DNA of 40,518 nt, from IMG/VR virus record IMGVR_UViG_3300032093_000313, positions 1 through 40,518 of that record; one strand, 5' to 3'. The position numbers and the translations under genes are program-made. Positions 1-40,518 of the stretch are shown here, in pieces. Within the stretch, counting starts at the first letter, position 1; each line of letters starts with the position of its first letter. The notes below the pieces were generated by a model. That model was not told the DNA's origin. It saw only the letters and a program-made list of their open reading frames with translations, and made no database searches. Origin of the DNA: a virus.

Positions 1-126
1 CGCCCCAATTATCAAAAGTCCAAGTGAAGCTTGGCACATAGAATTGAGAAATAGGACGCCGATCGGCAGCAACCAGAAGACACACGCCGCCGCTAGACGA
101 AGCATTCGCTGCCGTCTGCGCGTATG
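1..126. repeat. Terminal redundancy, left copy
   Basis: Bases 1-126 are identical to 40387-40512. Both copies lie inside the same minus-strand gene and in the same frame (offset 40386 is divisible by 3). After base 126 the left copy continues TGAAAGTC while the right copy continues AAAGTC, so the right copy lacks two bases. The left copy keeps the frame open. This is what a circular or permuted genome looks like when an assembler closes it with a short overlap. Confidence 0.9.
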
Positions 127-655
127 TGAAAGTCGTCGAGGTAGGAACCGAAGCCACAGTGAAGTTTCCGTCGAACGAGCTGTTCGTCACGTTTTCAACT
201 GTGATCTGTAGGCCGACGATATATTGATGAGGCTCTGCCGTCGTGATCGTCACGACGTTAGAGGATCGGACTGCGCTTGTGATGTCATACGCAGCCACGT
301 CGAGGCCATAGAGCAGCTCGCCATAGTCTCCTGCGCCAAACGCACCATAGATGCCGTTGCCGGCCCCAAGGAACGTTGCAGGCGTGATGTTGCGATAGCT
401 AGAGCCGTCGAGGACGTACAGATGCTCTTCGCAGCCGACAGCACAATACGGAGCGTTGACGTTGTCAGTCCACGACATCATTGCACGCGCCGGGGACAGG
501 AGAGGCGTGCTAGAAATGCGCGTCCACCCCCCGACTGGCTGCAACTTGCCTGCCTGCCAACGGATCAGATTAGCGTCCCAAAAACGTCCTTTAGCCTGCA
601 ACGGGGTTGCGGGTTTCACTACACCGGGAGGAAGTTGGATCGGCGCTAGGGGCAT
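1..655 (-). CDS. P22 gp10-like tail stabilisation/packaged-DNA stabilisation protein, N-terminal part (continues at 40386)
   Basis: N-terminal 218 residues of a protein that continues across the window ends into 40386-39083, 652 aa in total. It starts MPLAPIQLPPGVV, with the ATG at 655-653 overlapping the endolysin stop as TGATG. I translated this stretch codon by codon and found no stop. An N-terminal WDANLIRW/GGWTRIS segment is followed by a domain of about 65 aa (SSNVVTITTAEPH ... TSTTFTYAQTAANAS). That domain is repeated in the second part of the protein. The N-terminal style (RFWDANLIRW, then TPLLSPARAMMSW) is typical of phage stabilisation proteins that plug the portal-tail channel in P22-like podoviruses. 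Family assignment is by pattern recognition. Confidence 0.75.
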   Translation of the reverse strand, partial: MPLAPIQLPPGVVKPATPLQAKGRFWDANLIRWQAGKLQPVGGWTRISSTPLLSPARAMMSWTDNVNAPYCAVGCEEHLYVLDGSSYRNITPATFLGAGNGIYGAFGAGDYGELLYGLDVAAYDITSAVRSSNVVTITTAEPHQYIVGLQITVENVTNSSFDGNFTVASVPTSTTFTYAQTAANASSSGGVCLLVAADRRPISQFYVPSFTWTFDNWG

Positions 656-1191
656 CAGGCAACCTCTGTTCTCGACATCACCGACGCGTAATGTTCTACA
701 TCGTTCACGCGGTTGGTCCAACCCCTACCAAACAAGCGGAACGTGCTTAGACCTTCAAGGTACGCCAGACGCGCATCAGAGTAAGCCTTGATAAAGAACT
801 CTTCGCCGTTCTGGTCGCAATATTCCTTGATCTTCGCCAGCGTTTTCGGCCCCATCGCACCGTCTTGCGTTGCGCCGCTAATCTTCTGCGCGAAGCGAAC
901 TGCGCGAGCAGGGCCAGAGTTTACTGCGAAGTCGTAGACCACGAAGTCCACGCCGGAAGGAAGATCGTTGCCGCCAACCTTGTTCCAGTACCAATCGCGG
1001 TAAAGCGGCTTGACCATCTCAGGCGTCAGCGCACGCATGTCGGCTTCTGTGACGCGCCGGCCCGTGTAGTCCTCCCACACGCGCTTCGTCACGCCGAGGT
1101 TCGTCATGCCGCCGGGGTCGCGGGGATGATCCGCCCATCCGCCTTCGTGCTTCAGCGTCTCAATAAAGGCTCGATCGAAGTTCTCTTTCAC
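655..1191 (-). CDS. GH108-family endolysin (N-acetylmuramidase)
   Basis: A 178-aa peptidoglycan hydrolase. Near the N-terminus HEGGW with Glu16, followed by DPGGMTNLGVT, is the signature of glycoside hydrolase family 108 (secretion activator/ZliS type); Glu16 is the expected catalytic acid. Residues from about 95 (GATQDGAMGPKTLAKI) look like the C-terminal peptidoglycan-binding domain of the same family. No signal peptide or membrane segment is visible, so it should depend on the upstream holin to reach the wall. The start overlaps the holin stop as ATGA, and its stop overlaps the next gene as TGATG, so lysis and tail stabilisation genes are co-transcribed and probably translationally coupled. 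Confidence 0.92.
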   Translation of the reverse strand: MKENFDRAFIETLKHEGGWADHPRDPGGMTNLGVTKRVWEDYTGRRVTEADMRALTPEMVKPLYRDWYWNKVGGNDLPSGVDFVVYDFAVNSGPARAVRFAQKISGATQDGAMGPKTLAKIKEYCDQNGEEFFIKAYSDARLAYLEGLSTFRLFGRGWTNRVNDVEHYASVMSRTEVA

Positions 1192-1577
1192 CGCGCTACG
1201 CCTTTAACCTTCTCAAACGTGCGAAGACCGCCGAGACCTAGCATGCCGAGCGTCAGGCCCATGAGTGCTTCGACGTTAAAAGACGGAAGCGGAATGGGAT
1301 TTCCTGCCATCGTCGAAATCCATGTGACGAGCGGGCCGAAAACGTAAATAAACGCAAAAGCGAATGTACAAGTCCAACCTAAAGCGGGACGCCATCCAGA
1401 AACAAATATCGACGAGTGCTTCGCCTCTTCGATGTTGATGTCGGTCTGGCCCTTATCCCAAGCCTGAAGATCGCGGCGAAGAGCCTCTTCGGCTTTGATC
1501 TTCTCCTGCGGATCAGGAATGAACTTGTCGATGACCTTCAGGCCAGCGGCGACAGCGTCTCCGATACCGAACGTCAT
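1188..1577 (-). CDS. GTA-type 3TM holin
   Basis: A 129-aa membrane protein that should permeabilise the inner membrane and release the endolysin. Residues 1-50 are a charged amphipathic region (PDPQEKIKAEE); the WRPALGW motif at 62-68 leads into a hydrophobic segment at about 68-88, and a second hydrophobic segment lies at about 102-118, followed by a basic tail. This layout matches the 3-TM holin family found in alphaproteobacterial gene-transfer agents and related phages. It lies directly between a small membrane protein and the endolysin, with 4-bp ATGA overlaps on both sides. Confidence 0.88.
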   Translation of the reverse strand: MTFGIGDAVAAGLKVIDKFIPDPQEKIKAEEALRRDLQAWDKGQTDINIEEAKHSSIFVSGWRPALGWTCTFAFAFIYVFGPLVTWISTMAGNPIPLPSFNVEALMGLTLGMLGLGGLRTFEKVKGVAR

Positions 1578-1807
1578 TTGTCCACCTTCCCGTCGAGCTT
1601 GTCGAAAATCTTAATCAGCATGTCTTCAACACGCCGCATGGCATCGACGAAGTCGTCCTTGCGAACGTAATGCACCGGAAGGTTGCGCTCGAGCGTGCGG
1701 ATGTCGTCACGCAGAGCGGCAACGGCATCCCACAGTTGACGGGCGAACCAGCCGAGAGCGGCGAGAACTGCACCAATGGCGAAGTTAAGGACGTGCTGCA
1801 AGTCCAT
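1574..1807 (-). CDS. Small membrane-anchored coiled-coil protein of the lysis cassette
   Basis: 77 aa with one N-terminal hydrophobic segment (about residues 5-22, HVLNFAIGAVLAALGWF) followed by a charged, helical and probably coiled-coil region. The topology is like an inner-membrane spanin subunit or a holin regulator. It is first in the lysis cassette, with ATGA coupling to the holin. I see no overlapping Rz1-type lipoprotein, so a spanin role is unproven. Confidence 0.7.
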   Translation of the reverse strand: MDLQHVLNFAIGAVLAALGWFARQLWDAVAALRDDIRTLERNLPVHYVRKDDFVDAMRRVEDMLIKIFDKLDGKVDK

Positions 1808-1826
1808 CGCCGCAACTCCGAATTAT

Positions 1827-2339
1827 TTATGCTGATCTTACTAAGCAGCCGGAAAGTTGACATGCAACGCCAGCAGAGTTGTAGTCAAAAGACGGGCTTG
1901 TTGCTGTTACGAAGCCATAAAGTTCAACATAGTCTGTTGATCCGTTCAGATAAATCAAACCAGACACACACGTAGGAAATCCAGATATACCGCCGCTCAA
2001 AGTGCTCGAAACTGTGTAAACAGTTCCATTTTTATATAGTCCAGCATTTACGCCTGTCACATTGTTAGACGCAGAAACTCCACGGACAACGCCGTTGAAT
2101 TGATAATACCCTGCAACAGTTGGCGTGAAGCGGCTGCTTGAAAAACAACTATCAGTATCAAAAATCTCATTTCCGAGCGTGACTTTCGTCCATGTCGCAG
2201 ATGTTACACTTTGGTCTACCGTGCTTTCAGCCATAAACGCCGGACCAGTGCCAGCCACACCAGACGCAACTTTAGGCTGCGACACAGTTCCATTCTGGAT
2301 CGCGTCAATGCCAGTTGTTCCGTCGATTACAACCGTCAT
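1827..2339 (-). CDS. C1q-like-domain tail adhesin (paralogue 1)
   Basis: 170 aa. A short N-terminal attachment segment (MTVVIDGTTGIDAIQNG) is followed by a jelly-roll-like domain of C1q type: GPAFMAES, then SATWTKV, FTPTVAGYYQF, and the end IYLNGSTDYVELYGF. It should form a trimeric receptor- or glycan-binding tip at the tail. The domain closely resembles that of the protein at 3647-4180 (shared FTP.VAGYY and YLNGSTD[YF]V[ED]LYG), so the two are paralogues. The gene is visibly AT-richer than its neighbours, as often seen for exchanged receptor-binding genes. Its start overlaps the stop of the 63-aa gene upstream. Confidence 0.75.
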   Translation of the reverse strand: MTVVIDGTTGIDAIQNGTVSQPKVASGVAGTGPAFMAESTVDQSVTSATWTKVTLGNEIFDTDSCFSSSRFTPTVAGYYQFNGVVRGVSASNNVTGVNAGLYKNGTVYTVSSTLSGGISGFPTCVSGLIYLNGSTDYVELYGFVTATSPSFDYNSAGVACQLSGCLVRSA

Positions 2340-2527
2340 GCCTGATCTCCTTCAGCGGGCTGAATGACGAGCTTGCCTTCAGCGACAAGCGCCATGATGT
2401 TCTGATAGTCCGTGTTCGCGGGGTCGAGCGGGACGAACGAGGTCACGCCATTGATGTCGCAGCGGATCATTGATGCCTGACCCGTGAACGTATCGTTGAT
2501 GTATTGAGCGTTGCTATACATGGTCAC
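2336..2527 (-). CDS. Small tail-associated protein, possible fibre chaperone
   Basis: 63 aa, not clearly assignable. The segment VTSFVPLDPANTDYQNIMALVAEGKLVIQPAE resembles a class of short phage proteins encoded next to tail fibres, where they may help fibre assembly. It sits exactly between two tail adhesin genes and overlaps both by 4 bp (ATGA). Confidence 0.6.
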   Translation of the reverse strand: MTMYSNAQYINDTFTGQASMIRCDINGVTSFVPLDPANTDYQNIMALVAEGKLVIQPAEGDQA

Positions 2528-3441
2528 AGCTCGATGTTTGCGGCGAAATTGAACTGTGTTCCGCCAATGTTGCCAGACGTGATGTCAAATGAAATTTTGA
2601 TCCCGCTCACATAGGAACCGATCGTTGCGTTTCCGTTTGTGTCGGTGACACTGCTTCTTGTGATTGTCGGAGCAGCACGCATTGACGCATTGAATGACAC
2701 AAACCCGATCAAGTCAGGACTGAACGAACTTGCAGCAGTCGTTCCTCCGTACACAGCGGCATGCCCTGTCTGGTAGTACCGTTGACACAACGCCAACTCC
2801 GTGCCGATAGAACGACGCTCCATCGGAGAGGCCGCATTGCCTACCTCGAGCTGTGCGTCACCGATCGTCCACGTTCCTGATGTCTGCGCGCCGACAGAGA
2901 ACTGCACCTGAATACCTGTCGTAGCCGCAGCAGGCACAGCAACCGACACGCTGTAGCGCGTCACCGTGCTGGTGATCGTGACGTTAGTGTCGAGGAAGTC
3001 CGTCGTTGAAAGCGACCAGTTGTCTGTTCCGCCCGCATAAGACAAACGAACACGAACCGTCGTCAGCAGGCTATTCGCCATGTCAAACGACAGCGTGACC
3101 GTCTTTCCAGCTAGGTCAGCAGAGTTGATCGCTTCAATACGCTGAACAAACGTAAGCGCACTAATACTTGCCGCTCCGGTAATCTGATAGCGATAAGTAT
3201 TAGCCGCCGAACCTGTGACACGTTGACCAGTTGCGTTCGCGCCTGTCGCAAGAGTAAACCAGCGGTCCACTCCGTAGACGTTGCTTCCAGCCGTCAGCGT
3301 GTGGCTTGCGCCAGCATTGCGCTGATCGACAGCCATCGCGCCATTAATCAGGCGGTTACGCATGCCGAGACCTTCAGCCGAGCTGAAAGACGTCCCATCG
3401 TTGAACGTGATGCCGTTCGTGCCGTTAATAGAAACCGCCAT
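2524..3441 (-). CDS. Tail fibre/appendage protein with carbohydrate-binding-like fold
   Basis: 305 aa. The N-terminus MAVSINGTNGITFNDG is a short repeat-like attachment segment. It is followed by GMRNRLINGAMAVDQRNAG, a signature seen in many phage tail fibres, and by a beta-rich region with TVTLSFDMANS, WTIGDAQLEVG and ERRSIGTELALCQRYYQTG, the pattern of a carbohydrate-binding-like beta sandwich. The C-terminal 80 residues (AAPTITRSSVTDTNGNA ... FAANIEL) probably form a tip. It likely contacts the host surface. Confidence 0.75.
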   Translation of the reverse strand: MAVSINGTNGITFNDGTSFSSAEGLGMRNRLINGAMAVDQRNAGASHTLTAGSNVYGVDRWFTLATGANATGQRVTGSAANTYRYQITGAASISALTFVQRIEAINSADLAGKTVTLSFDMANSLLTTVRVRLSYAGGTDNWSLSTTDFLDTNVTITSTVTRYSVSVAVPAAATTGIQVQFSVGAQTSGTWTIGDAQLEVGNAASPMERRSIGTELALCQRYYQTGHAAVYGGTTAASSFSPDLIGFVSFNASMRAAPTITRSSVTDTNGNATIGSYVSGIKISFDITSGNIGGTQFNFAANIEL

Positions 3442-3443
3442 CT

Positions 3444-3647
3444 TCAGCCTCGATCGTTTGCGTTAGAAGTTTCGACTTTATGAGGATCATAGCCGAACGG
3501 AGGATGCGGCAGCGGGTTGTTCCAGACTTTGATGTAGTCACCGAGGCCGTCGCTGTCGTTTTGGAGCAGGATGGTGCCGCCGAACGGAGAGAAGTCAGCT
3601 TCTGTCAGTTGCGGGTAGTAGGCGATGATCTGATCGTAGAGCGACAT
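3444..3647 (-). CDS. XkdW-like small tail protein
   Basis: 67 aa. YDQIIAYYPQLTEADF, then a stretch ending DGLGDYIKVWNNPLPHPP, matches the pattern of small XkdW-type phage proteins (YxxIxxxYPxLTxxDF ... IxxWNxPxxxP) found among tail fibre genes. Its start overlaps the stop of the second C1q-like gene by one base (TGATG or similar). The function of the family is unknown; a structural accessory or fibre assembly role is likely. Confidence 0.6.
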   Translation of the reverse strand: MSLYDQIIAYYPQLTEADFSPFGGTILLQNDSDGLGDYIKVWNNPLPHPPFGYDPHKVETSNANDRG

Positions 3648-4180
3648 TATGCAGCCCTCACAAGCGCGCCAGAAAGATAAGTAGAACCTCTTGATGTCGC
3701 GCTTCCACCGGAATTTTGATACCCATAAAGGTCTACAAAGTCAGTTGAACCATTAAGATACACTAGTGCCGATCCAGACGAGACGCCTTCAATAGCCGTT
3801 CCCGGCACAATGCTACCAAGAGCGAACCGAGAATTGTTTTTCCTCAGCTCACAGAACATCTGCCCTGATGTAGAGCTAAAGTTTACAACGAATGAAAGGA
3901 TATAATACCCTGCAACAAGCGGAGTAAAAGTGTTGCTGGCAAAAGCGCTTGCAGTATCAAATGACTCCGTTGGCAAAAGCATCTTTGTAAACGTGGCATT
4001 TGAGACGGATTGAGTTCCATCAGCGGAGGCAAGAAACGCAGGACCATTTCCTGCGAACGTGGAGCCAGTCGAAATCAGAGTGCCGCTGTTGTTCGGCAAC
4101 TCGAGGACACGGTTCGATGCGGTATTAGGCTCATTCAACGTGATGGAGCCACCGCCAGCGGAATTGAGAACAATAGACAT
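3647..4180 (-). CDS. C1q-like-domain tail adhesin (paralogue 2)
   Basis: 177 aa from MSIVLNSAGGG. I prefer the ATG at 4180 because it overlaps the upstream stop as TGATG, the junction style of this genome; an in-frame start five codons upstream is possible. N-terminal residues form an attachment segment (ITLNEPNTASNRVLELPNNSGTL, familiar from tail fibres). The rest is a C1q-like domain: GPAFLASADGTQ, FTPLVAGYYILSF, ALVYLNGSTDFVDLYGY. Paralogous to 1827-2339. AT-richer than its neighbours. Confidence 0.75.
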   Translation of the reverse strand: MSIVLNSAGGGSITLNEPNTASNRVLELPNNSGTLISTGSTFAGNGPAFLASADGTQSVSNATFTKMLLPTESFDTASAFASNTFTPLVAGYYILSFVVNFSSTSGQMFCELRKNNSRFALGSIVPGTAIEGVSSGSALVYLNGSTDFVDLYGYQNSGGSATSRGSTYLSGALVRAA

Positions 4181-4698
4181 CAGACGACCACCCAACGTGA
4201 ACCAGTGGGAACAGTGACAACCACACCAGAATTGACCGTGATCGGCCCTGCTGACATTGCGTTGCTATTCGACGAGATCGTGTAGCTGGCCGTAACCGTC
4301 TGACCGTTCTCGTAGAAGATCGCGTTACCGCCAGCGCCAGACGCGCCGCCGAGAGAACCCCACGACGAACCGTTGTAGCCTTCAAAGCGGTTGATCGTCG
4401 TGTTGAAGCGGAACATGCCGGCAGACGGAGAGCCGCTCTTCTGAGCGTCCGTGCCAGCCGGAACCTTGATCTGGCCCGTTCCCGTCATCGTCAGATCGAC
4501 GGTCGAGACGAACGTGCCGGAGACGTTTAGCGTCTTTCCTGCGCCAACATTCAAACTGACCGACGTGCCTGTGCCATCCGTCTTAAAGATGAGGTCTACT
4601 GCGGTCAGATCGGAGTTAAGCTTCGTTCCCCAAGTGTCGCGGCTTGCGCCGACCTCGGGGAGCGTCAGGTTAAGATACGGGGTATAACTGTCTGCCAT
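4180..4698 (-). CDS. Tail fibre-type structural protein
   Basis: 172 aa. It begins MADSYTPYLNLTLPEVGASRDTWG, a common N-terminus of phage tail/baseplate fibre proteins that dock to the virion. The middle part is beta-helix-like (VDLTMTGTGQIKVPAGT), and FNTTINRFEGYNGSSWGSLGG at about residues 98-118 is the short motif repeatedly found in fibre tips. C-terminal residues form a hydrophobic VVVTVPTGSRWVVV strand. It is the first of five co-oriented tail genes running toward the lysis cassette. Confidence 0.7.
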   Translation of the reverse strand: MADSYTPYLNLTLPEVGASRDTWGTKLNSDLTAVDLIFKTDGTGTSVSLNVGAGKTLNVSGTFVSTVDLTMTGTGQIKVPAGTDAQKSGSPSAGMFRFNTTINRFEGYNGSSWGSLGGASGAGGNAIFYENGQTVTASYTISSNSNAMSAGPITVNSGVVVTVPTGSRWVVV

Positions 4699-4707
4699 GT
4701 TGGCCCC

Positions 4708-5532
4708 TTAGTTCAATCGCTGCCAGCTGTCGGAACCGGACGGGAGAACCGTCCATGATTTAGCAAGAATATCGATTGGCGTCCACTCTTCGGACGGCAC
4801 GCTCGATGAAGTCCAAACGTCACCATCGACAAAAATAGGCGTCCAATCTTCAGGCGTCACGACTTCCGGCTCCCACAGCTCCCGCGCAGTTGCCGTCATT
4901 GACGACGTGACCTCGATCGACATTGACGTCAGTCGAACGCAAATAACCGCCGCAGAGCCAGCACTTTCAATCGTGATCTGTTCTACCGCCGAGAAGTCAC
5001 AGACAGCAGCAGCTGCTGCTGCGCTGGTTATGTCGATCTCTTCGCTTGCATCGACCACTCTGACGGCATCTGCCGCCATTGCGCTCTGGATCGTTACAGA
5101 CGCCGCCGCCAGCGTTGCGATATAGGCCGTCGCCGTCGCATCGCTGGTCGAGGTCGCCGCCGCATCAACTTCTGACACACGCTGCGCCGTCGCATCCATA
5201 TCGGACAGGACAACGCAGGACGCCTCAGAAGCCGCGATCCGCTGTGCTGCCGCCGTCGCGTTAGACGTGATGACGATCGAACACGTCGGGAGCTGCGTAT
5301 TTGCTGCCGCTGCCCCGCTCGACGTCGTGACAGCAGCCTGAAACGTGCCTTGAATGACGCGCTGACCGTCAGCCGTCGCGTTACTTGTTGACGCGCCAGA
5401 GGCGATCGTCGCGTATGTAACTCCGGCAGACGCAGTCGCGTTAGAGGCGACAGAAGACGCAGCAGCGGCTTGGACTACATAGCCAGAGCCATATAGTCCT
5501 TCGCCATAATCTGCTACGCCGTAATCAGACAT
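4708..5532 (-). CDS. Ala/Ser/Thr-rich repetitive structural protein with Trp-repeat C-terminus
   Basis: 274 aa, unrecognised as a family. N-terminus DYGVADYGEGLYGSGY is a Tyr-Gly-rich attachment-like motif. Residues about 20-215 are highly repetitive: segments of about 20-25 aa such as (I/V)xSxATAxAQRxxxxxAA alternate Ala-rich and Ser/Thr-rich stretches, probably giving a fibrous rod. The last 55 residues carry five spaced Trp units (EDWTPIF, DVWTSS, EEWTPID, KSWTVLP, DSWQRLN). The position in the tail block suggests a fibre shaft or tail appendage. Confidence 0.6.
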   Translation of the reverse strand: MSDYGVADYGEGLYGSGYVVQAAAASSVASNATASAGVTYATIASGASTSNATADGQRVIQGTFQAAVTTSSGAAAANTQLPTCSIVITSNATAAAQRIAASEASCVVLSDMDATAQRVSEVDAAATSTSDATATAYIATLAAASVTIQSAMAADAVRVVDASEEIDITSAAAAAAVCDFSAVEQITIESAGSAAVICVRLTSMSIEVTSSMTATARELWEPEVVTPEDWTPIFVDGDVWTSSSVPSEEWTPIDILAKSWTVLPSGSDSWQRLN

Positions 5533-5535
5533 CTA

Positions 5536-5928
5536 TCAGTCCAGAGTGATCGTCAGCGTGCCTGCGTTGAAGCGCAACACGTCGCCGCTCTGGATTGTCT
5601 TCGATGCCGTGAGATCGGCATATGCAATCAGGTTCCCGCTGGTCGAAGCATCGAAGATGCCGGCAGCGACGATCGTTCCCCATGTGCCAGTTGCCGTCGG
5701 GAACTCGATCGCCACGCTGTTTTCAGCTGTCGTCGGAGCCGTGCCAGAAACCGTGAACGTCGCGGACTGACGAGCGTATGCGTTGCCGGAAACTTCAGTC
5801 CCGCCGCCGCCTTCCCCCGGCGCAACCGTGTAAAGGCCGACATACCAAGAAGTCGGGCGCGTTGCAGAGGCCGTTGTGAAGAGCCAATCAAGGACGAGGT
5901 CTTCTGCGTAATTACTAAGGCCAGCCAT
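5536..5928 (-). CDS. Phage tail-fibre-like structural protein
   Basis: 130 aa. The order NYAEDLVLDWLFTT, TSWYVGLYTVAPGEGG, GTEVSGNAYARQSATFT, then GTWGTIVAAGIFDASTSGN and IQSGDVLRFNAGTLTITLD is a recognisable small virion protein family, often annotated tail fibre protein, with a beta-rich fold. Its start overlaps the stop of the connector-type gene at 5928, so it is likely made with the head-tail completion proteins. Confidence 0.65.
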   Translation of the reverse strand: MAGLSNYAEDLVLDWLFTTASATRPTSWYVGLYTVAPGEGGGGTEVSGNAYARQSATFTVSGTAPTTAENSVAIEFPTATGTWGTIVAAGIFDASTSGNLIAYADLTASKTIQSGDVLRFNAGTLTITLD

Positions 5929-6545
5929 CAGTAGACCCTCCTAGCTCGGGCGATAAGCGGCGAACCGCTGTGTGTGGACTTCATGCTCTCTTCGTTTAGA
6001 GCTTCGATCCGAGAGTTGTAAATAGCAGCGAAGACAGGCATGCGCTGATCGTCCATGAGGAACGGCTGCGCGTGCATCAGAGCGCCGTAGAGATAAACGT
6101 CAGGCGCTTTCGTCAGAAGCCAGTTCGTCGATACAACTTCCGACAGCGGTGTGATCTTGCCATAGTAGACCATCTCGATGTCGATGTCTGCGCCGGGAGG
6201 CGGGATCAGCTCGATCGCGCCGTTCATCAGCGAGTACGCTGCGACGTTCGTGAAGAACTGTTGCTTGTTGATGTAGTCTGCCTCGTCGAGCGTGACGAAG
6301 CGAAGCGGCTGCGCTCCATCGACGATGTGAAGATTGATCGCCTCAAGCCAATCAGCTGGCAGCTGCACATATTCGTTGCTGCTTTGCGCTTCGGCACGAA
6401 CGATCATTTCGCGCGTGCGAAGGCGCGTGTTCATGTCTGCTTCGGCAAACTGAATGAACGTCGGGATTTGAGCCGTGAGATCAGCACGGTTCAGATAGTC
6501 CGCGATCGTCGATTGCAGCGTTGTGTAGTTCGTAATCGTCGCCAT
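5928..6545 (-). CDS. Head-tail adaptor (phage adaptor-like) protein
   Basis: 205 aa, helical. The sequence TLQSTIADYLNRADLTAQIPTFIQFAEADMNTRLR at the N-terminus, followed by LPADWLEAINLHI and later YLYGALMHAQPFLMDD, is the pattern of the podovirus head-to-tail adaptor family that binds beneath the portal ring (P22 gp4-type position). It follows the capsid gene by one small gene, as expected for connector assembly. Confidence 0.7.
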   Translation of the reverse strand: MATITNYTTLQSTIADYLNRADLTAQIPTFIQFAEADMNTRLRTREMIVRAEAQSSNEYVQLPADWLEAINLHIVDGAQPLRFVTLDEADYINKQQFFTNVAAYSLMNGAIELIPPPGADIDIEMVYYGKITPLSEVVSTNWLLTKAPDVYLYGALMHAQPFLMDDQRMPVFAAIYNSRIEALNEESMKSTHSGSPLIARARRVY

Positions 6546-6871
6546 CAGCTCGCCATCCAGTGTGTGCGATAGGGCTGCGCTTCTTCAGACTTCAGCCAGC
6601 GGCGCATCGCCATCTTGTCGCCAATGATGTTGCGCTGAAGGAGATCGAGATAGACGTGCATCGGCAGACTTGCGACCTTGACCATGTCGCCTGTCTTCGT
6701 CGTGCGTGAAACTTCGTTACGTTCCGCCTTAGCCTGCTCGACGATCTCATCCACTTGGTAGATGTTTTCGATGTGCATCTTGCCGTCAGGCGTGACGTGC
6801 ATCTTCGTCATTGAGCCGGTGAACGCATCACCGCCAAGATCAAACGAGCCGGGGGCAAACTCTTCTGCCAT
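6545..6871 (-). CDS. Conserved-looking virion-module protein of unknown function
   Basis: 108 aa, no domain recognised. N-terminus FAPGSFDLGGDAFTGSMTKMHVTPDGKMHIENIYQVDEI, then a helical C-terminal part. It lies between capsid and adaptor genes, downstream of the capsid terminator hairpin, and its stop overlaps the adaptor start by one base. A head-completion or head decoration role would fit the position but is not shown. Confidence 0.6.
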   Translation of the reverse strand: MAEEFAPGSFDLGGDAFTGSMTKMHVTPDGKMHIENIYQVDEIVEQAKAERNEVSRTTKTGDMVKVASLPMHVYLDLLQRNIIGDKMAMRRWLKSEEAQPYRTHWMAS

Positions 6872-6890
6872 TAATCCTCTCCGTGAAAGA

Positions 6891-6912
6891 AGGGGCGGGT
6901 TTCCCCGCCCCT
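6891..6912 (-). terminator. Rho-independent-type terminator after the capsid gene
   Basis: Perfect 9-bp inverted repeat AGGGGCGGG / CCCGCCCCT (6891-6899 and 6904-6912) around a 4-nt loop. Read on the minus strand the loop is GAAA, a stable GNRA tetraloop, and the stem is followed by TTCTTTC. It starts 7 bp after the capsid stop codon. Partial termination here would give extra capsid transcript relative to the tail genes. Confidence 0.8.
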
Positions 6913-6919
6913 CTATTCA

Positions 6920-7900
6920 TCAAGCCGAAGTCGTGAGGTTGGCGATGATCGCGTGAGCCTTTTCGTTCTTCACGCGGAGGCCGTACTCGACAACGAGTTC
7001 CTTCTTCACCGCATCGCCCGTCGGAGCGATGTCGATGACGCGGAACGGACGGAGGTAGGACACCGAAGCATATTCGGGGTCGAGGACGAACGCGAAGTTC
7101 TCAGGCTGGAAGCGGTTCGGAACGATTGCAAGTTCACCGAAGTCACCGAGGTAGACGTCAGCGGTCGCAATGATCTTGAGCGGCTTCACTTGGTTGTAGG
7201 TGACGCGCTGTTCAGCAAGACCAGCGAACGCCGAAGCGACGGTCTTATTGTACGGGCCGACCATGAGGATCGACGGATTGCCGCCTTCCGACCAAGCCTG
7301 CTGCTGCGCTGTCTTGAGCATCGCTTCAGTGAACGCAACGTCTGTTGCGGTCGAGAGGCTCGTCCAACCAGCGTTCGGGTAGCCGTTGCCACCAGCGCCA
7401 GACATCGTCGGAGCGACGGCGCTGTTCGCCTGAATGTTCGTCTGCAACCAAGCCGGGAGACCGGCAGTGTTGCGGGCGGTCGAGTTGTTGCCTGCGACAG
7501 CCGCTTGGTTGCGCAACAGGATAAATTCCATATCCCGTTTTAGCTCTTTCGCTTTTTTGGCCTGTTGGTAGGCCATGACGGTACGCATGCCGGCAGTGTT
7601 GACGGCGTCAGAGGTGTTCGACACCGAGACGACCTTCGTGCTGATCTGGCAGTAGTTGGCAACGCGCAAAGTTGCGTCAAAGTCGGCATCGCCGGCATTT
7701 GCGCCTTCGATCGCAGCATTTACGCCGGCTGCGGCTAATTCGTCTGTCTGCCACTCAAAATAAGTGTTCGAGGCAGTGTCACGACCGACGTTCGACATGA
7801 ACGGCGTATCGACGGGCGAGATGTCGTAGATGATGTTCGCAAGGTCTTCGCGGATCGCGTTGCTTGCATCGTAGGTGGTTACTTTAGAAACGGAAGCCAT
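6920..7900 (-). CDS. Major capsid protein, SU10-type HK97 fold
   Basis: 326 aa. Starts MASVSKVTTYDASNAIREDLANIIYDISPVDTPFMSNVG, the characteristic N-terminus of the SU10-like coat protein family. The sequence then has FEWQTDELAAAGVNAAIEG, KAKELKRDMEFILLRNQAAVAGN and a C-terminal AIVPNRFQPENFAFVLDPEYASVSYLRPF stretch, all family features. The start has a strong AGGAGGT ribosome-binding site and lies 4 bp after the scaffold stop. A terminator hairpin follows. This is the principal shell protein of the icosahedral head. Confidence 0.9.
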   Translation of the reverse strand: MASVSKVTTYDASNAIREDLANIIYDISPVDTPFMSNVGRDTASNTYFEWQTDELAAAGVNAAIEGANAGDADFDATLRVANYCQISTKVVSVSNTSDAVNTAGMRTVMAYQQAKKAKELKRDMEFILLRNQAAVAGNNSTARNTAGLPAWLQTNIQANSAVAPTMSGAGGNGYPNAGWTSLSTATDVAFTEAMLKTAQQQAWSEGGNPSILMVGPYNKTVASAFAGLAEQRVTYNQVKPLKIIATADVYLGDFGELAIVPNRFQPENFAFVLDPEYASVSYLRPFRVIDIAPTGDAVKKELVVEYGLRVKNEKAHAIIANLTTSA

Positions 7901-7904
7901 CGGC

Positions 7905-8936
7905 TTACCTCCTGTCTAGAAGTCCGAAAAAGGCAGCTGCGTCGTCGACGCTGCCGGTTTTAGCGAGACGTTGTTTCATCCGCGTGATCTCGGTCGTCTT
8001 GCGCGGCGATGATGCCGCTGTTCCCGCTTTCATCGGCTTAGGCCCTTCCTGCTTTTGAGGTTTGGGGCGGTTAGCCATCAGCTCGTCATATTTACGAGCC
8101 TTGTCGAGAACTAACAGGGCGCGTGGGTCGTATGCTTGCGCGAGTTCTTCGTCCGTATAGCCGACCTTGCGGCCATAGTCCTTTAGCTTGCTACGCGCGT
8201 CGTCCCACTTCTTCGCATCACGCCACTCTGGATTTTTCTCGACGAGCCACTTCTGACCCTCTTCGACAATCTTCCGAAGTTGCGCTTGCTCTTCCTGCTG
8301 ACGTTGGTAGCTGAGACGTTCCTGTTCGGCTCTCGTCGCAACAAGGCGCTCCTGATAGTCGCGCCATTGGTCCCTAATCAGCGGATAATTCAAAGGGTCT
8401 TCACGATGCAGTTTTTCCCAGTCTGGCTCTTGCGGCATCATGCTTTCAAGCTGCTGCCGTAGTGCCGGGATTAACTGCGCGTAAGTCTCCTCTAGAGCTT
8501 TCGCCTGTTGACGTACCGCTTCAACTTCCTGCTTCTCCTCGCGGATCGCATTCATGTTGCGCGAATAATCGGACTGCCGTTGATAACCTTCACGCGCTTC
8601 TTTCAGAGTGACTTGCTGCATCTTGCCGTCAATCTTGACGGTTATGAGCGTATCATCCGAAGGCTCGCCCTCAGAACTATCTTCGTCGTCCTCTGCGGTT
8701 TCCGTCGCATCTTCTTCTGACGACGCATCGACCTCGTCGGTCTCTGCGGCCTCTCCGTCATAAGAAGGCGTCTCTTCGACATCTTCCGCAGACGCCTCGA
8801 CCTCTTCGGTCTCGGCAGGGGCAGGCTGACTTTTGGCGGGTTTGGGTTCGGCTTCGCCTCCCAATAATGCCGCCATCCGATCTGCTGCTTCTGCAATGCC
8901 GATTTCGCTAGGCTGCGACTGCTCGGCTGTGTTCAT
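7905..8936 (-). CDS. Capsid scaffolding-type protein
   Basis: 343 aa. Residues about 30-110 are extremely acidic (runs such as EETEEVEASAEDVEETP and DEDSSEGEPSDD). The middle (about 115-300) is long, charged and helical (REEKQEVEAVRQQAKALEETYAQL), and the C-terminus is basic (KTTEITRMKQRLAKTG). An acidic, coiled-coil protein with a basic helix-turn-helix tail immediately upstream of the capsid gene is the classic scaffold layout. It would guide procapsid assembly and leave or be cleaved on DNA packaging. Confidence 0.8.
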   Translation of the reverse strand: MNTAEQSQPSEIGIAEAADRMAALLGGEAEPKPAKSQPAPAETEEVEASAEDVEETPSYDGEAAETDEVDASSEEDATETAEDDEDSSEGEPSDDTLITVKIDGKMQQVTLKEAREGYQRQSDYSRNMNAIREEKQEVEAVRQQAKALEETYAQLIPALRQQLESMMPQEPDWEKLHREDPLNYPLIRDQWRDYQERLVATRAEQERLSYQRQQEEQAQLRKIVEEGQKWLVEKNPEWRDAKKWDDARSKLKDYGRKVGYTDEELAQAYDPRALLVLDKARKYDELMANRPKPQKQEGPKPMKAGTAASSPRKTTEITRMKQRLAKTGSVDDAAAFFGLLDRR

Positions 8937-8948
8937 GTATTTACTCCC

Positions 8949-9206
8949 TTATCGGTCGCCCTTCAAGCGACGGTTGAATGCGGTCACGTCTGGCTCACTC
9001 GCCAACGCCGCCAGCTCATCCCGAAAAGCGCGAATGGCGCGGACAAGTTGAAAACTTGCTTCCCGTGCATCCCATCCACTTTCGGGGTCAGAGTTCGACC
9101 ATTCGTTAATCTGCCGTTGCTCGATCCGTCTGATGATCTCAGCAACTGCCTTGCTCTGCGCGAGGTATTTCGCCTCGCGCCAGATGTCTTCCTGTTCAAA
9201 CGACAT
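8949..9206 (-). CDS. Small hypothetical protein upstream of the scaffold
   Basis: 85 aa, predicted mostly helical: MSFEQEDIWREAKYLAQSK, then IRRIEQRQINEW and SFQLVRAIRAFRDELAALA. No family recognised. It overlaps the end of the methyltransferase gene by 11 bp and precedes the scaffold by 12 bp. Confidence 0.55.
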   Translation of the reverse strand: MSFEQEDIWREAKYLAQSKAVAEIIRRIEQRQINEWSNSDPESGWDAREASFQLVRAIRAFRDELAALASEPDVTAFNRRLKGDR

Positions 9207-9855
9207 GGCCCCTCCTGAACCTCCAGATCGCCGGCTTCACGTCTCCGAAGTAGTAACGGAAGCCGTCTCCAAGCGCGTTTTCGCCATACCAGCCGGCATC
9301 TGCCGGCTCGATATAGAGATCGAGCTGCAATCCGGCCATCTCGGCGTAGCTTTCCACCACGTCACGCCCATCGACGCGATACGCAAGCTCTAACAGACGC
9401 TCGTTGTCGCCATCGATGCGGACCATGTCGTAGATAAATACGATGCCGCCCGGTTTTACGAGCCGCGCCATCTCCCTGAACGCCTTAAACCGATCGACAT
9501 GGCCGATCGAGAAGCAGCAGATCGCCGCATTGAACGCCTCGTCCGGTTCTGGCACGTCGAGCATGTCGCAGCAATGCCGCTTCATCTCTGGCGGCGACAA
9601 CTCGAGCTGCAATGGGCTGATGTTGACGAGGCAGAACGAGACTTCCGGCTGGATGAGCGACCAAATCCGCGCCATTTCACCGACGCCGCTGCCCATATCG
9701 ACGATGCGCGAGCCATCAGGCACGTCAGCCCACAAAGCCAGCCGGCGAACGTGCTGAAAGTCGTCTTCTGCGAACCTGTGAGCCTGAAAGACGAGGTGGC
9801 CCTTCTGGACCGCCTCGATCGTTTCGCGCTCGACAGTTTCTAGGTCGAACGTCAT
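9196..9855 (-). CDS. Class I SAM-dependent methyltransferase (between portal and scaffold)
   Basis: 219 aa from the ATG at 9855, which overlaps the portal stop as TGATG; a GTG one codon upstream is also in frame. Motif I is IVDMGSGVGEM (about 51-61), followed by a post-motif segment FNAAICCFSIGHVDRFKAFREMARLVKPGGIVFIYDM, the standard Rossmann methyltransferase core (motifs II-III with the KPGG turn). There is no NPPY/DPPY or PC motif, so it is not a DNA base methyltransferase of the usual kinds. The substrate may be a small molecule, glycan or protein. It interrupts the usual portal-scaffold-capsid order. Confidence 0.8.
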   Translation of the reverse strand: MTFDLETVERETIEAVQKGHLVFQAHRFAEDDFQHVRRLALWADVPDGSRIVDMGSGVGEMARIWSLIQPEVSFCLVNISPLQLELSPPEMKRHCCDMLDVPEPDEAFNAAICCFSIGHVDRFKAFREMARLVKPGGIVFIYDMVRIDGDNERLLELAYRVDGRDVVESYAEMAGLQLDLYIEPADAGWYGENALGDGFRYYFGDVKPAIWRFRRGHVV

Positions 9856-12041
9856 CACATCCCCATCGGCATCTGCATCGGTTCAGCCGGCTGCGGCGCA
9901 ACTGCTTGCGCCTGTGCCGCACTGAACATGGCACGGATTTCCTCGCGCTGGCGGTCAATCTCGCCCTTAATCATCGCCATATCCACTTGAGCGCCATACT
10001 TTGCTTGTATCTCGATCGCCTTCAGCATGGCATCGACGACGAGCTTGTCGCGCTCAAGATCGGCCTGCGCCATCGCCTTCTGCCGATCAAGTTCCTGCTT
10101 CGCGGCTTGGATGATGATGTCGGCCTTGATTTTCTCGGCCTCGACCTCTGCCAGCATCGCAGCCGGGTCTTGCGGCTTGTTCTGGCTCATCTGCTCCATG
10201 AACGCGGCGACCTCTTCTGGATTGATCTCTTTCCAGAACTGCGCCGGGTCTTGGAAGCCGGCGAGCTGCGTCACTTCGGCCAGCGCATCGCGGAGCTGGA
10301 CGAGGTCGACGAGCGGATTATACGGGCCATAGAGCTGAATGACCTCTTTCTGCTGCGCGATGATCTGCATCAGGAAGGCCATGCGCTGCTCGTCAGAACC
10401 ACGGCCAAGCGCGATGTTGACCGTCATGTCCATCGTCGCGTCCCACGAACGCGGGTCGATCGGCACGAACTGGTTACGCAGGCGGATGATCTTCGGCTTG
10501 TCCTGATGCTGCACGACGAGCTTTAGAAGCCCTTGGAAGCACCGCTTCAGGCCGTCAGCGAATATGCGCGCGATCATCTCGACGCGCTCCTGCGACGATG
10601 TCAGCTGCGCCTGAACGGCAGCGTTCGTCGTCGATTGCAGCACATCGGCATCGAGGCCCTGCGAGGCGCGCGAGATGCCCGTGCGCTGCGTCTTGATCTC
10701 GTCGAGGTATGCCATCACGCCGAGAGCCTGCTGGCCCACGAAAGGCTCGGAGAGCGGCGCAACCATACCCGGCGCGCGAGCGCGGATAATTGCGCCCGTC
10801 TCGACGTTCATCACGTCGTCCAGATTGACCTGACCTTCGACGACGACTGTGCGGGGATGGATCGACTGCGCGAGGCTGTCGAGCGTGTTCCGCATGATCG
10901 ACGACTTAATCAGCTGCAAGTCCATCGTCTGATCTGCGATCGACTGACCAAAGATCGTGTGCGGCGTCGGATCAGGGGAGAGGATCGAGAACGGCGCATG
11001 CTGAACGACTTCGTCGTGCAGGATGTAGGCACCATTGCCAACGGAGCAGACCTTGTGCAGCTCCGCGATGCCGTCGCCATCCTTGTCCACGCGGACATAG
11101 CTTTCGACATAGAACACGCGATCGGTGGTCTCGTCCGTCGCGTTCGTGATGCCGAAGAACGACTGATCTGCCGGGTTGCGGACAAGAACCTCGAGGTTCT
11201 CTTCAAAACCGCCCGTGCCGGCGTTCTGTTCAATGATGTCGCGGTCATAGCCCATCGCAACCAGCTCGGAGACAGTCGCAAGCTTGCGGCGACCGACATA
11301 GATCGCGTCGTCGATGTTCGTCGCTTCGCTGTCGATTAGGAACTGCTCGGGCGGGATGCACTCGACGACATAGCGAGGCGATCGCTTCACGCGCCTAACC
11401 TTGATGCTATAGAATGGCATCCCAATCGCGCTGTCGAACTCTTCGATCATTTCGTCGATCGTCACGCCCGGCTCGGCCTGAATGAGCATCATCTCTTCGG
11501 CCATCAAGCCCGAATAGCTGTAATACTCGACGCTCTCGTCATCGACCTTGTACCAAGTCAGAACGCCGGTCTTCAGGATCAGCGCGTCCTTCATGGCATC
11601 GTGCAGGATGCGGAAGCCGGGGTTTTCCTGCATGAAGATGTAATTGATGAGGTCTGTCGCCTGCTCCGCCGCAGGCACATCTTCCTTCTGCTTCGGAATG
11701 AACTCGACGACCTTCTCAGGCCCCGTGAAGATGCGGAGCAGCGACGGCAGCATCGCAAGGATCGTGTCGCGCACTTCGGTCAGGACGACCTGAGAGACGC
11801 CATCTTCCTCGTTGCCGAACTTGTCGCCAAGGTAGTACGCCATCGCTGCTTCGCGCTCGGGCGCGAGGTAGCTGTCGATGTAGCTCTGCGCGTTCTCGAT
11901 CGCCTGACGCAATACGAAGGCGAACTCGTCGTCATCCATCGGGCCAGCGTCAGGGACAAGCAGCCCCGTGTCGCCGTTCAGCACTTTCGGCTTCGGGATC
12001 GGCGTATAGCTTGGGTCGTATTTACCGGGGAGCATTGCCAT
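9855..12041 (-). CDS. Portal protein, P22-type
   Basis: 728 aa, the large portal class of P22-like podoviruses. It forms the dodecameric ring through which DNA enters and leaves. Seen: MDDDEFAFVLRQAIENAQSYI, then EREAAMAYYLGDKFGNEEDGVSQVVLTEVRDTILAMLPSLLRIFTG, which is typical of this family. The sequence continues through the crown and stem regions (DEIKTQRTGISRASQGLDADVLQSTTNAAVQ), and the long C-terminal helix (about 630-700, EVEAEKIKADIIIQAAKQELDRQKAMAQADLERDK) corresponds to the barrel that extends into the head. The C-tail is Met/Pro/Gln-rich. Confidence 0.9.
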   Translation of the reverse strand: MAMLPGKYDPSYTPIPKPKVLNGDTGLLVPDAGPMDDDEFAFVLRQAIENAQSYIDSYLAPEREAAMAYYLGDKFGNEEDGVSQVVLTEVRDTILAMLPSLLRIFTGPEKVVEFIPKQKEDVPAAEQATDLINYIFMQENPGFRILHDAMKDALILKTGVLTWYKVDDESVEYYSYSGLMAEEMMLIQAEPGVTIDEMIEEFDSAIGMPFYSIKVRRVKRSPRYVVECIPPEQFLIDSEATNIDDAIYVGRRKLATVSELVAMGYDRDIIEQNAGTGGFEENLEVLVRNPADQSFFGITNATDETTDRVFYVESYVRVDKDGDGIAELHKVCSVGNGAYILHDEVVQHAPFSILSPDPTPHTIFGQSIADQTMDLQLIKSSIMRNTLDSLAQSIHPRTVVVEGQVNLDDVMNVETGAIIRARAPGMVAPLSEPFVGQQALGVMAYLDEIKTQRTGISRASQGLDADVLQSTTNAAVQAQLTSSQERVEMIARIFADGLKRCFQGLLKLVVQHQDKPKIIRLRNQFVPIDPRSWDATMDMTVNIALGRGSDEQRMAFLMQIIAQQKEVIQLYGPYNPLVDLVQLRDALAEVTQLAGFQDPAQFWKEINPEEVAAFMEQMSQNKPQDPAAMLAEVEAEKIKADIIIQAAKQELDRQKAMAQADLERDKLVVDAMLKAIEIQAKYGAQVDMAMIKGEIDRQREEIRAMFSAAQAQAVAPQPAEPMQMPMGM

Positions 12042-12052
12042 CGGACTACCTC

Positions 12053-12673
12053 TTAAAACCGCTTAGAGAACCGGCCAAAAACCGATCTCTTTTTGTCTTC
12101 TGGCGAATAGGACGCAGTCACACCGAGGTCGCCGCCAAGAAGACCCGGCACTGTCACGCCGCCCGTGTATTGCGTCGGTATACCTTCACCGCGCGTCATG
12201 GCTGCGTTAAGGAGCGCAGGACCGATCGGCGCAGAGACGCCGAACGTGTCGGTAGGTTTCACGCGCTCGTTTCCTAGTCCTCGCTGGTAATTGAGCGCAA
12301 ACGGCCCAAAGTCAAACCCGCCGCCGACGCTCTGTTGCGTACCCTGCGGGGTAAAGGCGGCTGAGTAGTTTGCGTTCATAGGCCCTAAATTGACACCTAC
12401 GTTCGGAACAACCGTCGTCTGATTGCTGCCGGGGAAGTTCATACCCTGATAATTGACGCCGCCTCTGATGCTGCCGCCGTCAAATGGCAAAGCCCCGCTG
12501 ACGTTGCCGAGTTGCATCGCCGTATCAGGAGAGATCGCAAAGTTGCTGGCGGTTGCTGAGATAGGCCCGTTATTTGAAACCGTCGAAGCGCCCATGTCGC
12601 CAAGGCCGCGCATCATTCCGAGCTGTTGCAGAAGAAGCATCTGCTCTGGCGAGAGACTTGTTAGATCAGCCAT
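12053..12673 (-). CDS. Gly/Asn-rich hypothetical protein, beta-rich
   Basis: 206 aa, unrecognised. Residues 1-30 are helical (LSPEQMLLLQQLGMMRGLG). The rest alternates short hydrophobic strands with Gly/Asn/Pro turns (GGSIRGGVNYQGMNF, NVGVNLGPMNANYSAAFTPQG, GGFDFGPFALNYQRG), reminiscent of beta-barrel or beta-solenoid proteins. The C-terminus is basic (SPEDKKRSVFGRFSKRF). No signal peptide. It is encoded directly before the portal; a virion-associated role is possible. Confidence 0.5.
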   Translation of the reverse strand: MADLTSLSPEQMLLLQQLGMMRGLGDMGASTVSNNGPISATASNFAISPDTAMQLGNVSGALPFDGGSIRGGVNYQGMNFPGSNQTTVVPNVGVNLGPMNANYSAAFTPQGTQQSVGGGFDFGPFALNYQRGLGNERVKPTDTFGVSAPIGPALLNAAMTRGEGIPTQYTGGVTVPGLLGGDLGVTASYSPEDKKRSVFGRFSKRF

Positions 12674-12676
12674 TGC

Positions 12677-13234
12677 CTATCCCTTCTTCCGAACGCGCCA
12701 CCACTGCCAGCCATTCTCAGAGCCGACCTCGCGTCCGGTGAAAACTGTATCCACAGCTTTCTTTACACCATCCATCGGGTAGTCGTCACCGCCCATGACG
12801 CCGCCGGCCTTCACCTTCGGCCACCATGCTTCGATGTCAGCCATGACTTCTTCGTATTCGTGGCCCGCGTCAATCCAGACGAAGTCGATCGTCCCATCTT
12901 CAAACAAATGCGCCGCAGGAGCCGAAGCCATGCGATGCACATGCAGATCGAGACCGTCGATGCGGTCCATGTTCTCGTTGAAGATGTCGAAAACGCGCTC
13001 AAGATCGGGATCAGCCTTGTGCGCTGGCTCGTTTGAGCCGCCCCAATGGTCGACGCAGTGAAATGCGATCGACTTTCCGCTGTTTACGATCTCGACGCCA
13101 AGAAAAGACGCAGATTTGCCTTTCCAGCACCCTAATTCGACGAAGATCGCGCCATCTTTCGCCGCCTTTACCGCTGCACGGTAGGGCTTGCTGAAATTGA
13201 ACCAGCCGTCGATCTCATCGAAGAAGTGTTTCAC
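12677..13234 (-). CDS. Class I SAM-dependent methyltransferase, Methyltransf_24/TylF-like
   Basis: 185 aa. Motif I at about 32-41 (VELGCWKGKS), an acidic strand-2 end in FHCVDHWGG, and the segment DFVWIDAGHEYEEVMADIEAWWPKVKAGGVMGGDDY, which is diagnostic of the Methyltransf_24/TylF group that often uses sugar or small-molecule substrates and a divalent metal (the DAxH and GGDD acidic residues). It neighbours a glycosyltransferase, so methylation of a glycan or sugar is a reasonable guess. The start overlaps the DUF6496-like gene by 4 bp. Confidence 0.8.
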   Translation of the reverse strand: MKHFFDEIDGWFNFSKPYRAAVKAAKDGAIFVELGCWKGKSASFLGVEIVNSGKSIAFHCVDHWGGSNEPAHKADPDLERVFDIFNENMDRIDGLDLHVHRMASAPAAHLFEDGTIDFVWIDAGHEYEEVMADIEAWWPKVKAGGVMGGDDYPMDGVKKAVDTVFTGREVGSENGWQWWRVRKKG

Positions 13235-13389
13235 TTCTTTTTACTCTTGCCGGCTTCGCTCAGAGCGATCGCAATCGCCTGCTTCTTCGATTTCACGACC
13301 GGACCCTTCTTCGAGCCGCTGTGCAGCTTGCCTGCTGCGTACTCGTCCATCACTTTGCCGATCTTCTTGTCTGATTTCGACTTCTTCAT
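13231..13389 (-). CDS. DUF6496-like small basic protein
   Basis: 52 aa, start at the ATG at 13389 chosen because it forms an ATGA overlap with the glycosyltransferase stop. The sequence has GKVMDEYAAGKLHSGSKKGP followed by VVKSKKQAIAIALSEAGKSKKK, a small lysine-rich family common in phages and plasmids (DUF6496). The function is unknown; the charge suggests nucleic-acid association. It overlaps the downstream methyltransferase by 4 bp. Confidence 0.75.
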   Translation of the reverse strand: MKKSKSDKKIGKVMDEYAAGKLHSGSKKGPVVKSKKQAIAIALSEAGKSKKK

Positions 13390-14075
13390 TCCGACGCCTC
13401 CATTGCTGAAATCTTTTCTGCCGCATCCGCAACATCGAACGGTATGTCTGGCCTGCACTCAACCGCATGATCGTGCGTGAACTCCATCGTGCCGATATGC
13501 TTCACGTCTTTTGACAGGTCGTGGTCGATGTAAACCTTGAACCCGTTCGCCTGTGCGAGCTTGCAGAAGTAAATATCTTCTCCGACCCACACATTGCCAG
13601 ACGGAAGCCACGCCAGATTAAACCAAGGCAACGGGCATTTCCGAAAAACGTCCATCTTGATGAGCATGCAGCCCATGCCGACGGCATCAACCTCTTCCAG
13701 ACCCGTGCTGGCGCTGTCCGTGTAGATGCACTCGAGGTTTGCAAAGTCACGGAACGCGACCGTCTTCACGGGAATGCGCCGCGTCGGGTAGTTCGCGGCG
13801 ACGATGTCCTTGTCGTGCTTTTGCAGCTGCCAGAATGTGTTCGCCGGGAACCGCATGTCGGCATCGAGGAACAGGACGTAGTCGTAATCAGCCGCAAACG
13901 CTTTGCGGACAAGGTTCTGCCGCTGGTCCGCAATGAGCGTGCCGCTGAGAATGTTAATGTTGAACGTCCCACCTTGCGGTAGACCGGCGTAAATGTTGGC
14001 AGTCAACATCGCCAAGTCTTTTGCAAAGCCAGAACACACCGTCTCCCGCGCCGGTATGCAGATCGCTACCTTCAA
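13386..14075 (-). CDS. Glycosyltransferase, GT-A fold
   Basis: 229 aa. N-terminus MKVAICIPARETVCSGFAKDL is the first strand of the GT-A nucleotide-binding fold; YDYVLFLDADMRFPANTF holds the metal-binding DxD (Asp71-Asp73); GMGCMLIKMDVF and a downstream acidic/aromatic patch WVGEDIYFCKLA match the acceptor side of family 2-like enzymes. No membrane segment. The neighbours are a TylF-like methyltransferase and small basic/Cys-rich proteins. Candidate substrates are virion proteins, phage DNA or host surface sugars; nothing in the sequence decides. Confidence 0.8.
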   Translation of the reverse strand: MKVAICIPARETVCSGFAKDLAMLTANIYAGLPQGGTFNINILSGTLIADQRQNLVRKAFAADYDYVLFLDADMRFPANTFWQLQKHDKDIVAANYPTRRIPVKTVAFRDFANLECIYTDSASTGLEEVDAVGMGCMLIKMDVFRKCPLPWFNLAWLPSGNVWVGEDIYFCKLAQANGFKVYIDHDLSKDVKHIGTMEFTHDHAVECRPDIPFDVADAAEKISAMEASE

Positions 14076-14078
14076 GAC

Positions 14079-14561
14079 TTAGTCCTCTTCGTTGTAGCTT
14101 TCGTCTTCGGGGGAGCCTTCTTCGTCTTCGCCGTATTCGTCGTCTTCGCCGTACTCGTCGCCTTCTTCTTCGTCCGTGATCGGACCGCCGACGATCCATG
14201 CGTCACAGGTTCGCTCTGCGGCGCACTTGAAGTCGAAGATTTCACAAAATCCAAGATCGCCTGCTTCAATCGTTTCCATAGGGTCATCTGCCATTCCCTC
14301 TCCACCAAGGCCCTGCGCAATGCAGTCCATCATTCTCTCTGTCTGATTGAACGCCGCGCAGTTGCCGCAGCGCATCGTCTTCGCTTCTTCAACCGGAACG
14401 TCCCACTTCGCAGCCAGCTGCTGCCAGTAGCGATCGTTCGGCTTGCGCGGGTTCATAGGCCCGTAATTAGCCTTGTCGATCGCCTTGCCACGGTTCTGCA
14501 AGTTGATCGTGATGTCGCGCGTAGCAACCGGACAAGCGCCGCCTTCCATCTCTTCAGCCAT
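14079..14561 (-). CDS. Cys-rich, acidic-tailed protein, possible metal or Fe-S binder
   Basis: 160 aa. Seven cysteines: C10, C65, C68 (MRCGNCAAF), C80, C106, C113 and C119. The spacing CxxC-x11-C and later FCEIFDFKC ... RTCDAW looks like a ligand set for a metal or Fe-S cluster. The last 35 residues are almost all Asp/Glu/Gly/Tyr (DEEEGDEYGEDDEYGEDEEG), a strongly acidic tail. Similar small proteins with CGNCAxF occur in phage packaging/portal regions but I know no function. It sits between the glycosyltransferase and a small basic protein. Confidence 0.65.
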   Translation of the reverse strand: MAEEMEGGACPVATRDITINLQNRGKAIDKANYGPMNPRKPNDRYWQQLAAKWDVPVEEAKTMRCGNCAAFNQTERMMDCIAQGLGGEGMADDPMETIEAGDLGFCEIFDFKCAAERTCDAWIVGGPITDEEEGDEYGEDDEYGEDEEGSPEDESYNEED

Positions 14562-14562
14562 G

Positions 14563-14718
14563 TCATTTGCCCTTCTTTTTCGCGGCGCGCATGTTGTCGA
14601 CGAGGTTCGGATACGGACGACCAGCCTTCGCTGCCGCAGCCTTCGCAGACGCCTTCTGCTTCGGCGTTAGCTTCTTGTCCGACTTCGTCGGGTCTTTCGT
14701 GTCCCAAACCTTTTTCAT
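14563..14718 (-). CDS. Small lysine-rich protein (51 aa)
   Basis: 51 aa, too short for many gene callers. The translation runs MKKVWDTKDPTKSDKKL, then TPKQKASAKAAAAKAGRPYP, then NLVDNMRAAKKKGK. The ATG at 14718 overlaps the stop of the DUF6321-like gene as ATGA and the stop lies 1 bp before the next ATG at 14561. The LTPxQKAxAKxxAxxAGRPYPNLVDNMRA pattern recurs in small phage proteins. Basic and Ala-rich; function unknown, nucleic-acid association plausible. Confidence 0.75.
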   Translation of the reverse strand: MKKVWDTKDPTKSDKKLTPKQKASAKAAAAKAGRPYPNLVDNMRAAKKKGK

Positions 14719-15023
14719 TTCTTCTTCCCTTCGTTCCGCTTGCTGATCGCTGCCGCCTTCTTCTTCGCGTCAGCCTTGCTCGAGGCTCCCCACGCTTGCA
14801 ACGATTTCAGCAAGCGCGTCGGTTCGCCGTCCTTATATTCAGGCCCCGGCATGTTACCCATGCGCGCAAGAAACGACGCACGGCGCGGGTTATCGCCAGC
14901 CTTCACAGGCGGTTTTAGATCAGAACCAAGATTAGCCGCCTCATACGATTTGCGGCCCGTCTCATTCAAGCCGCCCTTCGCATTCTTGCCGGCCTTGCGC
15001 GTCCATGCAGGCGTCTTAGCCAT
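14715..15023 (-). CDS. DUF6321-like basic protein
   Basis: 102 aa. TPAWTRKAGKNAKGGLNETGRKSY, then RRASFLARMGNMPGP and a Lys/Ala-rich C-terminus (SSKADAKKKAAAISKRNEGKKK) match the DUF6321 family, small basic phage proteins of unknown function. A good ribosome-binding site (CAGGAGG) precedes the ATG. First gene after the large terminase, followed by another small basic protein. Confidence 0.75.
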   Translation of the reverse strand: MAKTPAWTRKAGKNAKGGLNETGRKSYEAANLGSDLKPPVKAGDNPRRASFLARMGNMPGPEYKDGEPTRLLKSLQAWGASSKADAKKKAAAISKRNEGKKK

Positions 15024-15057
15024 GATCGGCCTCCTGTTTGCGCCGAAAATACGTTGA

Positions 15058-15074
15058 TTGCGTCCTCAACGCAA
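15058..15074. other. Small hairpin in the terminase-DUF6321 gap
   Basis: The 54-bp gap 15024-15077 contains a perfect 6-bp inverted repeat TTGCGT / ACGCAA with a 5-nt loop. No T-tract follows on either strand, so it is not a convincing terminator. It could be an RNA processing or operator site. Confidence 0.35.
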
Positions 15075-15077
15075 ACA

Positions 15078-16487
15078 TTAGACAACGCCCTTGATGTGAC
15101 GCTTCAAAGCTTTTCCCGGCAACCACTTGAACGCGCGACCTCCGACCATCGCAGCCTGAGACGCAAACGTGAGACACAACGCGTCGGCCAAGTCAGGCGA
15201 ACGCATGCGCCGCTTCCGCATGCTGTCCTTGCTCTCAACCTGTACCTTGCCGCTCGATGTGAACGAATAACGCGGCGCAACCAGCTCATGCCGCAGCTGA
15301 TCGTCAACCGGCAGCTTCACTGCCCTCGTCGTCAGCCAATCCTTCACGCTCAACCATAATTCGTCGCGCAGCTTATTTGCGTTCGGGTTCATGGCAGAAC
15401 TCTCTGCCACGTTCACATCTCGCACGTTGTAGCCCATCTCGCGCAGGCGATCGGCCACACCAGAACCGAGACCGATCGTATCGACGCAAATCTCGTCAGG
15501 GTTGTCGATCTTCATTTCATTCACGATCGCGCCGACAACTTGCATCGTATCGAGACCGCCCCACGACTTCACGTCTAGAACGACGTTCCCCTTCCGCTTT
15601 ACCAAAGCAGTCCGGTCAGTTCCAAAACGCGCCACGTCGAGACCATAAACAAGAGGATCATTGGCACCAGCCACCACGTCACGTCCGATTGCCCCATCAA
15701 CCAACTCCGCCGGTATGAGTGTGTCGTCGTCAGCAAGCGCGAACTCACCAAGAACACGGATGCGGAACGCATTGCTCTCGTCGCCATAGGTCGCCTTGAT
15801 TTGCGCGACGAAGTCAGACGAAACGAGCGGAATATTCAAGCAAGAGACGTGCATCCGAAACCAATCGGACGCTAGGTCGTGATGCGTCTTGTAGAATAAG
15901 CCCGAGTTGCGCGTCGGGTTCGAGATCAGGATCGTCGAAGCCGAGTGACCAGACATCGAGCCAGCCGCTGCCTCAAACACCTGTTCAGGCACAGCAGACG
16001 CCTCGTCGACCACCAGAAGCACATGCTCAGAGTGAACGCCGGCCAAGGCTTCCGGCCTCTCCGTCGAGCTGGTACGCGCCGAGATAAACGAACTCTCAGG
16101 CGCTCCCTTCAGCACAACGCGATCGGAGAAAACCTCAAAGCTCTCACGCAAAACAGGTGGCAGCTTATTGATCCACGTCTTCAATTCCGAATAGAGAGCA
16201 TCAAACAGCTGCGCGGATGTCGGCGCAGTAACCACCGCCTTCTGCGGATAACGCGTCGTCATGTGCCAGATCAAAGCCCACGAACACGCCGTCGACTTCC
16301 CAACGCCGTGACCAGCACGCACCGAGATGCGACGCTCGCCACGCGCCAGAGCGTTCAAAAACTCTTTCTGCCAAGGAAGTGGCTTCGCTTCGAGAACATT
16401 CTCGACGAAGCCGACAGGGTCGCGCTCGTACCGCTCAATGAACGTGACGAAGTCGTTACCGCTTTCCTTTGCTTCCTTCGAAGACAT
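15078..16487 (-). CDS. terL: Terminase large subunit
   Basis: 469 aa from MSSKEAKESG (an open frame extends 24 codons further upstream but that part is a shadow of the overlapping gene). Packaging motor: ATPase with Walker A RAGHGVGKST (57-66) and Walker B LLVVDE (157-162), then the motif III region TILISNPTR. The C-terminal RNase H-like nuclease has YGLDVARFGTDRTA (Asp284), ICVDTIGLG (Asp336) and MRSPDLADALCLTF with the last catalytic Asp. It cuts the concatemer and pumps DNA through the portal. It overlaps the upstream 70-aa gene by 32 bp. Confidence 0.93.
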   Translation of the reverse strand: MSSKEAKESGNDFVTFIERYERDPVGFVENVLEAKPLPWQKEFLNALARGERRISVRAGHGVGKSTACSWALIWHMTTRYPQKAVVTAPTSAQLFDALYSELKTWINKLPPVLRESFEVFSDRVVLKGAPESSFISARTSSTERPEALAGVHSEHVLLVVDEASAVPEQVFEAAAGSMSGHSASTILISNPTRNSGLFYKTHHDLASDWFRMHVSCLNIPLVSSDFVAQIKATYGDESNAFRIRVLGEFALADDDTLIPAELVDGAIGRDVVAGANDPLVYGLDVARFGTDRTALVKRKGNVVLDVKSWGGLDTMQVVGAIVNEMKIDNPDEICVDTIGLGSGVADRLREMGYNVRDVNVAESSAMNPNANKLRDELWLSVKDWLTTRAVKLPVDDQLRHELVAPRYSFTSSGKVQVESKDSMRKRRMRSPDLADALCLTFASQAAMVGGRAFKWLPGKALKRHIKGVV

Positions 16488-16668
16488 GAACTTCCCCCTT
16501 CGGCGGGTTGAGCATGTAGGTAATGCCAGCCATCGCCTGCAACAAGTAAATACGGGCATCCTCGTCGCGCGTTAGATCAATCTGCTGCGCCAATTCACAC
16601 AACGCACCAGCCAACTGCGCCAGCTCGCTTTCCTGCCCAACTACGACCACTTCATCTTCCTCGTCCAT
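16456..16668 (-). CDS. Small hypothetical protein before the large terminase
   Basis: 70 aa: acidic N-terminus (MDEEDEVVVVGQESEL), a helical middle (AQLAGALCELAQQIDL, ARIYLLQAMAGITYML) and a short basic tail. No family recognised. Tightly packed: 2 bp after the metallophosphatase gene and overlapping the terminase start. Confidence 0.55.
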   Translation of the reverse strand: MDEEDEVVVVGQESELAQLAGALCELAQQIDLTRDEDARIYLLQAMAGITYMLNPPKGEVHVFEGSKGKR

Positions 16669-16670
16669 CG

Positions 16671-17744
16671 TCAGTCTCCATACATCGACCGCAGACTATC
16701 CATGCTTATGAAGTTATGCCCAACAATGTGACCGCCACGTAGCTCTAGATCGAAAATGCCATACGACCAGCCCGTCGTCGCCGTGCCGGCATACGGAGCC
16801 ACATAACCCGTCGGCATCGCGCTCCCCAAGTTCAGCACCTCAATGTGCTGCGACGGCCCGATCTTCGGAACTTGCTTGAACACAGCGCGATGCGTATGCC
16901 CCCACACGATCGAGAACAGCGCATCATTCCCGATCTGCTGCTCGGAGTTCTTGCCCCCATACGCACGACCCATGATCGTCTTCGGCGCATGCACGAACCC
17001 GACGCCGGCAATAAACAGGAACTCACCATACGGCTTCGCGCGCCAATCGTAGCGAGCGAACACATCCTGCAACGCGCCGACGAACATGCCGTCAGCCTCG
17101 GGGTGCAAGTCTTGGAACCGATAGACCCGGTCCTCATGGTTCCCCTCAACGACGTGCAGCTGGATGCCGGAGCCTGAAATTTCCTTGTGGATAAGTCCTA
17201 GAGCCTCTTCCAAACTATCAAGATCGCGCCTGTAGGACGGCTTCAAGGCCGCGCTGAGAGACCCGATCGGCTCATGCTGCGAGCAGCTGTGGAAGTCTCC
17301 AAAGTCACCGATCTGCACAACCTTGTCGGGCCGCGTCTTCGCAATGTGCCGCCCAAACCACTTGAACCGCGTCTTGTCCTGCGTCGGGCTGTCATGCACG
17401 TCCCCGATCGCGCAGACCCGAACCGTCTCACCTTCAGGGTTGCTCCCCGCCCGCACAGATACACGCAACCGCTGTGCGGGCGGGAACTCGACTAGACGCG
17501 CCTCTGGAGGCTTATCAGCGTCTAAAAACAGATCATATAGGTCAGGATAGGTTCTGGCGATCGGGCCGTCCGAACGCAGCCGGGTGTAGATCGTCGCGCT
17601 GTTGATCCCCAACTTGCGCGCCAGCATCATGATCGCCTGAGACTTCGGATGCCCCCCCTTCAACGCCTTCAATAGACCGTTGATCGTCTCTTCGGCCTTG
17701 GCTCTCGATAAAGGCGGCTGCGGCATCAGGTTCGTCCGTCTCAC
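16671..17744 (-). CDS. Calcineurin-like metallophosphatase with N-terminal HTH
   Basis: 357 aa from GTG at 17744, which overlaps the inferred stop of the gene before it. Residues about 12-58 (RAKAEETINGLLKALKG ... LARKLGINSATIYTRL) look like a helix-turn-helix. The rest holds a complete metallophosphatase core: GDVHD (114-118), GDFGDF (146-151), GNHED (201-205), a lone FVHAP His (about 252) and GHTH (282-285), so both metal sites appear intact. Substrates of such phage enzymes include nucleotides, cyclic nucleotides and nucleic acid ends. Position between small and large terminase suggests a link to packaging or DNA-end processing, but this is inference. Confidence 0.82.
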   Translation of the reverse strand: MRRTNLMPQPPLSRAKAEETINGLLKALKGGHPKSQAIMMLARKLGINSATIYTRLRSDGPIARTYPDLYDLFLDADKPPEARLVEFPPAQRLRVSVRAGSNPEGETVRVCAIGDVHDSPTQDKTRFKWFGRHIAKTRPDKVVQIGDFGDFHSCSQHEPIGSLSAALKPSYRRDLDSLEEALGLIHKEISGSGIQLHVVEGNHEDRVYRFQDLHPEADGMFVGALQDVFARYDWRAKPYGEFLFIAGVGFVHAPKTIMGRAYGGKNSEQQIGNDALFSIVWGHTHRAVFKQVPKIGPSQHIEVLNLGSAMPTGYVAPYAGTATTGWSYGIFDLELRGGHIVGHNFISMDSLRSMYGD

Positions 17745-17892
17745 ATCCCGGCGGGCTTCCCGAGCGGCACCATTGCATCAGCACACTCCAAAGTCCATGC
17801 GTCGGGCCGAGGTCAGCGGCGAACCGCCAGCCTGCCTCCTCAAACGCAGGAACGTCAGCGTGTCTGACGTATCGAAACCAGCTGATCGTCAT
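17741..17892 (-). pseudogene. Small conserved-type phage protein, apparent 1-nt frameshift near the 3' end
   Basis: Begins MTISWFRYVRHADVPAFEEAGWRF and continues DLGPTHGLWSVLMQW, a well-known style of about 50-aa phage protein. In the uncorrected frame it runs on to 17542, deep inside the metallophosphatase gene, with a sequence that is only a shadow of it. If one base is restored just after LMQW (TGG at 17772-17770), the frame becomes VPLGKPAGM-stop, ending at 17741. That TGA overlaps the next gene's GTG as GTGA, the usual junction of this genome. So the natural product is probably 50 aa; a deletion, a sequencing error or frameshifting could explain the present form. Confidence 0.65.
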
Positions 17893-18584
17893 TTTTTAGA
17901 TTTTTTCGCGCGCGGCGTGCGCGGCTTGCCGGCGGGTGGGGGTGGGGGGTCTGATGGTTTTTCGTCCGTATAAAGAGCGGTAGGTGACGCCGAAACCGCC
18001 CCCCCGCCGGGGCGGGACCGGGGGGGTTCTGCAGCATCGACCACCAGCACGGCGTCGAGCGCCGGCTGCGGAGCATCCAGCCTTTCACCTGAAAAGGTTG
18101 GATCGTTAGTGATATCAATAGCTTGGCCATCGATGTACCCGAGATCGTTACCCGAACGCCTATTCGACAGCGCGCGCAGCGCATCGAGATGCAGCTGATG
18201 CGTGTGCGTGACGTTCGCCTCGACGATCTGCTTGTCGCCATAAACCTTCGGCAGAAGCCTCGATGCCGTCCATTTCCGCGCATCTAGCGCCACGCGCGCC
18301 ACGTCTGGCGGGATTTCCCCGCGCAAGAGCTTTGCCTCGAGATCGATGATCCCGTCCGCGTGAGCCATCGCTCGAGCTTGGATTGCGCGCGCGTAGTCAC
18401 GCCCAAACTCTTCATCCTCTGAGAGCCAGCGCCAGATCGAGCGATCGTCAGGCATGTCCTCGTCCTTGCAGACGTTCGCCACTGATCGTCCGTTCGCAAT
18501 GCGCCGGCAGAACTCGAGCAGGATTTCAGGCGTCTTAATCGACGGCCTTCCTCCCTTGTTCTTGGTCTCAGCCGCTTCACTCAC
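17889..18584 (-). CDS. terS: Terminase small subunit, Sf6-like
   Basis: 231 aa. N-terminal DNA-binding HTH region (ILLEFCRRIANGRSVANVC ... MPDDRSIWRWLSEDEEFGRDYARAIQARAMAHAD, about 22-78), then the conserved VARVALDARKWTASRLLPKVYGDK segment (about 100-122), which is diagnostic of small terminases of the Sf6/phage small-subunit class. The last 70 residues are low-complexity, Pro-rich and basic (PPPPPAGKPRTPRAKKSKK). It recognises phage DNA and recruits TerL. Separated from terL by three genes, an unusual spacing. Confidence 0.85.
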   Translation of the reverse strand: MSEAAETKNKGGRPSIKTPEILLEFCRRIANGRSVANVCKDEDMPDDRSIWRWLSEDEEFGRDYARAIQARAMAHADGIIDLEAKLLRGEIPPDVARVALDARKWTASRLLPKVYGDKQIVEANVTHTHQLHLDALRALSNRRSGNDLGYIDGQAIDITNDPTFSGERLDAPQPALDAVLVVDAAEPPRSRPGGGAVSASPTALYTDEKPSDPPPPPAGKPRTPRAKKSKK

Positions 18585-18781
18585 TGCTTCGGTCTCCCCT
18601 TCATTCGCAGGCTTGGGAACCAGATAAGTTTCTGTTCGACCCTAACCTTGTATGTCTTGCCATTGTTGGTGACGGCGATGAACCGCACAGCAGGCTGCTC
18701 GTCGTCTGTAAGGTATTCATCCATGACATCGGCCAGAAGACCGTCCTCGTCGATCTCTGGCCCATCAGAACGGGATTTCAT
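18581..18781 (-). CDS. Small hypothetical protein
   Basis: 66 aa. Acidic N-terminal half (EIDEDGLLADVMDEYLTDDEQ) and a beta-type C-terminal half (RFIAVTNNGKTYKVRVEQKLIWFPSLRMKGRPKQ). No family recognised. ATG at 18781 or one codon upstream (18784). Overlaps the small terminase start by 4 bp and the 3' end of the gene before it by 17 bp. Confidence 0.55.
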   Translation of the reverse strand: MKSRSDGPEIDEDGLLADVMDEYLTDDEQPAVRFIAVTNNGKTYKVRVEQKLIWFPSLRMKGRPKQ

Positions 18782-19310
18782 CATTCAGGCCCTTTGCATC
18801 TTTCACGCTCTCAACTGTCGCGCCGGGAAACAGGCTCTTCGTTTGGCTGATGACCCTGTTCGCCTGAAACTCATTCCACACTAGCAGCAGCTCGGCCAGC
18901 GTGACGACGTGCGCTGGATCGGCTGCGTCCTTGGCAACCTTACTCACGTCGGCCCGATCGAGGCAGACCGTATATGTCGTGCCTCTATGCTTCGCTGACC
19001 AGACGCCTTCGGGATATGTCTTATGCCCGGCTTCGGTAGCTGCCTTGTCGAGCGCCTGCCATCCACGGATCAGGACTGCCGCCTTACTGACGACAGCATC
19101 GAGATCGTTGTCGCGGATTGCGTCGTTCAGCTTCTCTCGTGCCGACGAGAACTTCGCAGCCATGTCGGGCGGCACCAGACGCTGAAGCCTGCCGACGCCC
19201 CACTTGCCTTCCATCTCAACGGCGACCCGATCGAGCGGCTCGAGCGCATCACCGATCGGCGTTCTGTCGACCGGCGTCTGCGCTGTCGCCTGTTGCATTA
19301 CCCTGCTCAT
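18765..19310 (-). CDS. Hypothetical phage protein
   Basis: 181 aa, unrecognised. Middle part WGVGRLQRLVPPDMAAKFSSAREKLNDAIRDNDL, then IRGWQALDKAATEAG and WSAKHRGTTYTVCLDRADV. It ends GLNDEIPF: the acidic-hydrophobic tail (DEIPF) resembles SSB-type protein-interaction tips. It lies between a zinc-ribbon-type protein and the small terminase. Confidence 0.55.
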   Translation of the reverse strand: MSRVMQQATAQTPVDRTPIGDALEPLDRVAVEMEGKWGVGRLQRLVPPDMAAKFSSAREKLNDAIRDNDLDAVVSKAAVLIRGWQALDKAATEAGHKTYPEGVWSAKHRGTTYTVCLDRADVSKVAKDAADPAHVVTLAELLLVWNEFQANRVISQTKSLFPGATVESVKDAKGLNDEIPF

Positions 19311-19528
19311 TTTGTGCGAGCCTTAGCCCATGAGCCGCACCCTTCTTCTGGCTTAGTCTCAGGCCAGACGGTGACGAGCTTCGGGTTCTCGATCTCCTGT
19401 TCGGGAGCCATGACCCATGTCATCGGCATCGGCGCGTTCGCCCTGCATTGCCCCGACATCTTCCCCTTGCTGACGTTCCACCAATGGCACGTCTTGCACT
19501 TCCAATAATCGACCGACTTGATCACCAT
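19307..19528 (-). CDS. Small four-cysteine (zinc-ribbon-like) protein
   Basis: 73 aa. WKCKTCHWWNVSKGKMSGQCRA gives CxxC followed by a third Cys, and EEGCGSWA near the C-terminus gives a fourth, a plausible zinc site. This type recurs in phages beside replication and packaging genes. Good ribosome-binding site (GGAGAGGTGAG) before the ATG at 19528, the first gene after the repeat region at 19556-19660. Confidence 0.65.
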   Translation of the reverse strand: MVIKSVDYWKCKTCHWWNVSKGKMSGQCRANAPMPMTWVMAPEQEIENPKLVTVWPETKPEEGCGSWAKARTK

Positions 19529-19555
19529 CTCACCTCTCCTTCACTTTGCCCCGAT

Positions 19556-19599
19556 AAAATCCGGACACCGGACACTTCCTAGTGTTGTGTCCGTGTCCG
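19556..19599 (-). terminator. Hairpin with T-tract after the primase-helicase gene
   Basis: Nearly perfect inverted repeat: CGGACACCGGACAC (19562-19575) pairs with GTGTCCGTGTCCG (19587-19599) with one bulged base. On the minus strand the stem is followed by GATTTTATC. It is downstream of the primase-helicase stop (19661) and upstream of the packaging genes, so it could separate early and late transcription. It is built from the same TGTCCG units as the repeat array. Confidence 0.6.
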
Positions 19600-19718
19600 T
19601 CCGGATATTTAATCTCGCCTGATGTTGTCCGAATAAATGTCCGTTAAATGTCCGAACTTCCTAAGCATCTGAAATCCAACACCATTTCGCCCACATGCTT
19701 ATGTGTCCGGCTTGTCCG
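19562..19718. repeat. TGTCCG repeat array, candidate replication origin
   Basis: TGTCCG occurs on the plus strand at 19588, 19594, 19626, 19638, 19649, 19704 and 19713, and its complement CGGACA at 19562 and 19569. Three units (19626, 19638, 19649) are spaced 12 and 11 bp, about one helical turn, and are separated by AT-rich spacers (AATAAA, TTAAA). The last two copies fall within the 3' end of the primase-helicase gene. Iteron-like repeats next to a replication gene suggest an origin. The non-coding part is 19529-19660. Confidence 0.55.
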
Positions 19719-21802
19719 AGCTTCGGCACCTCGCGCTCGAACGTCCGACGCGCACTGTCACCCTCCAAATGGGTCATCGTGCCAAAATATGTGCGCCACA
19801 CGTCGACATGGACGACCTTCTGATGCGGCGGGATTTGGTCTAACCCGACCTGTTTTCCCTGCTCCTGAATAGCCATCGCCAGCGCATCGAGCAGCACCTT
19901 CTGATTGCCTGATGCCCGCTTCCGCTTCTTCGGCTGATGCGCCTCGTTGAGCGGATGCACGACGAGCGACGTTGCGTCTGGATCGAGCGGTGAGACGTGC
20001 ATGAGGTCGAGACGGAACGACCAGCTAAGACCATCCATGCCGTCCTTCTGCTTGGTCGACTTGACCGTGCAGACGGGTTCCTCGGCATCGTCGTCAGAGA
20101 TGCGCGTCAGCTCGAGTTCGGCATCGACGGCAGCGAGGAGCGCCGACGAGCCACGCATGCCCCTGCTCTCGTCCTTGCCTGTGTGATGCACGACGCAGAC
20201 CGTGCAATCGAGCGCATCCTGTAGCGCCGCCATGACGGAAACGAATTGCATCATCTCTGCCGACGAGTTCTCCTCGCCGCCGGCATAGGCACGCGCCAGC
20301 GTATCGACGAATATCACGGCAGGCTTGATGCCGCGTTCACGGATCACCTCGATCAGCGCCGTGAGGTCGTCGAGGCTGCTGCGAAGGTTCATCTGCGCCT
20401 TCACGAAATGCACTGGCAGATCGTCGGGGAGGTCGTACCGCTGCATGAGCGCGTCACGTCTGCGCCGCAGGCCAGCACCGCCTTCGAGCGCCAGATAGAC
20501 GACATCGCCCTGCTCGACGCTGCATCCGAACGCTTCACGTCCTGCTGCAACCATTGCCGCTAAATACATGGCGAAGAACGACTTTCCTGCGCCTGACTTG
20601 CCGTAGATTGCGGAGAATGACTTCGCCGGGAGCATGTCCTTCACCAGCCACTTGACCTTCACGTCTTGGAGGTCGTGCCACGGGACGAGGTCGATGCGGC
20701 GTTTCGTTTGTTGCGTTTGCTCGACCTGTACTGGTTGCTGCACAGGTTGCGCCGGATGCTGGCCCGACAACATGGCGATCTGGTCCATAAGTCTCGGCTG
20801 CTTCGGCAGGACAGCACGCGCTGCGGCCTTCCGATCGCCGTTGTGGTCGAACACGGCGACGAGGTCGAACGGATCGCTGACCTTGTTCGACAGCGGATCG
20901 GCAGCGCCATGGTGCGAGAAGACGCACCAATCGCCACGGGAGCCGCGAAACACGACGACGCCGGGAGTTCCGCTTTCCGAGCCGGGCCGGATGTAGCGGT
21001 ATTTGTCGCCTTCCTTGAAGACGAACTTATAGCCTTCGCTTTCAAGCTTCGATCGGACCCACTCGAGGCCATGCGCCTTGTTGAAGGCGTCGATGTCGCC
21101 GGACGGTCTTTCATTTGAAAAATTTGGCGCAATTAATTTCTGCTCGACCTGTTCGCGCTTCTGCCTCTCCTTCGCCCACGCCATCGCCTCGTTGATTGGG
21201 AAGGCGTGACCGTCCTCGTTCACTTCGCACAGGAAGGCGTCAGGCTGCTCGACGCGCGGGAGATACCAAGGCTGCGACCACTTGCTGTTCTCGGTCACGT
21301 CGGACAGCCAGACGCCGCGAGCGTGCAGCTGCGCGAGGATGAACTGGACGCACGCATGCAGCTCTGCCTGCGAGTGCAGACGCGCCGGGATGACGATCCG
21401 ATATTTCCAGTGAGGCTGACCGCCGCCATTGACCGGGCGATAGCTGTGCGACGTGTGGGCGATGTATGCGATGCCCATGTCGCGCAATGCGGCGCAGACC
21501 TCCGGCATCGGCGGAGCGCCGGAGATGATCTCGCCGGTCTCGGGGTCGATGCGGCTGTCGCCGTCGAGGATGAGGAGTTCCGCGCTGCGGAGGTTCTCGT
21601 CCGCGCGCTTCGGGGCGACGAGATCGCCGCCACGGATGTAATAGGAGCCGTCCTTGCCGCCCTGCTTCGGAGAGCGGAGGCGAGCAGCAAGCTGCTGGAA
21701 GGTGTAGTCCTTCACGGTGAGCGCAACGTCGGTGCGGCCACCCACAGCAAAGGCGAGCTTCATTTTGTGCTGACTGATATTTTCTGGTACTGATTTGGTC
21801 AT
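19661..21802 (-). CDS. Primase-helicase (AEP-like N-terminus plus RepA-type RecA ATPase)
   Basis: 713 aa replication protein. N-terminal third resembles archaeo-eukaryotic primases: LLILDGDS with Asp80 and Asp82, then HTSHSYRP and WKYRIVIPA. About 230-335 is a linker region with SHHGAADPLSNKVSDPFDLVAVFDHNGD. The RecA-like helicase has Walker A GKSGAGKS (401-408), LALEGGAG (about 438-445), Walker B AVIFVDT (Asp500) and a VCVVHHTGKDESRGMRGSSAL sensor region. The C-terminal 100 residues look like a winged helix. It probably primes and unwinds phage DNA, using host polymerase since no polymerase gene is present. Preceded by a GGGGGG-rich Shine-Dalgarno stretch. Confidence 0.85.
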   Translation of the reverse strand: MTKSVPENISQHKMKLAFAVGGRTDVALTVKDYTFQQLAARLRSPKQGGKDGSYYIRGGDLVAPKRADENLRSAELLILDGDSRIDPETGEIISGAPPMPEVCAALRDMGIAYIAHTSHSYRPVNGGGQPHWKYRIVIPARLHSQAELHACVQFILAQLHARGVWLSDVTENSKWSQPWYLPRVEQPDAFLCEVNEDGHAFPINEAMAWAKERQKREQVEQKLIAPNFSNERPSGDIDAFNKAHGLEWVRSKLESEGYKFVFKEGDKYRYIRPGSESGTPGVVVFRGSRGDWCVFSHHGAADPLSNKVSDPFDLVAVFDHNGDRKAAARAVLPKQPRLMDQIAMLSGQHPAQPVQQPVQVEQTQQTKRRIDLVPWHDLQDVKVKWLVKDMLPAKSFSAIYGKSGAGKSFFAMYLAAMVAAGREAFGCSVEQGDVVYLALEGGAGLRRRRDALMQRYDLPDDLPVHFVKAQMNLRSSLDDLTALIEVIRERGIKPAVIFVDTLARAYAGGEENSSAEMMQFVSVMAALQDALDCTVCVVHHTGKDESRGMRGSSALLAAVDAELELTRISDDDAEEPVCTVKSTKQKDGMDGLSWSFRLDLMHVSPLDPDATSLVVHPLNEAHQPKKRKRASGNQKVLLDALAMAIQEQGKQVGLDQIPPHQKVVHVDVWRTYFGTMTHLEGDSARRTFEREVPKLGQAGHISMWAKWCWISDA

Positions 21803-21840
21803 GCCGTGCTTCCATTTCCCCCCTAGTGCGGCAGAAACTT

Positions 21841-21873
21841 AGGGCAGGCCATATCCGTGAGCCTGCCCTTTTT
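21841..21873 (+). terminator. Plus-strand hairpin with T-tract, opposite to the genes
   Basis: In the 77-bp gap between the SSB-like gene and the primase gene, AGGGCAGGC (21841-21849) and GCCTGCCCT (21861-21869) form a perfect 9-bp stem followed on the plus strand by TTTTTCTTT. On the minus strand, the coding direction, no T-tract follows. It therefore looks like a terminator for antisense transcription, or a fold in the mRNA leader of the primase gene. Confidence 0.6.
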
Positions 21874-21879
21874 CTTTGC

Positions 21880-22503
21880 TTAGAACTCGTCGTCGTCTGC
21901 CGCAACGGGCTTCGGAGCCGGGGCAGGCTTCGGAGCAGGCGCAGGAGCGGGAGCTTCAGCAGCGCCGTCCATAGCCTCGGGGCGAGCCACCCACGACACG
22001 ATCGACCACTTCGGAGCCTTAAAACGCAATTCTCCCTGCGGAGAGTTGATCTTAACCGTTTCTAGGCCGGAGACCTCGACGACGGGAACCTTGCCGGGGT
22101 TCGCCGCCTGATCGGCCAAAAATTGATTGTGGAGAGCGTCGATCGAGCGCAGCAGGGTCTTCGAGCTGTGCGAGAACTCACGCAGGCCGAGCGCCTTCGA
22201 GTAGATGCGGATGCGGAACGCCTGCTTGTGTTCAGGCGAAGGCTGCGCCGGCATACGCTCGCCGTACTTGACCATGTGGAAGTCGGGAGCGCCCGACGAG
22301 AAGGACAGCCAGCCGACCTCGATGTTAGCGAAGTCGAAGACCGCCTTGAACGGCAGCGCGACCTCTTCCTCGACGTTCTCCCACATGCCGTCACCGCCCT
22401 GCACGCGCTTGCGTGCAATGAAGTCGCCCGACTTCGCGTCGAACTTCACGATCGGCAGGATGTCGCCCGACGAGCGACCTTCAGTATTGAACCCTAAAGC
22501 CAT
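21880..22503 (-). CDS. SSB-like single-stranded DNA-binding protein
   Basis: 207 aa. The first 150 residues form a beta-rich domain (GDILPIVKFDAKSGDFIARKR, FKAVFDFANIEVGWLSFS, FRIRIYSKALGLREFSHSSKTLLRSIDALH, KVPVVEVSGLETVKI). Next comes an Ala/Pro/Lys linker (about 178-200) and the tail AADDDEF, an acidic tip with a terminal Phe like that of SSB proteins, which recruits repair and replication enzymes. It is encoded between a Mom-like gene and the primase-helicase. No OB-fold motif can be proven by eye. Confidence 0.65.
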   Translation of the reverse strand: MALGFNTEGRSSGDILPIVKFDAKSGDFIARKRVQGGDGMWENVEEEVALPFKAVFDFANIEVGWLSFSSGAPDFHMVKYGERMPAQPSPEHKQAFRIRIYSKALGLREFSHSSKTLLRSIDALHNQFLADQAANPGKVPVVEVSGLETVKINSPQGELRFKAPKWSIVSWVARPEAMDGAAEAPAPAPAPKPAPAPKPVAADDDEF

Positions 22504-23149
22504 AGTTCACCTTTTCACCATAGTGCCACTGATCCCCGTGGCCGGGATTGATGTTGTCCACTGGCTGCACATGGCGCTTCTGCGCGCTTTGCAGCCGGTA
22601 GATGAACCTGTGTTTTGAGACGCGCGGGACGCGGACGATCTCGGTGCCGACCGGCACATGGCTGCGCCGCGCGAACTTCTTTCCTGTAGCCGCGCAGGCA
22701 TAGTCGAAGCGAGGCGTTTTGCGCTCCTGATCGGTGCGCCCGTCGCTGATCCAGTTTGACGCGCGGTAGATCACGCCAGAGTGGTGAGCCGACGGATCGG
22801 CGTAAGAGACCAGCATCTCGACATCCTTGCGATGCCGTTTGATGTATTTGATCGCTCGACCAATGAAGAACGTCTCGGTGTTTGTCGGCATGCTGTCGCT
22901 GATCCACAGACGGGCCAGCTCCCATGTCGTGCATCCGTACCGCTTCATGGTCTCGCGTGGGGGCAGAGCGAACACAACGACGCCGACAGGCTGATCGTCA
23001 AGGAACAGACCGAGCGTCAGCACGCACACACCGGGCCACTTGCCGAGATAGTGCTGGCGGATCATTGCGTCGGCATCCTTCCGCTCGATCTCACGAACGA
23101 AGCAGCGGGAGCGCATGGCACGATCGAAGACTTCACCCTCTGGCCTCAC
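22481..23149 (-). CDS. Mom-like DNA-modification protein (GNAT-related)
   Basis: 222 aa from GTG at 23149, which overlaps the HNH stop as GTGA. RQHYLGKWPGV (about 31-41), LGLFLDDQPVGVVVFALPP (47-64), TWELARLWISDSMP (75-88) and LVSYADPSAHHSGVIYRASN (113-132) are the conserved blocks of the Mu Mom-like family, a GNAT-fold group that modifies adenine in phage DNA to evade restriction. C-terminal FARRSHVPVG and KHRFIYRL are also typical. It would protect progeny genomes. Its 3' end overlaps the SSB-like gene by 23 bp. The chemistry of this homologue is not known. Confidence 0.78.
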   Translation of the reverse strand: MRPEGEVFDRAMRSRCFVREIERKDADAMIRQHYLGKWPGVCVLTLGLFLDDQPVGVVVFALPPRETMKRYGCTTWELARLWISDSMPTNTETFFIGRAIKYIKRHRKDVEMLVSYADPSAHHSGVIYRASNWISDGRTDQERKTPRFDYACAATGKKFARRSHVPVGTEIVRVPRVSKHRFIYRLQSAQKRHVQPVDNINPGHGDQWHYGEKVNYGFRVQY

Positions 23150-23166
23150 TGCGTTGCCCCATACCA
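23144..23166 (-). repeat. Junction repeat at the 3' end of the HNH gene
   Basis: 23-bp stretch covering the last six codons and stop of the HNH gene (WYGATQ-stop) and the GTGAGG start of the Mom-like gene. It matches 23650-23672 at 19 of 23 positions; the four differences are all transitions. Confidence 0.8.
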
Positions 23167-23655
23167 AGAGCTTCCACGAACTATTCGTTGAATAGTTGAA
23201 CGGTGAACGCCGAATTTTTCTGCAAGGCCGGCTGTGGTCAGCATGTGATTACGTTCATGCGCGCAATGATTTGCGCGGATGTATTCGACATCTGCGGCAG
23301 TCAGCTTTGAGTTGCCGTTCTTTTCGCCGTGATGTGGCTTGCCGCCAATCTTGTTGCGGCCCTTAATCATCATGTCAGCGACGTTGTCGCCCCATGTTCC
23401 TGTGAACAAGTGATCGGGATTGACGCAGCTTGGGTTGTCGCACTTGTGGCAGACAATCTTCCCGTCGGGGATAGGGCCGCAAAACAACTCATATGCGAGC
23501 CTGTGAGCCTTGAGATATTTGCGCGTCTTGGCTTGCCGACTTCCAGTGCAAATGACGCCGTAGCCGTATTTGTCTGTGTATGCCGTCCACAACCAGCAGC
23601 CGCTGTTTGGTTCAGGAATGTGACGATCGTTGAAGTATTCGAGTGCAGACCTCAT
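23146..23655 (-). CDS. HNH homing endonuclease inserted between resolvase and Mom-like genes
   Basis: 169 aa from ATG at 23655, overlapping the resolvase stop as ATGA. N-terminal CWLWTAYTDKYGYGVI and KYLKAHRLAYELFCG are followed by VCHKCDNPSCVNPDHLFTGT (68-87), the HNH nuclease core with His70, Asn80 and His82. Then a NUMOD-like region (KLTAADVEYIRAN) and a C-terminal HTH (LAEKFGVHRSTIQRIVRG, about 144-161). Free-standing HNH genes of this kind spread by cutting alleles that lack them. Both ends mimic the junction between the flanking genes, so its insertion left both neighbours intact. Confidence 0.88.
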   Translation of the reverse strand: MRSALEYFNDRHIPEPNSGCWLWTAYTDKYGYGVICTGSRQAKTRKYLKAHRLAYELFCGPIPDGKIVCHKCDNPSCVNPDHLFTGTWGDNVADMMIKGRNKIGGKPHHGEKNGNSKLTAADVEYIRANHCAHERNHMLTTAGLAEKFGVHRSTIQRIVRGSSWYGATQ

Positions 23656-23672
23656 CGCGTTGCTCCGTACCA
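23650..23672 (-). repeat. Junction repeat at the 5' end of the HNH gene
   Basis: Covers the last six codons and stop of the RuvC-like gene (WYGATR-stop) and the ATGAGG start of the HNH gene. Partner of 23144-23166; together they bracket the HNH gene as imperfect direct repeats. Confidence 0.8.
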
Positions 23673-24119
23673 TGCGATCAAAGCTGCATCAGACCTACCA
23701 TCCCATTTCTTTAAACGGAAGAGCGAGGCGTATGCGGGAAAGAGTTCGACGGCCCGCAGACGGGAGCCATCCTTGCCGCCACGGACGCTGACGGCCTTCT
23801 GCCAAGCCTGCGGGGTGACGTAGTTCAACGGGACGTTGAGGCCAGCCAGCACGCCTTCGACGAGGCCCACGCCGCGTCCGAACTGGAACATCGAGCTGAC
23901 GCCCTGCCCCGGCATCGCGCCGACCTTCTCGATCCACGCGACGTTAGGCTTGAAGTCACGGATCGCTGCGGCCACGAAATGCGGGCTGATCTCGCGCTTG
24001 GTCTTGCCACCCCGCTCGATCTCAATGATCGGCATATCGACGATCTCGATCGTCATGGCTTCCATGTTGAAGAAGGCGAGTGCACCTGACGCGCCGGGGT
24101 CGATGCCGACGATCATCAT
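23652..24119 (-). CDS. RuvC-like Holliday junction resolvase
   Basis: 155 aa (154 if the second ATG at 24116 is used). IVGIDPGASGALAFF gives the first catalytic Asp (Asp7); VAWIEKV gives Glu64; VTPQAWQKAV is the family's central helix; and DGRSDAALIAWYG supplies the last acids (Asp140, Asp144). Full set of acidic residues, so likely active. It would resolve recombination intermediates or branched DNA before packaging. It ends in WYGATR directly before the inserted HNH gene. Confidence 0.85.
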   Translation of the reverse strand: MMIVGIDPGASGALAFFNMEAMTIEIVDMPIIEIERGGKTKREISPHFVAAAIRDFKPNVAWIEKVGAMPGQGVSSMFQFGRGVGLVEGVLAGLNVPLNYVTPQAWQKAVSVRGGKDGSRLRAVELFPAYASLFRLKKWDGRSDAALIAWYGATR

Positions 24120-24331
24120 TGCTGCGGCTCCACTTTGACGGTTGCGCCTAGAGCCTTAAGAAGCCTAAAAGCTGTGTCGAAATGGATGCCGCCGCCGTTG
24201 TGCTTCAGGAACCAATAGGCCCCATGCGACAGGCCAGCCTCGGCGCACAGCTTTCGCTGCGACACGCCGAGCCTGATGCGCTCCTTCTCGATAAGCCGAA
24301 CGACCTGTTCGGCGGATTGAATTGCGATCAT
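24116..24331 (-). CDS. XRE-family regulator
   Basis: 71 aa with a single HTH: IEKERIRLGVSQRKLCAEAGLSHGAYWFLKHNG (about 14-46), and a short C-terminal helix (AFRLLKALGATVKV). A minimal Cro/CI-like DNA-binding protein without an oligomerisation or cleavage domain. Weak ribosome-binding site. The gap just upstream (24332-24426) carries two palindromes that are candidate operators for it. Confidence 0.8.
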   Translation of the reverse strand: MIAIQSAEQVVRLIEKERIRLGVSQRKLCAEAGLSHGAYWFLKHNGGGIHFDTAFRLLKALGATVKVEPQQ

Positions 24332-24357
24332 TAGTGCGCCCTCGATGCTTCGCTCGA

Positions 24358-24405
24358 CCTAGCTAGGCCGTCTTGTGTTCTAGGCGCAAACAGGCACGCC
24401 TAGAA
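24358..24405. promoter_or_regulatory. Paired palindromes upstream of the XRE gene
   Basis: In the 95-bp gap 24332-24426: CCTAGCTAGG (24358-24367) is a perfect 10-bp palindrome, and TTCTAGGCG (24378-24386) pairs perfectly with CGCCTAGAA (24397-24405) across a 10-nt spacer. All share a CTAGG core. The spacing (about 20 bp between the centres of half sites) suits binding of an HTH dimer. Probable operators of the XRE protein. Confidence 0.55.
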
Positions 24406-24426
24406 CGCAGACTTTTCCACAACGAT

Positions 24427-25236
24427 TTACCAGCTAGGGTCCAGAAGCGCCCACGAAGGCACGGAGATGGTCTGGATGTCGGTAGAGTACCCATGCCAGC
24501 CAGCCGGATGCTTTGCCTGCCTGTAGGCCATCGCAGCCTTCTCCATTAGCATCCGGCCAGACATCAGCGACGGCTCGTCGAGCCGGTAGATCCCGATCGC
24601 ATAGGGCGGCTCGTTTTCGACAGCAACGAACGTGAAGTGATCGGCGTCCCACCCTGTCAGTTCACGATAGCCTTGCAGATAGTGCGCGGCCTGCATGTGG
24701 TACTTCAGGCTGGCGATGTTGCGCGCGAAGCCATCGGGCGATGCGTCCTGCGTCGTCTTGATGTCGACGATGCCGTCGCCCCGGTAATAGTCGAAGCGCG
24801 CCTTGCACGGCAGGCCGTCATGCGCTTCCCACAGCATCGAGACTTCCGACTGTCCGTCCTTGAGCAGCTCGCGCGCCTGCGGATGCTTGTAGACGGCGTC
24901 AGCGATTGCCGCAGCCTTGTCATACGCATCGGCATCGAGGATGAGCTTGCCGGCGTTCTCACGCTCGAATAGCTCAAACGTTTCCTTGCCGACCTTCGTG
25001 CGCTTATCGAGCTTCGGCGCGCGTGCGATCTCGATGTCCGCCTTCTCTGGCTCGAGGATCATTGTGTGAACCGCTGTGCCGAGACGCATCGCTGCCGTCG
25101 GCTGCATCGGATGCTCCTTCTGCGCCAGATAGTGCGCCGCCGATCTCAGCAGATGCTTTGCGCCGCTCGCAGAGAGAGCGTCGATCGCGTGATAATTGGG
25201 GGCAGTCATGTCTGAATAGACGCCAACCTTAAACAT
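24427..25236 (-). CDS. RecE-like PD-(D/E)XK exonuclease
   Basis: 269 aa from MFKVGVYSDM (an upstream open extension is a shadow of the neighbouring gene). LSASGAKHLLRSAAHYLA and AMRLGTAVHTMILEP match the N-terminal part of the RecE/exonuclease VIII C-terminal nuclease family; the core is LPCKARFDYYRGDGIVDIKTTQDASPDGF with the catalytic Asp and DIK; LKYHMQAAHYLQGY is the QxxxY motif. It should resect double-stranded ends for recombination, working with a ssDNA-binding partner; the SSB-like protein at 21880 is a candidate. Confidence 0.85.
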   Translation of the reverse strand: MFKVGVYSDMTAPNYHAIDALSASGAKHLLRSAAHYLAQKEHPMQPTAAMRLGTAVHTMILEPEKADIEIARAPKLDKRTKVGKETFELFERENAGKLILDADAYDKAAAIADAVYKHPQARELLKDGQSEVSMLWEAHDGLPCKARFDYYRGDGIVDIKTTQDASPDGFARNIASLKYHMQAAHYLQGYRELTGWDADHFTFVAVENEPPYAIGIYRLDEPSLMSGRMLMEKAAMAYRQAKHPAGWHGYSTDIQTISVPSWALLDPSW

Positions 25237-25438
25237 CAGTTTTAGTTCCTTTTGAGCTGACAGAGACGAACTTGCGTCCTGTCTTTTTGTCTGTCTTGTA
25301 TTCCATGACAGTCGGGACATCGACGGAAGCGAACTCTCCGCACCAGTGCGAAGACGACACGCGCGTCGGTGACGGGTAGCGGTAGCACGCGCCGACAGTT
25401 GCGCCGCGATAGAAGCGGCAGGACGAGCAGGCAGTCAT
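25229..25438 (-). CDS. Small Cys-containing early protein
   Basis: 69 aa. ACSSCRFYRGATVGACYRYP and HWCGEFASVD give the CxxC...C...C spacing of a small metal-binding phage family found near replication genes. C-terminal half is basic (YKTDKKTGRKFVSVSSKGTKTDV). Overlaps the exonuclease start by 8 bp and the next upstream gene by 4 bp. Confidence 0.65.
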   Translation of the reverse strand: MTACSSCRFYRGATVGACYRYPSPTRVSSSHWCGEFASVDVPTVMEYKTDKKTGRKFVSVSSKGTKTDV

Positions 25439-25671
25439 ATCGTTAACTCCTCGATTGCTATCTCAGCTGCGTAGCGAACATCGCCGCGTTTCGTGTAGTT
25501 ACCGCGCGCGACGAAGCGAAGCGCCGCAAGCGCACGCTCCTTGTCCAGCCGCAGCCGCTCGATCTCGTCGGCTCCTTCCGTGTAGGTCTGATAGACCATC
25601 GGAAAGCGTTGCCGATCGACGACTTCTGCGCCTTTACGCATGCGGACGACGACATCAGTTTTCTGCGTCAT
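25435..25671 (-). CDS. Small early hypothetical protein
   Basis: 78 aa, mostly helical: DEIERLRLDKERALAALRFVARG, ending AAEIAIEELTI. The ALRxxAxG...AAxxAxEEL stretch resembles the C-termini of the proteins at 25668 and 26143, which suggests common ancestry. Function unknown. Its start codon lies within the first copy of a repeated junction cassette. Confidence 0.6.
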   Translation of the reverse strand: MTQKTDVVVRMRKGAEVVDRQRFPMVYQTYTEGADEIERLRLDKERALAALRFVARGNYTKRGDVRYAAEIAIEELTI

Positions 25672-25700
25672 TCCTTCCCCTCCCCAAGCGCGGCGCGGGC
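25668..25700 (-). repeat. Gene-junction cassette, copy A
   Basis: 33-bp sequence, identical at 32 of 33 positions to 26143-26175; its first 16 bases (TCATTCCTTCCCCTCC on the plus strand) also occur exactly at 25949-25964. Read on the minus strand it encodes the gene end ARAALxEGKE and supplies GGAGGGGAAGG as Shine-Dalgarno plus an ATGA start/stop overlap for the next gene. Confidence 0.85.
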
Positions 25701-25952
25701 ATATTCAGCCACACAATCTTCACACCCGTCATACATCCATGCGCCATGCTTGCACTTGTCATGCTTTGAATGAACGCCGTCAGAGCGATATACGATTGCG
25801 TGTTCTCTTGGCGTATCTCCGTCCGCAATAGTCCGCAGCGCCTCACGCAGCAGCTCTATTTCAGTTTCAAGGCCGACTATCATTTCGTTTGCCTCGCCGG
25901 AAATAATCCAACGCTCTTTTGCAGAGCGCCATTGTTCAAGAATGTCGCTCAT
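25668..25952 (-). CDS. Early hypothetical protein with EGKE tail
   Basis: 94 aa: helical N-terminus (ILEQWRSAKERWIISGEANEMIVGLETEIELLREALRTIADG), then a His/Cys-containing segment (KHDKCKHGAWMYDGCEDC) and the tail YARAALGEGKE. Cys and His residues could bind metal. The LREALRTIADGD...ARAALGEGKE ending is paralogous to the protein at 26143. Junctions on both sides are the repeated cassette. Confidence 0.6.
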   Translation of the reverse strand: MSDILEQWRSAKERWIISGEANEMIVGLETEIELLREALRTIADGDTPREHAIVYRSDGVHSKHDKCKHGAWMYDGCEDCVAEYARAALGEGKE

Positions 25953-25964
25953 TCCTTCCCCTCC
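25949..25964 (-). repeat. Gene-junction cassette, copy B
   Basis: Exact 16-bp copy of the Shine-Dalgarno/ATGA part of the cassette (TCATTCCTTCCCCTCC), at the end of the small membrane protein gene (tail REGKE). Sequence beyond it diverges from copies A and C. Confidence 0.8.
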
Positions 25965-26146
25965 CTAAGCCCAATAGCTCTTACCCAATACACCAGAAGG
26001 CCAGAGCGAAGCATGATCGAAACGATGGCGGAGAAAAGCCAATCGGCCATTGGCGCGCCAAGGAAGTATTGGGCAATCGCAATGATTGAGAGAGCGAACG
26101 CACAGAATCGAACCAGTGTTACAAACAGTTCTGCAAGGATTATCAT
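25949..26146 (-). CDS. Small two-helix membrane protein
   Basis: 65 aa with two hydrophobic segments, about 2-28 (IILAELFVTLVRFCAFALSIIAIA) and 36-55 (WLFSAIVSIMLRSGLLVYW), ending REGKE. An inner-membrane protein of unknown role, possibly superinfection exclusion; early position. Flanked on both sides by the repeated junction cassette, so it may be a mobile single-gene module. Confidence 0.65.
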   Translation of the reverse strand: MIILAELFVTLVRFCAFALSIIAIAQYFLGAPMADWLFSAIVSIMLRSGLLVYWVRAIGLREGKE

Positions 26147-26175
26147 TCCTTCCCCTCCTCAAGCGCGGCGCGGGC
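26143..26175 (-). repeat. Gene-junction cassette, copy C
   Basis: 33 bp, 32 of 33 identical to copy A; encodes ARAALEEGKE and the ribosome-binding site and ATGA of the next gene. Confidence 0.85.
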
Positions 26176-26577
26176 TGTTGCGCCCCAATAGCCAACACAG
26201 AACTGCTCGTCGTTGTCGGGCCGGTCGCCTTCAGCAATCTCCCGCAATGCGATGACGCACTTTTGCATTAAGCGCCCAAACCGTGTTGCATCATCCCTTG
26301 CTTCAATGAGCATCTCGCGCAGCCGCTCTATTTCGTCTTCATGCCGAATGCTGGCCTTGTTGTAGCCAGCCATATAGGCAACCGTCAGGTCGGCACTGTC
26401 GCCTCTATTTATTCCCTTCTGACTAAGCGCCGTGCGGGCGGCATCGTGGGCATCCTCTACCTTTTTAACAGTAAGTATGAACTCAAGTGCCCAACACAAA
26501 TTTTGTATCTGCGGCAACGCCCAATAAGCGCCACCGTCGGCATCAATGCGGCTCTTTAAGGTTTCGTAGTCAGTCAT
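26143..26577 (-). CDS. Early hypothetical protein with EGKE tail
   Basis: 144 aa: LKSRIDADGGAYWALPQIQNLCWALEFIL, HDEIERLREMLIEARDDATRF, then LREIAEGDRPDNDEQFCVGYWGATARAALEEGKE. Mostly helical. Its C-terminal 35 residues resemble those of the 94-aa protein at 25668. No known domain. It overlaps its neighbours by 4 bp. Confidence 0.6.
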   Translation of the reverse strand: MTDYETLKSRIDADGGAYWALPQIQNLCWALEFILTVKKVEDAHDAARTALSQKGINRGDSADLTVAYMAGYNKASIRHEDEIERLREMLIEARDDATRFGRLMQKCVIALREIAEGDRPDNDEQFCVGYWGATARAALEEGKE

Positions 26578-26813
26578 AGCTTCACCGCGATATATTCGTA
26601 ATCGTTCACGGCGTGCTTCTTCTGGATCAGCGTGATCTCACGCTGATAAAACAGCTCGTATGCCATGTCTGCCAAGAACGCCAGCTCGCGCTGCTTCACT
26701 GTCGGCTCATGCCGAGACGGCGTGTACCGATCGAACGCAAGATCGCCTCGATGGTAGGTGTAGCGTGTGCCTTTACGCGCGCCTTTAAACCACGCATGGA
26801 AATTGTTAATCAT
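26574..26813 (-). CDS. Early hypothetical protein
   Basis: 79 aa from ATG at 26813 (a GTG lies one codon upstream). MINNFHAWFKGARKGTRYTYHRGDLAFDR, a basic-aromatic N-terminus, then a helical AFLADMAYELFYQREITLIQKKH. The KGTRYTYHRGDLAxDR pattern recurs in small phage proteins of unknown function. Confidence 0.6.
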   Translation of the reverse strand: MINNFHAWFKGARKGTRYTYHRGDLAFDRYTPSRHEPTVKQRELAFLADMAYELFYQREITLIQKKHAVNDYEYIAVKL

Positions 26814-26820
26814 CACATCC

Positions 26821-26979
26821 TCACGAGCATACGGTTGAACAATTCGTGCCGTTCTGGCAGCACGTCACGCAGACGACGATTTTTCCGTTCATCATGTAGG
26901 TCGTTGTCGAACAGGCAACGGCGATCGTCGGTGCCAGTAGAAACGCGGCGAGGCCGCAGGCTGTCAGTATCTTTCGCAT
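26821..26979 (-). CDS. Cys-rich exported peptide (52 aa), possible lipoprotein
   Basis: 52 aa. Short basic start (MRKIL), hydrophobic core (GLAAFLLAPTIAVAC) and then STTTYMMNGKIVVCVTCCQ, ending with CSTVCS. The stretch up to residue 22 is a signal peptide; AVAC is a weak lipobox or a signal peptidase I site. The mature part has six cysteines (C23, C37, C40, C41, C47, C51), likely disulfide-bonded in the periplasm. Strong ribosome-binding site GGAGAG. Too short for default gene callers. Confidence 0.8.
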   Translation of the reverse strand: MRKILTACGLAAFLLAPTIAVACSTTTYMMNGKIVVCVTCCQNGTNCSTVCS

Positions 26980-26991
26980 CTTCTCTCTCCT

Positions 26992-27246
26992 TCAGTTGAT
27001 GCTTGCGTCAGGCGGAACGTCGTTGACGGCGAGGATGCCGCGAAGCAGTGCCTCGGCGCAGCCTCCGTGGTCGTTGATATACATCGAGCCGATGCACAGC
27101 TTGATGATCTCCTGAAACACGCCGCATGCCGGCGTGTTTGTGTCTTCAGAAATGCGCTCCGATAGCGTCACGACGACGTTTGCAATCTGCGCTGCGCGCA
27201 CTCGCTCGTCGGCGTCGAACGTCGCGTCAATGGTTTGTTCGCCCAT
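26992..27246 (-). CDS. Early hypothetical protein
   Basis: 84 aa: DADERVRAAQIANVVVTLSERISEDTNTPACGVFQEIIKLCIGSMYINDHGGCAEALLRGILAVNDV. Helical, with three cysteines and no known domain. Ends 12 bp before the exported Cys-rich peptide gene. Confidence 0.55.
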   Translation of the reverse strand: MGEQTIDATFDADERVRAAQIANVVVTLSERISEDTNTPACGVFQEIIKLCIGSMYINDHGGCAEALLRGILAVNDVPPDASIN

Positions 27247-27460
27247 CTGCCATCGCCTTCAATGTTCTGTTTGCGCGCATGCCGCAGAGTGCATCCTTGT
27301 ACTGTTGTTCGGTGCAAGGAAGACCGCATTTGCAGGAGTAGAACTCAAGAGCGCGCTGGCACATCTTGAAGGCTTCGACAGCGTCCCTGAACCCTTGCGC
27401 GTCTGTTGGGTCTTGCGACGTGCGAGCCAGAAACTCAAACCGTTCGATCAGGCTATTCAT
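27227..27460 (-). CDS. Early Cys-containing hypothetical protein
   Basis: 77 aa: IERFEFLARTSQDPTDAQGFRDAVEAFKMCQRALEFYSCKCGLPCTEQQYKDALCGMRANRTL. Cysteine-rich middle (SCKCGLPC) may bind metal. No family recognised. Overlaps the next gene by 20 bp. Confidence 0.55.
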   Translation of the reverse strand: MNSLIERFEFLARTSQDPTDAQGFRDAVEAFKMCQRALEFYSCKCGLPCTEQQYKDALCGMRANRTLKAMADGRTNH

Positions 27461-27831
27461 TTCGACGCCTCCATCACGGCCTGCATCTCCTCTTCGGTCA
27501 GGATCGGCTTCAGCGCCTCTTCCATGCCCTTCATAATCTCGACGCGGCGCATCTCACCGAGGCCGTCGAAGTGCTGGCCGGCGAACGTGCCGACGAAGGC
27601 GAGATAGTTCACGCCATCGACGATGTTGTCGTCGTATGTCGGCGTCTCGATATGCCGGCCTAGCTTCGTGCAGAGATGGATCATGGCGATCTCATACGGC
27701 GTCACGTTGCGGTTCAGCAGGATCGACGCCAGCGAGGCGATGCGGGCGAAGTTGACTTCGGGCGAGGCGTATTTCTTCTGCCTTTCGTCCATCGTCGTGA
27801 GCGCGATTGCTAAAGTGTCGCGGTAGTGCAT
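27457..27831 (-). CDS. DUF6378-like protein
   Basis: 124 aa from MHYRDTLAIALTTMDERQKKYASP; the open frame extends 61 codons upstream but that part is a shadow of the DnaA-like gene. Helical, with ARIASLASILLNRNVTPYEIAMIHLCTKLGR and YDDNIVDGVNYLAFVG. This is the pattern of the DUF6378 family found in phages and in pyrophosphohydrolase-like (MazG-type) helical bundles. A housekeeping or nucleotide-related role is only a guess. Confidence 0.7.
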   Translation of the reverse strand: MHYRDTLAIALTTMDERQKKYASPEVNFARIASLASILLNRNVTPYEIAMIHLCTKLGRHIETPTYDDNIVDGVNYLAFVGTFAGQHFDGLGEMRRVEIMKGMEEALKPILTEEEMQAVMEASK

Positions 27832-28250
27832 GCCGTGTTCTCCGATTGAGCTTTCTTGATAAACTTTAGTCCGTGCAGAACCGTTGAGTGATCCCGGCGC
27901 GTGAACGTCCCGATCTGCGATATGCTCATGCCGTCCTCCCACAGTTTCAGCCACACCTTGCGACGAGGTTCGTGCATCAGCGCGCGCTTGTCTTTTGCCC
28001 ACAATTTCTCCCACGTCAGGTTAAATTCTTCGAGGATCGGTAGAACCAGAAACTGCCGCCGCGTTGATAGTGGGCAACCCTTCAGCCTGATCTTCCGTCT
28101 GACTTCTTCTGTGTCTGGATCAGGTTGCGGAGCCGGCATCACATAGTCTTCCGGCGGAGGCTTAGGAGCTGCGACCTTTACGATCTTCGGCTGCATCGGC
28201 TTGTTGAGCCGATCTCTGACGGCCTTGTAGTGTTCTTGCCAGTTGGTCAT
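27810..28250 (-). CDS. Protein with a DnaA domain-IV-like DNA-binding motif
   Basis: 146 aa. An N-terminal charged and Pro-rich part (PKPPPEDYVMPAPQPDPD) is followed by a middle part and then SISQIGTFTRRDHSTVLHGLKFI (about 109-131). That matches the signature of the DnaA C-terminal domain that recognises DnaA boxes (GRDHxTVxHA); the conserved Arg-Asp-His-Ser/Thr-Thr/Ser-Val core is present. There is no AAA+ ATPase domain. It could bind the host origin or the phage's own replication region, or act as a regulator. Confidence 0.75.
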   Translation of the reverse strand: MTNWQEHYKAVRDRLNKPMQPKIVKVAAPKPPPEDYVMPAPQPDPDTEEVRRKIRLKGCPLSTRRQFLVLPILEEFNLTWEKLWAKDKRALMHEPRRKVWLKLWEDGMSISQIGTFTRRDHSTVLHGLKFIKKAQSENTACTTATL

Positions 28251-28441
28251 GCGTAGTTCTCGATCACGAATTGTTTTGCACCTTCGAGCGTGTAGGTGTG
28301 TGTCAGACGACCATTCACGCTGACGGCGCGGTAGCTTCGCTCTGCCTTGTTGATGCGGACCGGCTCGATGAAGCCTGCTTCTTTACCGAAGTAGAAAACA
28401 GTCCATGAACCGTCGTCGTTTTTTTTGATCTCAATCGCCAT
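28247..28441 (-). CDS. Small early hypothetical protein
   Basis: 64 aa from MAIEIKKNDDGSW; an upstream extension is a shadow of the HTH gene. Beta-rich: IKKNDDGSWTVFYFGKEAGF, RSYRAVSVNGRLTHTYTLEGAK. No known family. Confidence 0.6.
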   Translation of the reverse strand: MAIEIKKNDDGSWTVFYFGKEAGFIEPVRINKAERSYRAVSVNGRLTHTYTLEGAKQFVIENYA

Positions 28442-28946
28442 CTTCGCCGTCCTCAATCCACTTGAAGCCGTACAGGTCGGCAGCGTGATGCTCGTTCTCA
28501 CGCACGACGAGCGTGATCTCGTCGCCATTTTCGATGCCAGCATCCTTCAGTTTGTCGGTGACGTGCGGAACAATAAATACTATTAGCGCCTCGTCCGTGA
28601 CCCCGAACGAAAAGTCGGCGTTTTCGTGGATGCGCGTGATCTCAACGCGCTCCTTCCATGATCTCTTCGGAGCTGGCCTTGGCTCTTCGTGGATTGGAGC
28701 ATCGACGGTTTGCGGCTTGAAGCGGCTTCTCGTTTCGATGAATAACTGCCTCTGTTCCCATGTCGAGATCGGAGCCGGCGAGCCTGTGGCGATCGCCAGC
28801 AGCTGCCTCAAGTTCGTTTCTGTTGGAGAGCAAACAAGGTTGAGCCAGTTGCGAACCGTTTGATCGGAGACATGAGCGTGCTGCGCGAGCGCAATCACTG
28901 AACCGGCTTTCTTAAAAGCTTCCGAGATAACTTCTGCGGGATACAT
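28431..28946 (-). CDS. HTH regulator with C-terminal domain of unknown type
   Basis: 171 aa. Residues 3-50 form a Cro/YdaS-like HTH (EVISEAFKKAGSVIALAQHAHVSDQTVRNWLN). The C-terminal half (ITRIHENADFSFGVTDEALIVFIVPHVTDKLKDAGIENGDEITLVVREN) looks like a small beta-barrel. It may regulate the early operon; it is the second gene of that operon. A clear Shine-Dalgarno (AGAAGGAA) precedes the ATG. Confidence 0.7.
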   Translation of the reverse strand: MYPAEVISEAFKKAGSVIALAQHAHVSDQTVRNWLNLVCSPTETNLRQLLAIATGSPAPISTWEQRQLFIETRSRFKPQTVDAPIHEEPRPAPKRSWKERVEITRIHENADFSFGVTDEALIVFIVPHVTDKLKDAGIENGDEITLVVRENEHHAADLYGFKWIEDGEDGD

Positions 28947-28963
28947 GCGTAGAGTTCCTTCTG

Positions 28964-29053
28964 TTACGGGATAAAGTTTTCAGCGACGAACATCATCAGG
29001 ATCGACCAGAAAAGTGCGATCCAGAGAATGTGTGGGATGCGAAGTTCGTTCAT
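28964..29053 (-). CDS. 29-aa membrane peptide, first gene of the early operon
   Basis: 29 aa with one hydrophobic segment (residues 7-23, PHILWIALFWSILMMFV), preceded by Arg5 and ended by FIP. Strong ribosome-binding site (GGAGAGAGAAACAC-ATG). Its position directly downstream of the shared 23-bp element makes it the first product of the early transcript. Function unknown. Confidence 0.7.
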   Translation of the reverse strand: MNELRIPHILWIALFWSILMMFVAENFIP

Positions 29054-29088
29054 GTGTTTCTCTCTCCTATTGATGCGCTAACGCTAAC

Positions 29089-29111
29089 GCCTTGCGCGCT
29101 AGACACAAGCG
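29089..29111 (-). promoter_or_regulatory. Shared 23-bp element upstream of the early operon
   Basis: On the minus strand this stretch matches 31173-31195 (plus strand) at 21 of 23 positions; the core can be written CTTGYGTCTAGCGCRCAAG, where the two differences are transitions. CTTGYG and CRCAAG are imperfect inverted half sites. It lies 36 bp before the early gene start and is probably an operator or promoter part. The surrounding non-coding region is 29054-29283. Confidence 0.6.
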
Positions 29112-29163
29112 AAATCGACATATCGGCACGCTCAAGATTTACACGCTCGGCCCGAAATGGGGT

Positions 29164-29209
29164 GGGGCCTGTCCCGGCTCGGGAGGAGAGGAGAAGCAGG
29201 ACAGGCCCC
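29164..29209. other. Large hairpin in the 230-bp gap before the early operon
   Basis: GGGGCCTGTCC (29164-29174) and GGACAGGCCCC (29199-29209) form a perfect 11-bp stem with a 24-nt loop. There is no T-tract on either strand. It lies between the stop of the gene at 29284 and the early promoter region, so a factor-dependent terminator is possible; attachment-site or cohesive-type roles are untested. Confidence 0.45.
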
Positions 29210-29283
29210 GGCGTCTGTGCGGACGCGCCAACGGGGAGCGCAGCTCGACCCGTCAGGGAAGAATGGCAGAAAGTCTCAGGGGG

Positions 29284-31110
29284 TCAATACTGCTGGTCTT
29301 CGTTCGGATTGCCGAGAAGGCCGTAGGAGCCAGCGCCAACAGCTGCCGGGAACGCGAAGTAGCCAGCACGCGATGCGCTTGGAAGAGGCCGCACAGTGCC
29401 TTCTGCTGCCATGTAGCCGGCGTTCGACAGATCGTCACGAACACGCTGCATCTGGCCCATCGACATGCGCGGCAGCTTCTCAAGACCGGGGAACATAATT
29501 TCGTGCGGCTCGAGACGTCCACGGATACGATCCCACAGCATCCACTGGTTCGAGAATAGTCCCTGCCCCGCTTCGTTTGCAGCAGCAGCGTTTGCTTCCA
29601 ATGCCTTCACATACGGGCCTTGGATCATCTCAACCTTTTTCGGCTCTGGGCCGACCCAGTTCGTTTCGCGCAACGCCTGCGGAATACGCTCGTTGAACTC
29701 ACCCGTCTTTGCAACACGCATATTCGCCGCAGGGAGGTTGTTCACATACGCGAGCGCCTGCTCGACGAAGTGACCGCGACCGCCTGTCGTGTTCAGCATC
29801 TCGTCCATCGACTGCACACTTGTGCCGCGATCCTTGTTAAACCGATCTACAACAGTGTTTTCCCACGTTGCGCGCTTGGCCGGATCGTCAAAAAGATCGC
29901 CACGGAACTTCGTCACCATGTGACGGTCAATCGCTGAGATTGCTGCATCTTCAGGCGACTGCCACACAGTCGAAAGCGATCCAGTTTTTGCTTTCAATCC
30001 GCGCGTTTCGTTCAGCACGCGCTCGACATGCGTTGCCCATTTCTGTGCGTCACTCATGCCTGCAAACGATGGATCGTTTGCATTGAAACGGAAGAAGTCA
30101 GGACGATCGCGCATCTTCTGCGTGAACTCTGCGATGTCTGAATAGTTTGCAGAACCAGATGCGCCGAGACCGCCCTTCTCAGCTGCGTTAAGGCCGAGAC
30201 GTTCCGTGATTTGATTTGAATACGCCTGACGTTCTTTGAGAGCGTCAGCTGGTGTTGCAGCGCCTTGTCCCGTTTTGTAGTCATACGGGATCATCTCGTT
30301 CCACCGCTTCAGGTCTTCTGGACCTTTCACCATTGCGCGCTGAAGCGCCAGCTCGTTCGGCGTCAGCGGCTGGTTCGGAGAGATCATTCCGAAAATCATT
30401 TGATTGGTGATCTGCTCGTTCGACGGACCACCGGGACCGGGCTGCATCGCTGCGACCATGCGGTTATGAACGGATTGGTGCACAGCAGGAGGCAGATCGT
30501 TTGGATCAATGCCTTGTGATTTCATGTGTAGCAAATCGTAATAAGTGAACGGACCTTCACCACCGGGAACAGTGATCTCACGACCGCTGTTCGTCGTGAT
30601 TTTTTGAAGGCCTTTTTCCCATTCCTTCACATTTGCTGGGCCGAGATTATCGACGCCATATTGTTTCCCGAAGTCATGCCAATCCTTTGGAGACCATTCG
30701 CTGACATCTTTGCCTTTGAAACGAACGTCAGCCGTGTCTTTACCAAGAGTGCCATCAATCGCCTGCTTGACCTTCTTAATGCCGCTCTTGGCCTTTTCCG
30801 TCACCGCACCGACGACACCAGCTTCGGCATCTGCCGGGTCCATTGCGGCGATAGCGCCGCCAGCGATGCGCCGGCCAACTTTTGCGCCGGGACCGCCTGC
30901 GACCATTAAGCCAACATCTACAGCATCCTGCGGGATCGCCATCTCAAGAATGCCCTGACGCCCTTCGATCTTCCCACCGACCCGCTCCGCTTCGCGCGCG
31001 GCCCGCTCTGGCGACATCCCGCGCGAGACAAGATATTGGAATGTGTTTTCTCGGGAAGTCTTCCCAAGGTTTTTCCAAGCGTCGATCGCCGTGTCGAGGA
31101 TGCCAGCCAT
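29284..31110 (-). CDS. Internal virion-type large protein (DUF7178-like)
   Basis: 608 aa from MAGILDTAIDAWK; an ATG in a good ribosome-binding context (AAGGGGC) fixes this start, and an upstream in-frame extension of 29 codons is rejected. N-terminal GVGxxAKV-like hydrophobic/Gly-rich segments (about 70-110) suggest membrane interaction. The region NQMIFGMISPNQPLTPNELALQRAM, then AVHQSVHNRM and a long C-terminal NWVGPEPKKVEMI stretch match a phage protein family seen among internal virion and ejection proteins. It lies beyond the integrase, just outside the rest of the structural operon. Confidence 0.6.
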   Translation of the reverse strand: MAGILDTAIDAWKNLGKTSRENTFQYLVSRGMSPERAAREAERVGGKIEGRQGILEMAIPQDAVDVGLMVAGGPGAKVGRRIAGGAIAAMDPADAEAGVVGAVTEKAKSGIKKVKQAIDGTLGKDTADVRFKGKDVSEWSPKDWHDFGKQYGVDNLGPANVKEWEKGLQKITTNSGREITVPGGEGPFTYYDLLHMKSQGIDPNDLPPAVHQSVHNRMVAAMQPGPGGPSNEQITNQMIFGMISPNQPLTPNELALQRAMVKGPEDLKRWNEMIPYDYKTGQGAATPADALKERQAYSNQITERLGLNAAEKGGLGASGSANYSDIAEFTQKMRDRPDFFRFNANDPSFAGMSDAQKWATHVERVLNETRGLKAKTGSLSTVWQSPEDAAISAIDRHMVTKFRGDLFDDPAKRATWENTVVDRFNKDRGTSVQSMDEMLNTTGGRGHFVEQALAYVNNLPAANMRVAKTGEFNERIPQALRETNWVGPEPKKVEMIQGPYVKALEANAAAANEAGQGLFSNQWMLWDRIRGRLEPHEIMFPGLEKLPRMSMGQMQRVRDDLSNAGYMAAEGTVRPLPSASRAGYFAFPAAVGAGSYGLLGNPNEDQQY

Positions 31111-31172
31111 ATTTAGCCCCTTTTGGCCCTGTGGATAGACGTTTATGCCATAGCCTCGCCCTCCACACAAAC

Positions 31173-31204
31173 CGCTTGCGTCTAGCGCACAAGGCACCTA
31201 TTGT
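31173..31204 (+). promoter_or_regulatory. Integrase promoter containing the shared 23-bp element
   Basis: The shared element (31173-31195) overlaps TTGCGT (31176-31181), followed after 17 bp by TATTGT (31199-31204). These are moderate -35 and -10 matches for a sigma-70-like promoter, 27 bp before the integrase ATG. The element would cover -35 and spacer, so a protein bound to it should block or alter integrase transcription. Confidence 0.55.
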
Positions 31205-31230
31205 TCGGGGTAACGGAGAAGGAGAAACCC

Positions 31231-32307
31231 ATGAACGTGACCCTGTTTGAGCGCACCCCCGGCGTCTGGCGCGTCCGCATCGAGACGCAAGAAAACGGCA
31301 AGCGGAAGTTCCGCACGGAGACGCTGCGCGGAACGGAACTCGACGCAAACGCCCGCAAGGTCGAAATACTGAAGGATCACCGATCGGGCGACCTCGTCCA
31401 CATCACGGACGACACCGTCAAGCAGCACTGGACGAAGTGGCAGAGCCGCCGTGTCGCCCTCAACCAGATCAGCGAGCTGACCTTCCAGAGCCAGCAGAAC
31501 CTCATCAATCCGTTCCTCGACGACTACGGCTCACGCCGCCTGCGCGACATCACGAAGGACGACATCGAGGATTTTTACCTGACCCGCATCCGCAAGGTTG
31601 CCGCAGGCACTATGACGATCACGCATCACCACCTGAAGGCGATGTTCAATCAGGCCGTCGAAGCAGGCGTGCTGGCGAAGAACCCCATGAAGCGCGTCAC
31701 GGCACCGAAAGGCGAGAGCGAAGCCCGCAAGCCTCTTGAGAAGCGCCACATCAAGGCACTGCTTGCACACGCTGCCGACAAGCCCCTCCTTGGCCGGATG
31801 ATCCGTCTGGCCCTTGCCACCGGCATGCGTCGGGGCGAGATGTGCGCCCTACGCTGGTCAGACATCGACATCGAGACCGGCATCATTCACGTCTCCCGCA
31901 CCGTCGTTCGCGTCGGGGCGAGCGAGTACGAGAAGAAGCCCAAGACCGCGAAGTCGATCCGCTCGATCCGCATGCCGAAGTCGTTGCGGGATGAACTGAA
32001 GGCGTGCGCCGGCAATCCCGACAAGCATGTCCTTCAGACCGTGTGGGGCGATCGTCCGACGCTGGCCTACATGACCAGCGCGACGAAGGATGCTTTGCGT
32101 GCGATCGGCCTAGACGAAGGCTACTGCCTGCACTCCACCCGCCACGCCCATGCCACGCATCTCCTACGCGCGAAGATGCCGCTGAAGGCCGTCTCCGAAC
32201 GCCTCGGCCATGCAAACGTCGAAGTCACCATGACCGTCTATGCTGGCGTCCTGACCGGCGACGATCAGGAGCTGGCCGACAGCATGGATCGGATCGTGAA
32301 TGGCTGA
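31231..32307 (+). CDS. int: Tyrosine integrase
   Basis: 358 aa from ATG at 31231 (GGAGAAGGAG ribosome-binding site); an earlier TTG is rejected. N-terminal arm-binding and core-binding domains (about 1-165), then a catalytic domain with all key residues visible: Arg200 (TGMRRGE), Lys241, His301 and Arg304 (LHSTRH), His327 (RLGHAN) and Tyr337 (TVYAGV). It should integrate the phage into the host chromosome at an attachment site not identifiable here. Only plus-strand gene; ends 2 bp from the convergent gene at 32310. By eye it is GC-richer than the surrounding genes. Confidence 0.92.
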   Translation: MNVTLFERTPGVWRVRIETQENGKRKFRTETLRGTELDANARKVEILKDHRSGDLVHITDDTVKQHWTKWQSRRVALNQISELTFQSQQNLINPFLDDYGSRRLRDITKDDIEDFYLTRIRKVAAGTMTITHHHLKAMFNQAVEAGVLAKNPMKRVTAPKGESEARKPLEKRHIKALLAHAADKPLLGRMIRLALATGMRRGEMCALRWSDIDIETGIIHVSRTVVRVGASEYEKKPKTAKSIRSIRMPKSLRDELKACAGNPDKHVLQTVWGDRPTLAYMTSATKDALRAIGLDEGYCLHSTRHAHATHLLRAKMPLKAVSERLGHANVEVTMTVYAGVLTGDDQELADSMDRIVNG

Positions 32308-32309
32308 CC

Positions 32310-34292
32310 CTATCGTGAAGGCATGACCGTGTCGGTGAGCGGGTCTGCCAGCAAGCCGGGGACCAAGGCCCTCGGCACTGCGTAGCGGCCACGCTGCAAA
32401 GCACGCTGCGTCAGCTCGTCCATCACATTCTGCACAGCCGGCTGCGTGTTCTGGAAGAGCATGCGCCCTAGTTCGGCGTTTGTGCGCTGCGCTCCCTGCT
32501 CCGTCAGGCCGGTCGCCAGACGATCGCCTGCACGCTGGAACATGCCAGCGACAGCGCCGCCGAAGCCACCCGTCTGCATGTCGCGCAGCACGCCTGCTGA
32601 CGCCCGCATGCCTTCGCGGAACGCCTGATCCTGAGCCAGAAGCGGAGCCGTTTGCGAGATCGCCCGCAGCTGCCGGTTCGTGTTCGCCATCATAGCTTCG
32701 CGCTCAATGTCAGCGAACAAGGCGTTCGTGATCGAACGAACTTCGTCAGGATTGCGGCCCGTTGCGCCGAGCGCCGCTTCGATCTGCGCCTTGGCATTGC
32801 CAGAGCGGAACGCCCCGGTCACGTCCTGCCCCTCGATCTTCCGCCCGATCCGCTGGTTGACGGCATCAAGAGCGCCGATCAGGAAACCTTCCTTCTCAGA
32901 CGTGCCGAGCTTGGCGATGTCGCGTGCCGTGATCTCGGCGCGTTCGTTGAAGAGACGCTGGCCTGATTTCATGGCATCCATCACAGCTGACGGGCCAGCC
33001 CACGCAGCGCGCGCCTGCGCGTATTCAGGAGCCAGCTTGTCCACTTCATTGACGATCGCGTTCTTCAGCGTCGCCGCACGACGCGCCTCGCTGTTCGCCT
33101 TGCCTGTGATCGCGTCTGTGTTGCTCTCGATGATCCGATCGAGACCGCGCTTGACCATGTCGACGTCTTTGACCGTGTAGTCTCCGACGATCTTGCGCGC
33201 TCCGTCCGTGTTCGTCGCAACGAGGTTCGGAAACACCAGACCCTCGTAGCGCGCAGCACGCTGCGCCTCTGCGAACGCATCGTCAGGCGCGCGCATGATG
33301 AGTTCGTCGAGCGTCTTCGTGCGCGCGGGCTTTGCATAAGCCGCTTCGTAAAACGGAGTTGCGTCAGCCTTTCTCACCTTCTCGAGATCGTCGAGAACCG
33401 GGAAGAACTTCTGGTTCGTGCCTGTCGCCTTCTCAAAAGCCTGAGCCACGCGCGGACCCTGCTCGTCCATGCGTGTGACCAACTGCTCCGTGATCTCGCC
33501 ACGGTTCGCACCCGGCACGTTCAGCACGCGCCGGCTTTCGCCTGCGATCGAGCTGCCGGGATACATATCAGCGATGATCTCAGGCTTGACGCCTTGCGCC
33601 TGACGACGTGCGTAATCCGCAGCAACATCTGCCGGCGTCACACCCTGCTCACCGAGAACGTCGAGCATGCGGTTCTGCGCGCGCGTTGCAGGCGACGAAA
33701 AGGCATTGCTGACGACGGAGCCGACAACAGGAGCCGCAGCCCCTAGCACGCCACCGACGCCCAACCCGACAGCGCCTTCACCGAGCGCACGCTCTGCACG
33801 GTTCTCGAACCCGCCTTCGCCCTTGCCGAAGCCTTCGACAAGCCCCTGCGTTCCGCCGATTGCACCGCCACGCGCACCGCCTCTGACGATGTTACTGAGC
33901 AGCGTGCCTGTGCGCGCGACGTTTGCCGCCGCCGCAGGAGCCGATCCGCCACCCGTGAACGGGATCGCTGCAAGAGCCGCAACCGTCGGAGCCAGCGAAC
34001 CGCCGACTTCCGCTGTCGTCGCGGCGATCGGACGCTCACGCTGCGTCGTCTCAACCTTCTTGCGAACGTCGGCAAGTTCTTCTTCGTAACTGCGGCCACC
34101 CGGCAAAAGAGAGCGTGCATAGGCTTCGGCTTCGTCGCCGTAGCCCATCATCAAGCCTTGCCCGACACCGACGCGCCCGATTACATCACTCAAAACAGAC
34201 GATGTCGGTTCGGGTTGCTTCTCCTTGTACCTGTCCCAAGGAGCGCCCGCTTCTTTCTCTTTTTTCGCATAATTCTCCCAAGGACCAGCCAT
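32310..34292 (-). CDS. Internal virion/DNA-ejection-type protein
   Basis: 660 aa from MAGPWENYAKK (ATG at 34292 overlapping the previous stop as TGATG). Residues about 40-60 and 95-200 carry glycine-zipper-like hydrophobic stretches (IGRVGVGQGLMMGYG, VGGSLAPTVAALAAIPFTGGG, GLGVGGVLGAAAPVVGSVV), expected for proteins that insert in the host envelope on ejection. The remainder is long, charged and helical. Convergent with the integrase. P22 ejection proteins have comparable size and position. Confidence 0.65.
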   Translation of the reverse strand: MAGPWENYAKKEKEAGAPWDRYKEKQPEPTSSVLSDVIGRVGVGQGLMMGYGDEAEAYARSLLPGGRSYEEELADVRKKVETTQRERPIAATTAEVGGSLAPTVAALAAIPFTGGGSAPAAAANVARTGTLLSNIVRGGARGGAIGGTQGLVEGFGKGEGGFENRAERALGEGAVGLGVGGVLGAAAPVVGSVVSNAFSSPATRAQNRMLDVLGEQGVTPADVAADYARRQAQGVKPEIIADMYPGSSIAGESRRVLNVPGANRGEITEQLVTRMDEQGPRVAQAFEKATGTNQKFFPVLDDLEKVRKADATPFYEAAYAKPARTKTLDELIMRAPDDAFAEAQRAARYEGLVFPNLVATNTDGARKIVGDYTVKDVDMVKRGLDRIIESNTDAITGKANSEARRAATLKNAIVNEVDKLAPEYAQARAAWAGPSAVMDAMKSGQRLFNERAEITARDIAKLGTSEKEGFLIGALDAVNQRIGRKIEGQDVTGAFRSGNAKAQIEAALGATGRNPDEVRSITNALFADIEREAMMANTNRQLRAISQTAPLLAQDQAFREGMRASAGVLRDMQTGGFGGAVAGMFQRAGDRLATGLTEQGAQRTNAELGRMLFQNTQPAVQNVMDELTQRALQRGRYAVPRALVPGLLADPLTDTVMPSR

Positions 34293-35608
34293 CAGATTTT
34301 CTCCCAACTGTTGCGATCTTTGGGATCGCCGCCCTTGAAGCGATAGCCATCTTGGACCGTTCCGATTGCAGGCCCGCCGCTGATCTCACCGAGCAGCTGC
34401 TTTAGCTGCGGCGTCAGGATGCTCTGACGGTTGAGAGCCGTCAGCTGGTTCCGCATCTCGTTCGCCGTGATCTCTTGGTTTTGGTATTTCGTGATGATGT
34501 CACCACGACGGATGTTGATGTCAGCCTTCTGCTTAAACACTTCCGCAATCGTGCGGTTTGCGTCTGGCTTATTCTGCAATGCAGGAAGGCTACGAAGCAT
34601 GCCTTCGTATTCGATGTCAGACGTTGCGCCTGAACCTTCGACACGAAGCGTCGGAGCGATGCGGTTAACGAACGAATTGAACAAGACGCCAGCAGACGAA
34701 ACGCCGGGAAATGCCTGTGCAAGTCGGCCTGTGACCGGACCCTGCGGAGCCATCGTTATGAGTTCATCAAGGACTTGGAAGTCCTGAAGTGACCCACCAG
34801 CAGTGTTCGCCGCAGCCTGCAACTTGCTGAGACGTGCGCCCTCATCCTTCGAAAGCTCTTTACGAAGATCGGCATCTGCGTTCGTATCGCCGCCGATGTT
34901 GACCGTCGTATTGCTGCCGCCGAGAACCTTCGGTCCTTCCGAAGTCATGTAGGCAGGAACTTCTGGCTTGATGCCGAACGTCGTGCGCTCTTCAGCCGTC
35001 ATCGGGCGATAAGCCGGAGGAGCGAACCGCTTCGCATACAGATCAGGCTGCGCCTTAAACAGAACCTTTTGCTGCTCGTTCAGGTTCGGATCGGCGTCGA
35101 TCGCACTGAAGAGTTGCTGACGGGTTGTCTGACCTGAACGCAGTTGCTCAAGCTCAATGCGCTTTGCTTCCAATGCTTCAGGAGACTGCGACATGCGGTT
35201 CGCAAGCAGCTGGCGCACGCCGCCACGACCAAGGAATTGAGCCTGCTGCGGCGAGATGCCGAGCGACTGAAGTTGCGCCGGGTCTTTCAGCACTTCACCG
35301 AGCCGCTTGTCCTCTTCCATCTCCTGCTGCTCGCGCTGCGTGCGCGCCTGCATCAGACGCCGTTGTGAGGCGTTGTAAAGATCAGTGTTGAGGCTTCCGC
35401 CGGCTTGACCGAGTTGCGCGAGGTACGCAGCGCGTTGCTGCGGAGCCATAGGCTGACCGGCAGCAAGAAGCAGCGCGCTCATGTTGCCGATCGAGTTCCA
35501 CGCAGCCTGCCGCACGTCCGACATCGGGACGCCGTAGCGCGGATCAATCTTGGACGGATCGGAGTAATCGCCGCCGCCCGTGAAGAAATCGAGAAGACCT
35601 TGGACCAT
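34292..35608 (-). CDS. Internal virion/ejection-type protein
   Basis: 438 aa. Gly/Ala-rich start (GLLDFFTGGGDYSDP), QQ-rich helical region (QRRLMQARTQREQQEMEEDKRLGEVL), and ELSKDEGARLSKLQAAANTAG in the middle (about 250-270) followed by LVDELI-like and EGSGATSDIEYEGMLRSLP, a pattern widespread in phage structural proteins of this type. It probably travels in the head and is ejected with DNA. TGATG couplings on both sides. Confidence 0.6.
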   Translation of the reverse strand: MVQGLLDFFTGGGDYSDPSKIDPRYGVPMSDVRQAAWNSIGNMSALLLAAGQPMAPQQRAAYLAQLGQAGGSLNTDLYNASQRRLMQARTQREQQEMEEDKRLGEVLKDPAQLQSLGISPQQAQFLGRGGVRQLLANRMSQSPEALEAKRIELEQLRSGQTTRQQLFSAIDADPNLNEQQKVLFKAQPDLYAKRFAPPAYRPMTAEERTTFGIKPEVPAYMTSEGPKVLGGSNTTVNIGGDTNADADLRKELSKDEGARLSKLQAAANTAGGSLQDFQVLDELITMAPQGPVTGRLAQAFPGVSSAGVLFNSFVNRIAPTLRVEGSGATSDIEYEGMLRSLPALQNKPDANRTIAEVFKQKADINIRRGDIITKYQNQEITANEMRNQLTALNRQSILTPQLKQLLGEISGGPAIGTVQDGYRFKGGDPKDRNSWEKI

Positions 35609-36138
35609 TATCGACCTCCACCGAACAGACCGCCGAAGATGCTTTGCAGCAAGCCCGGTTGTGGCGGGCCATAGCCGCCAGAAGACGCATCAGGAGCTAC
35701 CGAACCCTGCGGCGCTGGCGCATCAAGAAGGCCGCGCGTGTAGTAGTCGTTCACCATCTGCCCGTCTACGTTAATGAGCCGAGAACGCACTTTTGACAAG
35801 TCACCGCCAGCGAATTGATCGGCGTATGCCTGCGCGCCGGGACCGGCATCAGCAAGGCCCTTCGTGTAGCCCTGCACGTTGAACGCAGCCGGCATCGGCG
35901 GCCCTTGCATGGGAAGCGGACCCTGCACAGCAGACGAGCCGGGAGTAGGGCCGACGTTGCGAGCGGGGCCGGGAATAGGTGGCAGCATCGCCTGCACGCG
36001 CGGATCAGAGAACTGCGGCATGTTGCCGGCGATCGGGCTGCGCGGAACGAAACGGCCATTGCTGCCGAGCGTTGCATCGCCGCCGGGGAAGTTCGGCTGC
36101 ATCTGCTGGCGGTAAAATAAGAGATCGTTGATGTTCAT
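35608..36138 (-). CDS. Pro/Gly-rich virion-module protein
   Basis: 176 aa, low complexity: PPIPGPARNVGPTPGSS and PLPMQGPPMPAAF, with a short folded segment KGLADAGPGAQAYADQFAGGDLSKVRSRLINVDGQMVNDYYTRGLLD (about 94-140), and a Gly-rich end (LLQSIFGGLFGGGR). No domain recognised. Sits between the virion lysin and an ejection protein, so it is probably packaged. Confidence 0.55.
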   Translation of the reverse strand: MNINDLLFYRQQMQPNFPGGDATLGSNGRFVPRSPIAGNMPQFSDPRVQAMLPPIPGPARNVGPTPGSSAVQGPLPMQGPPMPAAFNVQGYTKGLADAGPGAQAYADQFAGGDLSKVRSRLINVDGQMVNDYYTRGLLDAPAPQGSVAPDASSGGYGPPQPGLLQSIFGGLFGGGR

Positions 36139-36911
36139 CCAAGTAGCCCTCTCATCTTAGGCAGCGGGCGAAACTGACCGCGATTGATTTGTGGAGCGGC
36201 AGGCGCAGGCATGCGCTGATCTTCTTCAGGCTGCTGCGCCAGCTTGGCGAGCTGAAGCAAACCGCTGGCAATGCCGGCAGCACCCTTCGACATATCGGCA
36301 CGTTGCGCCATGTCGATCTTCTGTTGCGCCGCCTGTTCTGTTGTCAAAGGTGTAGGAGCATCGACAAGGCTTGGCGCGATCGTGTTACCAAGCCATCGAG
36401 CTGCCGTGCCAAGGTCTGCCGAATAGACAGGAGCCGCAGGCGTTGCTGCGGCAACAGCAGGCGCGACAGCTGTACCATCTAGAAAATTAATATCCCGAGC
36501 TATTGAGCCGACCTTCGCTGAATAGTTAGGGTCTGTCGCATAGCCAGACTTTTGCAATTCAGCGAGTTGCGCATCCAACCCTTGCGCCTGACGCAAGCCT
36601 GAATATCTTTGATTTTCATTGATGAACTTCGCATAGTCCGCAGCACTATCGGCCATCGATCCATACTGGCGGAAACTATCTGCCGTGCGGTACATACCGC
36701 CATCGCCATATTCACTTGTCGAAAGCGTCTTCCCGCCGGGAGCGCCATGCGACTTGATGCCGAAATAGTTTTGCCCCGGTGCGCTCTTGCCGAAACCTGT
36801 TTCGATCGCAGCCTGACCAATGATGATGCGTGGATCAACGCCTGTTGCACGAGATGCTTCAAGCGCATACGGCATCATCTGCTGAATGAAACGTTTGCGC
36901 ATATCTTCCAT
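36135..36911 (-). CDS. GH73/FlgJ-like virion-associated peptidoglycan hydrolase
   Basis: 258 aa. N-terminal domain (about 1-150): RIIIGQAAIETGFGKSAPGQNYFGIKSHG with catalytic Glu37, then TADSFRQYGSMADSAADYAKF and QAQGLDAQLAELQKSGYATDPNYSAKV, a full match to the FlgJ/GH73 glucosaminidase fold. The remaining 110 residues are Ala/Pro-rich with no domain. It should locally open the cell wall during DNA entry, unlike the GH108 endolysin that acts at the end. TGATG coupling to the PP-loop gene. Confidence 0.85.
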   Translation of the reverse strand: MEDMRKRFIQQMMPYALEASRATGVDPRIIIGQAAIETGFGKSAPGQNYFGIKSHGAPGGKTLSTSEYGDGGMYRTADSFRQYGSMADSAADYAKFINENQRYSGLRQAQGLDAQLAELQKSGYATDPNYSAKVGSIARDINFLDGTAVAPAVAAATPAAPVYSADLGTAARWLGNTIAPSLVDAPTPLTTEQAAQQKIDMAQRADMSKGAAGIASGLLQLAKLAQQPEEDQRMPAPAAPQINRGQFRPLPKMRGLLG

Positions 36912-37597
36912 CAGATCACCTCATGCCACTGCTGGCGAATTGCTTCACCGATCAGACCGAGACGCCGCTTCACTTCAGCCTTGCGCTCTTCCGGTAGGTT
37001 TTCGATCCGCGCCTTGTTCTCGTCTAAATACGCTGTGCAGTCCCAACAGTCACGGCCCGTCTGTTCGCCTTCATTGTAACCCGGCGGAAAGTCTGCGCGC
37101 ATCTCGTCGAGATAGTCATAGACTTGTTCTGTCGTCCAGTTCTCGATCGGATGAACGAGCTGGATGCCGTCGATGATGTCGCCGTTACGAAACTGCGACT
37201 TGCGCTTATCTTCCAAGCGCGTGCCGCGAATGATCCGCTCGACGCCCATCTCGACCATTGCATTGTGCAATGGGAACCAGATGTTTGCCGCGCAGCACGA
37301 CAGATAAGGCTGTATCAGCGGGCCATCGTTTTCTGTGATCGACTTCCCTGCCGTCGTGCTGTTGACCGGCACAACGTCAGCCGGCCACCCGAACTCCGCA
37401 ATTTGCTGCGGCTGGTTCGACTTGATTTCGATGAAGTTCGGCAGGCGCTCTTTCCACATCTGCATGTAGTCCTGCATCTCTGAATAGGCCGCACCAGAGT
37501 TGAGCCACGCCACAGGCAGCGTCTCCCAATGGTCACGGAAAAGGTAAAGGCAGGCGAGGCTGTCTTTACCGCCAGAGAATTGAAGGACCGTCCGCAT
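36911..37597 (-). CDS. PP-loop ATPase of the PAPS-reductase superfamily with Fe-S-type cysteines
   Basis: 228 aa. SGGKDS (8-13) is the PP-loop that binds ATP or adenylated sulfur donors; LNSGAAYSEMQDYM and IIRGTRLEDKRKSQ match the same superfamily. SCCAAN gives paired cysteines 101-102 and DCWDC gives C184 and C187, spaced as in Fe-S-containing APS/PAPS reductases. The C-terminal ECGLH catalytic motif of those enzymes is absent. Related enzymes include DndC (DNA phosphorothioation) and tRNA thiolation proteins. It is embedded among virion genes with TGATG overlaps on both sides. Confidence 0.8.
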   Translation of the reverse strand: MRTVLQFSGGKDSLACLYLFRDHWETLPVAWLNSGAAYSEMQDYMQMWKERLPNFIEIKSNQPQQIAEFGWPADVVPVNSTTAGKSITENDGPLIQPYLSCCAANIWFPLHNAMVEMGVERIIRGTRLEDKRKSQFRNGDIIDGIQLVHPIENWTTEQVYDYLDEMRADFPPGYNEGEQTGRDCWDCTAYLDENKARIENLPEERKAEVKRRLGLIGEAIRQQWHEVI

Positions 37598-38499
37598 CAG
37601 AAAATCGTTGCTAGAGAAGCGCCGATCGACGCGACCGTGCCGGCTGCACCGAGACCAGTCATCAGAGCGTTGCCACCCTGACGCGGAGCTGTGCTTTGCG
37701 TTGTCGATGTGCCGCCGTAAGGCGTTGCCGACGTTGCACCGAGACGCAGATTAAGCATCTCGATCGGGTAGTTGCGGCGCTCAAGATAACGGTTGTATGC
37801 GTCATCAAGTTGCGCCTGCTGCATCGCCTGCCGCTGCATGCCAATCTGCTCAAGCAGCGATGCGTCTTGAATACGAGCCGCCTGCTGCTGTTGAGCGAGA
37901 GAGCCGAGCTGGTTGGCAGCGCCCATGCGGAGCTGTGCTGCCTGCGCCGCACGCGCCTGATCTGCACCGAATTGCGAAGCCGCCTGATTGAACGCATCCG
38001 CCCGCAAACGAGCAGAGAGATCACCGATACCAGTTGCCGCCTCAGACGCTGCAACGCCTTCCGCGATCCCCTGACGAGAGCCGCCGAACGCGCCGGCAGC
38101 TCGCGCCTGATCCCCGATCCGGTTCGTTGACATACGCAGAGAACGGTTCGCAGCCTCGATCGCTCGATCCTCAATGTTCTGCGTAAACGGGTTCATATAC
38201 CCTTGCAGATTGGCATTGAGAAAGCTTGTCGGCTGATAGCCAGCGACATCAGACGTGACGCCAGTTGCTCGCGCATAAAGCGGGTCAGTTAATCCGACAC
38301 CGCCACGCATATAATCGAACGCCTGCTCCTGTTCGGGAGCGAAGCCAGCGATCGTCTGACCGCCGTAAGCTTCATAAGGACGCTTCGAGATCGTGTCAGC
38401 GATAGAAAGGTTTTCTTTCGTAATACCCTCAAGCCACGCCGGAAGCTCCGTCTTCTGGATCGTCGTGGTCGTCGCTGGTGCTTTGCTTCCGCCGCCCAT
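37597..38499 (-). CDS. Internal virion protein
   Basis: 300 aa. MGGGSKAPATTTTIQKTELPAWLEG at the start, GQTIAGFAPEQEQAFDYM, then NPFTQNIEDRAIEAANRSL and GDQARAAGAFGGSRQGIAEG, followed by a long Ala/Gln coiled-coil region (QAASQFGADQARAAQAAQLRM) and a hydrophobic Gly/Ala-rich C-terminus (LMTGLGAAGTVASIGASLATIF). A widespread podovirus internal protein type; its membrane-like tail suits a role in the ejection channel. Confidence 0.7.
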   Translation of the reverse strand: MGGGSKAPATTTTIQKTELPAWLEGITKENLSIADTISKRPYEAYGGQTIAGFAPEQEQAFDYMRGGVGLTDPLYARATGVTSDVAGYQPTSFLNANLQGYMNPFTQNIEDRAIEAANRSLRMSTNRIGDQARAAGAFGGSRQGIAEGVAASEAATGIGDLSARLRADAFNQAASQFGADQARAAQAAQLRMGAANQLGSLAQQQQAARIQDASLLEQIGMQRQAMQQAQLDDAYNRYLERRNYPIEMLNLRLGATSATPYGGTSTTQSTAPRQGGNALMTGLGAAGTVASIGASLATIF

Positions 38500-38500
38500 G

Positions 38501-38866
38501 TCAGTTCCCCTTCGGGTGATATTCCATCAAGATGGACTTCCTCTTCCAGCCTTGCTGCTTGAAGATGTCCTCAAAACCGGGACGGACAAACGCCCGACCG
38601 AAATCTGCTCCTTGTGCTATCGCCCATTCCCTAACTTCAGGAAAAAGACTAAGCACCGCATCCATGTCGCCCGCAGACATAAAGAACTCGACATACTTCT
38701 TCTGCGGAGCTTCGACGATCGAGGTCACAATGATTGCTCGATCGTTTGTGAACGCCTGCATCTCGCCTCGTTTGAGGCATCCGATCACGTCGTCCAAGCT
38801 ATGCGTATCGCTCCCGATCTTGAGAGCCTTACGCATCTTAGTAAGGAGGCGCGCCTTGCTGTCCAA
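38501..38866 (-). CDS. Small virion-module protein
   Basis: 121 aa. IGSDTHSLDDVIGCLKRGEMQAFTNDRAIIVTSIV, a YVEFFMSAGDMDAVLSLFPEV segment and GRAFVRPGFEDIFKQQGWKRKSILMEYHPK. The last segment resembles the C-terminal part of GNAT-like small phage proteins, but no catalytic motif is clear. Encoded with the ejection proteins in many podoviruses. Confidence 0.6.
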   Translation of the reverse strand: MDSKARLLTKMRKALKIGSDTHSLDDVIGCLKRGEMQAFTNDRAIIVTSIVEAPQKKYVEFFMSAGDMDAVLSLFPEVREWAIAQGADFGRAFVRPGFEDIFKQQGWKRKSILMEYHPKGN

Positions 38867-39086
38867 GAGGAACCGCCGAAGTTGTTAGGTTGCCTGCGTT
38901 ATCTACCTCAACCTTATAGACGCTTCCGTCAGGAGATTGAAGTAGCACCGACGAGACCGCCACGTCCTTGATGACCGCCGACGCGATGGTCCTGTTCAGA
39001 TTGTTCAGCGTGCGCGCGAAATAAGACGCATCGTACCGATCTGGCGGGATCGGCAGGACTACGTTAGGCGCAGGGTAGGTCGTCAT
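38838..39086 (-). CDS. Small virion-module protein
   Basis: 82 aa: NVVLPIPPDRYDASYFARTLNNLNRTIASAV, then VLLQSPDGSVYKVEVDNAGNLTTSAVP. A typical short phage structural protein; the YFxxLNNxLR-like segment recurs in tail genes. Its function is unknown. It overlaps the stabilisation gene by 4 bp and the next gene by 29 bp. Confidence 0.6.
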   Translation of the reverse strand: MTTYPAPNVVLPIPPDRYDASYFARTLNNLNRTIASAVIKDVAVSSVLLQSPDGSVYKVEVDNAGNLTTSAVPLGQQGAPPY

Positions 39087-40518
39087 CGACGGCTCCCCTG
39101 CGGCGTGAGGTCGAGCCGCATTTCACCGATCGACCACGGCGCATCCTGTGTTGCCTCGATCTTGACCCTGAAGTCTCGACCTGTAGCGCGCGTGTCTGTG
39201 TAGCCGTTGGAGCGAGGATTGAACGGCCCCACGGTCGTCTCTGCCCCTTCAGGCGTGAATGACGTGTAGAACGTCAGCGCCGTTGAGGAGTAGCCGTAGC
39301 CGCTGTCTGTCAAAGCCTGCCGGATGAACGTCAGCCCATTACCTTGTTGAAGGTTAAGCGATCCGCTCTCGGCGTACCGCTCACCGACCAGCGACGTGCC
39401 GGCAGCATCCCATCCGTCTTCTTGGTAGTAGACGTTGTTCTCGGCGTCTGCCGTGATCGGGAACGGGAACACGCCTGCGCCTTCAGCTGCCGTGCGCGTC
39501 ATCTCTCCGATCGACCACCAGCCTTCGGCGTAGTTGTAAATCACATAACGATCAGGGTCGATGCTGCCGATCGTCGGATACCAGAACCAGACCTCATTGA
39601 AGAGGCCATTGTCGGAGCCGTGCGTATAAAGGCGGCTCGCGTTAGGGTCCAAGTTGTCGAACACATAGGCACCGACTTCGCACGGCAGCGGCTTCACATA
39701 GCCGCCATCATAAATCCACCAGCCCTCGCGCCCGATCCAGATGCAGCGCCCGGCGAACGTAGCAAACGAACGCGGAGCCATCAGGCCGCAGCCGTAGCCG
39801 ATCCGCTCGATGCCGTAGATATACGGCAGGCCGATAAAGCGCATCAGCCACGCTTCGTCTTCCGTCCAGATAAGCGTGCCTTCCCGCACAGCTGTCGCCA
39901 TCACAATGCGGCTCGACGTTTCGAGATCGAGATATCCAGCCGTGTTCGTCGGGTCTGCGAAATCCCAATCCGTGTAATCTTCTCGACTTGACCAAGCCAC
40001 GCGGCGAGAGTTACCACCGCATCCGAACAAGACGGCATGACGCTCCTGCGTCACGACCACTCCACGATTGTTCGTCGGGATGCCTTCTTCAGAAATCGTT
40101 CCGCCTGTGCCTGTAGCGTTTGTTCCGCTGTCAGCAAAAGTGAATGTTGTGTCTGACGGGACGCTGGCAATCGTCCACGTTCCATTGAACGTGCTTTCGC
40201 TATTGCCGACGATCACTACTTCATTGCCGGCGGTATATCCGTGATGGAATGTCGTCGTCACCGTGACAATGTTCGACACACGAGATGCCGTCAAAATAAC
40301 CGCATCGCCTGCTTCGTTCGCTACCGTTTCGCCGTGGCTCCAATGCAGCAATCGACCGTCGCTCGATGCGACGGCGAGGAGGTCTTCGCCCCAATTATCA
40401 AAAGTCCAAGTGAAGCTTGGCACATAGAATTGAGAAATAGGACGCCGATCGGCAGCAACCAGAAGACACACGCCGCCGCTAGACGAAGCATTCGCTGCCG
40501 TCTGCGCGTATGAAAGTC
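39083..40518 (-). CDS. P22 gp10-like stabilisation protein, C-terminal part (joins 1-655)
   Basis: C-terminal portion of the 652-aa protein that starts at 655 and crosses the window ends. The second copy of the 65-aa domain (SNIVTVTTTFHHGYTAG ... DTTFTFADSGTNATGTGG) is followed by the body: RHAVLFGCGGNSRRVAWSSREDYTDW, LVWTEDEAWLMRFIGLPYIYG, WIGREGWWIYDGGYVKPLPCEVGAYVF, and EVWFWYPTIGSIDPDRYVIYNYAEGWWSIG, all typical of packaged-DNA stabilisation proteins. At the very end of the window the last bases are out of frame because two bases are missing relative to the left copy. Confidence 0.78.
   Translation of the reverse strand, partial: LSYAQTAANASSSGGVCLLVAADRRPISQFYVPSFTWTFDNWGEDLLAVASSDGRLLHWSHGETVANEAGDAVILTASRVSNIVTVTTTFHHGYTAGNEVVIVGNSESTFNGTWTIASVPSDTTFTFADSGTNATGTGGTISEEGIPTNNRGVVVTQERHAVLFGCGGNSRRVAWSSREDYTDWDFADPTNTAGYLDLETSSRIVMATAVREGTLIWTEDEAWLMRFIGLPYIYGIERIGYGCGLMAPRSFATFAGRCIWIGREGWWIYDGGYVKPLPCEVGAYVFDNLDPNASRLYTHGSDNGLFNEVWFWYPTIGSIDPDRYVIYNYAEGWWSIGEMTRTAAEGAGVFPFPITADAENNVYYQEDGWDAAGTSLVGERYAESGSLNLQQGNGLTFIRQALTDSGYGYSSTALTFYTSFTPEGAETTVGPFNPRSNGYTDTRATGRDFRVKIEATQDAPWSIGEMRLDLTPQGSRR
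40387..40512. repeat. Terminal redundancy, right copy
   Basis: Identical to 1-126; the following 6 bases (AAAGTC) match 129-134, so bases TG (127-128) are missing. See the left copy. Confidence 0.9.

Follow-up and report, generated by a model that had tools for sequence, protein, structure and literature searches.

A probable homing-type HNH endonuclease cassette at the 3′ end of a phage ruvC gene

The repeated gene end at the ruvC-HNH junction

How does an endonuclease gene come to lie flush against a resolvase gene and to end in nearly the same letters as that neighbor? The question is raised by a 40,518-nt stretch of viral DNA (IMG/VR record IMGVR_UViG_3300032093_000313, positions 1 to 40,518; hereafter the window), on the minus strand of which an HTH gene (24331-24116) is followed by genes for a 155 aa RuvC-like Holliday junction resolvase (23652..24119; PHROG 1770, E=2.7e-33; Pfam RuvC, E=7e-4, below cut-off), a 169 aa HNH-HTH endonuclease (23146..23655), a Mom-like DNA-modification protein with a GTG start (22481..23149; Pfam Mom, E=1.4e-34; PHROG 1384), a 207 aa ssDNA-binding-like protein (21880..22503) and a primase-helicase (21802-19661). 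The same arrangement is found in a second assembly, L112 (IMGVR_UViG_3300008339_001428; 99.94% identity, 12,521 bp).

The endonuclease belongs to the HNH_3 family (Pfam E=4.7e-14, above cut-off), and its match to PHROG 59 (E=1.1e-31) spans both the HNH part and the C-terminal helix-turn-helix, for which Pfam matches are sub-threshold only. The HNH_3 residues H70, N79 and H82 are present in the window protein and in its counterpart from a distant relative, L010. A group I intron as the carrier of the HNH gene was considered and rejected, as no Rfam match was obtained at E<=10 in 22300-24400 and the HNH open reading frame starts within the ruvC stop.

The last letters of ruvC (TGGTACGGAGCAACGCGATGAGG, 23672-23650 on the minus strand, with the gene ending at 23652) and those of the HNH gene (TGGTATGGGGCAACGCAGTGAGG, 23166-23144, same strand) are identical at 19 of 23 positions. 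This correspondence, reported in a preliminary description of the window, holds exactly as stated and has no equal elsewhere in the sequence: the ruvC 23-mer has no other match of at least 17 on either strand of the 40.5-kb sequence (81 kb), the next best being 16. The stop-start overlaps likewise read as first described, with ATGA joining ruvC to the HNH gene and GTGA joining the HNH gene to the Mom-like gene. The parts of the match differ in origin, some being native to each gene and some ruvC-derived. Its TGG encodes the conserved terminal Trp of the HNH family and is also RuvC's own Trp; ATGAGG is native to the HNH gene, that of L010 starting ATGAAATCT; and GTGAGG is native to the Mom-like gene, the relatives of which start ATGAAACC or GTGAAGCC, encoding M-K-P-(D/E). 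The proposal that the HNH gene carries its neighbor's start is accordingly not supported, each of the two hexamers being its gene's own start, and the informative copy shrinks to the 15 nt for YGATQ plus the stop codon, since the remainder is native to each gene.

Junction alleles and the HNH C-terminus

RuvC relatives were gathered from viral contigs and their junctions read, yielding 82 RuvC loci. In the closest relatives, L002 and L003 (92% identical to the window in RuvC and 93–94% in the ssDNA-binding-like protein), ruvC is followed after a 55–60 bp gap by the ssDNA-binding-like gene, with neither an HNH nor a Mom-like gene, and the junctions of L004-L009, L011 and L013 are of the same kind. 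L010 carries a 71% identical HNH protein behind RuvC, in the order RuvC, HNH, leader, ssDNA-binding-like gene, and has no Mom-like gene. The HNH gene is hence a presence/absence polymorphism at one site, present in the window and L010 and absent from L002-L009, L011 and L013, and three alleles were seen: empty, HNH-only, and HNH plus Mom. The earlier view of the HNH gene as an insertion that left RuvC intact is supported.

Members of the HNH family end in a conserved Trp followed mostly by 0–8 variable, unrelated residues, and the alignment stops exactly at this Trp in 54 of 63 HNH relatives. A WYG following the terminal Trp occurs in 0/63, and the YGATQ tail is likewise absent from all 63. 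In the window, HNH residues 165–169 and the stop codon (23146..23163, minus strand) form a RuvC-type tail, YGATQ-stop, the same five residues with which RuvC ends in the HNH-less L004, L006, L007 and L008. The claim that the HNH gene bears a copy of the resolvase end at its 3′ end therefore stands for these five codons and the stop, and falls for the TGG, which the HNH family owns. By these comparisons, YGATQ is an addition foreign to HNH proteins. Compared by eye over only 15 nt, the captured tail is identical at 12/15 positions to the ruvC ends of L004, L007 and L010, at 11/15 to that of the window and at 10/15 to that of L002; it looks L004-type in protein and ambiguous in nucleotides, and is too short for firm placement.

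In L010 the HNH gene ends TCTTCACAGTAATCCCGG, within which CAGTAATCCCGG is the exact ruvC end plus leader of the L004-type empty alleles; its terminus, CAG-TAA-TCCCGG, is the same as the ruvC terminus in those alleles. The old tail is shortened in L010, to SSQ-stop instead of YGATQ-stop, which leaves the last codon, the stop and the leader as the basis for a shared capture.

The foreign ruvC end and its proposed history

Comparison of the window ruvC with those of its relatives revealed a change of affinity, from L002-like to L010-like, about 70–72 bp before the stop codon. Against L002, 348/400 columns are identical (87%) over the opening 400 of the alignment and then 38/71; against L010, 281/400 and then 65/71 (about 92%). 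Informative sites are L010-like in 26/28 cases to the right of the breakpoint vs. 25/117 to its left, a partition not reached in any of 100,000 permutations (p<=1e-5). The mirror image is seen from L010, which is 91% identical to the HNH-less L013 upstream and 67% in the tail, and 64% identical to the window upstream and 91% in the tail. Third-position GC (GC3) falls from 0.84 over the body of ruvC to 0.42 over its tail, and the HNH core has a value of 0.60. The last 72 nt of ruvC (23652..23723, minus strand) are thus common to L010 and unlike the otherwise closest L002 and L003, and a pattern scan found this recoded end only in a sibling contig and in L010. Just two independent carriers have so far been identified. 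The tract is patchy at its edge, since the best breakpoints against L003 and for L010/L013 fall further upstream. The first description of the insertion as scarless is not supported: the final ~72 bp of the resident gene have been swapped for a foreign, AT-richer version common only to L010. Flanking co-conversion, a mark of a free-standing homing endonuclease gene, is found here, and the host gene has in place of its own 3′ end a foreign one carried by the nuclease element (tail 91% identical to L010 vs. 64% upstream, with a shift in GC3).

Sequence comparison is most simply read as joint movement of the HNH gene and the foreign ruvC 3′ end, with the resident end replaced in two lineages. We consider it probable that the HNH gene belongs among the free-standing homing-type endonuclease genes and moves as a cassette, preceded by a foreign ruvC 3′ end of its own and followed by the captured tail of the old ruvC. 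The ancestral state would have been a ruvC ending in AWYGATQ-stop, followed by a short leader and the ssDNA-binding-like gene. In a first, inferred step, an HNH coding sequence with a diverged ruvC 3′ end would have entered an L004-like ancestor at the last ruvC Trp codon, and because the terminal TGG of the HNH gene coincided with that of ruvC, the old YGATQ-stop would have become the HNH C-terminus. In a second step, evident from the comparison, the cassette entered the window lineage and L010, two phages that otherwise diverge; in each, some 70 bp at the end of the resident ruvC were replaced, and RuvC is still complete, as a hybrid. In a third step, for which the difference between alleles is seen and the order is presumed, a Mom-like gene would have been added separately in the window lineage, behind the HNH stop and ahead of the leader. 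The intact HNH motif, the position of the gene and the conversion tract lead us to infer that the HNH protein would cut HNH-less ruvC ends, with transfer driven by repair from a carrier.

Ordinary homologous recombination might instead have moved the ruvC end and the HNH gene together with no part played by the nuclease, as the group is mosaic elsewhere and L013 shows a significant breakpoint within ruvC against L011/L004. We regard this as improbable, given that the tract ends where the HNH gene begins in both carriers, that its composition is foreign and a nuclease gene adjoins it, and that the HNH motif is intact. Less credible still is the history first put forward, in which the interrupted junction was an overlap of RuvC with Mom and the HNH gene entered it, duplicating 23 bp of the junction. 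Removal of the HNH gene would formally give a WYGATQ-stop overlapping the Mom GTG start, but searches with RuvC, Mom and the nearest records found no such HNH-less allele, neither among the 82 RuvC loci nor among 54 other Mom-like loci (0 in each), none of which adjoins a close RuvC. No Mom-like gene turned up in the records searched for the 15 nearest relatives, the closest HNH-less relatives among those compared lack it, L010 has HNH without Mom, and the resemblance at the start codons lies in starts that each family has natively. Chance or convergence, for which the native Trp codon and overlap starts might speak, can be set aside almost entirely in view of the exact stop-anchored register of the 19/23 match, its being the sole match of at least 17 in 81 kb on both strands, the lack of YGATQ in 63 HNH relatives, the independent conversion tract next door and the HNH-less alleles.

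The cassette reading has counterparts in known systems, of which fungal mitochondrial gene hybrids come nearest. The mobile ORF of Allomyces macrogynus atp6 is named ORF360. In fungal mitochondria, a mobile endonuclease ORF that has inserted at the 3′ end of a gene supplies this gene with a foreign C-terminal end, fused in frame, while the gene's native end persists behind the ORF as a diverged second copy, and such hybrids occur in A. macrogynus atp6 and in Glomus sp. atp6, atp9, cox2 and nad3 (PMC3630166). The locus described here resembles the atp6/ORF360 hybrids in having a nuclease ORF at the 3′ end of a gene, a foreign gene end fused to that gene and what looks like the native end behind. 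It differs in lying in phage DNA and in encoding an HNH-HTH nuclease, the fungal ones being LAGLIDADG or GIY-YIG; the host gene here is a resolvase gene, and the remnant amounts to five codons and a stop that now serve as the C-terminus of the nuclease.

T4-like phages are on record both for co-conversion next to free-standing nuclease genes and for nuclease genes that overlap the stop of the gene before (PMC2988022), and the locus shares with the HNH and GIY-YIG homing endonucleases MobE, SegF and SegG a free-standing gene beside replication/recombination genes, a start over the upstream stop and flanking co-conversion (PMC2988022). The T4 cut sites are described as lying at distances of hundreds to thousands of bp from the inserted gene (PMC2988022), whereas here the altered tract directly abuts the HNH gene and takes in the end of ruvC itself. 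Invasion of an essential phage gene by a nuclease gene is likewise known from Aeh1 nrdA/mobE and T4 gene 60/mobA (PMC2988022). Aeh1 nrdA and T4 gene 60 are split in pieces, but ruvC here is whole, because its replacement end came with the nuclease. A literature search conducted mostly outside subscription journals returned no earlier phage report of gene-end replacement of the fungal type, which is weak evidence of novelty. The locus would be a phage case of a selfish nuclease swapping the end of an essential-type gene and making the discarded end part of itself. If true, this would explain how nuclease genes can lie flush against essential genes without harm; the model predicts a cut site at the HNH-less ruvC 3′ end, and gene-end repeats at overlaps could be read as fossils of such insertion events.

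The leader pseudoknot, the Mom-like gene and neighboring cargo

The leader of the ssDNA-binding-like gene contains a compact H-type pseudoknot, CCCGGCCACGGGGATCAGTGGC (22525..22546, minus strand), with stem 1 CCC/GGG and stem 2 GCCAC/GTGGC. All 8 pairs form in 13/13 aligned leaders, with compensatory changes in 2 pairs. A scan in which the stem-2 letters were mostly left free returned 85 distinct matches, 34 of them with all four free pairs formed, and an RBS-like stretch and start codon follow in 30 of these 34 vs. 9 of the remaining 51. The pattern, CCCGGCNNCGGGGNTCAGNNGC, lies about 15–30 nt before start codons, in front of genes for the ssDNA-binding-like protein, Phage_gp49_66 and other small genes, in the window and in L002, L004, L010, L011, L020, L039, L109, L114, L129, L150, L323 and others. 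The upstream stop precedes the pseudoknot by 1 nt in 17/42 contexts and by 6 nt in 11/42. Rfam 15 gave no match for it, and the leader pseudoknot is a candidate new cis-regulatory RNA, apparently undescribed.

A rather doubtful possibility is that the fusion point between the HNH gene and the old tail is under selection. The upstream stop would have to sit 1 (or ~6) nt before this widespread leader, which would control the next gene via the terminating ribosome, and by re-using the old stop the cassette would render its insertion neutral for both neighbors.

The window pseudoknot lies inside the Mom-like coding sequence. The last ~24 residues of the Mom-like protein (~200–223; 22484..22555, minus strand) match the leader downstream of RuvC in 7 relatives; relatives without a Mom-like gene are matched because these residues come from the leader and start of the following gene, read in frame. 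Most Mom relatives end before this extension. Unlike them, the Mom-like gene runs through the pseudoknot and overlaps the ssDNA-binding-like start by 23 nt (22481-22555), and because it does both, its read-through may couple or disturb translation of the ssDNA-binding-like gene. The presence of HNH without Mom in L010 shows that HNH does not need Mom; the two may have entered the window lineage in either order.

The 207 aa product of the gene behind this leader is mostly beta strands and ends in an acidic tail, DDDEF. No Pfam family was found for it, its only match in the annotated phage collection is MW202711, and its AlphaFold model (pLDDT 77) has no significant fold match in the PDB. Significant BFVD matches of the model carry no function name, and those to named ssDNA-binding proteins are not significant, so that the ssDNA-binding identity is putative.

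The interval from RuvC to the ssDNA-binding-like gene is a cargo slot, being empty or holding HNH, HNH plus Mom, or other genes (L010, L015, L020, L021, L029, L039, L045, L056, L061). Its further contents include small ~80 aa open reading frames and, identified by eye only, a pair of PAPS-reductase-like and GNAT-like genes in L021. Several HNH-less relatives have another HNH gene, distinct from the one described here, behind the ssDNA-binding-like gene (L011:5140-5444, L007:5161-5385, L013:2262-2489).
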